Assembly: GCA_013388435.1 (NCBI GenBank)
Contig: JACAFE010000021.1
Coordinates: 1-60,826 of the forward strand
DNA length: 60,826 nt
Source of the DNA: Nitrospirota bacterium
GTDB lineage: Bacteria > Nitrospirota > Thermodesulfovibrionia > Thermodesulfovibrionales > SM23-35
Direction: 5' to 3'
A model generated the notes under the pieces. The model did not search any database, was not told where the DNA came from, and saw only the letters and a program-made list of their open reading frames with translations. Positions 1 through 60,826 of this stretch are shown here, piece after piece. The translations under genes and the position numbers were made by a program. The first letter of the stretch is position 1; the number at the start of each line of letters is the position of its first letter.

Positions 1-2
1 AC

Positions 3-613
3 ATCCAAGAATATGGAATTACTCATTTTAGTATGGAAGACTCAACAATTAATGGTAATATTGCCGAGTTTGAAAAATGTGTGACTTAATTTTATTAAAG
101 GGTTTAAATGTTACATAGGGTGGAAAAGCAAGGGTTGACCTAGGAATGGATAAGAAATTGTTGAGTAAGGCTTATAAAGCAGGATGTAGAGGACTTATAT
201 TTGGACTTGAAAGCGCTTCTCAAAATGTATTGAATCATATGAAAAAAAATATTATAATTTCCACTGTTGAGGATGTAATTATTAACTGTTACGATGTGGT
301 AATAGATGTAGGTTGCTTTTTTATTATCGGATATGTTAATGAAACTGAAAAGGATTTTGAAAATATATTACAATTTGTCAAAAAAAATTACAAATATATT
401 AAAACAATATATTCTAGTAGCGGCTTACATATTCTAAAAGGTTCGGAGTTATACGAAGAGGCAGAAAAATATCAAATTATTTTACCTGAGTTTTCACCTG
501 ATGGAGAATGGTGCACTGCAGATAGATCTAATACAAGTAAAATTCGTAATGAAAGGTTAAAGAGATTTAATGATCTAATTTCAGAACTTTATTCAAAAAA
601 GGAGGCAGTATGA
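3..613 (+). pseudogene. Radical SAM protein (C-terminal portion), apparently disrupted by a frameshift and an in-frame TAG; intact ORF part is 146..613
   Basis: Bases 3-89 read IQEYGITHFSMEDSTINGNIAEFEKCVT*. The frame of the 146 ORF extended upstream reads LILLKGLNVT*GGKARVDLGMDKKLL, continuing a radical SAM-like pattern (GGKARVD...GCRGLIFGLESASQNVL) across a TAG. Confidence 0.6.
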
Positions 614-1209
614 GAAACAATTCATTTTTGGGTTTTAAAGGAAAATATGTATTTATATTTGCAACAATATCTGTTTTTTTAGTTATGTTGTCAAGCTGTA
701 CAGAAGGTAAGGACGAAAAAAGTAAAAAAGAACTAACACAACAGGTTAAAATTGAACCTAAATTCTTAGGGTGCCAAATATTAGATAAATTACCTGATAA
801 TATCATACCTTTAAATGTTAATTACGGGGATAGAATCAAATTGCTGGGCATATCAGTTAATAAAAATATTGAAAAAAGAAGCTTAGAGTTATCTTACTGC
901 TGGCGCGTCATAAAAGATATAAGCCCTTATAACAAAATATTCGTTCATTTTACCGATTCAATGGGAAATATTTTATTTCAGAATGATCATGATTTTTGTA
1001 CAGATTATTCATTTCATAAAAAAATTGAAAATAAATTTATAAAAGAAACCTTTTTAATCTATATTCCAAAATCAATATCAAATGAAAATCTGGATATAAA
1101 AATTGGAATTTATGACCCTATTTCAAGCAAAGGATGTGAGATAAAATCAAATGGTGGGTTGTCTGTTGACTATGGTAATAAAGCGATTATTATCAAGAAG
1201 GCTGTTTAA
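610..1209 (+). CDS. Hypothetical lipoprotein
   Basis: N-terminal hydrophobic segment with lipobox-like VMLSSC; overlaps neighbouring genes by a few nt. Confidence 0.55.
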   Translation: MRNNSFLGFKGKYVFIFATISVFLVMLSSCTEGKDEKSKKELTQQVKIEPKFLGCQILDKLPDNIIPLNVNYGDRIKLLGISVNKNIEKRSLELSYCWRVIKDISPYNKIFVHFTDSMGNILFQNDHDFCTDYSFHKKIENKFIKETFLIYIPKSISNENLDIKIGIYDPISSKGCEIKSNGGLSVDYGNKAIIIKKAV

Positions 1210-2678
1210 TGTTTGTTAGTTACCTGGTTAATTTGTTGCCTGTAAAGAAAACAAATACAAATATCTGGATAATATTTATTATCACAGTATTTTGTGTAAA
1301 AATATTCATTTTTCTTATTGACCCTTTGCCAATGTTTCTTATGGGTGATTCTCATAGTTATATCACTACATCATTAACAGGGTGGATACCTCCTGATCGC
1401 TCTTTCACATATGGATATTTTATAAAATATACTGCTGTTGCTTCTCATTCTTTAACTACCCTTATTTTACTACAAACTCTTTTGAGTGGTACAAATGCAA
1501 TTTTACTATCTTATATGTTGATTCGTTTTTTTTCAGTTCGGCCTTTAATTTCTTTCCTTGCAGGCATACTATGTTCTGTAGAGCCGTTGCAACTTTTATA
1601 TGAAAGATATGTAATGACCGAATCTTTATCATTATTTCTGTTTGTTCTTTATCTGTTAACAGTTTTTCTTTATATTGAAAAGCCAAATTTTATTAAATTA
1701 TTTGCTATTTCTTTTATTGGGATTATTCTTGTAAGTGTTAGAATGAGTTTTCTGCCAATTGTTCTTATTAATACAATTATTTTACCTTTATTAGCAATTC
1801 CATCAATTCTCAAATCATATGGTTTAACTTATGAATCTTTTAAACTATTTTTAAGAAAATTGTTTTCCCGTAGATATGTTTTAAAAAAAATATTAACCCA
1901 TATTGTTCTTTCAATCGTTTTAACAATAAGTTTGCATTCTGCATATAGACATTTAAACGGTTATCTTTCTGAAAATCCGCCAGCATATTTATACCATAGC
2001 GGGTTTTTTTTACTTGCTTATTTCGCTCCTATAATAGAACCCGTTGATTTTCCTAATAAGGAACTGGCAGATAAGGTTTATGAAAATTTAAAATACGATC
2101 TGTTAGACTATCATAAAAGAGCAATTCATCATTGGGAAATTGGCGGATTAGTTGAGGTTGTTAAAAGATTTACAACAGACTCATTGGAAGCTGATCATAT
2201 TGCAAAACAAATTGTTATTAACGCATTAAAACGCGATCCTTTAAGTTTATTTAGCATCGCTAAATTCGGATTCCTTGACTACTGGAATATTACAAACTTG
2301 AAGAATTGTTTAAAATGTGAAAGAGGCGAAAAAGAATTGCCAGATTACTTGTTAGTAAAACTGAGGAATTATTTTAGCCTGTGGGCAGATGAACTACCAT
2401 TTTTACATACATTTACTAATAAATATTTTTTTATTGCTTGGCCATGGTATCTTTTTTTGCTATGTTCTTCTTTAATAGCGCTCTTGATTACAATGATTGA
2501 TAAAAAAAATTCCAAGTATTTTTTTATAATCTTTATCTCCAGTCTTATTATAACTTCTATTGCATGTATCCTGATAGAAGGTATAACAGTGAGGTATTTA
2601 CATCCAGCAAGCTGGCTTATCTTTCTTATGATAGTGCCAGTATTTGAATATTTAATTTGCAAATTGCGATCAGATTAA
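1209..2678 (+). CDS. Polytopic membrane protein, possible GT-C type glycosyltransferase
   Basis: 489 aa, many hydrophobic segments; early acidic MGDSHSY segment after TM1 typical of GT-C-like proteins; located next to glycan-type genes. Confidence 0.45.
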   Translation: MFVSYLVNLLPVKKTNTNIWIIFIITVFCVKIFIFLIDPLPMFLMGDSHSYITTSLTGWIPPDRSFTYGYFIKYTAVASHSLTTLILLQTLLSGTNAILLSYMLIRFFSVRPLISFLAGILCSVEPLQLLYERYVMTESLSLFLFVLYLLTVFLYIEKPNFIKLFAISFIGIILVSVRMSFLPIVLINTIILPLLAIPSILKSYGLTYESFKLFLRKLFSRRYVLKKILTHIVLSIVLTISLHSAYRHLNGYLSENPPAYLYHSGFFLLAYFAPIIEPVDFPNKELADKVYENLKYDLLDYHKRAIHHWEIGGLVEVVKRFTTDSLEADHIAKQIVINALKRDPLSLFSIAKFGFLDYWNITNLKNCLKCERGEKELPDYLLVKLRNYFSLWADELPFLHTFTNKYFFIAWPWYLFLLCSSLIALLITMIDKKNSKYFFIIFISSLIITSIACILIEGITVRYLHPASWLIFLMIVPVFEYLICKLRSD

Positions 2679-2696
2679 TATAGTTAAGGAGTTATA

Positions 2697-4277
2697 TTGA
2701 ACAAGAAAAAAGCAATTATTATCGGTGCCGGGCCTGCAGGGTTAACCGCAGCCTATGAGCTGCTGGAAAGAACAGATATTAAGCCTGTTATTTTTGAAAT
2801 GACATGTGATATCGGCGGGATTTCAAAAACAATAAATTATAAAGGAAACAGAATAGATATAGGTGGTCACAGGTTCTTTTCAAAATCCGAAAAAGTTATG
2901 GATTGGTGGCAAAATATTATGCCCTTAATGGGCGCTCCTGCTAAAGATGATATTTTACTGAACAGAAAAATAGAACTATCCACGAAACTTGACGCCCCAG
3001 ATCCTGAAACAACAGATAAAGTAATGCTAATTCGTAATCGTCTTTCAAGAATATTTTTTTTGAGGAAGTTTTTTGATTATCCAGTTACATTAAATCTTAA
3101 TACGTTTTTTAATCTCGGCTTAATTAGAATAATTAGAATAATAACAAGTTACTCTAAAATTAAATTATTTCCAATAAAAAACGAAAAATCGCTGGAAGAC
3201 TTTTTTATAAACAGATTTGGGAATGAATTATATCTTACTTTTTTCAAAGATTATACTGAAAAGGTATGGGGTGTTCCTTGTAATAAAATTAAGCCTGAAT
3301 GGGGAGCACAGAGAATAAAAGGGCTTTCTATTTCAAAAGCTGTAATTCATGCAATAAAAAAACATTTTAAAAAAAATAAATCAATATCACAAAAAGGTAT
3401 AGAAACAAGCCTTATAGAAAAATTTTTATACCCAAAATTAGGACCCGGACAAATGTGGGAAGAAGTTGCAAAGATTATTCAAGAAAAAGGTGGCGAACTT
3501 CATTTAAATCATAAAGTGATTGTAATTAACTATAGTGGGTTAAAAATTCTTAATATTAACGTCAAAGAAACAGATTCAGAAAACATAAAAACTATAAGTG
3601 GTGATTATTTTTTTTCAACTATGCCGGTAAAGGAATTAATACAATCTATGGGCAATAATATCCCAAGTGAAGTTAAACAAGTAGCAGACGGACTTATGTA
3701 TAGAGATTTTATAACTGTTGGGCTGCTTTTAAAAAAACTTAAATTAAAAAATAATACCAAAATAAAAACTATTAACAATATAATTCCAGACAATTGGGTT
3801 TATATACAAGAAAGAGATGTTAAACTTGCAAGAATCCAAATATTCAATAACTGGAGTCCTTATTTGGTAAATGATTTAAACAATGTCTGGATAGGGTTAG
3901 AATATATCTGTTCTGAAGAAGATGAATTGTGGAATAAATCTGATGCAGAGATTGTTCAATTTGCAATATATGAACTATTAAAAATTGATTTCATAAATAA
4001 GGAAGACATAATTGATTCTGTTGTTATTAGGATGAAAAAAGCCTATCCAGCGTATTTTGGTGCTTATGATAAGTTTCATATAATCAGAGATTTTATAGAT
4101 AAGTTTGAAAATTTATTTTTGATCGGCAGAAATGGAATGCATAGATATAATAACCAGGACCATTCTATGCTGACTGCTATGGCAGCAGTACAAAATATTA
4201 TTAATGGAATGAGTGCAAAAAATAATATCTGGGATGTAAACGCAGAAAAAGAGTATCACGAAGTTAAAAACTCTTAG
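2697..4277 (+). CDS. FAD/NAD(P)-binding protein, amine oxidase/protoporphyrinogen oxidase-like (UDP-galactopyranose mutase-like)
   Basis: N-terminal [17 protein letters not shown] dinucleotide-binding motif; IGGISKT...[12 protein letters not shown]-terminal [18 protein letters not shown] start. Confidence 0.8.
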
Positions 4278-4405
4278 TCTCTATATCAATTCAGTATTAT
4301 TCTAAATGCAATTCTAAATTATGGTATTACAAATGGTGCAAATACTCTAACTACCTTTGATTTTGAAGTTGATACTTGTACCTGACATACATGAGTTCCA
4401 AATCT

Positions 4406-4897
4406 CTAGAAAGTATTACCGTATGCAGGGTCAGGATGTACAAAAAATGCATATATTCCATCCCCACCGGATAAGAAGCAATCGCCACATTCAAGCTTTT
4501 TTAATGGGATAGAGCTCGGAGGCATTAAAGGACAGGAAATATTAAAATTACCAAAATTTAAATTGGTAACAGGAGTTCCTGTTTTTGACAGAACCTGAAT
4601 ATTTATTCTAATCGGGTTGTGATTTGCCTGACTTGCGCCATAAGCGCTATGTCCTGTATTCGAGCATTGAGGTGGCCATGTTTTACAGGGTTCGGTGTCA
4701 ATACTTAAAGAGGCTTCAAAAGGGCCGCTTGCAATATCTGATTGTATTTGCACTATATTTTGCTTTTCAGTTTGAAGCACTTCAGATTTTATTAAATCTG
4801 AATCTGATTGTTGAGCATATAATATACATGCATAAAGAAGAAGATTTAAACTTATAATAATTACAGTTAATCTTTTAAAATTATTACGTTTTTTCAT
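4406..4897 (-). CDS. Hypothetical secreted protein (may continue past an in-frame TAG to 4319)
   Basis: Signal-peptide-like N-terminus (RLTVIIISLNLLLYACILYAQ); Cys-containing, Pro-rich. See finding on downstream open frame. Confidence 0.5.
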   Translation of the reverse strand: MKKRNNFKRLTVIIISLNLLLYACILYAQQSDSDLIKSEVLQTEKQNIVQIQSDIASGPFEASLSIDTEPCKTWPPQCSNTGHSAYGASQANHNPIRINIQVLSKTGTPVTNLNFGNFNISCPLMPPSSIPLKKLECGDCFLSGGDGIYAFFVHPDPAYGNTF

Positions 4898-5110
4898 AAT
4901 AAACCTCCTTTGTTAATAGTGTTAACTGATTTTTTATAATTAAATCCCCATATAAATCAATTCCTTAATAGTGCTAAATTTACCAAATATTTTGTTAAAA
5001 GTCAAATTTACCCATATACAACTATAAATCTAAAAAAGGTTTTAAAAATCAAAATATTTTGTTATTACACTTTTGGGTTAACCTCATTGTTGGAGGTTAA
5101 ATCAGGGATT

Positions 5111-6058
5111 TTACTTGCCCCAGTCCATTTTCAGCTTTGTTCTTTTATAGATGAACTTTTCTGCTGAAAGTGCTGCGAGACAACCCTGCGAAGCAGCAAC
5201 AACAACCTGCCTGACTTCTGTGCATGTCACATCTCCTGCTGCAAAAACGCCTGGAATAGATGTCTCCATCATATTATTTACAGGTATGCATCCATCTTCA
5301 CCTGTCTCTATGGCTCCGTAAAGAAAATCAACAACAGGTTTATTGCCATGCAGATATACGAAAACTCCAGACAAAGGAAGTTCAAATTCTTTTTTATCAG
5401 GATCAAGCATTTTAATTTTTTCAACTGAATCGCCGCCTTCGATCGAAGTTACAACATAGCCTGCAAGAACTTTTATTTTTGGTTCCGAAAGGACAGGATG
5501 CTCATTTACGCTGAGCTTTGAAGTTGGAGAGATAAGATATACAGTATCTGCAAATCTTGTAAGAACGCCTGCCTCTTTAACCGCTTCTTCTGAATTCCCG
5601 ATTACACAAACTGTCATCCCTTTATAAAAAGCAGCATCACATATTGCGCAATAACTTACACCTCTGCCCAGGAATTCGGATTCACCCTTGATTGTTGCTT
5701 TTCTTCCCATAGAACCAGTGGCAATTATTACTGTTCTGGATTGATATGTTTTATCCATTGTAATAACTTCTTTTATCTCGCCTGTCAGATTGACACCTAC
5801 GACCTGTGTTTCAATATATTCAGAGCCGAACCTAATTGCTTGCTGACGCATAATATCAAGCAGGTCTTTGCCTGGTAAGGGTGAAGTAAGACCTGGATAG
5901 TTTTCTATTTTACTTGAATACGCGAGTGCACCAGCTGTTTTGGATTTATCAAGGATTATTGTTTTCAGTTTTGCTCTTGAAGCATATTGTCCTGCCGTAA
6001 GCCCTGCCGGACCGCCTCCAATTATAATTACATCATAAAGAGTTATTTCTTCCTGCAT
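5111..6058 (-). CDS. trxB: Thioredoxin reductase-like FAD-dependent disulfide oxidoreductase
   Basis: IIGGGPAGLTAGQYASRA, CAIC redox motif, GVFAAGDVT motif. Confidence 0.85.
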   Translation of the reverse strand: MQEEITLYDVIIIGGGPAGLTAGQYASRAKLKTIILDKSKTAGALAYSSKIENYPGLTSPLPGKDLLDIMRQQAIRFGSEYIETQVVGVNLTGEIKEVITMDKTYQSRTVIIATGSMGRKATIKGESEFLGRGVSYCAICDAAFYKGMTVCVIGNSEEAVKEAGVLTRFADTVYLISPTSKLSVNEHPVLSEPKIKVLAGYVVTSIEGGDSVEKIKMLDPDKKEFELPLSGVFVYLHGNKPVVDFLYGAIETGEDGCIPVNNMMETSIPGVFAAGDVTCTEVRQVVVAASQGCLAALSAEKFIYKRTKLKMDWGK

Positions 6059-6066
6059 GTGTCCTC

Positions 6067-6885
6067 CTAACCCAATAATATATCAAGAAGCCTTTCGAGT
6101 TCTTCATAGGAATAATATTCAATCTCTATTTTCCCTTTCTTGCCACGAGAAATAATTCTGACTTTAGTTCCTAAATTTTTTATCAATTTATCTTCAAGTA
6201 AATTTATCTGCGGATCTTTTTTAATCTCTTTTTTGGTAGTTTTAGTTATTTTTTTTGTAATTGACTCGGCTTCTCTTACACTTAATCTCTTTTGTACAAT
6301 TCTGCGAGCAGCTTCTATTTGATTTGTTTTTCCTTCAATTGAAAGAATAGCCTTTGCATGTCCTATGCTAAGAGAACCGTTATACATTAATGATTTTACT
6401 TCATCCGGAAGTTTAAGTAATCTCAAATAGTTGGCTATTGTTGCCCTGTCTTTCCCGACTCTTTCTGAAAGCTCCTCCTGTGTGAGATTAAAATCAGAAA
6501 TCAGTTTATTGAAAGCTTCTGCTGTCTCAACAGGATTTAGGTCTTCACGCTGAATATTTTCTATGAGAGCAATTTCGAGCGAATCTTTTGACGCAACATT
6601 TTTTATTAATGCAGGAATTTTCTTGAGTCCTGCAAGCAATGCGGCCCTGCATCTGCGTTCCCCTGCGATTAATCTAAATGTGCCATCTCCTACTCTCGAT
6701 ACAATTATTGGTTGCAATACGCCTTTTTCTTTAATTGAAGCTGCAAGTTCTTTAAGAGATTCATCTTTGAAAGTCTTTCTCGGCTGTTGTTCCCCTGGGA
6801 ATATGCGTTCAATATCAATATTTATTACTTCTTCACCCCTATCGGGGATTAAAGCTTCAAGACCTTTGCCCAGCGCCGTTTTCAT
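6067..6885 (-). CDS. parB: Chromosome partitioning protein ParB
   Basis: GLEALIP; QPRKTF; LIAGERRCRAAL; ALIENIQREDLNPVE; HTH ERVGKDRATIANYLRLL. Confidence 0.95.
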   Translation of the reverse strand: MKTALGKGLEALIPDRGEEVINIDIERIFPGEQQPRKTFKDESLKELAASIKEKGVLQPIIVSRVGDGTFRLIAGERRCRAALLAGLKKIPALIKNVASKDSLEIALIENIQREDLNPVETAEAFNKLISDFNLTQEELSERVGKDRATIANYLRLLKLPDEVKSLMYNGSLSIGHAKAILSIEGKTNQIEAARRIVQKRLSVREAESITKKITKTTKKEIKKDPQINLLEDKLIKNLGTKVRIISRGKKGKIEIEYYSYEELERLLDILLG

Positions 6886-7636
6886 TTAATATCTCCTTCG
6901 CAAGGGTTAAATAACTTTGAGCACCCTTAGAGCGTATATCATAAAGTATTGCGGGTTTACCATGACTGGGCGATTCACCCAGAGTAACATTTCTTGGTAT
7001 TATGGTATTATATACTTTATTGCCAAAATGCTTCCTGACTTCATCAGCCACTTCCTGGGATAGATTGTTTCTTGAGTCAAACATGGTAAGAAGAATTCCT
7101 TCAATTTCAAGATCCGGTCTAAATGAATTTCTCACAAGTCTTAATGTTTTTGTCAGCAAACCCAATCCTTCGAGAGCATAATATTCACATTGTACAGGAA
7201 CAATCACTGAATCAGCAGCAACAAGAGCATTAAGTGTAAGAAGACTTAAAGAAGGGGGGCAGTCGATAAAAATATAGCGGTATTTTTCTTTTATGCTTTC
7301 TATTGAACTCGACAGGATATATTCACGTCTTTCTTTTGAAACTAATTCAACTTCTACTGCGAGTAAATCAACAGTGGAAGGTACTATGCTTAAGTGTTCA
7401 ATCTGAGTATTCTTTATGGCATCAATAATTGAGCACCTACCCATATAAACATCATAAAGACTTCTTTCAACCCCTTCTCTTGATATTCCAAGTCCGGATG
7501 TTGAATTGCCCTGTGGGTCAGTATCAATTATAAGTATTTCTTTTTCAGCAAGAGCTAATGAGGCTGAAAGATTTATTGCAGTTGTTGTTTTTCCAACTCC
7601 ACCCTTCTGATTAACTATAGTAATAACTTTTCCCAT
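6857..7636 (-). CDS. parA: Chromosome partitioning ATPase ParA/Soj
   Basis: Deviant Walker A NQKGGVGKTTTAINL; DTDPQGN; IDCPPSL; overlaps parB. Confidence 0.95.
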   Translation of the reverse strand: MGKVITIVNQKGGVGKTTTAINLSASLALAEKEILIIDTDPQGNSTSGLGISREGVERSLYDVYMGRCSIIDAIKNTQIEHLSIVPSTVDLLAVEVELVSKERREYILSSSIESIKEKYRYIFIDCPPSLSLLTLNALVAADSVIVPVQCEYYALEGLGLLTKTLRLVRNSFRPDLEIEGILLTMFDSRNNLSQEVADEVRKHFGNKVYNTIIPRNVTLGESPSHGKPAILYDIRSKGAQSYLTLAKEILNENGAGQRS

Positions 7637-7707
7637 ATTGTTTATTTAGCTTACTAATTATATTATTATACCATGTCATTTGTGCTATAATTTTCTGAAA
7701 AGGGTAA

Positions 7708-7797
7708 TGTAAAAAGTTTCATGAAAAAAAAGAGATAATATAAAACTACAGAGATTAAAGAGTTTTTCTCTGTATTCTCTATGGTTAAGTTTTGACA
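7708..7797 (+). repeat. ~90-bp TIR hairpin element, copy 1
   Basis: tgtaaaaagttt...aagttttgaca ends; internal foldback; similar to 49883-49968. Confidence 0.6.
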
Positions 7798-7820
7798 ATA
7801 TGCTAAAAAGGAAATATATT

Positions 7821-8522
7821 ATGAAAAATATCGCTTCTGTTATATTATCAATATTTTTTACTCTACTGACAGGTTTATCGCTGGCAGGGGGAAAGGAGGT
7901 TCAAACAATGATAAAAAATATACATTGGCTTGGACATGATACCTTTAAAATCGTGGGTGAGAAGGTTATTTATACTGATCCGTTTAAAATTAAAAAGAAA
8001 GATGTTGCGGATATTATATTAATCACTCATGAACATTTTGACCATTGTTCGCCTGACGATGTAAAAATGCTGCAGGGACCAAACACAATCATTGTAGCAA
8101 CTGAAGATTGCGTCAAGAAGCTATCAGGCAAGGTAAAAACAGTTAAACCGGGAGATAAATTAAACATTGAGGGCATTGAGATAGAAGCGGTACCTTCTTA
8201 TAATGTAAACAAAAATTTTCATCCGAAATCTAATAACTGGGTTGGATATATTTTCACTGTTAAAGGAAAGAGAATTTATATAGCAGGCGATACTGATTAC
8301 ATCCCTGAAATGAAGAACTTTAAGGCAGATATTGCTCTGTTGCCGGTTTCCGGCACATATGTAATGACTGCAGATGAGGCAGTGAAAGCAGCTCTTGATA
8401 TAAAACCATCTATTGCAATACCCATGCACTATGATTCAATTGTTGGCACAAAGGATGATGCAAAAAAATTTGCAGAAAGCCTCAAAGGAAAAATTGAGGT
8501 TGTAATACTAAAACAAGAATAG
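7821..8522 (+). CDS. Metallo-beta-lactamase-fold hydrolase (UPF0173-like), with signal peptide
   Basis: THEHFDHCSPDD, AGDTDYIPEM, PMHYD. ORF track starts at 7800, but 7821 ATG precedes a good signal peptide. Confidence 0.8.
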   Translation: MKNIASVILSIFFTLLTGLSLAGGKEVQTMIKNIHWLGHDTFKIVGEKVIYTDPFKIKKKDVADIILITHEHFDHCSPDDVKMLQGPNTIIVATEDCVKKLSGKVKTVKPGDKLNIEGIEIEAVPSYNVNKNFHPKSNNWVGYIFTVKGKRIYIAGDTDYIPEMKNFKADIALLPVSGTYVMTADEAVKAALDIKPSIAIPMHYDSIVGTKDDAKKFAESLKGKIEVVILKQE

Positions 8523-8525
8523 AAT

Positions 8526-9299
8526 TTGAACATAGAAAAGATAAGACAGGGTGCGAGAGGAAATATAGGCAGAGAAATATTGTTCTACCCTGTTATAGAC
8601 TCAACCAATACAGCTGGATTGGAGAAAGCTCTTACTTCTGAAGAAGGTCTGGTAATCCTTGCTGATAGTCAACTAAAGGGAAAAGGAAGACTGGGAAGAA
8701 CATGGGTTTCACCTCCAGGATTAAATATCTACATGAGTATAGTTCTTAAGCCTTTAATTGAATTGGCAGATGCAACTCTCATAACTATTACGTCTGCTGT
8801 TGCTTGTTCCATCGCTCTCAGAAATATAAGCGGACTTGAAATAACAATTAAATGGCCCAATGATCTGATGTTTCAAAATCGCAAGATCGGCGGTATTCTT
8901 ACTGAACTTAAAAGCGAACTTAAAAAAATTGTTTTTGCAGTCGTGGGAATCGGAATTAATGTAAACTCAGAATTAAAAGATTTTCCTGAAGATATAAGAA
9001 GAATGGCAACTTCTTTAAGAAATGAAACAAAAAAAAGCTTTTCGAGAACAGAAATAATAATAGAGCTATTGAATGAGTTAAACAAATGGTATGCAGTATT
9101 AGCAAGTGACAGGGAAATAATCATCGATAAGTGGAAAGAATTATCTTCAACAATCGGGAGAAAAGTAAAAGTCGTATCCGGGCAGGAAACTCTTGAAGGT
9201 ATTGCTGAAGATATTAATGAAAAAGGTATGCTTATTTTAAAACTCCTAACCGGTGAGCAAAAAAAGATAGTCTCTGGTGATTTAATAGTATTGTCATGA
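8526..9299 (+). CDS. birA: Biotin--[acetyl-CoA-carboxylase] ligase
   Basis: DSTNTAGLE; DSQLKGKGRLGRTWVSPPGLNIYMS; KWPNDLMF..RKIGGILTE; GIGINVN. Confidence 0.93.
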   Translation: MNIEKIRQGARGNIGREILFYPVIDSTNTAGLEKALTSEEGLVILADSQLKGKGRLGRTWVSPPGLNIYMSIVLKPLIELADATLITITSAVACSIALRNISGLEITIKWPNDLMFQNRKIGGILTELKSELKKIVFAVVGIGINVNSELKDFPEDIRRMATSLRNETKKSFSRTEIIIELLNELNKWYAVLASDREIIIDKWKELSSTIGRKVKVVSGQETLEGIAEDINEKGMLILKLLTGEQKKIVSGDLIVLS

Positions 9300-10060
9300 T
9301 TATCGCCATAGATATCGGAAATTCATCAATTAAGATAGGATTTTTTATTAATAAAAAACTGATTGTGAAAAGCATTCCGACTTTTCCTGTTTTGAAAAAG
9401 GCTGAATATGAAGCTTTAATTAATGGATTTATAAAAGAAATTAATAAAAACAAAAATCCTGAAGGAAGTATAATATGTTCTGTTGTATCCAGACAAACAG
9501 AAATACTATTTGAAACTATGAGAAAAATTTGCAGGTCAGAACCGATTTTGGTTAGTAGTAAGATAAAGACAGGAATTACTTTTTCTATTACGAAACCTGA
9601 AGAACTTGGGGCAGACAGAATTGCGAATGTTGTAGCGGCAAATGAGTTATATAAAAGTCCTGCTTGTGTTGTTGATTTCGGGACAGCTACAACCTTAAGT
9701 CTTAAAGGTAAAAATGAGGATTTTATTGGTGGGGCAATCCTCCCGGGTATTAAAATGATGAAGGAAGGTCTGTTTATGAAAACATCGAAACTTCCTGATA
9801 TTCATATCAGGAAACCTGATAAGGCTCTGGGGAAAGATACCGAAGGTTGTATCCAATCTGGCATTATTTACGGAACAGCCGGAGCAGTTGAAAGAATTCT
9901 CGATGAGATGGAAAAAGAAACCAATATGAATTTTGAATTAGTTTTAACAGGCGGTTTTTGCAATATTATTTCTAATTATATAAAAAGAAAATATGATATT
10001 ATTCCTTATCTTACTATTAATGGCTTAAAGATTCTATACATGAGAAATTGCCATGCATGA
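9296..10060 (+). CDS. coaX: Type III pantothenate kinase
   Basis: IAIDIGNSSIKIG; ELGADRIANVVAA; VVDFGTATT; GGAILPGIKM; LTGGFC. Confidence 0.93.
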   Translation: MIIAIDIGNSSIKIGFFINKKLIVKSIPTFPVLKKAEYEALINGFIKEINKNKNPEGSIICSVVSRQTEILFETMRKICRSEPILVSSKIKTGITFSITKPEELGADRIANVVAANELYKSPACVVDFGTATTLSLKGKNEDFIGGAILPGIKMMKEGLFMKTSKLPDIHIRKPDKALGKDTEGCIQSGIIYGTAGAVERILDEMEKETNMNFELVLTGGFCNIISNYIKRKYDIIPYLTINGLKILYMRNCHA

Positions 10061-11069
10061 ACTCAGAAAAGACATATTACTCGGCAGATGGGTTGCTGTT
10101 CTTTCAGAGTCAAAATTGCCTTCAGAATATCCAAAAATGCCATTTAATGAACCGATTGAAGAAAATTGTATCTTTTGCGAAGGCAGAGAAAATGAAACTC
10201 CATCCGAAATAATATCATTTCGAAGACCTGAAACATTTCCGAATACACCTGGATGGTGGGTCAGGGATCTGCCGAGTTTTAATCCAATTTTCAGGATTGA
10301 AGGTGACCTCGGCAGGCGCGGGGTTGGTATTTATGACAGGATGAATAGTATCGGAGCAAATGAAATTATAGTTGAAACCCCTTACCATAATAAAAGACCT
10401 GAGGATATGGGACTCGAGCAGATGATCAGGCTTGTTAAAATGTATCGAGATCGCATCCTGGATCTTGAAAAGGATACGAGACTGAGATATATTCTTATAT
10501 ATAAGGATTCGGGTATATGTGCCGGTCAGCAATATACTCATCCTTTAACTTTTCTTATGGCAACACCGGTTATACCCAAGGTTGTTAAGGATGAGCTCGA
10601 TAATGCCAAGCAATATTTTGTTTATAAGGAAAGATGTATTTTTTGTGATATTATTAATGAGGAACTTCGCACAGGTGAAAGGGTGGTGTATGAGACAAAA
10701 AACTTTATCGCTTTCTGTCCTTATGCAGCGCAGTTCCCTTTTGAGATATGGATAATCCCAAGACGCCATTGTTGTTCATTTACTGAAATTACTTTTGAAG
10801 AAACAGAGGATTTCGGGCTTATTTTAATGACTATTTTGAAAAAGTTAAGACAGGTATTGAATGAACCGCCTTTTAATTATTTTATTCATACTGCTCCGAA
10901 TATGGTGCCGAGAAGGAATCACTGGCACACTCTCGGTGAAGATTTTCACTGGCATCTTGAAATTATTCCAAGGATTATTAGGACAAGCGGGTTTGAATGG
11001 GGTTCAGGATTGTATATCCTTCCCACATCGCCTGAAAATGCAGCAAAATTTTTAAGGGAGGTTGGATAA
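10053..11069 (+). CDS. galT: Galactose-1-phosphate uridylyltransferase
   Basis: HELRKDILLGRWV; CIFCEGRE; HWHLEIIPR HxH-type signature. Confidence 0.9.
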   Translation: MHELRKDILLGRWVAVLSESKLPSEYPKMPFNEPIEENCIFCEGRENETPSEIISFRRPETFPNTPGWWVRDLPSFNPIFRIEGDLGRRGVGIYDRMNSIGANEIIVETPYHNKRPEDMGLEQMIRLVKMYRDRILDLEKDTRLRYILIYKDSGICAGQQYTHPLTFLMATPVIPKVVKDELDNAKQYFVYKERCIFCDIINEELRTGERVVYETKNFIAFCPYAAQFPFEIWIIPRRHCCSFTEITFEETEDFGLILMTILKKLRQVLNEPPFNYFIHTAPNMVPRRNHWHTLGEDFHWHLEIIPRIIRTSGFEWGSGLYILPTSPENAAKFLREVG

Positions 11070-11515
11070 TGGAAATTAAAAGTATTCTTTTCCCAACAGA
11101 TTTTTCAGAGGGTTCAGCTGAAGCATTGAAATATGCTGTTGAGTTTGCAAAGAAGTATGATGCCAAACTCTATGTAGTCCACATTATTTATGATGTAGCA
11201 AAAGCATCAGGCTGGTATGTTCCGCATATTTCTATGGACAAATTATATCAAGATATTCAGGAAGGAGCTAAAAAGGAACTTGACAATTTTGGAGTTGAAG
11301 AACTTTCTGGTATTAAAAACATCGAAAGAGTTGTAGTTACAGGAATACCACATCAGGAAATAGTTGCTTTTGCAAACAGTAAAAAAGTAGATATGATTAT
11401 AATTGGCACACATGGCAGAACAGGCATTGACAGAATTCTTTTTGGCAGCACAGCAGCCCAGGTTGTAAGAAATGCTCCCTGTCCTGTTTTAACAGTAAGA
11501 TTGCCTAAATATTAG
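11069..11515 (+). CDS. Universal stress protein (UspA family)
   Basis: ILFPTDFSEGSAEALKYA; IIIGTHGRTGIDRILFGSTAAQVVRNAPCPVLTVR. Confidence 0.95.
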   Translation: MEIKSILFPTDFSEGSAEALKYAVEFAKKYDAKLYVVHIIYDVAKASGWYVPHISMDKLYQDIQEGAKKELDNFGVEELSGIKNIERVVVTGIPHQEIVAFANSKKVDMIIIGTHGRTGIDRILFGSTAAQVVRNAPCPVLTVRLPKY

Positions 11516-11550
11516 TCTTTGGTTAAATAACTTAAATGAAAGATGATTAT

Positions 11551-11600
11551 ATATGCCTGCGGGCTTTATCCTGAGAACCTGCAGGCATATTTTTATTTTG
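11551..11600 (+). terminator. Rho-independent terminator after usp gene
   Basis: Perfect 10-bp stem ATATGCCTGC/GCAGGCATAT followed by TTTTATTTT. Confidence 0.8.
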
Positions 11601-11718
11601 TTATAGTCATATGAATTTCTCTTTATTTTACTTGCCATAATTTATTGTCTTGAATGATACACTTATAAAGCCTTAACCCAAATAATCCAGAAATTAATAA
11701 AAAAGGCTTAAGGCAAAG

Positions 11719-11793
11719 AGCGTTTGTTGCGTTTATTGCGTTTATTGCGTTCATTGCGTTATAGCGTTTATAGCGTTCATTGCGTTGTAGCGT
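11719..11793 (+). repeat. GCGTTnATn 8/9-mer tandem array, array A1
   Basis: gcgtttgtt gcgtttatt gcgtttatt gcgttcatt gcgttata gcgtttata gcgttcatt gcgttgta gcgttta. Confidence 0.85.
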
Positions 11794-11861
11794 TTAATTA
11801 AAACCGCACGAAGCATGGCGCAAAAACAAAGGCAAAGAGCAAAAAAAGGCTGAAGGCAAAT

Positions 11862-11932
11862 AGCGTTTGTTGCGTTCATAGCGTTCGTTGCGTTATAGCG
11901 TTTATAGCGTTCGTTGCGTTGTAGCGTTTATC
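11862..11932 (+). repeat. GCGTTnATn 8/9-mer tandem array, array A2
   Basis: gcgtttgtt gcgttcata gcgttcgtt gcgttata gcgtttata gcgttcgtt gcgttgta gcgtttatc; same unit order as A1 minus one unit. Confidence 0.85.
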
Positions 11933-11990
11933 AAATAACATAGAGCAAATAGCTTATAGTTCATGGCAAACAACTATTAAAATAATCAAA

Positions 11991-12158
11991 TGGCAATAAT
12001 TCAATTTATGAAACAAAATCATGGGTCTTATTATACTGAGGCTGAAGTCGAAGCGTAAGCCTCAGAGATAAAATAGGTAATTACATTAAAATATAAAAAT
12101 AAAGCAATGTTCTTATACTAAGGTAGTTTATTTTGGTTCATAAATTGAATTATTGCCA
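11991..12158. repeat. 168-bp MITE-like element with 29-bp terminal inverted repeats
   Basis: TGGCAATAATTCAATTTATGAAaCAAAAT (11991-12019) versus reverse complement at 12130-12158 (28/29 identity); internal CTGAGGCT/AGCCTCAG hairpin; no ORF. Confidence 0.75.
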
Positions 12159-12177
12159 GTAAAAAACTTATAACTAA

Positions 12178-12325
12178 ATTGACAAAGGAATATACAACCC
12201 CCTTAATCCCCCTTAACAAATGGGGAATCTGGCTCTTAGCTCTTTGCTTTATAGGGGGTTATATAAAATTAGAGTTTTCACAACATCTGCATTATTTCAA
12301 TTGCATTTTTTAGGTTAAAATAATA
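12178..12325 (+). repeat. Heptamer-containing dispersed element, copy A (2 heptamer units)
   Basis: Reverse complement of most of 33839-34050 apart from heptamer number. Confidence 0.8.
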
Positions 12326-12349
12326 TTCAAAGAAAATTTTTATGGGTGA

Positions 12350-13447
12350 ATGCTAATGACAATTAAAACTCATACACTTGTAATCGGTGGTGGTCCGGCA
12401 GGTTCAACAGCAGCAAGATTTCTTGCAAAAAATGGATTGGATGTTATTCTTCTTGAAAGAAATCTTAATTATATCAAACCATGTGGAGGCGGATTATCTA
12501 TTAATTCTTTTGATGAGTTTGAAATTCCATATGATGTAATTAAGAAGACTACCCAAAGTATAATCCTTGTTTCTCCTTCGGGTAAAAGACTCGAAATAGA
12601 TTTAAAGGGCAATAACCTTGCAATAGTCGAGAGGGGCGAGTTTGACAGGATTCTCAGGCTACTTGCTGAAAAAAACGGAGCAAAAATTATAAATGCAGAG
12701 TTGAAAGATATTAAAGGAAAAAACAGATATGAAATTACAGCTGAAAGAGAAGGAAATTTATATAAGATCGAAGCTGAATATATAGTCGCAGCAGATGGTG
12801 TTAATTCAAAAACAAGAACCATACTTGGTCTAAAACCTTTGAAATCTTTTTTTACAATATCAGAATATATAAGTGACATATCTGTAGATAATTGTGAATT
12901 CTGGTTTGGCTTCTCACATGCGCCAAATGCATATTCATGGGTATTTCCTGCAAGCAATGGAATATCAATTGGTACGGGTACTTTTTCTCAGGGAATGATT
13001 CATGCTCTTTTTAACAATTTTATTCAAAGAACAGGAATTAATAAGCACGGGATAAGGAAAGTCTACAGGATTCCTGTATGGCAGGGGGATTTATTCAACA
13101 TTGATAAAGTACTTTTTGTTGGTGATTCTGCCGGACAGGTTCTGCCACTTACATATGAAGGGATATATTATGCCATGAAATCCGCAGAATATGCTGCTCA
13201 GGCTATAATAGATAATAAAGTTAATAATTATAAGAAGAAATGGAAATCCAGATTTCAGAAAAGATTCTTGCTTATGTGCAAACTCAGGGATTATTTTCTT
13301 AAGAACGATGAATCCACTGAAAGGCTTGTTTCAATACATAGGAGGGCTGAAATACAGGAAGCCTCTCTTCGGTTATGGCTTGCAAAAGAAAGTGGCAGGG
13401 GAAGTTTAATAGGTTATATAAAACTTATAGGAAATTTATTAAAGTGA
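12350..13447 (+). CDS. Geranylgeranyl reductase-family FAD-dependent oxidoreductase
   Basis: VIGGGPAGSTAARFLAKNGLDVILLER; PCGGGLS; FVGDSAGQVLPLTYEGIYYAMKS. Confidence 0.87.
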   Translation: MLMTIKTHTLVIGGGPAGSTAARFLAKNGLDVILLERNLNYIKPCGGGLSINSFDEFEIPYDVIKKTTQSIILVSPSGKRLEIDLKGNNLAIVERGEFDRILRLLAEKNGAKIINAELKDIKGKNRYEITAEREGNLYKIEAEYIVAADGVNSKTRTILGLKPLKSFFTISEYISDISVDNCEFWFGFSHAPNAYSWVFPASNGISIGTGTFSQGMIHALFNNFIQRTGINKHGIRKVYRIPVWQGDLFNIDKVLFVGDSAGQVLPLTYEGIYYAMKSAEYAAQAIIDNKVNNYKKKWKSRFQKRFLLMCKLRDYFLKNDESTERLVSIHRRAEIQEASLRLWLAKESGRGSLIGYIKLIGNLLK

Positions 13448-14487
13448 ACTTAAGACAATCACTGATATTATCATCTATATTTCATGTATTCTTAATGTTT
13501 CTTTTCAGCATTTCTTTTCTACTGGTTCCAAATAAAACCATTGAACCGGGGAAGAGTTTAATAGCAAATCTTGTGACTCCCGAGGAGACAAAGACTATTA
13601 TACCTTCTTCAAAAGATGTTGATAGGCCTTTGCTGCCTTCTAATTCTAAACCTTATACGATAAAGCCGGATTCTTTACAACCAAAAATTTATGTGCCTGT
13701 TCAACCTGAAATTCATTCAAAACCTCTGGAAAATATAAAACCACCTGTTACTGCTCAACCCTTACCTGAATCAACAGAAAAAATAAATCCCCGCAAAGAA
13801 TCGTCAACTGTAGTGCAAACTCCTGTTGAAAAGAAAACCGAACAAAAAACACCTATTATGCAACTGATTCCCGCAGAAACAAATGACAATAAGTTTGTAA
13901 AAAAACAGGAGGAAATCCATCATATTCAACCTAAGAAAAAAGAAGAACAACAAAAAATCGAGAGTAATATTCCAATTAAACCACCGGCGTCCATTAAAGA
14001 GAAACTCTTTGATAAAGGAATACTCGGGGATATAGCAAAACGCAAAGATGAAAGTAATGGTAAAAATAAAAGTGAGAATATACCTCTAAAAGATTTAAAA
14101 AAAGAACAGCCATTTAGTCTCAGAGAAACTCTTAAAGATGCAAGAACTTTTACTCCTCAAAAAGGTCTTTCTTTTGATGTATCTGATTTGAAATTTCTCC
14201 TTTATAATTTAAAATTGAAAGAACGTATCGAACATATATGGATTTATCCTCCTGGTGCTGCTTTAAGGGGAATTTCAGGGGATTTGATAATACGTTTTAC
14301 GATCAAAAAAGACGGAAAACTCGGTTCAATAGAACTCGTAAGAACTTCAGGATATAAAGATCTTGACGATGCTGCATTAAAAGCTTTAAGGGATGCTTCA
14401 CCTTTCTGGCCGTTGCCTGAATCATGGGGCATGGAATCGTATACTATAAACGGGCATTTCGTTTATACTATTATATATAACTTATGA
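13444..14487 (+). CDS. TonB-like energy transducer
   Basis: Single N-terminal TM, Pro/Lys-rich linker, C-terminal TonB_C (GDLIIRFTIKKDGKLGSIELVRTSGYKDLDDAALKALRDASPFWPLPE). GTG start at 13444 fits better than the ORF-track start. Confidence 0.85.
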   Translation: MNLRQSLILSSIFHVFLMFLFSISFLLVPNKTIEPGKSLIANLVTPEETKTIIPSSKDVDRPLLPSNSKPYTIKPDSLQPKIYVPVQPEIHSKPLENIKPPVTAQPLPESTEKINPRKESSTVVQTPVEKKTEQKTPIMQLIPAETNDNKFVKKQEEIHHIQPKKKEEQQKIESNIPIKPPASIKEKLFDKGILGDIAKRKDESNGKNKSENIPLKDLKKEQPFSLRETLKDARTFTPQKGLSFDVSDLKFLLYNLKLKERIEHIWIYPPGAALRGISGDLIIRFTIKKDGKLGSIELVRTSGYKDLDDAALKALRDASPFWPLPESWGMESYTINGHFVYTIIYNL

Positions 14488-14699
14488 AACCAAGACTTTA
14501 TTTAAAACTCGGCGATTCTGTAAAACATATCCATTATGAATCATGGGGCAATGGAAAGGTTGTTGAAGAAAAACATTCCACACTTCCCGGTGGCATATGC
14601 ATGGTAAGAATACTATTCTCTGACGGTATCGAAAGGTCTTTTATAAATGATCTTGATAATGAATGCTGTTGTTATTATGCAGGATTGCATCTCATTTAA
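14484..14699 (+). CDS. DUF3553-like small protein
   Basis: LKLGDSVKHIHYESWGNGKVVEE...PGGICMVRILFSDGIERSFINDLDNECCCYYAGLHL. Confidence 0.65.
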   Translation: MKPRLYLKLGDSVKHIHYESWGNGKVVEEKHSTLPGGICMVRILFSDGIERSFINDLDNECCCYYAGLHLI

Positions 14700-14791
14700 T
14701 ATTAAGAAAAAGGTTAAGTTTTCTTTGTAACATACGATTAATAAATAATTTTTCTTGACAAATCCATTTCTCTAATGGTTTAATTTTTGTA

Positions 14792-15796
14792 ATGGGACCT
14801 TTTACTTGTCTTATAGAAAAAGAAAAGCCCTCTATTCTGGTTGTGGATGACCATAAGTCCAACCTTGAACTTATGGAAGCTGTTTTTCTAAAAGAAGGTT
14901 TTAAAGTCTATACAGCCCTTGGAGGCAGTGAAGCAATACATAAATTTCAGAACCATCCAATAGATGTTGCTGTTCTTGATGTAATGATGCCTGAAATAGA
15001 TGGTTTTGAATTATGCAGTAAATTAAAGAATATTTCTGGCAAACGTTTCTTCCCTGTGATACTTCTAACAGCTCTTACGGATAAGAGTAGTAAATTAAAA
15101 GGATTGGAGTCAGGAGCTGATGATTTCATATCAAAACCTTTTGATACAGCAGAACTTATCTTAAAAATAAAGTCTCTTCTAAAAGTAAAATCTCTTAATG
15201 ATGACCTTGACCATTCTGAAAATATAATAATGACACTTGCTGTTGCAATGGAAGCAAGAGACCCATATACAAAAGGACATTCTACGAGGGTTAGTAAACT
15301 TGCAGCAGAATTTGTATCATATCTTGGTCTTCCTGAAAAAGACAGGCAGGAAATGAAAAAAGCCGGGATATTACATGATATAGGAAAAATATGTTTAAGC
15401 GAAACATTGCTCAGAAAGCCGGGACCATTAACAAAAGAAGAAGTTGAGATGATAAAAACCCATACTATTCTCGGAGAAGACCTTTGCAGGCCATTGGTTT
15501 CAATGAGGAAAATACTTCCTGCCATAAGAAATCACCATGAAAGATGGGATGGCATGGGATTCCCCGATGGACTGGCAGGTGAAGATATACCACTCATGGC
15601 AAGAATACTTGCAATAGTTGATTCATTTGATGCAATGGTTTCAGTAAGGCCATATCGTGACAGGAGGTCTGTTGGCGAGACTATCAAGACTATGAAATCC
15701 GAGCAATATGACGGACAATGGGATTCTGAACTGCTCAATTATTTTATAGAAATGATTGGCTCATTAATCAATAAAGGCTTAAAAATAGATGCTTAG
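14792..15796 (+). CDS. Response regulator with HD-GYP domain
   Basis: REC ILVVDDHKSN...VLDVMMPEIDGFE; HDIGKI; HHERWDGMGFPDGLAGEDIPLMARILAIVD. Confidence 0.93.
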   Translation: MGPFTCLIEKEKPSILVVDDHKSNLELMEAVFLKEGFKVYTALGGSEAIHKFQNHPIDVAVLDVMMPEIDGFELCSKLKNISGKRFFPVILLTALTDKSSKLKGLESGADDFISKPFDTAELILKIKSLLKVKSLNDDLDHSENIIMTLAVAMEARDPYTKGHSTRVSKLAAEFVSYLGLPEKDRQEMKKAGILHDIGKICLSETLLRKPGPLTKEEVEMIKTHTILGEDLCRPLVSMRKILPAIRNHHERWDGMGFPDGLAGEDIPLMARILAIVDSFDAMVSVRPYRDRRSVGETIKTMKSEQYDGQWDSELLNYFIEMIGSLINKGLKIDA

Positions 15797-18700
15797 AGTC
15801 GCTATAGCCGGCGGAAATATTGGAGCAAGCGCATTAATTTCATTACTAAAGGGAGATACAAATACCGAATTAATCGGAATTTACGATAAAAAAACCGATT
15901 CCCCGGGTTCAATCCTTGCTAAAAAATGGAACATACCTGTTTTTGATGATATTCAAACACTTTGCAGCGCCTCTCCTGAAATTGTAATTAATGTCACAGG
16001 AAATTATGAAATTAGCAATGAGATCAGAAAAACTTCCTCATATAAAATAGAAGTAATTGAAGGCACAGGAGCACGTCTTTTATGGGAAATTATTGAAAAA
16101 CAGAAAAGAGCAAATCTCGAAGTTTTCAAGACCATAGAGAATCAAAAAACTTTTTTCAGTATTACAGAAAAAATTGGAATTTCCCCTCCTTTAAGTGATT
16201 TTTTTAGCTTTATCCTTGATAGAGCAATCGATATAACAGATACTCCTGCTGGAAGCATTGTTCTGCTAAAAGACGATGGTTTAAATCTTATTGCAAGCAA
16301 GGGATTGAGTAAAAGGTTTATTGAAAGCACATCAGGTAAAATTATACAGGGCGGACTTGCAGATACTGTGATAAAAACAAAAGAAATATTTGCTGTCACA
16401 GATACAACGAAAACAGAATATACAAAAAATAATCCAGCTTTAATAAGTGAAAAAATACGTTCGGTACTTGCATGCCCTATTGTTCTCAGGGGAAATGTCA
16501 TAGGCATATTGTATCTCGATGATTTTAAACCACGCCAATATTCAGACCGGCAAAAAATATCTATTAAACTAATCACCGGTCTTTTGTCCATATTTATAGA
16601 CAAACTTAATATTCAAGAAAAATTAGCAGAACTTGAGAATAAAGAACTTCTATTTTTGGAGAATTCTTTTGATATTGTTCTTTTAACAGATTCAGCAGGT
16701 TATATTTATGCAGCAAGTGAGATAGCTGAAAGGATTCTCGGTTACTCAAAAAATTACCTTAAGGGGAAAGCAATACAATCACTTATAAAAGCGAACTACT
16801 GGGAGCAGATACTTAATAAGCTTTCATCGGATAATATCGTTAAAGAATTCGATTCAGGATTATTTATTTCAGGTGGAGCAGAAATTCCTGTAAAAATAAA
16901 TGCTGCTACTTTAAAAAAGACAAACGGTGGAGGTGTTGACTGGTTATTTGTTATACATAGTTTAAAAAACGAGGAAGATTTAAAAGAAATTATTTTAGAA
17001 AAAGAAAAAGCTATAGAACTTGTCAAAGAAGAATTTGAAAAGAAAGTGCTTGAAAGAACAGGTGAACTTGAAAGAATAAACAGAGACCTTGATTATGCAA
17101 ACCAGCTTAAGGGAAGATTCATTTCAAATATGAGTCATGAATTAAGGACTCCCCTGAATTCAATTCTTGGATTTTCTGAAGTTCTGCTTGATAGAACTTT
17201 TGGCGATCTTAGCGAACATCAGGAACGTTATCTTAAAAATATACACAACTCTGGAAAACATCTTCTGGAATTGGTGAACAATATACTTGATATCGCAAAA
17301 ATTGAGGCTGGAAAGTATGAGATGGTTTACGAGACCATACCAGTTGATGATCTATTAAACGAAGTAATAAATGTTATGAAGCCACTCGCTGAGTCTAAGT
17401 TTATTGAACTAATGGTTTCAGTTGGAGAGGGTGTGAATCAGATAACAGCTGATCGTGTGAAATTAAAACAAATTCTGTATAATTTGCTGTCTAATGCGAT
17501 AAAATTCACACCTGAAGGCGGGATGGTCAGGGTTGATGTTTCAGGTGAAGGCAGGACAGATTTAGATTATTCGGATAATGGTTTCGGATTTCAAGGTATA
17601 AAATTCTCGGTGCAGGATACAGGTATAGGAATAAGCCCTGAAGATAGAGAGAAAATATTCAATGAATTTGAACAGGCAACATCAACGTTTTCAAAAAAAT
17701 ATGGTGGTGTGGGACTTGGCCTTGCGTTAACAAAAAAGCTTGTTGAATTGCATGGTGGAACTATATCGGTTGAGAGTAATCTCGGAGAAGGAAGCACCTT
17801 TAGTTTCTATATTCCAATGACTACACCTTTGCCTGCTGAATCGGAAAAAATAAAAAATGAGGCTATTATACTTAATACCCCATGGGCAAAAGAAGAGGCT
17901 CCTCTTATTCTCGTAGTTGAAGATGACTTATCCACAGCCGAACTTCTTACTCTCAATCTTACACAGGCGGGGTATAGAGTCGCTCACGCTTTTAATGGAG
18001 ATGAAGCTATTGAAAAAGCTCGGGATTTGAAGCCATTTGCTATTACCCTTGATGTGTTATTGCCTAAAAAAGATGGCTGGGAAGTATTGCAGGCTTTAAA
18101 AAGCAACCGTGAAACTTCTGATATACCGGTAATAATCCATTCAATAGTTGATAATAAAGAACTTGCTTTTGCACTCGGCGCAACTGATTATCTTCTTAAG
18201 CCTCTTGAAAGAGAAGCTTTAATATCTAAACTCGAGGAAATAACTATATCAAAAGGTAAAAAAGTGCTCCCGGTTTCTGTCCTGATTGTGGAATCAGACG
18301 ATAAGGTCACAAAATCTTTAAAAGATCCTTTAGAACAATATGGATTTCTAATCTATACGGCTACAACAGGAAGAAGAGGAATTGAACTTGCATCTGCCTT
18401 AAGACCGGCAGTAATATTGCTTGATTTTAAATTGCCGGATATGATTGGATACGATGTTATCAAAGAGATTAAAGAAGGTCCTTCTACCAAAGACATACCT
18501 GTATTTATTCTTACGGAAAAAGACATTTCTGTTGAAGACAGAATTGCTTATGTTGGGAAAATCGAAAGAATAGTGCAAAAAAATGCTTTTAATATTAAAG
18601 AACTCATAGGACACATTAAAGAACTCGAAATACTTTATCCGAAAAGAGCAGGATTGATTGATGAACTTACAGGAGTATTCAGTCACAGGTATTTCCAAAT

Positions 18701-19178
18701 AAGGCTTGCGCAGGAAGTTGAACGTTCAACAAGATATAAAATCCCATTGAATCTGCTTCTTCTTGATCTTGATGGATTCAGTCAATACAGCAAGCAATAT
18801 GGCGAATATTATGCGAATATCACTTTAAAGAAAGTTGCAGAATTAATACGTAAAAATATCAGGGGATCGGACGTTGTTGTAAGATACGGTGGTGATTCCT
18901 TTGCTATTATTTTACCTAATACAGTTGTATCTGCTGCCCTATCAATGAGTAATAGATTTAATGCAATAATTAAGAATTATCCTTTTATATTTGAGAATTC
19001 ACAACCCAAAGGACATATAACAGCAAGCATTGGTCTGACTTTTCTTGACGGACAGTCCACCGAAGAATTTATTTTATGTGCCGAGAAAGCTCTGGCAAAG
19101 GCATTCACAAAAGGCGGCGACAGGGTTGAAGTCTATTCAAGGGAGCAATATGAAGAAGAAGAGGTTGAGAAATATTGA
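15789..19178 (+). CDS. Hybrid histidine kinase: Rossmann-like, GAF, PAS, HisKA/HATPase, REC, REC, degenerate GGDEF (GGDSF)
   Basis: MLRVAIAGGNIGASAL N-terminus; FISNMSHELRTPLNSILGF H-box; GVGLGLALTKKLVELHGG; two receiver domains; RGSDVVVRYGGDSF. Confidence 0.9.
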   Translation: MLRVAIAGGNIGASALISLLKGDTNTELIGIYDKKTDSPGSILAKKWNIPVFDDIQTLCSASPEIVINVTGNYEISNEIRKTSSYKIEVIEGTGARLLWEIIEKQKRANLEVFKTIENQKTFFSITEKIGISPPLSDFFSFILDRAIDITDTPAGSIVLLKDDGLNLIASKGLSKRFIESTSGKIIQGGLADTVIKTKEIFAVTDTTKTEYTKNNPALISEKIRSVLACPIVLRGNVIGILYLDDFKPRQYSDRQKISIKLITGLLSIFIDKLNIQEKLAELENKELLFLENSFDIVLLTDSAGYIYAASEIAERILGYSKNYLKGKAIQSLIKANYWEQILNKLSSDNIVKEFDSGLFISGGAEIPVKINAATLKKTNGGGVDWLFVIHSLKNEEDLKEIILEKEKAIELVKEEFEKKVLERTGELERINRDLDYANQLKGRFISNMSHELRTPLNSILGFSEVLLDRTFGDLSEHQERYLKNIHNSGKHLLELVNNILDIAKIEAGKYEMVYETIPVDDLLNEVINVMKPLAESKFIELMVSVGEGVNQITADRVKLKQILYNLLSNAIKFTPEGGMVRVDVSGEGRTDLDYSDNGFGFQGIKFSVQDTGIGISPEDREKIFNEFEQATSTFSKKYGGVGLGLALTKKLVELHGGTISVESNLGEGSTFSFYIPMTTPLPAESEKIKNEAIILNTPWAKEEAPLILVVEDDLSTAELLTLNLTQAGYRVAHAFNGDEAIEKARDLKPFAITLDVLLPKKDGWEVLQALKSNRETSDIPVIIHSIVDNKELAFALGATDYLLKPLEREALISKLEEITISKGKKVLPVSVLIVESDDKVTKSLKDPLEQYGFLIYTATTGRRGIELASALRPAVILLDFKLPDMIGYDVIKEIKEGPSTKDIPVFILTEKDISVEDRIAYVGKIERIVQKNAFNIKELIGHIKELEILYPKRAGLIDELTGVFSHRYFQIRLAQEVERSTRYKIPLNLLLLDLDGFSQYSKQYGEYYANITLKKVAELIRKNIRGSDVVVRYGGDSFAIILPNTVVSAALSMSNRFNAIIKNYPFIFENSQPKGHITASIGLTFLDGQSTEEFILCAEKALAKAFTKGGDRVEVYSREQYEEEEVEKY

Positions 19179-19680
19179 TTACTTTTACGAGATATTTAAC
19201 AGCCCTGTAGGAATTTTATACTTAATTTTCTATGGTAATAAATTAACCGAAATTAGATTTGATAAACCATCAAATATGCCTTTAAAATCTTCATCCAAAA
19301 ATACTCTCCAGCGTGAATTAAGGGAATACTTTGATAATGGTCTTGATATTTTTAGCCAGGAGCTACATTTTACTACAGGAACTGAATTTGATCGTAAAGT
19401 TTGGCTTACATTGAAGGAAGTGCCTTTTGGAGAAACCCGCACTTATAAGTGGCTTGCTGAAAGAATTGGTAATCCAAATGCATCAAGAGCTGTAGGCCAG
19501 TCTCTTAGCAGAAATCCTATCCCTATAGTACTTCCCTGTCATCGTATAATTGAATCAGATGGTTCAATAGGCGGCTTTTCAGCAGGTATAGCTATAAAAA
19601 GAAGATTGCTGGACATGGAGTATTATATAAAGTTATCCAAAAACAGGGGTAAAATATTTTCAGGAGAAGAAGATGGATAA
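19150..19680 (+). CDS. ogt: Methylated-DNA--[protein]-cysteine S-methyltransferase
   Basis: VPFGETRTYKWLAERIGNPNASRAVGQSLSRNPIPIVLPCHRII; start at 19150 preferred over 19045. Confidence 0.9.
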   Translation: MKKKRLRNIDYFYEIFNSPVGILYLIFYGNKLTEIRFDKPSNMPLKSSSKNTLQRELREYFDNGLDIFSQELHFTTGTEFDRKVWLTLKEVPFGETRTYKWLAERIGNPNASRAVGQSLSRNPIPIVLPCHRIIESDGSIGGFSAGIAIKRRLLDMEYYIKLSKNRGKIFSGEEDG

Positions 19681-19993
19681 TATAATTGTTTATATAACTT
19701 CCTCAAAGGAAGAAGAAGCTGAAAAAATCGCAAAAGCACTTGTTGAAGCAAAGCTTGCCGGTTGCGTTAATATAATTAACAATATTCGTTCTATTTACAG
19801 CTGGCAGGGAAAGATAGAAGACGAGTCTGAAATTTTAATGATGGTTAAGACACAGAAGCATCTTTTTAAAGATCTTTCTGAAAAAGTGAAAGAACTTCAC
19901 AGTTACACTGTGCCAGAAATTATAGCAATTCCCATAATTGAAGGTTCTGAAGAATATCTCAAATGGCTAAATGATATAACAAAACCCGAATAA
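19673..19993 (+). CDS. cutA: Divalent-cation tolerance protein CutA
   Basis: ARKLAGCVNI-like AKLAGCVNIINNIRSIYSWQGKIEDESEILMMVKT...VKELHSYTVPEIIAIPI. Confidence 0.93.
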   Translation: MDNIIVYITSSKEEEAEKIAKALVEAKLAGCVNIINNIRSIYSWQGKIEDESEILMMVKTQKHLFKDLSEKVKELHSYTVPEIIAIPIIEGSEEYLKWLNDITKPE

Positions 19994-20026
19994 TGCAATT
20001 AACCCAATAATGCATTTTAGATATAT

Positions 20027-21247
20027 TTATCTTTTTACATTTATATGTCTTATGCCCGAAGGTTTCCATGCAGGTGATATAACCCTTGACGGTTCGCATT
20101 GTTTGAGATACGAGCCCCAAATAATTTTGAAATCTCCATATCTATCATTTATTGAATCCATTGCTTTAAGAAGTTCCTTTTGTTTGCTGATTTCTTTAAA
20201 CAAAGACATCTGGTCTTTTTCTCTGATAAGCGCTGACAGAGATACCCCAAGAAGTCTGACCTTATCGGTCAGAGAAATGCTATCAAGTATTGAAACTGCA
20301 TTTTTATAAATTTCGTGGGTATGATTTGTATAATTAAAAAGAGTTGTCTGTCTTGAGAAAGTTTTAAAATCACTGTATCTTACAATAAGAGTTACTTTTC
20401 TGCCTTTGAATTTGTAATGTCTTGCCCTTCTTCCAACCATTTCACTTAATTTTAAAATCTCTGCTTCTATTTCCTTTCTTTCCGCCAGGTCCTTTGGAAA
20501 AGTCATGCTGTGTCCAATAGATTTCGGTTCCTGTTCATGGACATATAGAGGTCTGTTATACAACCCCATGCCCATTGCTTTCAGGTGTTCTCCGATTATG
20601 CCAAATTTATTTCTTAATAAACTCGCAGGGGTTCTTCCTAATTGACCGCAGGTTTTTATGCCGAGAGCATTAAGTTTTTCTGAAAGCCCTGAACCTATTC
20701 CCCAGAGTTCCTTCAAAGGTAAATCTTCAAGAACATTATTAATATCTTCAGGTTTAATCCATCTTAAGCCATCAGGTTTTGAGATATCACTTGCAAGTTT
20801 TGCCATAAGAATATTCGGACCTATGCCTGCTGTGCAATTGATGCCAAATTTTTCTTTTATCTGTTTTTTTATAGCATATCCAATGGCTTCAGGTCCGCCG
20901 AATAAGTGATGAGTTGTGGTAACATCAAGAAATGACTCATCAATTGAATATATTTCTACATCCGGAGTATATTTCAAATATATCTTTTGCATTTCTGTAC
21001 ATGTATGGGTATATTTTTCATTGTTTCCAGTTACAAAAATGATATGAGGACAAAGTTTTTTGGCCTCATAAATATTCATCCCTGTTTTTACGCCAAATTT
21101 TCTTGCTTCATATGAACGTGTAGTGATAACAGTTCTATTGCCCGAACCAATCACAGCTACAGGTTTTCCGCGCAACTTCGGATTGCTCTGTTGCTCTACT
21201 GATGCAAAGAATGCATCCATATCTATACAAAGTATGATTCTGGACAT
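20027..21247 (-). CDS. dinB: DNA polymerase IV
   Basis: ILCIDMDAFFASVEQ; YSIDESFLDVT; GIGPNILMAKLASDISKPDG. Confidence 0.95.
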   Translation of the reverse strand: MSRIILCIDMDAFFASVEQQSNPKLRGKPVAVIGSGNRTVITTRSYEARKFGVKTGMNIYEAKKLCPHIIFVTGNNEKYTHTCTEMQKIYLKYTPDVEIYSIDESFLDVTTTHHLFGGPEAIGYAIKKQIKEKFGINCTAGIGPNILMAKLASDISKPDGLRWIKPEDINNVLEDLPLKELWGIGSGLSEKLNALGIKTCGQLGRTPASLLRNKFGIIGEHLKAMGMGLYNRPLYVHEQEPKSIGHSMTFPKDLAERKEIEAEILKLSEMVGRRARHYKFKGRKVTLIVRYSDFKTFSRQTTLFNYTNHTHEIYKNAVSILDSISLTDKVRLLGVSLSALIREKDQMSLFKEISKQKELLKAMDSINDRYGDFKIIWGSYLKQCEPSRVISPAWKPSGIRHINVKR

Positions 21248-21268
21248 TTTATTTATAAAGGAATAATC

Positions 21269-21640
21269 TTAACTTTTTATTGTTAAAAGGTTATTTATTG
21301 CGGTTATCCATTTATTTGTCTCTTCCTTGCTCCATGAAACAGTGAAGCCAGAGACTAATTTCACGCCATCTTTTTCCCATTCAATCTTGATAACAGGTGC
21401 ACCATACCATTTGCCCGCATGACATGAGCCTGTTGTAATATTTATAATGTCTTGAATTGGAATGTGCATTACCCTTTTAGTCATATAACGGCGGAAAAAG
21501 ATACCTTCTGAATTAGCCCACATCTCTGAATTTCCCCTTGCAAGCCATCCTCCTCTCCAGTAACGTTTCCACCAAACACCACGCTTTTCAGTGCCATAAT
21601 AATATCCGTTTTTTGTGTGCAGTAGCGGCAACTCTTCCAT
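21269..21640 (-). CDS. Hypothetical PH-like domain protein
   Basis: GIFFRRYMTKRVMHIPIQDIINITTGSCHAGKWYGAPVIKIEWEKDGVKLVSGFTVSWSKEETNKWITAIN resembles a PH-like fold; between lexA and dinB. Confidence 0.5.
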   Translation of the reverse strand: MEELPLLHTKNGYYYGTEKRGVWWKRYWRGGWLARGNSEMWANSEGIFFRRYMTKRVMHIPIQDIINITTGSCHAGKWYGAPVIKIEWEKDGVKLVSGFTVSWSKEETNKWITAINNLLTIKS

Positions 21641-21650
21641 GGTTTGCTAT

Positions 21651-21890
21651 CTATACCTCAATTTTTTCTATGCTCCACAAGAGAGAAGTAGTATTAAAAC
21701 TTAGTTCATATAGAGTTTTCCCGTCTGTTATGGAGAAATGGTAAACCTTTGTCTGACCTTCTCTGGTTTGCCATGAATATGTTATTTCTTTAATATCAAA
21801 TAGTTTGCCGTTCCACTTAAATCTTACCGGACGTATTCTATACGGCAATCCAAATGATGCGATTACACTTATATTTTCTCCAATATACAT
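21651..21890 (-). CDS. DUF6504-like small protein
   Basis: 79 aa; LPYRIRPVRFKWNGKLFDIKEITYSWQTREG; families of this type neighbour dinB in other taxa (recalled, not searched). Confidence 0.5.
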   Translation of the reverse strand: MYIGENISVIASFGLPYRIRPVRFKWNGKLFDIKEITYSWQTREGQTKVYHFSITDGKTLYELSFNTTSLLWSIEKIEV

Positions 21891-21904
21891 TTGTATTTTC
21901 CGAT

Positions 21905-22507
21905 TTAAAATTTTCGTATAATCCCTACAACCCTGCCGACTATGATAACTTCATTCGCATTATGCTCTATGGGCTGCATATCTTTATTTTCAGGTTTAAG
22001 AATAATCTTCTTTTTATTTTTTAATAAAACCCTTTTTATTGTTGCCTCATCGCCTAAAAGCACAACAGCAATTTCTCCATTATTTATTGTATTTTTAGGT
22101 TTAACTATTACATAGTCTCCCTCAAAAATACCAGCATCTTTCATGCTGTCTCCAATAACCTTCAATGAAAAAGCGTCTTTATAAGGGAAAAGGGTACTGT
22201 CAACTATTATATGCGACTCTATGTCTTCTTTTGCCAGTATGGGTTTGCCTGCCCGTATATTTCCTGCAACTGGAAGCATTACTCCATTGTCTGGCATCAA
22301 TCCTGATATTTCTATGCCTCTTGATTTCATGGGGTTTAACTTTATAAATCCTTTTTTTTCAAGAGCTTTGAGATGTGCTCTGGCTGCAGCCCAGAGAAAT
22401 TTGAAATGTTCACCTATTTCTCTGACTGTAGGTGGATAGCCATTTGTTTTAGTGTATTCTACAAGAAAATCAAGAATGCGTTTTTGTTTTTCCGTAATAT
22501 TTTTCAT
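21905..22507 (-). CDS. lexA: LexA repressor
   Basis: LTEKQKRILDFL N-terminus with wHTH; VAGNIRAGKP cleavage region; IGDSMKDAGIFEGDYVIV; GEIAVVLLGDEATIKR. Confidence 0.95.
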   Translation of the reverse strand: MKNITEKQKRILDFLVEYTKTNGYPPTVREIGEHFKFLWAAARAHLKALEKKGFIKLNPMKSRGIEISGLMPDNGVMLPVAGNIRAGKPILAKEDIESHIIVDSTLFPYKDAFSLKVIGDSMKDAGIFEGDYVIVKPKNTINNGEIAVVLLGDEATIKRVLLKNKKKIILKPENKDMQPIEHNANEVIIVGRVVGIIRKF

Positions 22508-22606
22508 ATTATCCTCTGCATCCGAATCCCGGGCAGTTGTTTTTTGGGAAGAGAATCGTTCCCTTGACCGCCTGGCATTCTTATGGAAAAGTGGAGGAAT
22601 ATTTAT

Positions 22607-22622
22607 ATATACAAATGTATAT
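22607..22622. promoter_or_regulatory. Candidate LexA operator upstream of lexA
   Basis: Perfect inverted repeat ATATACA-AA-TGTATAT ~100 bp upstream of lexA start. Confidence 0.5.
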
Positions 22623-22718
22623 CAAATATTACAGTTTGTCAAGAAATATTTTTACCAGTAGCCCATAACTAATTGTAATGTAACAGAAAAAAGTAATCCG
22701 TGAATTAAAAATTAACAG

Positions 22719-23810
22719 CTAAATATATTCGAATAAATCTCCCCAAAAAATTTGGATATTTTTACTGATTTTATCTTCTTTATTTATTAGTTTCTGCAAC
22801 TTATTTATAGTATCAATGTCTTTTGTTATGAAGAAGTTTTCATTTGCGTGCGAGCCTCTGATGCGCTGAAATGAAACATTGAAACCATATGATTTTGACA
22901 TCTCAATAAAATCAGGTATCTGTGTATAGTTAGAGCGCATAACCGTCATATTTAATGTTATTGATTCAAAGTGGTTTTTATTGTCTTTAACAAGGTTAAG
23001 GCTTCTTTGGAGAGTATCCCAACTGCCACCCTTGCGTATTTTTTCATAAACTTTCTTTTCAGCTGCATCAATAGATATGAGCAGATTACCAAATCTCTGA
23101 TTTTTTATTTTATCCCAATATTCATTTAAAAGCAGACCATTTGTAATAATATCAAAGACTATTTCCTTATTCTTGTTATTAAATAAAAGACGCTTTGAAT
23201 CCTGCCTGAAAAATGGCTCTCCCATTCCTGTCAAAACAATCCTTTTGATTGTAGAGATACATGACAAAACTTCTTTTTCGGCTTTTAAAATTAAATCTTG
23301 ATCATTTTTCTGGTTTTTTCTACTACACATAATACAGGAAAGATTGCACTGTGTTGAATTTGAAAAGTTAAAAACTGTTGGTAATGATTCAAGTATAATT
23401 TTTTTTGAGCGTATTTCTTCAACCAATTTCGGTGAGAGATAGTTTAATAACTCAAGATCATCATACGATATCCCTTTTTTATCATGAATATATTGGGAGA
23501 TTATAGGACATATTTGATTGCAAATATTTTGCCATTCTCCATTATATATTTTTTTTCTGATATAAATAGCTCGTGAACCATTCCAAATTTCTTTAATTGT
23601 TTTGTTTTTAATATTCCCTATAGGAAATCTTATCCAGCCAGGACAGCAGGTGTAAACATCTCCATTGGTTGTTATCTCTGCAAAATAAAATGGCTTAAGA
23701 CATAAAATGTTATTTTTATTTTCAGGTATTTTTTCTTTTTTTGATAAGATGTTTAAATCTTTAAATCTGCTGTACAGATATCTTGTGGTTTTATTTAAAT
23801 AAATAAGCAT
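22719..23810 (-). CDS. Radical SAM protein with SPASM-like Cys cluster N-terminal to the radical SAM core
   Basis: LCLKPFYFAEITTNGDVYTCCPGW...GNIKNKTIKEIWNG, then CNLSCIMC. Confidence 0.8.
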   Translation of the reverse strand: MLIYLNKTTRYLYSRFKDLNILSKKEKIPENKNNILCLKPFYFAEITTNGDVYTCCPGWIRFPIGNIKNKTIKEIWNGSRAIYIRKKIYNGEWQNICNQICPIISQYIHDKKGISYDDLELLNYLSPKLVEEIRSKKIILESLPTVFNFSNSTQCNLSCIMCSRKNQKNDQDLILKAEKEVLSCISTIKRIVLTGMGEPFFRQDSKRLLFNNKNKEIVFDIITNGLLLNEYWDKIKNQRFGNLLISIDAAEKKVYEKIRKGGSWDTLQRSLNLVKDNKNHFESITLNMTVMRSNYTQIPDFIEMSKSYGFNVSFQRIRGSHANENFFITKDIDTINKLQKLINKEDKISKNIQIFWGDLFEYI

Positions 23811-23812
23811 TT

Positions 23813-26257
23813 CTAAACATATGACTCAAGTATTCTAAAAGCTTCTTCTTTTGAAAGATGTGGAGATTTTGATAAATAGTTCATCATAGCTTTATTTGCT
23901 GCATCATAATTGTAATTCATTACAGGTTTTCTTATGCTATGTTCAACAGGCACAGCGTCAATAATTCCCATCCGCAATCCCATTTTTTCAATAAAATAAG
24001 GCCAGACAAAATCAAATCCCCATCCCATAAAAGAACTTTCATCAAATGGGAGAATAATAGGATATGCATCTCTTCTTACCGAGAAAAGAGGTCCTATTTC
24101 AACAAACCTTGTTCTTCTGGCTGTAATTCCATCCAATTGCTCCACAAAATGATGATCTATAAAGCTATTGTGTGTGCGAGCTGGTTGAGCAAGAGCAAAA
24201 TCATATTTTTCCTGCAATTTTATAAAATTGTCTAAAAAATTACTCCTAAGTTTTATATCATCATCACAGAATAAGATGTAGTCATATTGATGAATTTTCT
24301 CCTGTAACAATATTTTGTTAAGCAGAACAAATTTGGGTTCTGGTTTATCCTGTTTCATAAAAGTAACTGATTCTACTTTTTTTGAAGGCGGTTCGCCAAA
24401 TAAAGCGATCCATTTTTGAACAACAATAAATTTTTCTGACTGGTTTAACACATCAACGATATGCTCGATATTGTTTTCCTGGTTGGCAAGATATACTCCT
24501 GTAATAAGAACTTTTTTCTTTCCATTGAATTCTTGAAAATCCTTGATTGGGATATTAGCTTCCTCGGCTTGCATGCAATAAATTGAAGATTGACAAATAG
24601 TATTATCATTGTTTTTATTGGTTTCCGGGTTAATAGGTATATTTTCAATCTTTTCTTTTTTCTGAAAAATTTTCAAAATAATATTAATTATTTTATGCCC
24701 TACTCTTTTTGCAATTGACCGTCTCCTTGTATAAGGCGGCAGAATTTTATCCCTTATTTTATAGTAAAACATTAGACCTTTCCATCCATTTGAACTAAAT
24801 ATACGTGATAATTCTTCATCCTTTTTCTTTAATATATTTTGCAGTTCGTTCTTGATTGATTCAATTTGCCCGATGTATGTATTTTTACTGTGAATTTGTT
24901 CTTCAAGTCTTGAGATAAAAGCATCCTTTTCAAGAATAGTTCTTTTAAGTTCTATCCTTTTCATATCCATCTCATCTATCGTTTGTTTGAGTCCATTAAT
25001 TTGTATTTCAAGCTCTGTAGTTTCCTGTTCTTTATTTTTTATTATTTCAGCATTTTGATGTGCTGTATTTTCGAGAAGATTTATTTTTTCTGATAATTCT
25101 TTAATAAAGTCATTAGCTTCCTTAATCTGTGTTTCGAGTTCTCTAATTTTCCCCTCTGCCCTTAAGTAAGAAGTGTTTCTTTCCTCCAGTTCATGTTGGA
25201 GATTATTTAATTCAGCTTCTTTTTCTTTATTTGTATTTTCGAGAGTAGTAGCATATTCTTTTGTATCTTCAAGCTTTTTGTTTAAATCTTTTATAACTTC
25301 ATTTTTATTTTCAAGAATTCTTTGTATTTCTTCGATTTTTGAATTACTCAAAGACAAAGATTCTTCGAGGTTTTTTGTTTTATCTTGTCCTGCAGTTAAT
25401 TCTTGTTCAAGTTTTATTATTTTGCCATGGAATTCCTTAATTCTGAACTCGAGCGAATTTATATGATTTTCTTTTTCGGAGAGCATTCTTCTGTTTTGAA
25501 CAAGTTTCATAATTATTTTTGAAGAATATTTATTCCTGTGCTTTAAAATAATCTGGTTATGATAAGCTTCTGCTTTGTTAAAATAAAGAGGTGATTGGGA
25601 TATTTGAAGACTGTTGCTCCATTGTATATATTCAGCTGTAATTTTTGGAATATGATAAAAAGGATACTTTTCTCCGATTCTAATGATTAAATCCCAGTCT
25701 TCATACAGTTCAAAATTTTCATCAAACCCTTGAAATAGGTTTAATATTTCTCTGCGAAACATAATACATATTAAAGGAATATAATTATCAATAAGCAGTT
25801 CTTCATATGAAAAAGCCTTTGAGACAAATAAACGCTTTTCTCGCTCAGAAATCTTTTCTTCTTCTGGATTGTAATCCTGATACACAATATTTGCGTCTGT
25901 ATATGCAGCCTGATAATCAAATTCTTCAAGCGCATTCAATAAAATACTTACATGGTTATTGTAGAATCTATCGTCATCATCAAGAAAACAAATATATTCT
26001 CCCCTGGACATTGTAATACCAATATTTCCTGCATGTGCCCTGCCGGTATTATTTTCGAGTTTTCGATAACTGAGAGCAATATCACCTAAAATGTTGTTAA
26101 GTGCTTTTCTATCAACATCTAATCCTCCGTCATTTATTAAAACAACCTCGATCGGACGATAAGTCTGCTCAGCAATACTCTGCATCGCTTTTTTTAACAG
26201 TATAGGTCTATCTTTTGTTCGTACTATTATAGAAACAAGTGGTTTTTGCTTTTCCAT
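23813..26257 (-). CDS. Multidomain glycosyltransferase: GT2, long coiled coil, second glycosyltransferase-like domain
   Basis: PLVSIIVRTKDRPILLKKAMQSIAEQTYRPIEVVLINDGG; DDDD; heptad-rich centre; C-terminal YDYILFCDDDIKLRSNFLDNF...GWGFDFVWPYF. Confidence 0.8.
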   Translation of the reverse strand: MEKQKPLVSIIVRTKDRPILLKKAMQSIAEQTYRPIEVVLINDGGLDVDRKALNNILGDIALSYRKLENNTGRAHAGNIGITMSRGEYICFLDDDDRFYNNHVSILLNALEEFDYQAAYTDANIVYQDYNPEEEKISEREKRLFVSKAFSYEELLIDNYIPLICIMFRREILNLFQGFDENFELYEDWDLIIRIGEKYPFYHIPKITAEYIQWSNSLQISQSPLYFNKAEAYHNQIILKHRNKYSSKIIMKLVQNRRMLSEKENHINSLEFRIKEFHGKIIKLEQELTAGQDKTKNLEESLSLSNSKIEEIQRILENKNEVIKDLNKKLEDTKEYATTLENTNKEKEAELNNLQHELEERNTSYLRAEGKIRELETQIKEANDFIKELSEKINLLENTAHQNAEIIKNKEQETTELEIQINGLKQTIDEMDMKRIELKRTILEKDAFISRLEEQIHSKNTYIGQIESIKNELQNILKKKDEELSRIFSSNGWKGLMFYYKIRDKILPPYTRRRSIAKRVGHKIINIILKIFQKKEKIENIPINPETNKNNDNTICQSSIYCMQAEEANIPIKDFQEFNGKKKVLITGVYLANQENNIEHIVDVLNQSEKFIVVQKWIALFGEPPSKKVESVTFMKQDKPEPKFVLLNKILLQEKIHQYDYILFCDDDIKLRSNFLDNFIKLQEKYDFALAQPARTHNSFIDHHFVEQLDGITARRTRFVEIGPLFSVRRDAYPIILPFDESSFMGWGFDFVWPYFIEKMGLRMGIIDAVPVEHSIRKPVMNYNYDAANKAMMNYLSKSPHLSKEEAFRILESYV

Positions 26258-26259
26258 AT

Positions 26260-28641
26260 TCAGAATTGCCGGTTATATTGAAATGCAGAAAAATCTGTCT
26301 TTGTATTTGATGAAAGTTTTAGTGAAGCAAATATCTCAGCAATTTTTCTGCTTAGAGTTTCTTTTGAGTAATTTCTCTTAATATGTTCAATAGAATTATC
26401 CGAGATAGTTTTCCAGAGTTGTTCATCAGAATAAAGTTTTATAACAGCATCGGCAAACTCTGCGGGATCATCTGCTATAAGTGAGTTTACATTATTTTTA
26501 AGTCCAATCCCTTCAGCTCCAATAGTTGTAGTAACAACAGGAAGTCCATAAGCCATACTCTGTCCTATCTTGCCTTTCATCCCAGCTCCGTAACGAAGGG
26601 GAGCAACAAAAACACGACAATTTTCAAAATACGGAGATACATCTTTAACATATCCTGTTACTTTTATTGATTCTGAATTAAGTCTTAGAATGGACTCCAG
26701 CGGATCGCTCCCAACAACATAGAATTTAATATCAGGGATTTCCTTTTTAATAAAGGGGAAAACTTCTTTAACGAAAAATAAGACAGCATCTTCATTTGGC
26801 TGATGCAGAAAACTACCAATAAACATTATATCCTGTCTGTCTTTGAATCCTTTTTTCCTTCTATAAATTTCATGTATATTGGGTAAAATTTCAACATGTA
26901 AGGAAGGCTCTTCATTAAGAAGAAAATCTTTTTCATCTTTTGTTACAGTGAAAACAACATCCGAACAGGAAGAATTAAAGAGTTCCATAGATTTATAATA
27001 TTTTGCCTTCTCAAAGAGTTCTCTGTCGTTGTTTACTGAAGCAGCCCGTTCAAATCTAAGCCAGTGGAGATCAACGGTATCATAAGCAATAATACTATTT
27101 ATCGCATAAGCTCTTACAAGAGGAAGATACTTAAATGTTTGTTCGGGTCTTGAGATTATCACAAAACTAAAAATATATCCATTTTCTTCAAAATATTTCT
27201 GAATATCTAAATCACCCGAAAGAACCTTTATCCCAATACTTTCAAGTTCACTTGAATAAGGTTCAATTCTCTGCAAATCATCAGGTAAAAATGTAATTTT
27301 ATAGCCCAATTCGCTAAGAATACTCAGAAAAGAGAACATCCGTAACGAACCGGAATCCTTGTCATATGTAGGAACAAATCTGTCGATAACAAGCACTTTA
27401 TTATCTTCATTAATTAGCTCATGATATCTGTTACGATGAAATATATTTGGATTGTACCAATTCAAATCACCTAATTTTTCTTTATATCCAGAATTAGACG
27501 GAATATTGAGAGATGTTTTGCGTATAACTTTACTTTTAATCGTTTCAGGCTCGAGTATTTTATATTGTTTTAAGAATCTACCGATATTATGTTTGTTTAA
27601 TCCGGTTACGAATTTTGCAGGATCACTTGCCGCAATCATGAGCAGGTCGTAAAAAAGCCTTCTTTTAGTATTATTCGGAAAAATTTTATCTCTGAATTTG
27701 TAATAAGAACTCAATATTTTCCAGCCTCTTGAATTGGTAATCTGTTCGAGAGTATTTATACTTTGTGTTAGAGAATTTTTAATATTAGAAATCTCAATTT
27801 CTTTTTCTTTGATTATTTTTTCAAGTGTTGAAATATATGCATCAGCACCATTTTCATATACAAGTCTCATTTTCCTTGCAAGCTGTATAAAGTCCATTAT
27901 AACATCTACTGTAAATTTGTCCTTATGCTTGTTTATTATCTGGCGATGGGCTATGCGGGCTCTTACTGCAAATTCAGGAGAATGAGCTACCTGTTGTGTT
28001 CCGCTCCATTGTATATAATCAGCGGTAACTTCTTTAACATGATAAAAAGGAATTTTTTCAGCAATGCGTATCAAAAGATCCCAATCTTCATAAATGTCGA
28101 AGCTTTCATCAAACCCGCTGCTGTAATTAAAAACTTCCTTAGAAAACATAAGACACATTAAAGGTATATAATTATCGAGCAAAAGGTCACTATATGAAAA
28201 ATCCTTGGAGGAAAAAACTTTTTTGTAAACCTTTTCGCCATCTCCACCTTTGATTGAATTACCATGATAGACGATATTGGCATCAGAATAAACTACCTTA
28301 AAATTATATTTTTTAAAAACATCTGTAAGTACTGATAAATGCTCAGGGTACAATTCGTCATCATCATCAAGAAATCCTATATAATCGCCTTTGACATTTT
28401 CTAATCCTACATTCCCTGCATGTGCTCTTCCTGTATTTTCCTTCAGCCTGATATAATTCAAAGAGACATCCCCGAGTATTTCAAATATTTCATCTATATT
28501 TAAATCACAGCCTCCGTCATTAACAAGAACCACTTCTACAGGTCTGTACGTCTGCGAAGAAATGCTACGCAATGCTTTTTTTAGCAACTGAGGTCTGTCT
28601 TTGGTTCTTACTATAATTGACACTAATGGATTGTTATTCAT
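26260..28641 (-). CDS. Fused GT2 and GT4-like glycosyltransferase
   Basis: GT2 N-terminus paralogous to the neighbour; C-terminal VTGYVKDVSPYFENCRVFVAPLRYGAGMKGKIGQSMAYGLPVVTTTIGAEGI. Confidence 0.85.
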   Translation of the reverse strand: MNNNPLVSIIVRTKDRPQLLKKALRSISSQTYRPVEVVLVNDGGCDLNIDEIFEILGDVSLNYIRLKENTGRAHAGNVGLENVKGDYIGFLDDDDELYPEHLSVLTDVFKKYNFKVVYSDANIVYHGNSIKGGDGEKVYKKVFSSKDFSYSDLLLDNYIPLMCLMFSKEVFNYSSGFDESFDIYEDWDLLIRIAEKIPFYHVKEVTADYIQWSGTQQVAHSPEFAVRARIAHRQIINKHKDKFTVDVIMDFIQLARKMRLVYENGADAYISTLEKIIKEKEIEISNIKNSLTQSINTLEQITNSRGWKILSSYYKFRDKIFPNNTKRRLFYDLLMIAASDPAKFVTGLNKHNIGRFLKQYKILEPETIKSKVIRKTSLNIPSNSGYKEKLGDLNWYNPNIFHRNRYHELINEDNKVLVIDRFVPTYDKDSGSLRMFSFLSILSELGYKITFLPDDLQRIEPYSSELESIGIKVLSGDLDIQKYFEENGYIFSFVIISRPEQTFKYLPLVRAYAINSIIAYDTVDLHWLRFERAASVNNDRELFEKAKYYKSMELFNSSCSDVVFTVTKDEKDFLLNEEPSLHVEILPNIHEIYRRKKGFKDRQDIMFIGSFLHQPNEDAVLFFVKEVFPFIKKEIPDIKFYVVGSDPLESILRLNSESIKVTGYVKDVSPYFENCRVFVAPLRYGAGMKGKIGQSMAYGLPVVTTTIGAEGIGLKNNVNSLIADDPAEFADAVIKLYSDEQLWKTISDNSIEHIKRNYSKETLSRKIAEIFASLKLSSNTKTDFSAFQYNRQF

Positions 28642-28737
28642 TGAAACCCCTTGATATTGTTAAAATACTTTAATAAATCATACACTTTATTATGTTTTAT
28701 GCACTATAATAACAGTATTTAAAATAACCTTTCAAGG

Positions 28738-30213
28738 ATGGTTACTATGTCATCATTACATATGCTTACTATTTCAGAGGCTCGGGCTTTGCTTTACAAG
28801 AAGGAAATATCTGTCAGAGATATTGTAGAAGCAATAATCCAGAGAATAGACTCTGTTGAGGAAAAGATTAGAGCATTTATTACATTAAATAGAGAGAATG
28901 CTCTGTTGGCATCGGTTGAGGTTCAAAAAAAACTTGATGCTGATAAATCAAACAATAAACTGCTCCTCTCCGGAATCCCTATTGCAATTAAAGATAATAT
29001 GTGCACAAAAGATGTTCTCACAACCTGTGCATCAAAAATACTATACAATTTTATTCCGCCTTATGAATCAACTGTAACAGCACGGCTTAAAGAGCAAGGG
29101 TATATTTTAATTGGCAAAACCAATATGGATGAATTTGCAATGGGTTCATCAACTGAAAATTCTGGTTTTCAAACAACATTGAATCCATGGGATCTGGAAA
29201 GAGTTCCGGGTGGTTCAAGTGGTGGTTCTGCTGCAGCTGTTGCGGCTGATGAGTGTATTGCTGCCATTGGTTCGGATACAGGAGGATCTATCAGACAACC
29301 AGCAGGTTTTTGCGGTGTTGTGGGATTGAAACCAACCTATGGCAGGGTCTCACGCTTTGGCCTTGTTGCATATGCATCTTCTCTTGATCAAATAGGACCG
29401 CTGACTAAAAATGTAAAAGATTCAGCAATACTTTTATCAATAATAGCAGGACATGACCCGCTTGATTCTACATCAGCGCCTGTTGATGTCCCTGATTTTA
29501 CAGAATGCATTGGAAAGGACATAAAGGGCTTTAAAATAGGGATACCCAAAGAATATTTTGTAGAAGGAATTGATAAGGAAGTCGAAGATATTTTATTGAA
29601 AGCTATAAAACATCTCGAGTCTCTCGGAGCGATTCTTGTGGAAATTTCCTTGCCTCATACAGGATATGCAGTCGCTACATATTATATTCTTGCAACATCT
29701 GAGGCTTCATCAAATCTTGCAAGATACGATGGGGTTAAATACGGGCTAAGGGCTGGAGGAAAAGACCTTATGGATATGTATTTCACAACAAGAGCGCAGG
29801 GCTTCGGCGCTGAAGTTAAAAGAAGAATAATGCTTGGCACTTATGCCTTATCATCAGGTTATTATGAAGCCTATTATAGAAAAGCCCAGCAGGTTCGCAC
29901 TTTGATTAAAAAAGATTTTGAAGATGCTTTTAATAAAGTTGATATTATCATTACTCCTACTTCGCCCGTACCAGCTTTCAAAGCAGGCGAGAAAACACAG
30001 GATCCCCTTCAGATGTATTTAACCGATATATATACAATATCCATGAATCTTGCAGGAGTTCCTGCAATATCAGTGCCATGCGGATTTACATCAAACAACC
30101 TGCCGGTAGGGCTTCAGATAATCGGAAAGCATTTTGATGAGGAAACGATATTAAAAGTTGCTTATGCCTACGAGCAGTCAACAGACTGGCATAAAAGGAA
30201 ACCAGATCTTTAA
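28738..30213 (+). CDS. gatA: Asp-tRNA(Asn)/Glu-tRNA(Gln) amidotransferase subunit A
   Basis: Amidase signature [32 protein letters not shown]. Confidence 0.96.
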
Positions 30214-30282
30214 AAATGGGAAAAACATATTAGATTTTGAATCAAAATTTGAAAAAATATTGGAGGATAAAAACATAACAGT

Positions 30283-31710
30283 ATGAAATATGAAGCAGTT
30301 ATTGGACTTGAAGTACATGCGCAGATGCTGACAGATACAAAGATTTTTTGCGGCTGTTCAACAAAATTTGGCTCTGAACCAAACACACAAACCTGTCCTG
30401 TCTGCATCGGTATGCCCGGAGTTTTACCTGTATTAAATAAAAAAGCTCTTGAATTTGCAATTAAAACAGGACTTGCAACAAATTGCAATATTTCAACTTT
30501 CAGCAGATTTGCACGCAAAAATTATTTTTATCCGGATCTCCCAAAAGGCTATCAGATAAGCCAGTATGAGCTGCCGATATGCGAACATGGATTTATTGAA
30601 ATCACTTCAGAAGGGAATGCAAAAAAAATTGGGATTACACGGATACATATGGAGGAAGATGCAGGCAAAAACATTCATGAAGGTAATGGCAATTACAGTT
30701 ATGTAGATTTAAACAGGGCGGGAGTTCCTTTGATGGAGATAGTTTCTGAACCTGATATCAGAACTCCTCTTGAAGCTGTTGAATATATGAAAAAGCTCAG
30801 AACTATTCTCAGATATCTTGGTGTTTGTGATGGAAATATGGAACAGGGCTCTTTAAGATGCGATGCAAATGTGTCTGTCAGACATAAAGGTGAAAAAGAA
30901 CTGGGGACCAAAGTGGAAATCAAAAATATTAATTCATTCAAATTTGTTGAGAAAGCTCTTGAATATGAAATAAAGAGACAGATTAAGGTTATTGAAGATG
31001 GTGGCAGGATAATTCAGGAGACAAGATTATGGGATTCTGACAAAGGCATTACAGAATCAATGAGAGGTAAGGAAGAAGCGCATGATTATAGGTATTTCCC
31101 CGAACCTGACCTTGTTCCAATCATAATTGCTGAGGAGTGGCTTAACAAAATCAAGAAGACACTTCCTGAATTGCCTGATATTAAACGAAATCGTTTTATT
31201 AAAACTTATGGAATTACAGAGTCTGATGCTGAACTTCTTACATCTGAAAAATCTCTGGCAGAGTGGTTTGAAGATGCGGTTACTTCGGGCGGAAATCCAA
31301 AATTGGTTGCCAACTGGATAAAAGGTGATTTGCTCAGGATTTTGAATGAAGAAAACAAAACAATCGAGCAATGTCCGATTAAACCTTCACAGCTTGCAGG
31401 TATGTTAAAGCTGCTCGAAGATGGAACCATCAGCGGAAAAATAGCAAAAACTGTTTTTGAAGATATATATAAGACTGGAAAAGATGCCGCTGTAATAGTG
31501 AAAGAAAAAGGATTGGTTCAGATTACTAACACCGATGAAATAGAAAAGGCAGTTGATGAAGTACTATTAAAAAATCCGGATGAGGTTGAAAGATATAAAA
31601 GCGGGGATAAAAAACTTCTTGGTTTTTTTGTTGGTCAGATTATGAAGATTACCAGAGGAAAAGCAAATCCGCAGCTTGTAAATGAAATTTTAAATAAAAA
31701 ACTTTCGTAA
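30283..31710 (+). CDS. gatB: Asp-tRNA(Asn)/Glu-tRNA(Gln) amidotransferase subunit B
   Basis: [48 protein letters not shown]. Confidence 0.96.
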
Positions 31711-31717
31711 TAGAAAG

Positions 31718-31750
31718 GGCATGTGCCATAAAGGTGGGATGGCACATGCC
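31718..31750. terminator. Hairpin between convergent gatB and isochorismatase genes (possible bidirectional terminator)
   Basis: Perfect 12-bp stem GGCATGTGCCAT/ATGGCACATGCC, 9-nt loop; no strong T-tract. Confidence 0.5.
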
Positions 31751-31778
31751 ATAAATATTGAGAGAGAGGGAGGTGTTG

Positions 31779-32378
31779 CTATTGAATCGAGTTTAGAAAC
31801 TCGTTATGGTCCATTACTTTTCCGAGCATCGGGAATATATTTTGTTCAGCGTATTCCTGCCATGATTGAGATCTGCAACCTGTACAATCTTTAATAACAA
31901 TAACTTCATATCCAGCATCATATCCTGCACGGGCTGTTGACTCAACACATACGTTTGTAAGAAGCCCTGCCACACCGATTGTTTTAATCCCTTTGTCTTT
32001 TAAGAATCCATCAAGATTTGTGTGTCCAAAACAGCTCAGGCCTGTTTTTCCTTCAACAACCTGAAGATAATTCATAAATGGTTTTAATTCATCAATTACA
32101 TCTGCACCCTTTGTGCCTTTCATGAAAGCTCCTATCTCTTTGATATTCTTTAAAATTCCAACAGGATTATGGAGCTCTGGATAACCCGGAGTGAATACAA
32201 TTGATGCAATATATGCGGGTATTCCTTTTTTTTGTGCACGGGTTAACAGGTCAATTGTATTTGGAATGATTTTGTTTGAAGCAAGCATATCTTTAATAAG
32301 AGCATGTAATTTACCATCAGGCGAACAAAACTCATTCTGATACCCGGTTAATACTATTGCTACTTCATTTGCCTTCAT
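31779..32378 (-). CDS. Cysteine hydrolase, isochorismatase family
   Basis: VAIVLTGYQNEFCSPDG; GVAGLLTNVCVESTARAGYDAGYEVIVIKDC. Confidence 0.88.
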   Translation of the reverse strand: MKANEVAIVLTGYQNEFCSPDGKLHALIKDMLASNKIIPNTIDLLTRAQKKGIPAYIASIVFTPGYPELHNPVGILKNIKEIGAFMKGTKGADVIDELKPFMNYLQVVEGKTGLSCFGHTNLDGFLKDKGIKTIGVAGLLTNVCVESTARAGYDAGYEVIVIKDCTGCRSQSWQEYAEQNIFPMLGKVMDHNEFLNSIQ

Positions 32379-32545
32379 TTTTTCCTCCTTCTAAAACGGT
32401 TTTTTACATCTATTCAATTAAAGTAAAGAAAAACATTTAATTGCCTGTTTATTATTCAAGCAAACAAAATGCCATATCCGGAGTTTTTTTGTTTATATTG
32501 ATTTGATGAGAGTTTATAATAATTAATTTAAAGTAAACTATTCTC

Positions 32546-32590
32546 AAATTCTCATTCTCATTCTCACAATGAGAATGAGAATGAGAATTT
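32546..32590. repeat. 45-bp perfect inverted repeat built from TTCTCA hexamers
   Basis: AAATTCTCATTCTCATTCTCA-CAA-TGAGAATGAGAATGAGAATTT. Confidence 0.9.
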
Positions 32591-32813
32591 TACCTTATCA
32601 TAAGAAATTGCCTCAAAATAATGTAGATGTTGCAAAAAATTGTTTTACCCTCTGAGGTTTTTAACCCCGATAATTTTAAAATAAAATATTTTTAATATGT
32701 ATTAAAATATTTATGGCAATGCATCTTCAAACGTACTGAAGGTATCAAAATGAATTTTTTCATAAAACCTGCATTATTTGGATTAAAAAGCTTTTTATGA
32801 AGGAGTTAATAGT

Positions 32814-33689
32814 GTGAAGAGAATTATTATTTTATTTATATTTTATTGTGCCATAAATTCAATTTTTATATGCCATGAAATATCTTCAGCTGGTGATTAT
32901 CAGGAAAAAACGGGTTTTAATAAAAATTCCTCTCCATCTTCAGAATTATATATAGCTTTGGGAGATTCTTTTGCAGCTGGATTAGGAGCTAAAGATTATA
33001 TTTTGTCTTCAGGAACTTGTTTAAGGTCAAAAAATGCCTTTTCAATTGATGAAGAATATGGTATTGCAGCCAGATTTAATTTGATTGCTAAATTTTATGC
33101 ATGTTCAGGTGCAACAACAAAAACCCTGGTTAAATCTCAGATTAATAAACACAGAAATTCATTAAAGAAAGCTAAACTTGTAACAGTCATAATAGGAGGA
33201 AATAACGTTAATTTCTCTGAAGTACTTGCTTTCTGCTTATTCAACAGTGATTGTAAAAATTATTTTTCAAATAAGATGATTAGCCTTCAAAAAAAGATAG
33301 ATGCACAATTTTATAAACTTGCAACCGCTTTCAGAACATTAAAAAGAGCCGCACCTCAAGCTCAAATATATGTTTTAGGCTATCCATATCTTTTTAATAC
33401 AAAAAATAATGATTCATGTGAAATAAGCAAATTTATAGAGATAGAAGAACAGAAATATTTAAATGATATGACTGAACGTTTAAATCATGTTATAGAAAAT
33501 GCTGCATTTGATGCAGAAGTAAATTTTTTGTCTGTTACCGAAGCTTTTTCAGGACATGAAATATGCTCTGAAGATGCATGGATCAATAGCTTCAATACCG
33601 AAGAAAATATTTTTATAGAATTATTCCATCCAAATGCCAAAGGACAAAAAGCCTATGCTGAGATTATGCGGGAAGCTATAAAATGGTAA
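32814..33689 (+). CDS. Secreted SGNH/GDSL-family hydrolase
   Basis: Signal peptide; YIALGDSFAAGLGA; ACSGATT; IIGGNNVNF; FHPNAKGQKAYAEIM. GTG start. Confidence 0.85.
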   Translation: MKRIIILFIFYCAINSIFICHEISSAGDYQEKTGFNKNSSPSSELYIALGDSFAAGLGAKDYILSSGTCLRSKNAFSIDEEYGIAARFNLIAKFYACSGATTKTLVKSQINKHRNSLKKAKLVTVIIGGNNVNFSEVLAFCLFNSDCKNYFSNKMISLQKKIDAQFYKLATAFRTLKRAAPQAQIYVLGYPYLFNTKNNDSCEISKFIEIEEQKYLNDMTERLNHVIENAAFDAEVNFLSVTEAFSGHEICSEDAWINSFNTEENIFIELFHPNAKGQKAYAEIMREAIKW

Positions 33690-33838
33690 ATTTTTCTATA
33701 AAATGTTCATATAAGATATCCTGTCAAAAATTTTTTAGCTCTATTTAAAATATTTTTTAAGCAGATAGTTCAAAAAGATTTAATTTAAAGTTATTATACT
33801 TATATGTGTAGAACATTAGTTTTTGTTCAATATTGATA

Positions 33839-34050
33839 TATTTTAACCAAAAAATGCAATTGAAATAATGCAGATGTTGTGAAAACTTTAATTTTATATA
33901 ACCCCCTATAAAGCAAAGAGCAAAGAGCATAGAGCATAGAGCATAGAGCATAGAGAAAAGAGCTAAGAGCAATGAGCAAAGAGCATAGAGCAAAGAGCCA
34001 GATTCCCCCTTTTTTAAGGGGGATTAAGGGGGTTGTATATCCCTCTGTCA
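33839..34050 (-). repeat. Heptamer-containing dispersed element, copy B (12 heptamer units)
   Basis: Inverse-orientation paralogue of 12178-12325, with (CAWAGAG)n heptamer array at 33914-33997. Confidence 0.85.
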
Positions 34051-34105
34051 TGTTGTTGTTTTTCTCATACTTCAGCCTTCAGCCTAAAGCCTTCAGCCTT
34101 TTTTT

Positions 34106-34136
34106 GTTCTTCGCTCTTCGCTCTTCGCTCTTCGCT
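34106..34136 (+). repeat. TTCGCTC heptamer array with adjacent TTCAGCC repeats
   Basis: cttcagccttcagcctaaagccttcagcc...ttcttcgctcttcgctcttcgctcttcgct; related reverse-complement stretch near 42416-42465. Confidence 0.8.
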
Positions 34137-34213
34137 ATTTGCCTTCAGCTTTTTTTAGCAATATCTGCATTATTTGTGTTAGGTTTAATATATATATTTA
34201 AGGAATTGAATTA

Positions 34214-36463
34214 ATGATTAGACCCCTTGCTCATCTTGAGTTTAAATTAGCATTAATAATAATTGCCTCAACAGCATTAACCAATATTCTTGTATTTTTT
34301 TCCCTTTCGTATTTTTACAATTCATTCACTCTGGAAGTTATAATTTTAAGCATTTTGAGCACCTTTGCTTTTATTTTTCCGGGTGTATATTTTTTTATCT
34401 GCAAACCTCTTAAGGCTAATTTAATAAGATACAAACAGACAGAAATTTCCCTTGAACGTTTAATGAGACAGAATGAATTAATTCTTGAGGCTGCTGGTGA
34501 GGGAATTATTGGAATTAACTGCGAAGGCTTAATAATTTTTGTTAATCCTTCTGCATTAAAAATGCTCGGTTATTCACTTGAAGAACTTATTGGCGAAAAT
34601 CATCATGAAAAAATACACTATCTAAATCAGAATGGTCAGAAGTATGAAGAAGAACATTGCCCTGTTTTTAAAACCTGTAAATATGGTACTACCAATAAAG
34701 GTCAGGATGAAATATTCTGGAGAAAAGATGGTTCAAGTTTTCCTATTGAATATATGAGCACGCCAATGATTGAAAATGGCCAGATTATAGGGGCTGTTGT
34801 AACATTCAGGGATTTGACCGAAAGAAAAAAAGAATTACAGGAAATTGAAGAAAAATTAGCGCATCTTGAATATCTCTGGTCAAATCTTAAAAAAGCTGAA
34901 GAGGCTCAAAAAGAAAGCGAAAAAAGATATAGAAACTTTTTTAATGAATCAAGAGATTCTGTTTTTATGACATCCGCGTTATGGAAATTCACAGACATAA
35001 ATCAATCTGCGATCGAACTTTTTGAATATGATGCAAATGAAATTTTCCGTCTGCATTTTAAAGAACTTTTTATGAATACTGATGACTTTCTGAATTTTGA
35101 GCAAGTGATAAAAAAATATTCTTCTGTAAAAGACTTTGAAGCAAAATTAATTAAGAAAAGTGGCCTTGAAATAGATTGTCTTATAACCGCTTCGACTCAA
35201 ATAGATGATGAAGGCAATATATTGGGATATTATGGAATGATACACGATATAACTGATAGGAAAAAGCTCGAACAGCAGCTTCTTCAGGCACAGAAAATGG
35301 AAGCTGTTGGAAGACTTGCAGGCGGTGTAGCGCATGACTTTAATAATATTCTTACCGCAATAATAGGTTATGGGAAACTTCTAAAAGAAGAGATGGAACC
35401 CGACAATCCCCTCCAGAATTATACCACCCAGATACTTAATTCTGCTGAACGTGCAGCTAATCTTACCCGCGCGCTACTGACTTTCAGCAGAAAACAAATA
35501 ATAAGTCCAAAGCCAGTAAATATAAATGATCTGATAAATGGAATTACACGACTTTTAAACAGGCTTATTGGTGAGGACATTGAACTGATAACCTACCTTT
35601 CTGAAAAAGACCTTACTATTATGGCTGATTCAACCCAGATTGAACAGGTACTGATGAATCTTGCCACAAATGCACGGGATGCGATGCCAGATGGCGGAAC
35701 TCTTATAATTAAGACAGACCTTGTAGTATTTGATGCTGAGTATATAAAAGTTCACGGATATGGCAAACCAGGTGGTTTTGCCTTAATTTCGGTTGAAGAT
35801 ACAGGTTCAGGTATTGATGAAAAAATAAAAGAAAGAATTTTTGAACCATTTTTCACCACCAAAGAGATTGGAAAAGGTACAGGACTCGGACTTGCAATGG
35901 TGTACGGTATAATCAGGCAACACGATGGGTATATTAATGTCTATAGCGTTAAAGACAAAGGAACCACATTTAAAATTTATTTGCCCCTGATTAAATCAGT
36001 CGTGGAAGAAAACGAGGATGTTGATAAACACTATACTGAGGGTGGTTCAGAAACAATTCTTTTGGCGGAAGATGACACACTTGTTAGAACTCTTTGCAAA
36101 AAGGTACTCGAGAAAGCAGGCTATTATATAATTGAAGCTTTAGACGGAGAAGATGCCCTTAATATATTTAAAGAAAGAAGCAAAGATATACAACTACTTT
36201 TACTCGATGTTATAATGCCAAAGAAAAATGGCAGGGAATGCTATGATGAAATGAAAAAAATTAGACCTGATATAAAAGTCGTATTTATGAGTGGATATAC
36301 AGCCGATATAATCCATAAAAAGGGAATAATTGAAGAGGGCATAGAATTATTACTCAAGCCTATATCTCCTAACATACTTTTGCGCAAGGTTCGTGAAGTG
36401 CTTGATAGAAAATCAGAATCTACAAAGACAATTGCATTCCTTGACACAAATTTCATAAAATAA
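34214..36463 (+). CDS. PAS-PAS hybrid sensor histidine kinase with C-terminal receiver
   Basis: [57 protein letters not shown]...[14 protein letters not shown]. Confidence 0.93.
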
Positions 36464-36493
36464 TTATAATTTCAACTTAAACTTTAAATTATT

Positions 36494-36570
36494 GCGCCTG
36501 TAGCTCAGTAGGATAGAGCAACTGCCTTCTAAGCAGTGGGCCAGGGGTTCGAATCCCTTCAGGCGCGCCA
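36494..36570 (+). tRNA. tRNA-Arg (anticodon TCT)
   Basis: Cloverleaf; anticodon arm actgc-cttctaa-gcagt; GGTTCGAATCC; encoded CCA. Confidence 0.95.
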
Positions 36571-36687
36571 TTTGTAAATTCTGCACAGTGAAGTTATGGT
36601 GAATAGTTAACAATTGCGATTAATTAATAGCAAATTAGTTTTTTATTGCTGGCAGCTATACACTATTAATAAACACTGTTGCTCAGT

Positions 36688-36764
36688 GGTGAGTGTAGCT
36701 CAATGGTCAGAGCACTGGACTGTGGCTCCAGGTGTTGGGGGTTCGAGTCCCCTCACTCACCCCA
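36688..36764 (+). tRNA. tRNA-His (anticodon GTG)
   Basis: Anticodon arm ctgga-ctgtggc-tccag; G-1 opposite C73; GGTTCGAGTCC; encoded CCA. Confidence 0.94.
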
Positions 36765-36771
36765 ATAAAAT

Positions 36772-36848
36772 GCGCCTGTAGCTCAGTGGATTAGAGCATC
36801 GGCCTCCGGAGCCGAGTGTCGGAGGTTCGAATCCTCTCAGGCGCACCA
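36772..36848 (+). tRNA. tRNA-Arg (anticodon CCG)
   Basis: Anticodon arm tcggc-ctccgga-gccga; GGTTCGAATCC; encoded CCA. Confidence 0.95.
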
Positions 36849-36952
36849 GAAAGATTTTGTAGCTCAAAAATTGCAGCAAATAGTGATCGGCAGAAGAGAA
36901 TTTGATATTATACTATTCAATTTTTATATACTGCCAATTATGATTTTTCAGT

Positions 36953-37028
<76 letters not shown>

Positions 37029-37494
37029 ATAATTGTCATGAAATTATCATGATTCTCCTATACTGGTAGCCCAATCGCCCGGTTTCATAAAACTCCAGAA
37101 TGTATTCAGAGGTTCCTCGTTGTTAAACAAAGTTATGCTGCTTATAGAATATTTTCTAATTATTTTGCTCCATGACAAATTGCAACAATATTTAATATAT
37201 TAAAAATTCCTCTATTTTCTCAGGAAATAAAATCAATACTTATTTGCCTTTTAAACCGCATAATTCAATGCTTTTCAGATTATGCTGGAAACTGCGATGC
37301 ATTTGGATGAAAAAAGATAAATATTGGTTAATACTGAACTTATCATTTAAAACCCTTGATATGCCTGGTTTTACAGGTTTGCTATTTTTAACTGCATTTT
37401 TAGGTTAATAAAGTTTCTGTATAAAATATATAATTTTACTTATGAGTTATGATATTATTAAAATTACTTTAATAAATAGTTTCAGGGGGTTGAA

Positions 37495-38646
37495 ATGCTC
37501 GGGAAAAATTATTTTTTTACCTCTGAATCAGTTACAGAGGGGCATCCAGACAAAGTTGCAGACCAGATTTCTGATGCGATTCTTGATTCAATTATCTCTC
37601 AGGACCCATATGCAAGAGTTGCATGTGAGACGCTGGTTACAACCGGCCTTGCATTCGTAGCCGGAGAAATCACAACAACATGTTATGTTGAAATACCTGA
37701 TATTGTCAGGAAAACCATAAGGGATATAGGTTATACAAGAGCTAAGTACGGATTCGATTATGAAACATGTGCTGTAATTACTTCTGTTCACGGCCAGTCT
37801 CCTGATATTGCAATGGGTGTTGATATTGGCGGAGCCGGGGATCAGGGACTTATGTTTGGTTATGCATGTAATGAAACTGAAGAATTAATGCCTTTACCGA
37901 TACTTCTTGCGCATAAACTGGCAATGAAACTTGCCGAGGTTAGAAAAAATGATATTTTAAGCTATCTGCGTCCTGATGGAAAAACACAGGTTACTATTGA
38001 ATACAGAGATGGAATGCCTTTCAGGGTTGATAGTGTTGTTGTTTCAACGCAGCATAGTCCTGACGTTACATTACAGGAAATAAAAGAGGATATTATAGAA
38101 AAAGTAATCAAGCCTGTAATTAAACCAGAATTACTTGATGAAGAACATATAAAATATTTTGTGAATCCTACCGGCAGATTTGTTATTGGAGGCCCGATGG
38201 GTGATACCGGGCTTACTGGTAGAAAAATTATTGTTGACAGTTATGGAGGAGTTGGAAGTCATGGGGGAGGTTGTTTCTCTGGAAAAGACCCTTCAAAAGT
38301 TGACAGGTCAGGCTCTTATATGGCTCGTTATGTAGCAAAAAATATTGTTGCTGCAGGATTAGCTGACAGGGTGCAGGTGCAGATAGCATATGCAATAGGA
38401 GTTCCCGAACCTGTTTCAGTGCTTGCAGAAACTTATGGCACAGCGAAAATTCCAGAGGAGGAAATAACAAGAATAATTAGAAAATGTTTTCGTCTTACAC
38501 CCCAGGGTATGATTGATACTTTAAATCTTAGAAGACCTATTTATAAAAAGACTGCTGCTTACGGACATTTTGGAAGGCTTGACCCTGACTTCACATGGGA
38601 AAAAACAGATATGGCAGATACACTAAGAGCAGAGGCAAAATTATAG
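37495..38646 (+). CDS. metK: S-adenosylmethionine synthase
   Basis: [60 protein letters not shown]. Confidence 0.97.
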
Positions 38647-38652
38647 CTTTAA

Positions 38653-39957
<1,305 letters not shown>

Positions 39958-39969
39958 AGAGATTTTTTA

Positions 39970-40455
39970 ATGATAACAGCAGGTATTTTAACTCTAAGTG
40001 ACAGAGGTTCAAAAGGCGAGAGAGAAGATCAAAGCGGCGCTATAATTAAAGACATGCTAAAAATTATTGGCGCTGAGGTAAGATTTTATGACATATTGCC
40101 TGATGAAAAAGAATTAATAAAAAACAAATTAATAGAATATAGCCCTCGGGTAGATCTTATCCTTACAACCGGGGGAACAGGACTTTCTCCGCGTGATGTA
40201 ACTCCAGAAGCAACCCTTGAAGTTATTGATAGACAGGTATATGGAATTACAGAAGCAATGTTAATTGAAGGTCTCAAAAAAACGCGTAGAGCTATGCTTT
40301 CAAGAGCAGTTGCGGGTATCAGGGGCTCTTGTTTGATAATAAATCTTCCAGGAAGTCCTAAGGCGGTAAGGGAAAACCTTGAGGTTATTATTGATGTCAT
40401 ACCACATGCCATTGAAAAAATAAAAGGTGACCCTGCTGAATGTGGAAGAGCTTAA
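39970..40455 (+). CDS. Molybdenum cofactor biosynthesis protein (MogA/MoaB family)
   Basis: LTLSDRGSKGEREDQSG; LILTTGGTGLSPRDVTPEAT; INLPGSPKAV. Confidence 0.9.
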   Translation: MITAGILTLSDRGSKGEREDQSGAIIKDMLKIIGAEVRFYDILPDEKELIKNKLIEYSPRVDLILTTGGTGLSPRDVTPEATLEVIDRQVYGITEAMLIEGLKKTRRAMLSRAVAGIRGSCLIINLPGSPKAVRENLEVIIDVIPHAIEKIKGDPAECGRA

Positions 40456-40467
40456 TCATATAACAAA

Positions 40468-41190
40468 ATGAAGGACATATCTTATCCTTTAGCTTTTCTT
40501 GCAGGCATTCTCTCTTTTCTTTCTCCCTGTGTTCTACCGCTATTGCCCTCTTATGTTTCTTTTATTACAGGATTATCTTTAAAAGATTTAACAGTTCGAA
40601 AAGACAAAAGAGCTGTAATGTATATAACATCAAAAAACGCACTTGCCTTTATATTCGGTTTTTCTTTTATCTTTATAAGTCTTGGTGTGTCTTCATCAGC
40701 AATCGGAAGTCTATTATTTCAATATCTTGATTATATAAGAATTATAGGCGGAATTCTGGTAATAATATTCGGCCTATTTATTTCAGGGATACTCAGGGTT
40801 GATATGTTCATGAAAGAAAAAAAATATCATCTAAGTGGTAAACCTGCCGGATATTTCGGAACTTTTATTGTAGGTATGACATTTGCTGCGGGATGGAGCC
40901 CCTGCGTTGGACCATTTCTTGGGACAATTCTTGTTTATGCAGGGGCAAAAGGTTCCATGATTTATGGCCTGAAGCTTTTAACTGTATATTCTCTTGGGCT
41001 TGCTATACCTTTTTTTCTGTTTGCTATTGGTATAAATGTTTTTCTTACGCATTCCCCTAAGATCTTTAAATATATGCGTGTAATTACTGTAATAAGCGGA
41101 GTGGTACTCATAATATTTGGCATATTGCTTCTTGCGGATAAAATAAGAGTACTTTCAACTCTATTGCCTGATACAGTAATTAAATTCTGA
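40468..41190 (+). CDS. ccdA: Cytochrome c biogenesis protein CcdA
   Basis: LAFLAGILSFLSPCVLPLLPSYVSFI; GMTFAAGWSPCVGPFLG. Confidence 0.92.
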   Translation: MKDISYPLAFLAGILSFLSPCVLPLLPSYVSFITGLSLKDLTVRKDKRAVMYITSKNALAFIFGFSFIFISLGVSSSAIGSLLFQYLDYIRIIGGILVIIFGLFISGILRVDMFMKEKKYHLSGKPAGYFGTFIVGMTFAAGWSPCVGPFLGTILVYAGAKGSMIYGLKLLTVYSLGLAIPFFLFAIGINVFLTHSPKIFKYMRVITVISGVVLIIFGILLLADKIRVLSTLLPDTVIKF

Positions 41191-41318
41191 AACAAATAAG
41201 AATGAAATCAATAAGCCAGTAAGCTTTCAAGCCCGCAAGCGGGAAATCCATAAAAGACTTTGAAATGTAAACCGAAACGTTATCTGGGTAAGGGTTATAT
41301 CTACATTTTTCGGGTGAA

Positions 41319-42029
41319 TTACTTTTTGTTCAGATATTCTTTGCGTTCATTTTCATTGAATTTCTCAATAGCATATCTGAGCATTGTTCGTGGCATCTTC
41401 TGGTAATGCTCTTTAAGAAATTGTTCTTCTGTTTCTTTATCCCTTTTACCAACTTCTCGTAACATCCAGCCAACTGCTTTATGAATTAAATCATTTTTAT
41501 CTTTTATGAGAATTTCGGCGATATGCAATGTATCATGGAATTGGTTTTTTTTAATAAAAGCGAATGTTGATAATATGGCTATTCTCCTCACCCACAATGA
41601 TTCTGAAGAAGCAAGTTTATAAAGGATTGAACGTTCTTTATCAAGAAGATAATCTCCAATAATAGCAGGCGCAGAAATGTCAACAAGATCCCAGTTATTA
41701 ACATGCTTTAAGTTCTTGAGATAGAAATCATAAATTCTCTTTTTCTCATCATGTTTTGATTTCTGATAAAGGGAGCAAAGTATTATCATTCCAGTAAATC
41801 TATGTTCATGGTATTCTGAAGAAAGCAATTTTTTTATATCAGATAAAGATAGGTTGAGGTATTTTCTGGCAATCTTTCTCTGCACAGGCACTGTAATTCC
41901 GAGAAATTTGTCGCCATCAGCATATTCACCTTTGTCTGTTTTAAAGAATTTTGAAAGTATTTTTGCTTTCTCCTGATTTGCTACTTTCAACAGTTCTGCC
42001 TTTAGTTTTTTTACAGATATATCCTTCAT
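41319..42029 (-). CDS. DNA alkylation repair protein (AlkD-like HEAT repeat)
   Basis: [76 protein letters not shown]. Confidence 0.9.
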   Translation of the reverse strand: MKDISVKKLKAELLKVANQEKAKILSKFFKTDKGEYADGDKFLGITVPVQRKIARKYLNLSLSDIKKLLSSEYHEHRFTGMIILCSLYQKSKHDEKKRIYDFYLKNLKHVNNWDLVDISAPAIIGDYLLDKERSILYKLASSESLWVRRIAILSTFAFIKKNQFHDTLHIAEILIKDKNDLIHKAVGWMLREVGKRDKETEEQFLKEHYQKMPRTMLRYAIEKFNENERKEYLNKK

Positions 42030-42088
42030 TGATTCCCTTCCTCAATATTTTAGATTCTTAACATAAATAATACAAACATTGCTGAAGA

Positions 42089-42345
42089 GCGTTTATAGCG
42101 TTTATAGCGTTATAGCGTTTATCAAATTAATGCTTCGCATTGGAAGTGAGACCCGCTTTGCGGGTCTGGAATTGAGTGCCGAAAAACGGCACTGGAAGTT
42201 AGTCGCTCTGGCGACTGGAATTTATCAAGCTGTTTTTTGCGTTATAGCGTTTATTGCGTTTATAGCGTTCATTGCGTTCATTGCGTTGTAGCGTTCGTTG
42301 CGTTATTGCGTTATAGCGTTATAGCGTTTATTGAGTTTAATTAAA
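42089..42345 (+). repeat. GCGTTnATn arrays flanking four-hairpin module, locus B
   Basis: gcgtttata/gcgttata units on both sides of the module at 42118-42229. Confidence 0.85.
42118..42229 (+). repeat. Four-hairpin module, copy B
   Basis: TTTATCAAA...ATGCTTCGCAT TGGAAGTGA GACCCGCTTTGCGGGTC TGGAATTGA GTGCCGAAAAACGGCAC TGGAAGTTA GTCGCTCTGGCGAC TGGAATTTATCAA. Confidence 0.9.
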
Positions 42346-42656
42346 ACTGAACGGAGCAGGGCGTACAACAAGGCAAATAACAACCCCCTTAATCCCACTT
42401 AACAAAGGGGGAACTTAGCGAAGAGCGAAGAAACAAAGCTGAAGGCTTTAGGCTGAAGGCTGAAAAATTGTAGGCGTGTTCAGCAAGATTCCCCTGATAC
42501 TTTTCAAATTCATTTTTCAGATAATAATTTGTGATAAAATAGAAAAGATTGATGTAAAATTGAGAACAAGCGATTTGCAGATAAAATTGTTGAAATCTTG
42601 CTTACGTGTTATATTGACAGCTTAATCTATATATGATACTTTGAATAATACATACA

Positions 42657-44927
42657 ATGTCAGATAAATCAGCGATAATAAAAGAAGCCCAAAAATATCT
42701 TGCAAGGGGTCAGATAGATAAAGCTATCTCCGAGTGGGAAAAACTTGTTAAAGAGTTTCCAGATGGTAATTCTTTCAATACCTTAGGAGATTTATATCTG
42801 AAAAAAGGATCACGCTCCACTGCTATTGAATCATTCCATAAGGCTGCCTCTTATTTCAAACAGGAAGGTTTTGCACTTAAAGCTCTGGCTTTATACAAAA
42901 AAATACTTAATATAATGCCCAATGATACAGTCGCTTTGTTTTCTCTGGGTGAACTTAATGAAGCTAAGGGTTTGATAACAGATGCAATAAAGTTCTATCT
43001 TGCCGCAGCAGACAGTCTTTCAAAGGAAGGCAAAAAAGAGAAAATTCTTGAAATATATGGCAGGATACTTTCCCTATCACCTTCAAATATTCCGTTAAGA
43101 AGTAAAGTAGCCGAAATATATGTTCGCGACGGATTATTAAACGAGGCTTCCAAACAATATCTGCAGATCGCTGCGTTATTGCTTGATAAAGGCGAAGTTG
43201 ATAAATCAATTATCTATTATCAAAAAGTGCTTGATATAGAGCCTGTTAATAAGCAGGCAATTCTTGGATTATCTGAATTGTATGAAAGGACCGGCAATTT
43301 AAATAAAGCTGTTGAATATATAAAAGAAGCTGTAAGCCTATTCCCAGATGATACAGATATTTTAATTAGAGCTACTGAAATATGCATTGTTAATAATATG
43401 TATGATGATGCGGTAGAATATCTTCAAAAAACCCTCGAGAAAGAGCCATCAAATATAAAAGCCAGAAGGCTTCTCGGTGATGTTTATAATAAAAGGGGTG
43501 AAAAAGAAAAAGCATGGAATGAATATTTGCCTGTTCTTGATGAAATGATTCTTGAGGAAAAATATGAGGATGCAATAAATCTTCTGGAATCGTTTAAAGA
43601 TATAGATCCACTTGAAACAGGAAAGCGCCTTGTCTCTCTCTACAGACAAATAGGGGAACAGGAACATGTAGCTCGCGAGCTCATTTCACTTGCCGATGTT
43701 TTTATTTTAAGGGACATGAAAAATGAAGCCATGAATTGTCTGAAGGAAGTTTTAAACATTACACCTGAAGACGAAATTATAAAATTAAGACTTATAGAAC
43801 TCGAAAAAGAAATATTAAAATCAACATTGCCTCCCGAAGTTGAAAAAACTGTTGATGAGGCAATTCTTGAGGCAGATATTTATTTAAAGTATGGACTGAA
43901 AGAAAACGCAAGAGAACTTCTTGAATCCCTCAGGGATAAAGAACCCGAGAATGTTCTTCTTCACCAGAGGCTAAAAACTCTTTATTTTGAAAATAACGAA
44001 AAAGAAAAGGCAGTCGATGAATGCTTAAAACTTTACGATATTTACAGACAAAACGGGGAACTGGATAAAAGCAATCAGATGTTAAGGGAAGCATTTGAAA
44101 TCGACCCGGATAATCCGAAACTCGCTCATATTTCTCCTGAAGAGATTTCAGAAAAAGTTCCTGAAACATCGGTTCCCGAAGGTCCTACTATTGATGATTA
44201 CAGCGAAGAACTCTCTGAAGCTTCTTTTTACGCGAGGCAGGGTCTTTTCGACGAAGCAAGAGCGATTCTTGAAAGACTTCAAAGCCTATTTCCCGATAAT
44301 GAAGAAATTAACCAGCGTCTGGCTTCTCTCGAACAGATTCCAATAACAGAAGAACCAGAGCAAATCGTTGAAAGTACAATTGAACCCAGCCCTGTTGAAG
44401 AAGTACCTGAATTACTCGATATTAACGAACCGGAATTGGATAGCGATGTCCTTGATATACTAAATGAATTCAAAAAGGGGCTGGAAAAAGAACTCGAACC
44501 TGAAGACTATGAAACTCATTACAATCTTGGTATTGCTTACAAAGAGATGGGGCTTATAGATGACGCTATTCGTGAGTTTCAGGCTTCAAAGAATGACCCA
44601 AAAAGATTTATACACTCTTCGAATATGCTTGGTGTATGCTATTTGGAAAAAGGGCTTTATTCTCTCGCGATAGACGTATTAAAAAATGCGGTGGAAAAAA
44701 TGGAAGACAGGGGAGAATCTTATTGGGCAATGAAATATGATCTTGCAATGGCATATGAAAAGAATGGAAATCTCAAGGAAGCTCTGGATTTATATACAGA
44801 GGTTTTTGGCTGGAATTCAAAATTCAGAGCAGTTTCCTCAAAGATTGATCAAGTCCGTGCATTAATGACAGCCGATAAAACTGAAAAGAAAGTTCGTGAT
44901 AGAAAGGATAGAGTTTCTTACTTATAA
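42657..44927 (+). CDS. TPR repeat protein
   Basis: Multiple TPR repeats (e.g. ETHYNLGIAYKEMGLIDDAIREFQASKNDP; AILGLSELYERTGNLNKAVEYIKEAVSLFPDD). Confidence 0.9.
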   Translation: MSDKSAIIKEAQKYLARGQIDKAISEWEKLVKEFPDGNSFNTLGDLYLKKGSRSTAIESFHKAASYFKQEGFALKALALYKKILNIMPNDTVALFSLGELNEAKGLITDAIKFYLAAADSLSKEGKKEKILEIYGRILSLSPSNIPLRSKVAEIYVRDGLLNEASKQYLQIAALLLDKGEVDKSIIYYQKVLDIEPVNKQAILGLSELYERTGNLNKAVEYIKEAVSLFPDDTDILIRATEICIVNNMYDDAVEYLQKTLEKEPSNIKARRLLGDVYNKRGEKEKAWNEYLPVLDEMILEEKYEDAINLLESFKDIDPLETGKRLVSLYRQIGEQEHVARELISLADVFILRDMKNEAMNCLKEVLNITPEDEIIKLRLIELEKEILKSTLPPEVEKTVDEAILEADIYLKYGLKENARELLESLRDKEPENVLLHQRLKTLYFENNEKEKAVDECLKLYDIYRQNGELDKSNQMLREAFEIDPDNPKLAHISPEEISEKVPETSVPEGPTIDDYSEELSEASFYARQGLFDEARAILERLQSLFPDNEEINQRLASLEQIPITEEPEQIVESTIEPSPVEEVPELLDINEPELDSDVLDILNEFKKGLEKELEPEDYETHYNLGIAYKEMGLIDDAIREFQASKNDPKRFIHSSNMLGVCYLEKGLYSLAIDVLKNAVEKMEDRGESYWAMKYDLAMAYEKNGNLKEALDLYTEVFGWNSKFRAVSSKIDQVRALMTADKTEKKVRDRKDRVSYL

Positions 44928-44929
44928 TT

Positions 44930-45754
44930 ATGGATTACCTTGAATATTTTGGCCTGAAAGAGCATCCATTTTCTAATGTCGTTGATAACAGGTTTTATTT
45001 TAATAGTCCCCAGCATTCTGATGCTTTAATTAAACTTAAATATGCTGTGGATACAAGAAAAGGTTTGGCAGTTGTAATAGGGCATATCGGCACAGGAAAA
45101 ACAACACTCGCGAGAAGATTTCTTGAGGAACTTGATGAAAATGAATATGAGGCTGCTTTACTGGTTGTTGTTCATTCCAGTGTGAGCTCTGAGTGGCTTT
45201 TTAAAAAATTTGCTCTCCAGCTCGGAATTAAGGAACCGAAAGATGATAAAGTCGAACTTCTAACACAAATATACCGGAGACTCTATGAGATAAATGAAGA
45301 AGGCAAAAAAGCTGTTGTAATGGTTGATGAAGTTCAGATGCTAAATTCAAAGGAGATAATGGAAGAATTCAGAGGTATCCTGAACATGGAATCTCCTGAC
45401 GGCAAAATGATAAATTTTCTTTTTTTTGGTCTTCCTGATCTCGAAAAAATTCTTGCCCTTGATGAACCTTTAAAACAGAGAGTTGCAATGAAGATTACAC
45501 TCAAGCAATTTAACGAGTCCGATACAGGTGAATATATAAAACATCGCATGAGAGTCGCAGGCTGCACTAAAGAGATATTTACACAGGAAGCTATAAAATC
45601 AATCTTTCTTTACACAAAAGGAACTCCGAGATTGATTAATGCTGTATGTGATAACGCTCTTCTTGAAGGATTCCTCGCAAAATTACCGAGAGTTGATTCT
45701 ACAACTATAAAAACAGTGGCAGTTGATCTTGGGCTAACTTCTCCTGATAGCTGA
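44930..45754 (+). CDS. ExeA-like AAA ATPase
   Basis: MDYLEYFGLKEHPFSNVVDNRFYFNS; Walker A GHIGTGKTTLAR; VMVDEVQML; GTPRLINAVCDNALL. Confidence 0.9.
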   Translation: MDYLEYFGLKEHPFSNVVDNRFYFNSPQHSDALIKLKYAVDTRKGLAVVIGHIGTGKTTLARRFLEELDENEYEAALLVVVHSSVSSEWLFKKFALQLGIKEPKDDKVELLTQIYRRLYEINEEGKKAVVMVDEVQMLNSKEIMEEFRGILNMESPDGKMINFLFFGLPDLEKILALDEPLKQRVAMKITLKQFNESDTGEYIKHRMRVAGCTKEIFTQEAIKSIFLYTKGTPRLINAVCDNALLEGFLAKLPRVDSTTIKTVAVDLGLTSPDS

Positions 45755-46363
45755 CATATCTTTCAATCTCAAAACGACCGTATATTTTGCAAATTCAATT
45801 CTTAACTTCGAAGGATACCAGAAGACACCGAAATTTTCCGGGTTTTCATAAGTAATATCCAATTCCCTACCATCATCCAGAAAGATAACTTGTTTTATCG
45901 GGAGCATAGTCTTTTTATTTATCCAAACCTGACGCTGATTGTTTAAAAGGATATAATCGTTTTGATTTTCGCTCACTTCATAATTTTTTATATCCCACCA
46001 ATAAAGACAATCTCTAAGACCATATGTGAGAATAGCTGACTTATTTTTATCAATCTGGGGGTCGCTTTTTATTACACCATCTTTTGAAGAAAGTTCAAAA
46101 ACTAAAAATCCGAAAGAATAAATTCTCATGCTCATATTACCCGAATCCGCTATGCTTACAATGCCATCCCCTTTGATTTCTGTGTCTTCTTTCTCAAAAG
46201 TAGCAGAAAAAGTTGTTTCAATTGAAGAAATGCTCTTGTAAGAAGAGAGAGCATTTTCCAGACTTTTACCCTCGTAAACAGGTATTTCAACCCGTTTTGG
46301 TGCACATGCAAAAAGCATAATCAGGATACTAAGAAAAAATAATCTCGAGGCATTCCTGTACAT
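45734..46363 (-). CDS. Lipoprotein, DUF4292-like
   Basis: Start at 46363 gives MYRNASRLFFLSILIMLFAC lipobox; LolA/DUF4292-like body (FEL..KDGVIKS...WINKKTMLPIKQVIF). Confidence 0.65.
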   Translation of the reverse strand: MYRNASRLFFLSILIMLFACAPKRVEIPVYEGKSLENALSSYKSISSIETTFSATFEKEDTEIKGDGIVSIADSGNMSMRIYSFGFLVFELSSKDGVIKSDPQIDKNKSAILTYGLRDCLYWWDIKNYEVSENQNDYILLNNQRQVWINKKTMLPIKQVIFLDDGRELDITYENPENFGVFWYPSKLRIEFAKYTVVLRLKDMSAIRRS

Positions 46364-47693
46364 TTTTAACTCCTGAAATTTGTAATCCAAAGTTTCCTTT
46401 AATCTTCTGGTGGTTTCCATATGGAATCACCGCTGTTTTAAAACCTATTTTTGATGCTTCTTTAAGGCGATTTTCTGCCTGAGACACAGCTCGTATCTCT
46501 CCAGAAAGGCCAACTTCACCAAATACGAAGAGTTCCGGGTTTACCGGCATATTTTTAAATGATGAAGTGATGGCAGTAATTATACCGAGATCAACAGAGG
46601 GTTCTAATATCTTTAATCCACCAACTACATTTACAAAAACATCCATGCCTCCGAGATGCATTCCTATTTTTTTTTCAAGAACTGCAATAAGAAGATTTAC
46701 TCTGTTAAAATCAACACCCATGGTGGTTCTGCGGGGCATACCAAAGGTTGTTTGTGTAACGAGTGATTGAATTTCAACCATCAATGTTCTTGTGCCTTCT
46801 ATTGTTGCAACAACTGTTGACCCTGATGAATTAATAGGCCGTTCGAGCAAAAAAAGTTCTGAGGGGTTTTCTACCTCAAGCAGACCTGAATCTGACATTT
46901 CGAAAATACCAATCTCATTTGCCGAACCAAAGCGGTTTTTCACTGAACGAAGCAAACGATATGAATGTCCGCTATCACCTTCAAAATACAATACAGTGTC
47001 AACAATGTGTTCAAGCACGCGGGGGCCTGCAATCGCACCCTCTTTTGTTACATGTCCTACGATAAAGACAGGAAGATCGGATTTTTTCGCAAATAACATA
47101 AGTTTTGCAGCGCATTCGCGAACCTGACTGACTGAACCCGGAGCTGACATGATTTCTTCTGTGTATATTGTCTGTATAGAATCAATAACCATTACTTTCG
47201 GTTTAAGATTAACTGCAGAATGTAAAATAGTTTCAAGGGATGTCTCTGCATGAAGTATTATATTATCAGAATTAATTGATAGCCTGTCAGCTCTTATTTT
47301 TATCTGCTCGGGTGATTCTTCGCCCGATACATATAAAACCCTGCCATGCTTTTTTGAAATTCCCGAAAGAGCCTGTATAAGCAGGGTTGATTTACCGATT
47401 CCCGGGTCTCCTCCTATTAAAATTACAGAGCCAGAGACAATACCTCCTCCTAAAACTCTGTCAAGTTCATTAACACCTGTTGTGGTTCTCTGGCCGGATT
47501 CATGTTTTACTGAACTTAAAGGTTTAGGTTCAGATTTTCCGATATGTGACACAACAGAAGAATAGCGTGATGAAATCTCTTTTTTTTCTTCAGCAAAACT
47601 ATTCCATTCACCGCAGTCAGGGCACTTTCCGAGCCACTTTGGACTCATATAACCACATGCCTGGCACTGGAAAAAAGTTTTTGCTTTTGACAT
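46329..47693 (-). CDS. radA: DNA repair protein RadA
   Basis: CQACGYMSPKWLGKCPDCGEWNSF; GGDPGIGKSTLL; KNRFGSANEIGIFEM; C-terminal Lon-like domain. Confidence 0.96.
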   Translation of the reverse strand: MSKAKTFFQCQACGYMSPKWLGKCPDCGEWNSFAEEKKEISSRYSSVVSHIGKSEPKPLSSVKHESGQRTTTGVNELDRVLGGGIVSGSVILIGGDPGIGKSTLLIQALSGISKKHGRVLYVSGEESPEQIKIRADRLSINSDNIILHAETSLETILHSAVNLKPKVMVIDSIQTIYTEEIMSAPGSVSQVRECAAKLMLFAKKSDLPVFIVGHVTKEGAIAGPRVLEHIVDTVLYFEGDSGHSYRLLRSVKNRFGSANEIGIFEMSDSGLLEVENPSELFLLERPINSSGSTVVATIEGTRTLMVEIQSLVTQTTFGMPRRTTMGVDFNRVNLLIAVLEKKIGMHLGGMDVFVNVVGGLKILEPSVDLGIITAITSSFKNMPVNPELFVFGEVGLSGEIRAVSQAENRLKEASKIGFKTAVIPYGNHQKIKGNFGLQISGVKNVQECLEIIFS

Positions 47694-47708
47694 TTAAGTA
47701 TTTAAAAA

Positions 47709-47894
47709 TTATTCCTCAACCATATAATCTTTTAATTTCTCCTGCAAAGAATCAGGCCAGTCATCTTCAAACAAAAACGCATTCATTTCTTCTTTAGTAA
47801 ATGTTTTTACAATATCTGCAGGCAGGCTCCTCAATGCCTGAAGTCTTTCATCTGCGGGTTTTCTAACATCGGATTTGGATTCTTTATTTTCCAT
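47709..47894 (-). CDS. Hypothetical small protein
   Basis: 61 aa in line with neighbours; rc of 'ttgatttctccttg' gives a plausible RBS. Confidence 0.4.
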   Translation of the reverse strand: MENKESKSDVRKPADERLQALRSLPADIVKTFTKEEMNAFLFEDDWPDSLQEKLKDYMVEE

Positions 47895-47941
47895 TGATTT
47901 CTCCTTGTCTTAATTTCATTTCTATATTATAAATATTCTTA

Positions 47942-48292
47942 TTAAGAAAATTCTTTTTCATAGACAATTTCATTTTTGATTTTTGAGAGCACTTCTTCAA
48001 AAACAGGAAGAACAAGCTTCCTGAATCTGCCGGCGACAAGAAGATACATAATATCATCGCCTATAGTAAGATTGCCTTCATTTATCCATGCTTTTATTGC
48101 AACAATTCCATCTTTTCGAGAATATTCCTCGATAAGTTTTTGCAGCTTATTTCGGTCATAAGTTAAATGCATTCCTTTAACCTGTTTGCCTTCTTTAGAT
48201 GTAGCCCTTACCATTCCGTTGTGAATAAGAATCATGCCTAATTCATTGAAATCTGCACTCTTTTTAACTTCAGATATCCATTGTTCAACCAT
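47942..48292 (-). CDS. Divergent MoaE-like protein (molybdopterin synthase large-subunit family)
   Basis: GMILIHNGMVRATSKEGKQVKGMHLTYDRNKLQKLIEE...IKAWINEGNLTIGDDIMYLLVAGRFRKLVLPVFEEVLSKIKNEIVYEKE. Confidence 0.6.
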   Translation of the reverse strand: MVEQWISEVKKSADFNELGMILIHNGMVRATSKEGKQVKGMHLTYDRNKLQKLIEEYSRKDGIVAIKAWINEGNLTIGDDIMYLLVAGRFRKLVLPVFEEVLSKIKNEIVYEKEFS

Positions 48293-48321
48293 AATACCTC
48301 CTCACCTTATTAATCTTATTT

Positions 48322-48352
48322 TCAAAACTTAACCATAGAGAATACAGAGAAA
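48322..48352 (-). repeat. Partial copy (one arm) of the ~86-90-bp TIR hairpin element
   Basis: tcaaaacttaaccatagagaatacagagaaa is the reverse complement of the right half of 7708-7797. Confidence 0.65.
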
Positions 48353-48463
48353 CATATTGATATTTATACTATTTTATCAGAAAATAATATTAAATGGTTT
48401 TTGCGCATTTATTCATTATTTTGGCTGACTCAGATAATAAGGAAGACTTTAAAAATTAAACAT

Positions 48464-49882
48464 ATGCCAATATTAGACAAACATGCGGGTATTTATACTG
48501 ATCATTACGAGCTTACAATGGCTCAGGGTTATTTATTGAATAACAAAAAAGACATTACTGCATGTTTTGATTATTTTTTCAGGAAAAATCCATTCAAAGG
48601 CGGATATGTAGTTTTCGCAGGGTTATATGATCTTCTTGAAATTCTTGAGAATATGCAATTTGATAATGAAGACCTCGATTATTTGAAATCAATTGGCTTT
48701 GCTTCGGAGTTTATCGATTATCTGAGAGAGTTCCGATTCACGGCTGACATATATTCCCCGCAAGAAGGAGAAATAGTATTCCCCTATGAACCCATTGTCA
48801 GGGTCGAAGGAAATATTATAGAGACCCAGATTATCGAGACATTGCTGCTGAATATACTTAATTTTGAGTCACTTATTGCCACTAAATCTTCTCGTATTAG
48901 ATATGCCGCCGGGGAAAAGCTTATAATTGATTTTGGCCTTAGACGAGCGCAGGGACTTGGTGGAATTCATGCAAGCAGAGCAGCTGTAATAGGAGGTGCA
49001 GACAGCACTTCAAATGTTTACAGCGCATTTATGTTTGGTTTAACATCAGCAGGGACCCAGGCTCATTCATGGGTTCAATCCTATGATGACGAGATTACTG
49101 CTTTCAGAGATTTTGCAAGAGCATTTCCACGTAAATGTGTTTTTCTTGTTGATACTTATGATACTCTTGAATCAGGCATACCAAATGCTATCAAAGTTGC
49201 TAAAGAAATGGAGGCTTCGGGTCAGAAATTATTTGGAGTTCGTCTTGATAGCGGGGATCTCGCGTATTTAAGCAAAAAAGCCAGAAAGATGCTTGATGAT
49301 GCAGGATTGAATTATGTCAGGATAATGACCTCTAACCAGCTCGATGAATATGTCATCAGAAGCCTTCTCGAACAAGGTGCGCCTATTGATGCATTTGGTG
49401 TCGGAACAAAGCTTGCTACAGGTCAGGAAGATGCTGCTCTTGACGGTGTATATAAGCTTTGCATGAGCGATAAGAAACCAAGGTTAAAAATATCAGAGAA
49501 TCCCGAAAAGATAATTCTTCCAGGCATAAAGAATTTATGGAGATATATTGATAATGATGGAAATTTCTATGCCGATTGTATTTCACTTGCCGATGAAGAA
49601 GATATAGATATGATTTATCATCCGTTTTATCCTGATAAAAATTGTTCGGTAAAATTATACAGTAAGGAAATTATCCATCGTAAAGTAATGGAAAAAGGAA
49701 AGATAATAATCGACAGGAAAAAACCTACAGAGATAGCTGAATATGTCCGCTCAAGATTGAAGCAGTTGCCAGACGAGCATAAACGATTTGAGAATCCACA
49801 TATATATAAAGTGGGGATAAGTAAAAAATTGATGGATTTACGTTCTGAAATTATTGAAAATATACGTGCTAAATATAGGTAA
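48464..49882 (+). CDS. pncB: Nicotinate phosphoribosyltransferase
   Basis: YTDHYELTMAQGYL; DFGLRRAQG; VFLVDTYDTLESGIPNAI; GVRLDSGDLAYLSKKAR; IDAFGVGTKL. ATG at 48464 preferred. Confidence 0.93.
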   Translation: MPILDKHAGIYTDHYELTMAQGYLLNNKKDITACFDYFFRKNPFKGGYVVFAGLYDLLEILENMQFDNEDLDYLKSIGFASEFIDYLREFRFTADIYSPQEGEIVFPYEPIVRVEGNIIETQIIETLLLNILNFESLIATKSSRIRYAAGEKLIIDFGLRRAQGLGGIHASRAAVIGGADSTSNVYSAFMFGLTSAGTQAHSWVQSYDDEITAFRDFARAFPRKCVFLVDTYDTLESGIPNAIKVAKEMEASGQKLFGVRLDSGDLAYLSKKARKMLDDAGLNYVRIMTSNQLDEYVIRSLLEQGAPIDAFGVGTKLATGQEDAALDGVYKLCMSDKKPRLKISENPEKIILPGIKNLWRYIDNDGNFYADCISLADEEDIDMIYHPFYPDKNCSVKLYSKEIIHRKVMEKGKIIIDRKKPTEIAEYVRSRLKQLPDEHKRFENPHIYKVGISKKLMDLRSEIIENIRAKYR

Positions 49883-49968
49883 TGTCAAAAGTTTCATAAA
49901 AAAAGAGGATATAAACCCACAGATGACATAGAGTTTTACTCTGTCCCACCTGTGGTTAAGTTTTGACA
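49883..49968 (+). repeat. TIR hairpin element, copy 2
   Basis: TGTCAAAAGTTTCAT...GTTAAGTTTTGACA with internal CCACAG/CTGTGG foldback; starts within the pncB stop codon context. Confidence 0.7.
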
Positions 49969-50000
49969 ATGTATAAATATAAGAAAGGAGGCAATTAATT

Positions 50001-50546
50001 ATGAAAGCCCTGTTAATAGTAGATGTGCAGAATGATTTCTGCCCGGGTGGGGCTTTGCCTGCTCCTCACGGAGACAGGGTTGTTCCTGTTATAAATACTT
50101 TAATGGATAAGTTTCCTTTAATTGTTGCTTCAAAAGACTGGCATCCTGAAAAAACTGTACATTTTGAAAAATGGCCGAGGCATTGTGTTCAAGGCACAAA
50201 AGGGGCTGAACTGCATCCTGACCTTAAAAAAGAAAAAATCAGCCAGATTGTTCTTAAGGGAACATTAGATCAGGAAGAAGGTTATTCTGTATTTGAAGGT
50301 ATTGATATTGATCTTGAAAAATTCCTGAAAGACAATGGAGTGAATGAACTTTATATAACCGGCCTTGTAACAGAATATTGTGTTAAAGAAACAGCAATAG
50401 ACGCGGCAAAAAGGGGATTCACTACATTCGTAATAAAAGAAGCGGTAGAAGGTGTTGAATTGAATGCAGGAGATGTGGAAAAGGCTTTTAAAGAAATGGA
50501 AAAAGCAGGTGTAAGGGTTATATCTTCATCAGATATAAACGGATGA
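50001..50546 (+). CDS. pncA: Nicotinamidase
   Basis: LLIVDVQNDFCPGGALPAPHGD; ASKDWHPEKTVHFEKWPRHCVQGTKGAELHP; ITGLVTEYCVKETAIDA. Confidence 0.93.
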   Translation: MKALLIVDVQNDFCPGGALPAPHGDRVVPVINTLMDKFPLIVASKDWHPEKTVHFEKWPRHCVQGTKGAELHPDLKKEKISQIVLKGTLDQEEGYSVFEGIDIDLEKFLKDNGVNELYITGLVTEYCVKETAIDAAKRGFTTFVIKEAVEGVELNAGDVEKAFKEMEKAGVRVISSSDING

Positions 50547-50548
50547 CT

Positions 50549-51313
50549 TTATAATTTTAACAAACTCATACCTTTCCCTATGTTGAAGGATTGTTTAATG
50601 GCTTCTTTTATAAATTCTTTTGCCTTTTTAACTGCTTTAAGCGGGGCATAGTCGAGGGCAAGAAGTGCGGTAAGAGCTGCAGAAAAGGCGCATCCTGTTC
50701 CATGATATTCACCTTTTAATTTTTCCGATTCTATTTTATGGAATTCACCATCATAATAAAGGTCGAGCGCAATATCATTCAAATGACCGCCTGTTATCAC
50801 TACGATTTCCGGACCCATATTTTTTAGAGCTTTTGCAGCCTGTTCCATATTCGACGTGTCTTCTATTATCATTCCTGTTAAGATTGATGCCTCGTAAATA
50901 TTCGGTGTAATAATTTTTGACAGAGGAAATAATTTATCTTTTATTTCATCCAAGGTGCCTTCTTCCATAAGGCTTTTGCCAGATGATGACACTGAAACCG
51001 GATCAATAACCAGATTCTTCAAGGAATATTCTTTAATTGATCTTAAAATTATATTAACCATCCATTTATTGTAAATCATTCCTGTTTTGAGAGCGTCTGG
51101 CTTAATATCGGATAAAATTACATTTAACTGTTTTTGAAAGGATTCCTGTTCAGCAGGGAAAACAGAATCAACACCCTTAGTGTTCTGGGCTGTGATGGAT
51201 GTAACAACTGAAAGTCCATGCACATTGAAATATCTGAAAACCTTAAGGTCAGCCTGAAGTCCTGCACCACCAGTTGGGTCAGACCCGGCAATGGTAAGCG
51301 CTGTTTTAATCAT
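50549..51313 (-). CDS. thiD: Hydroxymethylpyrimidine/phosphomethylpyrimidine kinase
   Basis: ALTIAGSDPTGGAGLQADLK; GEYHGTGCAFSAALTALLAL. Confidence 0.95.
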   Translation of the reverse strand: MIKTALTIAGSDPTGGAGLQADLKVFRYFNVHGLSVVTSITAQNTKGVDSVFPAEQESFQKQLNVILSDIKPDALKTGMIYNKWMVNIILRSIKEYSLKNLVIDPVSVSSSGKSLMEEGTLDEIKDKLFPLSKIITPNIYEASILTGMIIEDTSNMEQAAKALKNMGPEIVVITGGHLNDIALDLYYDGEFHKIESEKLKGEYHGTGCAFSAALTALLALDYAPLKAVKKAKEFIKEAIKQSFNIGKGMSLLKL

Positions 51314-52608
51314 GGCTTCTCGAAGCTCTTCTTTCTTAATGCCCTTTCCACAGTTTTTATCGCGCAAAACTCTCCACACATGCTGCATACATCCTGTTCT
51401 GAAGGAGGAGTTTCAGCTCGCAATTTTTTAATTTTTTCGGGATTAAAACTTAATGCAATCTGTCCATTCCAGTCAAGATTTTTCCTGCACCTTGCCATTT
51501 TTCTGTCAAGTTCAATCGCTCCTGGAATTCCTTTTGCTATATCCGCAGCATGAGCGGCAATTTTAGATGCTATAACCCCTTCTTTAACATCTTCTATATC
51601 AGGCAAACGTATATGTTCTGCCGGTGTTACATAACATAGGAAATCAGCCCCAGCTGCTCCTGCAATTGCACCTCCAATGGCAGCAGCAATATGGTCATAC
51701 CCCATGGCAATATCTGTAACCAATGGCCCGAGAACATAAAATGGAGCACCTTTACAGATTTCTTTTTGAAGTTTTATATTAAGCTCGACTTGATTCAAAG
51801 GCACATGCCCCGGACCTTCAATAATCGCTTGCACCCCTGCTTCTAATGCCCTGTCTCTTAATTCTCCAATAGTAAGCAATTCCTCTATCTGGCTCCTGTC
51901 TGTTGCATCTTCAAGGCAGCCCGGACGCAATCCATCGCCGAGACTTAAAGTTACATCATATTTTTTAACTATCTCAAGAAGCCTGTCAAAGTATTCATAA
52001 AGTGGATTTTCTTTTTCATTGTATATCATCCATTCAAGAAGAAATGACCCGCCACGACTTACAATATCGAGTACCCTGCCTTCTTCTTTTAATCTTTCGA
52101 TTGCTTTTAATGTTACCCCGCAATGTACTGTTATAAAATCAACACCTTCCTCACAGTGCTCTTTTATAACCTGAAATAAAGTGTCGGTTGTCATTTTCGC
52201 AATAGTGCCATGAGATTCAACAGCGCGCACAACAGCCTCGTAAATTGGCACTGTGCCCACTGCAACAGGTGATTTGTCCAGTAGAATCTTTCTCATATCT
52301 TTTATGCGTCCACCTGTTGAAAGATCCATTACTGCATCAGCTCCATATCGAACAAGAACATCGAGTTTCTCGATTTCTTCTTCAAAGGATATTTTATCCC
52401 TGGATGTTCCTATGTTGGCATTTATCTTTGTCCTCATGCCTCTACCTATGCCGAGTGGTTTTATATCATGAATTTCATTTCTTGTGATAACCGAAACCCC
52501 CGAAGAAATATCAGTGGCGAGTTGTTCTGGGGAGATATTCTCAGTTAATGCAACCTGTTTAATTTCATCCGTAATAATGCCTTGTTTTACAAGTTCGATT
52601 CTTGTCAT
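51310..52608 (-). CDS. thiC: Phosphomethylpyrimidine synthase
   Basis: KINANIGTS; ADAVMDLSTGG; EGPGHVPL; CSMCGEFCAIK. Confidence 0.97.
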   Translation of the reverse strand: MTRIELVKQGIITDEIKQVALTENISPEQLATDISSGVSVITRNEIHDIKPLGIGRGMRTKINANIGTSRDKISFEEEIEKLDVLVRYGADAVMDLSTGGRIKDMRKILLDKSPVAVGTVPIYEAVVRAVESHGTIAKMTTDTLFQVIKEHCEEGVDFITVHCGVTLKAIERLKEEGRVLDIVSRGGSFLLEWMIYNEKENPLYEYFDRLLEIVKKYDVTLSLGDGLRPGCLEDATDRSQIEELLTIGELRDRALEAGVQAIIEGPGHVPLNQVELNIKLQKEICKGAPFYVLGPLVTDIAMGYDHIAAAIGGAIAGAAGADFLCYVTPAEHIRLPDIEDVKEGVIASKIAAHAADIAKGIPGAIELDRKMARCRKNLDWNGQIALSFNPEKIKKLRAETPPSEQDVCSMCGEFCAIKTVERALRKKSFEKP

Positions 52609-53234
52609 TTTAATAACCTCAAAATTTCTTCTGATATTTGTCTCTTGTCTTCAGCAGCAAGTATCGCAGATATTAAAGCAATGCCATCTGCACCTGCACT
52701 TCTTACTTTTTGCACGTTTTCAGGCTTTATCCCGCCAATTGCAAATAAAGGTATAGATACGCTTTTTTTTGCATTTTTTATAGCTTCAATCCCGATAGGT
52801 TCTCCATATTGCATCTTTGATGGTGTTTTAAAAACAGGACCAAGTGTTATAAAATCAACGCCTTCTTCCTGCGCTTTCAATGCCTCTTCAATGTTGTGTG
52901 TTGATTGTCCTATAATAAACTTATCTCCAGAAATTTTTCTTACAGCGTACGCCGGCATACTATTCTGAGTTAAATGAACTCCATCAGCATTAACAGCCAT
53001 AGCAACGTCAACCCTGTCATTTATGAAAAGTTTTGCATTAAATTCATCAGTTAGCTCGCGCATCCAGTAAGCCATATCAAGAATTTCTCTTATAGGCAAA
53101 TCCTTTTCACGCAATTGTACGGCCTTAATTCCGGCTTCGAGCGCTGTTTCTATAGCGACATACATTGAGCAGCCGGCCTTAAAGAGTTTTCTGTCAGTTA
53201 TAAGATAAAGATTAAAATCAATTTTTTCAGACAC
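52605..53234 (-). CDS. thiE: Thiamine phosphate synthase
   Basis: LYLITDRKLF; AVQLREKD; LFINDRVDVAMAVNADGVHLTQ; GTG start at 53234. Confidence 0.92.
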   Translation of the reverse strand: MSEKIDFNLYLITDRKLFKAGCSMYVAIETALEAGIKAVQLREKDLPIREILDMAYWMRELTDEFNAKLFINDRVDVAMAVNADGVHLTQNSMPAYAVRKISGDKFIIGQSTHNIEEALKAQEEGVDFITLGPVFKTPSKMQYGEPIGIEAIKNAKKSVSIPLFAIGGIKPENVQKVRSAGADGIALISAILAAEDKRQISEEILRLLK

Positions 53235-53247
53235 CAAAAATACCGCC

Positions 53248-54021
53248 TTACAAAAGCATGCCCTCAAGCGGGCTGCTTGCTGTTGCATACAATTTCTTGG
53301 GAATTCTTCCAGCCTTAAAAGCAAGTCTTCCGGCAATAACAGCATGTTTCATGGCTTCTGCCATAGAAATAGGGTCTTTTGCTCCTGCGATGCCAGTATT
53401 TATAAGCACAGCGTCACAGCCGAGTTCCATTGCAATTGTTGCATCTGATGCGGTTCCGACCCCTGCATCTACAATTACAGGAACTTTGACAGTTTCGAGA
53501 ATGATTTTAATATTGTATGGATTTCTCAACCCAAGCCCTGAACCTATCGGAGCACCCAGAGGCATAACAGCAGCAGCTCCTGCATCTTCAAGCCTTTTTG
53601 CCATTATCGGGTCGTCATTTGTATATGGCAGAACAATAAAACCTTCCTTTACAAGAACCTCTGTTGCTTTTAATAATCCCCATGTATCAGGAAACAGAGT
53701 TTTTTCATCGCCTATAACTTCAAGCTTTATTAAATCAGATATGCCTGATTCTCTTGCAAGCCTGGCATATCTCAATGCATCTTCTACAGTATAACAACCA
53801 GCAGTATTCGGTAGTATTTTGTATTTTTCAGGATCTATATAATCAAGCAGATTTTCTGATTTCCTGTCAGTAATATTTACTCTTCTTACTGCAACAGTAA
53901 CAACATCTGTTCCTGAAGCTTCAACAGCTTTTCTTGTTTCTTCAAAGTCTTTATATTTGCCGGTGCCTACCCAGAGCCTTGATTTAAACTCAATGCCTTT
54001 AATAATTAACCTGTCATTCAT
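53248..54021 (-). CDS. thiG: Thiazole synthase
   Basis: [72 protein letters not shown]. Confidence 0.96.
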
Positions 54022-54060
54022 ATTTTCTATCTCCTTTTCAGAATTTATACCTTGTGGATT

Positions 54061-54261
54061 TTATCCACCTCCGACAAAATTTACTATCTCAATTCTATCG
54101 CCATCTTTAAGTTTATAATTAGAATAATCAGATTTTTTGATTATATTTAAATTTACTTCCACCGCCACTTTTACAGAAGAAATACCGAGTTCATCTAAAA
54201 GACCCTGTATGGTGTCTGCTTTCATTGTTTCATAAGTTTCGCCATTTACTATTAGTCTCAT
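54061..54261 (-). CDS. thiS: Sulfur carrier protein ThiS
   Basis: 66 aa ending GDRIEIVNFVGGG (C-terminal GG). Confidence 0.93.
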   Translation of the reverse strand: MRLIVNGETYETMKADTIQGLLDELGISSVKVAVEVNLNIIKKSDYSNYKLKDGDRIEIVNFVGGG

Positions 54262-54322
54262 AAAAACAAAAACCGTATCCCTTCACCAGTTTATTATTTG
54301 CTCGGCGAAGGAAAATACGGTT
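54262..54322 (-). terminator. Intrinsic terminator / expression platform of the TPP riboswitch
   Basis: On minus strand AACCGTAT...ATACGGTT followed by TTTGTTTTT directly before the thiS ATG. Confidence 0.65.
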
Positions 54323-54328
54323 GATCAT

Positions 54329-54420
54329 CCCATTCCCTACGCCGGCATTATCCGTATCAGGTTCAAGGGGTCACTCCGTAACATTCAGGAGAATCTCAGG
54401 CTTTTCCGCCACCCCCTGGG
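54329..54420 (-). ncRNA. TPP riboswitch (THI element)
   Basis: Minus strand: GGGGGTGGCGGAAAAGCCTGAGATT...GACCCCTTGAACCTGATACGGATAATGCCGGCGTAGGGAA, matching THI-box core CTGAGA/CCTGAT/GGATAATGCCGGCG.AGGGA. Confidence 0.95.
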
Positions 54421-54752
54421 TTAATTTCAGTATAGATAAGTTATAAATATATTGTCAACAAAGTGTAATTGTTCACGATATATGAAACAGACTTAGGGTT
54501 GTTTTTTTATCTCAAAACCCTTCCATCGGCTAAACGGTTACAGTTTCAATGCCCGCATCGTTTAGCAGCTATATTGTTTGTCTATATCAAGTTACCGTTT
54601 AACGTTACAGATACGGTCTTTGTTACTACTTAATACTTTTCGTTTGAGTGTTTATGAGCGAAGCTCTTACCTCAGCCTTCAGCCTTGTTGTTTACGCTTT
54701 ACGCCGTTCGTTTTTAACTGACCGCAACAAACGCTATGAACGCAATAAACAG

Positions 54753-54866
54753 TTTGATAAATTCCAGTCGCCAGAGCGACTAACTTCCAGTGCCGTTTTT
54801 CGGCACTCAATTCCAGACACGCAAAAGCGGGTCTCACTTCCAATGCGAAGCATTAAATTTAATAAA
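54753..54866 (-). repeat. Four-hairpin module, copy C1
   Basis: Reverse complement of copy B core; hairpin 2 reads GACACGC-AAAA-GCGGGTC (one stem mismatch). Confidence 0.88.
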
Positions 54867-54929
54867 CGCAACAAACGCTATAACTCAATAAACGCTATAA
54901 CGCAATAAACGCTATAAACGCAATAAACA
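54862..54929 (-). repeat. ACGCaATAA/ACGCTATAA 8/9-mer array between modules C1 and C2
   Basis: aaacgcaacaaacgctataactcaataaacgctataacgcaataaacgctataaacgcaataaac. Confidence 0.85.
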
Positions 54930-54930
54930 G

Positions 54931-55043
54931 TTTGATAAATTCCAGTCGCTAGAGCGACTAACTTCCAGTGCCGTTTTTCGGCACTCAATTCCAGACCCGC
55001 AAAGCGGGTCTCACTTCCAATGCGAAGCATTAAATTTGATAAA
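54931..55043 (-). repeat. Four-hairpin module, copy C2
   Basis: TTTGATAAA...CCAGTCGCTAGAGCGACTAACTTCCAGTGCCGTTTTTCGGCACTCAATTCCAGACCCGCAAAGCGGGTCTCACTTCCAATGCGAAGCAT...TTTGATAAA. Confidence 0.9.
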
Positions 55044-55134
55044 CTCAATAAACGCTATAACGCAATAAACGCTATAACGCTATTAACGCTATTAACGCTA
55101 TAAACGCAATAAACGCTATAACGCAATGAACGCT
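55044..55134 (-). repeat. ACGCTATAA/ACGCaATAA 8/9-mer array adjoining the ATPase gene
   Basis: ctcaataaacgctataacgcaataaacgctataacgctattaacgctattaacgctataaacgcaataaacgctataacgcaatgaacgc. Confidence 0.85.
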
Positions 55135-55145
55135 TTCGCTCTTTT

Positions 55146-56444
55146 TTAAGGGGTTATGGGGTTGTTTGCCATAAATATTTCATAGCCTGGCAGTATTAGT
55201 ATATTAATTCCATCCTCTTTAATCGTATCTTTGTAGTCATAAGTGATTATATAACCCTGCTTTAAATTGAAATATTTACAGGCCTCTTTTAATCCTGCTA
55301 TTTCTCTTTTTAAGGTCAGTGAATCCCTTACATCAAAACATACCTGAATAGCAATTTTATTATCTACAAGGAAGTCGCATTCTTTTTTCTCTTTAAAACA
55401 GATAATATTTTTTGTCCATGAAAAAATTTCTTTAAAAATCAAGTTTTCAAGAAGCACACCGTAGTCTTTTTTTTCAAAAAGTTTAATACTGTTTAAAAGA
55501 CCTGTATCTATTAAATATATCTTCTTCTCTCCAAATTCTGTCTTTATCACGGATTTGTAATGCTTTTTTAAGAGCTTTACCATATAGGAAGCTTCAGCAA
55601 AATCAAGATATTTATAAAGCGTGTCTTTGCCTGCTTTTATGCCCTGTGATTTAAGCTCATTATAAACTTTATGAACTGAAAAAAACTTGCCCACATTCTC
55701 AGCAAGTCTTTTTAAAAAATATTTTAAAAGTATTGTATCCTTAATTTGATACCTTTCTGCCATATCCTTATATAGCATAACCTCAAAATATTCCTGTAAA
55801 GTTCTTATTTTTAAAACCTCTTCAAGAAACGCTACCTCAGGAAATCCACCATAAATCATATATTCATTAAAAAGCTGAATAAGTTTTGCCCTTTTTTCGG
55901 AACTGTAAAGATCCCTGTCTTCATCAAAATCAAAAGCCTTAAATCTTATAAACTCCCTAAAATTCAAAGGAAAAACTTCATATTTTATTGTTCTACCACG
56001 CATCGAACTCGCTATTTCCTCACCAAATAATTTTGAATTTGAACCAGTAATAAATATATTTTTTGTGACTGTGTCGTAAACTCTTCTAATAAATCTTTCC
56101 CATCCATCTATGTTTTGAACTTCATCAAAGAAAAAATAACATTCATTTAAATGAATATCTGGATAAAGTTCTCTATAGGATTGGAGGATTAAATCAAGCG
56201 TTTTTAGTGTTAAATCCAGTCTTTCATCCTCTAAGTTAATATAAAGAATTTTTTCAATAGGTGTCCCTTTTTTAATAAGCTCAAGTATATATTGAAATAA
56301 GAGATAAGTTTTTCCAGCTCTTCTGGGTCCTGTAACTGTTACGACCTTATAGGTGTCTGACGGCAGGATGATTTCTCTTTTTAAGGGTTTTGGTATCTTT
56401 CCAGAATGAAATTCACGAATTATAGTTTTTAATACTTCTTTCAT
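55146..56444 (-). CDS. AAA ATPase with C-terminal DUF4143-type domain
   Basis: VTGPRRAGKTYLLFQYI Walker A; YFFFDEVQNIDGWERFIRRVYD; ITGSNSKLFGEEIASSMRGRTIKYEVFPLNFREFIRFK; LENLIFKEIFSW...EKKECDFLVDNKIAIQVCFD. Confidence 0.9.
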   Translation of the reverse strand: MKEVLKTIIREFHSGKIPKPLKREIILPSDTYKVVTVTGPRRAGKTYLLFQYILELIKKGTPIEKILYINLEDERLDLTLKTLDLILQSYRELYPDIHLNECYFFFDEVQNIDGWERFIRRVYDTVTKNIFITGSNSKLFGEEIASSMRGRTIKYEVFPLNFREFIRFKAFDFDEDRDLYSSEKRAKLIQLFNEYMIYGGFPEVAFLEEVLKIRTLQEYFEVMLYKDMAERYQIKDTILLKYFLKRLAENVGKFFSVHKVYNELKSQGIKAGKDTLYKYLDFAEASYMVKLLKKHYKSVIKTEFGEKKIYLIDTGLLNSIKLFEKKDYGVLLENLIFKEIFSWTKNIICFKEKKECDFLVDNKIAIQVCFDVRDSLTLKREIAGLKEACKYFNLKQGYIITYDYKDTIKEDGINILILPGYEIFMANNPITP

Positions 56445-56463
56445 TAGAATAAGGAAACTTTAT

Positions 56464-56498
56464 CATATATATTTCCTTATGTCAAGGAAATATATATG
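56464..56498. promoter_or_regulatory. Perfect inverted repeat immediately upstream of the ATPase gene (candidate operator)
   Basis: CATATATATTTCCTT-atgtc-AAGGAAATATATATG, 20 bp upstream of the 56444 start. Confidence 0.55.
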
Positions 56499-56524
56499 CA
56501 CAGGATTTTTGCATTTGGTATTTT

Positions 56525-56630
56525 CGCACCAAAAAATGAAATTGAAATAATGCAGATGTTGCGAATTTTTTATAACAACCCCCTTGATCCCCCTTTGTTA
56601 AGGGGGAATAAGAGGGTTGTATATTTCCCT
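56525..56630 (-). repeat. Dispersed element related to copies A/B, without heptamer array (copy D)
   Basis: accaaaaaatgaaattgaaataatgcagatgttgcgaattttttataacaacccccttgatccccctttgttaagggggaataagagggttgtatat. Confidence 0.7.
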
Positions 56631-56713
56631 TTATTGTTGCGCCATGCTCCATGCAGTTTTAATTAAACGCAATAACGCTAAAACGCAATGAACGCAATAA
56701 GCGCTATAAACAG

Positions 56714-56826
56714 TTTGATAAATTCCAGTCGCCAGAGCGACTAACTTCCAGTGCCGTTTTTCGGCACTCAATTCCAGACCCGCAAAGCGGTTCTCACTTC
56801 CAATGCGAAGCATTAAATTTGATAAA
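56714..56826 (-). repeat. Four-hairpin module, copy D, with flanking ACGCTATAA-type repeats
   Basis: Same as C2 with hairpin 2 GACCCGC-AAA-GCGGTTC (one stem mismatch); bounded by TTTGATAAA at both ends. Confidence 0.9.
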
Positions 56827-57005
56827 CGCAATAACGCTATAAACGCAACAAACGCTATAAACGCAAAAAACGCTCTTTGCCTTTTTATGAGCAATGTCTC
56901 CATTATTTGGGTTAAATTATTTATATTGTTAATGTTAATTACCTTAGATATTTTTAAATTAAGTATTGTAAGATAATATACATCTAAAAATTTCAGGAGG
57001 AGCAA

Positions 57006-57593
57006 ATGGGAAAAGTAAAAAGCGCGCTTGAAATTGCTCTTGAAAGAGCAAACAAGATTGGCTCATTATCTACTGAAGAAAAGAAAAAAATACAGGATGA
57101 AGAAAAGATTTCGAATATATTAAGTGACTTTTTTAAAGGTAAAATTGATGCAAACGGGCTATGGCAAAATTTTAAGGAAATAGAACCTTCTTTACTTCCG
57201 GTTGCACAACAAAAGCTAATAGAAACTATTAGCATAAACAGCCTTCCAGAAGAAATCAGGACAAAAAAGCAGGCTATCCTCGCTATTGAAACTCTGAAAA
57301 AACAACCTGATACAGTTGTGATTGAATCAAGTCTTCAGGCTCTTGAAATGTTGAAAAAAGAATATGAAGAAATGAAAGACAAAATAGAAGATGACCTGAA
57401 AAGACATATCGAAGCAAATCCACATTTAAGGATGAAGCAAATGAGAACATCTGATGGAAGAATAATACAAATTGCCCTATCAGTCGAAGACGCTGTAAAA
57501 GCAAAACTCGAAGAGTTTCTTCCACAACATGAAGAGCAGTATTTAAATGAATTTGCAAATATTCTCGAAGAACTAAAGATGCAGGTGAAATAA
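57006..57593 (+). CDS. Hypothetical coiled-coil-rich protein
   Basis: 195 aa with RBS aggagg upstream; Lys/Glu-rich; no recognised family. Confidence 0.6.
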   Translation: MGKVKSALEIALERANKIGSLSTEEKKKIQDEEKISNILSDFFKGKIDANGLWQNFKEIEPSLLPVAQQKLIETISINSLPEEIRTKKQAILAIETLKKQPDTVVIESSLQALEMLKKEYEEMKDKIEDDLKRHIEANPHLRMKQMRTSDGRIIQIALSVEDAVKAKLEEFLPQHEEQYLNEFANILEELKMQVK

Positions 57594-57639
57594 GTTTCCT
57601 TTTTTCAGCTCCATGCTCTATGCTCTTAGCCTGTTCGGG

Positions 57640-59871
57640 TTACCCGCATCTTGTAAAGCCGCAGTTGTGGCATACAGCGCATCCACCTTCGTGTTCAACA
57701 GCTCCTCCGCATTCAGGACATGCGCCCATTATCATTTTTATCTTATTGCTATTGCCGTTACTTTTATTGCCTTTTGTATAATATTTCTCAAGGGCTTTTG
57801 CAATGGCATCAGAACATGAAAGAATTTTTCCGCCATCATGCCAGGCAGGAGAATGGCAGGATATTCCTTTTAATTGTTTTATGACCTCTTCAGGTTCAAT
57901 ATTTGACCTGAAAGCAAGGGATACAAGCCTTCCGATTGCTTCTGACTGACTTGCAGCACACCCTCCTGCTTTTCCCATTGATGTAAAGAGTTCGAATAAA
58001 TGTCCGTCCTCATCTTCATTTATTGTCACATAAAGATTGCCGCAGCCTGTTTTCATGAATCTTGTTGACCCTTTTATTACTTCGGGCCTTTTCTTGGGAA
58101 CTATTTTTTGTACAGATTCTTCAGAAGATCTGGATTCCTGTTTTTTCTTTGTTGATAGCACCTGTTGTTCTCTTGAGCCATCACGATAAACTGTTACGCC
58201 TTTACATCCGAGTTTGTATGCGAGCAAATAGACTTCTTCAACATCTTTTGGTGAAGCATCGTGAGGAAAATTTACTGTTTTTGAAACAGCATTATCAACA
58301 AACTTCTGAAAAGCAGCCTGCATTCTAATGTGCTCTTCTGGAGTTATATCATGAGCTGTTACAAATACTGCTCTCACATCAGCAGGTATTTCCTTGAAAT
58401 CTTTTACAGAACCTTTTTCTGCGATTCTCTCCATAAGTTCTCTTGACCAGAAACCGTGCTCTTTTGCAACTTTTTCAAAGTATGGATTTATTTCGATTAG
58501 TTTTGTTCCTTCCATTACTGTTCTTATATATGAGACTGCAAATAGAGGCTCAATGCCTGAGGAACAACCTGCTATTATGGATAACGTGCCTGTTGGAGCT
58601 ATTGTTGTTACAGTCGCGTTTCTTAGTTTTATTTTGCCTTCAAATATGCTTCCTTCATAGTTTGGAAATACCCCACGCTCTTCTGCCAGTGCAGATGAGG
58701 CATTTTTACCTTCTTTCTGTATAAACTCCATTACTTCTTCAGCCAGAGTAATAGCTTTTTCTGAGTTGTAGGGTATTTTTAATTGAATTAGCATATCAGC
58801 CCATCCCATAATGCCAAGCCCGATTTTCCTGTTTGCCTTTGTAGTTTCCTCAATTTTTTTAAGCGGATATTTATTTATTTCTATTACATTGTCAAGAAAT
58901 CTGACAGCTTTCCATGTTATGTCTTTTAGTTTTTTCCAGTCAACTTCGTAATTTCCCGGAGATGATTCTTTCAGCATTTTTGCAAGATTGATCGAACCAA
59001 GATTGCAGGATTCATATGGCAGCAGAGGTTGCTCGCCGCATGGATTTGTTGATTCTATCTTTCCGATATGCGGGGTTGGATTTGCCTCATTTACCCTGTC
59101 AATGAATACAATGCCGGGTTCGCCATTTTTCCATGCATGCTGGACTATTAAATTAAATACATCCCTTGCCTTAAGGGTATTTGTGACTTTTTTTGTTCTC
59201 GGATTAATTAAATCATATGATTTGTCTTCTTCAACAGCCCTCATGAACTCATCTGTAATCGCTACTGATATGTTGAAATTATTGAATTTTGAATTATCAT
59301 CCTTGCATGTGATAAAACTGAGAATATCAGGATGGTCAATTCTCAATATTCCCATATTGGCACCTCTTCTTGTGCCTCCCTGTTTTACAGCTTCTGTTGC
59401 TGTATCAAATACTGTCATGAAAGATACAGGACCGGATGATATGCCTTTTGTTGAACCAACTATATCACCATTGGGTCTTAGTCTTGAGAAACTGAACCCG
59501 GTGCCTCCACCTGATTTATGAATTATCGCTGTATGTTTAACAGCATCAAATATAGATTCCATTGAATCATCAACAGGCAGGACAAAACAAGCACTGAGCT
59601 GTCCGAGTCTTCTTCCAGCATTCATAAGGGTAGGGCTATTTGGAAGAAATTCAAGTGAAGTCAGCATTTGATAAAAGTCTCTTTCTATTTTTGCGACTTC
59701 CTCAAAAGATTTTCCATATTGTGAATCAGCAATAGCGACACTTCTTGCCACTCTTCTGAAGAGGTCTTCAGGAGTCTCTACTATTTTCCCCTCTTCATTT
59801 TTTTTAAGGTATCTTTTTTCAAGAACTTTAATTGCATTTTTAGTGAGATAGAATTCTTTTACTTCTTGCAT
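57640..59871 (-). CDS. nrdJ: Vitamin B12-dependent (class II) ribonucleotide reductase
   Basis: NSPTLMNAGRRLGQLSACFVLPV; STNPCGEQPLLPYESCNLGSINL; TIAPTGTLSIIAGCSSGIEPLF; C-terminal CPECGGAVEHEGGCAVCHNCGFTRC. Confidence 0.95.
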   Translation of the reverse strand: MQEVKEFYLTKNAIKVLEKRYLKKNEEGKIVETPEDLFRRVARSVAIADSQYGKSFEEVAKIERDFYQMLTSLEFLPNSPTLMNAGRRLGQLSACFVLPVDDSMESIFDAVKHTAIIHKSGGGTGFSFSRLRPNGDIVGSTKGISSGPVSFMTVFDTATEAVKQGGTRRGANMGILRIDHPDILSFITCKDDNSKFNNFNISVAITDEFMRAVEEDKSYDLINPRTKKVTNTLKARDVFNLIVQHAWKNGEPGIVFIDRVNEANPTPHIGKIESTNPCGEQPLLPYESCNLGSINLAKMLKESSPGNYEVDWKKLKDITWKAVRFLDNVIEINKYPLKKIEETTKANRKIGLGIMGWADMLIQLKIPYNSEKAITLAEEVMEFIQKEGKNASSALAEERGVFPNYEGSIFEGKIKLRNATVTTIAPTGTLSIIAGCSSGIEPLFAVSYIRTVMEGTKLIEINPYFEKVAKEHGFWSRELMERIAEKGSVKDFKEIPADVRAVFVTAHDITPEEHIRMQAAFQKFVDNAVSKTVNFPHDASPKDVEEVYLLAYKLGCKGVTVYRDGSREQQVLSTKKKQESRSSEESVQKIVPKKRPEVIKGSTRFMKTGCGNLYVTINEDEDGHLFELFTSMGKAGGCAASQSEAIGRLVSLAFRSNIEPEEVIKQLKGISCHSPAWHDGGKILSCSDAIAKALEKYYTKGNKSNGNSNKIKMIMGACPECGGAVEHEGGCAVCHNCGFTRCG

Positions 59872-59887
59872 TGCTCCCCCTTTTTAA

Positions 59888-60058
59888 TTATTTATTAATA
59901 GAATCTGGTTGTTCTTTTGATTTATTTAAATAAATTGAATGAATGTGCATTCGCATTTTTTCGACTGCATCTTTACCTTCAACTGGACAATTATTTGTAC
60001 ATAAATAAGGACAATTAAGACATTCGAGCCAATCTTTAAACCCTTTGCAATATTCCAT
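59888..60058 (-). CDS. Cys-rich 56-aa microprotein directly upstream of nrdJ (not in ORF track)
   Basis: Translated: MEYCKGFKDWLECLNCPYLCTNNCPVEGKDAVEKMRMHIHSIYLNKSKEQPDSINK*. Confidence 0.55.
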   Translation of the reverse strand: MEYCKGFKDWLECLNCPYLCTNNCPVEGKDAVEKMRMHIHSIYLNKSKEQPDSINK

Positions 60059-60117
60059 TTTATGCCTCCCGCCCTCTCAATAAGTTGTATTTAATATTTT
60101 TAACAAGAAATTAAACC

Positions 60118-60129
60118 ACAATATATTGT
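60118..60129. promoter_or_regulatory. Candidate NrdR box
   Basis: Perfect palindrome ACAATATATTGT (context CCACAATATATTGTAT) upstream of the microprotein-nrdJ unit. Confidence 0.5.
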
Positions 60130-60329
60130 ATATGTCAAGAAAAAAAATTAATACTTGTAACCCCTTAAAGATAAAGAATTTTTTTCATATAATTTTTGGA
60201 TTAAAATTTACTTATTGCATTATTTTTTTCCTTTGATATAATTGGGGTAATTAAAATGGATTTTACATTAACCCGGAAAATTCATTTGAAAAGATAATTT
60301 GTTTTGTAAAAACAGGACATTAAGATAAA

Positions 60330-60826
60330 ATGCAACAACATTTAAGTAAAGAAGAAAATAATCTTTATCAAATTATCTGGAATTCAATTAGCATGCCGGT
60401 TGCTTTTCTTGATTTACAGGGAACTATTCAAAAGTGTAATAATGCAATGTTAAAGCTTTTGAATAAGCCTTTTGATGAAATTGTTGGCAGAAAATGTTAT
60501 GAGTTGATTCATCAAATATCAGAGCCTCACAAAGAATGTCCTTTGATTAAAATGAAAGAAACATTTAAGAATTTATCCTGAGAGGATACTTGAACTTACA
60601 GAAAGGGCGGCAAATTTAACGCAGAGTCTTCTTGCATTCAGCAGGAAAAAGATACTTGACATAAAGCCAACAGATTTAAATGAATTACTCAGGAGCATAG
60701 ATCATATATAGGCAGGATATTTGACCCGTTTTTCACGACAAAGGAAGTGGGCAAAGGCACAGGGCTTGGGTTGGCAATGGCATATGGGATAATAAAACAG
60801 CATAACGGATATATAAATGTATATAG
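60330..60826 (+). pseudogene. PAS-histidine kinase relic with internal deletions and frameshifts
   Basis: PAS ORF 60330-60581; then, in other frames, [41 protein letters not shown] and [36 protein letters not shown]; no H-box or N-box between. Confidence 0.75.

Follow-up and report, generated by a model that had tools for sequence, protein, structure and literature searches.

The module described here, a 119-bp block of four unlike small hairpins with a near-constant 7-base linker, is probably a non-autonomous, dispersed, REP/MITE-like palindromic DNA element of ~119-130 bp, carrying the near-constant unpaired tag GGAAKTK. In the window, which is the whole stretch of 60,826 nucleotides analysed from the draft genome of a Nitrospirota bacterium (G000), a scan with R1, a covariance model made from 18 copies of the module, all from G000, found exactly four copies, scoring 145-157 bits (Table 1). 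These are the four places at which a sequence-only reading of this DNA had located the block.

That reading had proposed four hairpins with a repeated spacer TGGAAKTKA. The hairpins are those of the minimum free-energy (MFE) fold of the module as DNA, but the spacer has to be shortened: an A-T pair closes each stem, and the linker proper is the 7-mer GGAAKTK (GGAAGTG, GGAATTG or GGAAGTT). Hairpin 1, originally given as ATGC-TTC-GCAT, is likewise refined to AATGC-TTC-GCATT, its stem being closed by A-T. The DNA fold has an energy of -26.4 kcal/mol, compared with a mean of -11.2 (sd 2.5) for shuffled sequences (z = -6.2; 0/200 shuffles), and that of the module as RNA gives z = -4.9, with another pairing displacing hairpin 1. 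The uncompensated stem changes reported for hairpin 2 are real and belong to the copies starting at 54747 and 56708. The module ends are direct repeats TTTATCAAA rather than inverted ones, as had been noted, but the left repeat blends into the surrounding array and varies as the array does.

Table 1. Coordinates of the module copies, their parts and the associated repeats in the window (scores are those obtained with model R1).
Feature	Coordinates	Strand	Remarks
Module copy 1	42118..42235	+	148.8 bits; fold z -6.2
Hairpin 1, copy 1	42129..42141	+	AATGC-TTC-GCATT (DNA fold)
Linker GGAAGTG, copy 1	42142..42148	+	Sequence and DNA fold
Hairpin 2, copy 1	42149..42167	+	AGACCCGC-TTT-GCGGGTCT (DNA fold)
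Linker GGAATTG, copy 1	42168..42174	+	Sequence and DNA fold
Hairpin 3, copy 1	42175..42193	+	AGTGCCG-AAAAA-CGGCACT (DNA fold)
Linker GGAAGTT, copy 1	42194..42200	+	Sequence and DNA fold
Hairpin 4, copy 1	42201..42216	+	AGTCGC-TCTG-GCGACT (DNA fold)
Module right edge GGAATTTATCAAG, copy 1	42217..42229	+	Direct repeat TTTATCAA common to left edge at 42118
Module copy 2	54747..54866	-	145.3 bits; damage in hairpin 2 (an inserted base, a broken pair)
Module copy 3	54925..55043	-	157.2 bits; in tandem with copy 2
Module copy 4	56708..56826	-	152.7 bits; hairpin 2 with one broken pair
Left GCGTTYRTW array, copy 1	42089..42117	+	
Right GCGTTYRTW array, copy 1	42236..42337	+	
Array separating copies 2 and 3	54867..54924	-	
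Array adjoining copy 3	55044..55135	-	
Array adjoining copy 4	56668..56707	-	
Array on other side of copy 4	56827..56875	-	
GCGTTYRTW arrays without module	11720..11932	+	
T1-like left end adjoining copy 1	42058..42082	+	Flank homology to G001 stops exactly here
Decayed T1-like right end	42501..42524	+	Orthologous G001 site has better preserved T1 end
T1 composite with array and copy 4	56527..56916	.	Ends recur in relatives
T1 composite	11673-12318		
T1 composite, no array or module	33843-34188		

All module copies with readable flanks lie inside a degenerate array, the units of which are 8 or 9 bp long and read GCGTTYRTW or GCGTTATW, and their orientation relative to the array is one and the same. 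Arrays free of the module are also present, both in the window (Table 1) and on contigs 47, 48 and 49, and the right ends of arrays are stereotyped, being mostly TTTATCAAAT or TTTAATTAAA (60 arrays in the sequence examined). Many arrays are nested in turn inside T1, a larger repeat with the inverted ends TTAACC...GGTTAA (a MITE), which has short forms of ~100-180 bp. Most of the genera sampled from the family have T1 ends, as does one other family of the order. Neither the arrays nor the larger nested repeats figured in the sequence-only reading.

Across the draft genome (2.15 Mb in 88 contigs), 28-35 copies of the module were counted from 33 long matches and additional fragments, the number being a range because some of the partial copies at contig ends must be two halves of one copy. 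About 19 copies are internal to contigs and have unique flanks, and ~15 stop at contig ends. The copies occupy unique intergenic places and contain no ORF; together with their strong palindromes and lineage-specific occurrence, this is the profile of the general kind known as non-autonomous dispersed palindromic repeats. The architecture had also been called modular and designed. Modularity is not supported within G000, where the four hairpins form one fixed block: no version with another number or order of hairpins was seen among the copies, the sole departure being a truncated relic on contig 37. As for design, nothing indicates it over a mobile palindromic repeat.

The unit that disperses seems, as judged from the sequences of the flanks, to consist of the module plus no more than one or two units of the array, ~119-130 bp in all. 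To the left of the module, pairwise agreement of the array units between copies is 0.05-0.19 from the second unit on, and to the right it is 0.09-0.17 from the third unit on, where the random expectation is 0.15 in each case; agreement above chance is confined to the first left unit and the first two right units. Since different copies do not have their flanking array units in common, the module itself is the likely dispersed unit. Fast turnover of the arrays is an alternative cause of unshared flanks, and the evidence for the dispersed unit, though strong, falls short of being final. A search of the arrays for a precise empty target site found none, and a target-site duplication would be indistinguishable from array units because the target itself is a degenerate repeat.

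The variation among the copies bears on which parts of the module matter. Per-cell variation is 0.6% in stems and 0.6% in spacers, in contrast to 2.8% in loops and 2.8% in ends (35 rows), so that stems and spacers are four to five times less variable. Variants common to at least two copies affect none of 52 stem sites and one of 21 spacer sites, but nine of 46 loop and end sites; Fisher's test gives p = 0.0008 for this difference, in a comparison that is post hoc, involves related copies and yields p = 0.07 once the array-adjacent ends are excluded. Singleton variants, on the other hand, are spread evenly across the site classes (p = 0.81). New mutations thus land anywhere, while the variants that spread spare stems and tags. 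Covariation of the stems within G000 is next to absent: one compensated pair (L011, G-C to A-T) stands against nine broken ones, among copies with too little variation for covariation according to a control count. Pairs changed on both sides do appear in a second genus.

This second genus is represented by G015, a genome of the same family, in which a 27-bp match was obtained in the first search of relatives. The locus reads GTG-AATCC-TTC-GGATT-GGAAGTG-AGC-TTC-GCT-GGAATTG-AATGC-TTC-GCATT-GGAAGTG-AGCC-TTC-GGCT-GGAA, and model R1 aligned to it over all 119 positions (48.1 bits, E 1.5e-11); a second, damaged copy lies 40 bp upstream (27.5 bits, E 3.7e-5). The four hairpins follow in the same order with stems unlike those of G000, and all 17 of 17 pairs are standard. 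By reading of the alignment, three pairs are changed on both sides relative to G000, namely G-C to C-G in hairpin 1, G-C to A-T in hairpin 3 and T-A to C-G in hairpin 4. The stems are short, and the folding energy by itself is not significant (z -0.8). The proposal that stems differ while spacer and layout repeat thus extends beyond G000 (E = 1.5e-11). Among 176 genomes from the order and 396 sampled from the phylum, the linker pattern is carried by G000 and G015 only, and a search with the left end concurs. Nothing resembling the module was found in plasmid, phage and E. coli collections, and viral contigs contained no module; outside the phylum, the matches listed for the linker pattern in public genomes included no module-like GC-rich hairpins, the loci inspected among them being coding repeats, simple repeats or IS ends. 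No description of such a four-hairpin block was found in the literature.

A same-genus genome, G001, is ~88% identical over the genes of the window, and 2.04 Mb of its ~2.5 Mb were searched. No module was detected in it by BLAST (2.04 Mb) or by the covariance model (1.69 Mb), and solitary TTCC-tagged hairpins numbered one, against 3.6 expected. At L017 the flanks are collinear in the two genomes and the whole composite is missing from G001, which has 12 bp between the flanks compared with 610 bp in G000. At L012, L014, L024 and window position 42524, the corresponding site of G001 holds remnants resembling T1 whose interior is different, and these T1 sites therefore look old and their contents lineage-specific. 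The two flanks of window copy 1, of window 54458-56914, of L003 and of L007 map to different places in G001, so that these repeat islands coincide with rearrangement points.

The closest known systems include REPs, in which a GTAG or CGTC tag defines the large superfamilies (PMC3733652), and REPINs (PMC3116915): these also have short GC-rich hairpins, a constant unpaired tag at one end and stems that differ between families. Like the module, REPs and REPINs are intergenic, lineage-specific, non-autonomous and present in tens of copies or more. The module differs in its tag, which is TTCC/GGAA instead of GTAG or CGTC. Among the hairpins of the window, TTCC tags number 12 and neither GTAG nor CGTC occurs, and CGTC/TGTC tags were found in G001 as a positive control; every hairpin of the window modules is flanked by GGAA/TTCC. 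The earlier remark that GTAG-type REP layouts do not match is therefore upheld, and a CGTC REP is excluded as well. In REP-type repeats the hairpins usually stand alone or in pairs and share one stem sequence per family. REPs occur singly, in pairs or in clusters, whereas the module is a fixed head-to-tail block of four unlike hairpins, embedded in arrays and without a RAYT link. A REPIN consists of two inverted REPs as one replicative unit, in contrast to the four unlike hairpins in direct order. The module thus departs from REPs in three respects: its four unlike stems form a fixed block, its linker is near-constant and its landing site is an array.

The module shares with MITEs that it is short, non-coding, repeated and intergenic, and in G000 the TIR-bounded T1 surrounds many copies; its own ends, unlike those of T1, are direct TTTATCAAA repeats and not terminal inverted repeats. 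IS200/IS605 (Y1) elements have hairpins near a short cleavage sequence and a fixed orientation to their target. The module, with its fixed orientation to the array and hairpins near a short sequence that is conjecturally a cleavage site, would suit such a mechanism, but G000 has a single Y1-type gene, whose phyletic pattern does not match. Cyanobacterial small dispersed repeats, which Elhai et al. are said to have treated in 2008, are reportedly mobile hairpins of very small size that lie within other repeats; going by that description they are single units, which sets the four-hairpin block apart. CRISPR arrays have identical repeats with unlike spacers, and attC arrays have core boxes beside an integron integrase; by reading, the near-constant parts of the module are 7-nt linkers and its unlike parts palindromes, which appears to suit neither. 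BOX elements are small, interspersed, composed of several sub-modules and nested with other repeats. The module has no sequence link to the BOX elements of pneumococcus (PMC3049150), and the number and order of its sub-modules are invariant.

The Y1 transposase gene of G000, the only one there, is of the RAYT type (contig 37:1530-2174, Pfam Y1_Tnp; NF047646 at 66.7 bits, under the cut-off of 80). The repeat flanks the associated RAYT gene in GTAG-type REPs; here no module adjoins the gene. This RAYT was rejected as the mover, its closest relatives residing in module-free genomes, with none in G001 and only distant ones in G015. An IS30-type transposase, considered because an element in Lachnospiraceae has TGGAATTTA in tandem at its ends, was rejected as well, being absent from G000 and G015.

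Several other explanations of the module have to be weighed. An origin by segmental duplication or assembly artefact is scarcely credible: many draft contigs do end within the module, but the ~19 contig-internal copies are each set between unique flanks and differ in their mutations and arrays, the flanks match genes of a relative, and a homologue exists in another genus. The distinct flanks already rule out the recent duplication or misassembly that had been named as a possible refutation. A functional RNA or cis-regulatory element, for instance a multi-GGA hairpin RNA binding a CsrA-type regulator or an mRNA stabiliser, is improbable. CsrA-titrating RNAs combine hairpins with GGA, and the module, with GGA in the unpaired linkers that join its four hairpins, has a similar layout; the conserved parts of the module are indeed stems and linkers. 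The orientation of the left-neighbour gene is nevertheless random (13 versus 14), copies being found between divergent, codirectional and convergent gene pairs alike; a scan of copy 1 revealed nothing resembling a promoter or terminator, and a search of Rfam, in which membership of a known family had been the point at issue, gave no module match at the gathering score and chance-level matches only under permissive settings. Taken together, the random gene orientation and the lack of a promoter, terminator or Rfam family make a role as a cis-acting RNA unlikely and favour an element acting at the DNA level; the loss of hairpin 1 to another pairing in the RNA fold and the absence of the module from almost all relatives also weigh against the RNA explanation.

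The module could also have spread without a transposase, by homologous recombination or gene conversion in which the GCGTTYRTW arrays served as homology arms, although this is rather unlikely. Such a route would accommodate the embedding of all copies in arrays in the same orientation, the position of several copies at breakpoints of synteny with G001, where the repeats appear to recombine, and the empty-handed searches for a RAYT or IS30 mover; one hairpin of the L021 copy is exactly inverted, which points to palindromes having undergone recombination or template switching. Conversion tracts should, however, carry flanking units along, and none are shared past the first one or two; nor does conversion alone predict that stems and tags are spared among the spreading variants. 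That the module is passenger DNA of the T1 MITE, spread by its transposition, has little to recommend it. A T1 end does flank many copies, on one side or both, and the whole L017 composite is missing from the orthologous site, but several copies have no recognisable T1 end, T1-like ends are older than the module at orthologous sites with differing interiors, and the sequence between T1 and module is not shared among copies.

The preferred explanation remains the dispersed palindromic element, which behaves like a parasitic repeat for whose spread the folded shape and the linker matter. An enzyme supplied in trans would recognise the units of tag and hairpin in their folded state, probably while replication leaves the DNA single-stranded, and would place copies at array units, with TTTAT / TTTATCAAA at both edges as candidate joining sites; it is the hairpins together with these edges that suggest single-strand transposition. 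An excised intermediate would show the right edge of the module joined to CAAATTTAATGC. The arrays lie in intergenic repeat islands, where an insertion would do little harm. Rather speculatively, the module could exemplify a new class of mobile DNA with tagged hairpins. Recognition would depend on GGAAKTK and on there being stems, whose sequences would be interchangeable, and an undescribed enzyme would transfer the whole four-hairpin block in single-stranded form to an array that is its dedicated landing site.

Between the two genera the layout has been kept but not the stem sequence, which separates recognition of tag and shape from recognition of sequence, and a fixed block of this kind could help to find the mover. 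The nesting of module in array in MITE, together with the synteny breaks at the repeat islands, illustrates the way in which such repeats reshape small genomes.

The degenerate arrays of 8/9-bp GCGTTYRTW units, some of which enclose four-hairpin modules, retain a near-invariant GCGTT core, and across the 321 units compared variation is almost confined to positions 6, 7 and 9, together with the loss of one base; this restriction to particular positions is unlike the random decay of a tandem repeat. Similar arrays, lacking the module, were observed in genomes G003, G006 and G009.

T1, the MITE that surrounds many of these arrays, is present in many genera of the family to which the source organism belongs, and its interiors at orthologous sites differ between species. 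Nested in a T1 composite is a second element with inverted ends of approximately 45 bp (TGGCAATAATTCAATTTATGAAACAAAAT...), and these ends were found again next to several modules.

Features of the repeat islands and their surroundings in the window.
Feature	Positions	Remarks
GCGTTYRTW arrays	11720-11932, 42089-42337, 54867-55135	
T1, TIR-bounded MITE	11673-12318, 33843-34188, 56527-56916	TTAACC...GGTTAA
Second element	11991-12158	nested in T1 composite
TPP riboswitch	54316-54426	68 bits

In the module copy at positions 1514-1632 of locus L021 (contig 54) of the source genome, hairpin 2 is exactly inverted (GACCCGC-AAA-GCGGGTC), which is the outcome expected of inversion at a palindrome. The modules at 54747-55043 of the window form a tandem pair, as do those at 584-814 of L031, a locus of a genome from another genus of the family (G015), where approximately 40 bp separate the two copies, one of which is damaged. 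The tandem pair of the window neighbours the TPP riboswitch, which lies upstream of thiG (53248-54021).

Elsewhere, three Lachnospiraceae loci (L147, L152 and L089) carry IS30-like elements encoding 440-amino-acid transposases, with tandem TGGAATTTA motifs at a 20-bp spacing adjoining the transposase gene.

The same-genus genome G001 (2.04 Mb fetched) is strongly enriched in hairpins with a TGTC or CGTC tag at one flank and CTGG at the opposite flank, which resemble the CGTC REP superfamily. Module-bearing repeat islands, both in the window (42058-42524 and 54458-56914) and at the module loci L003 and L007, fall at breaks in synteny between the source genome and G001.
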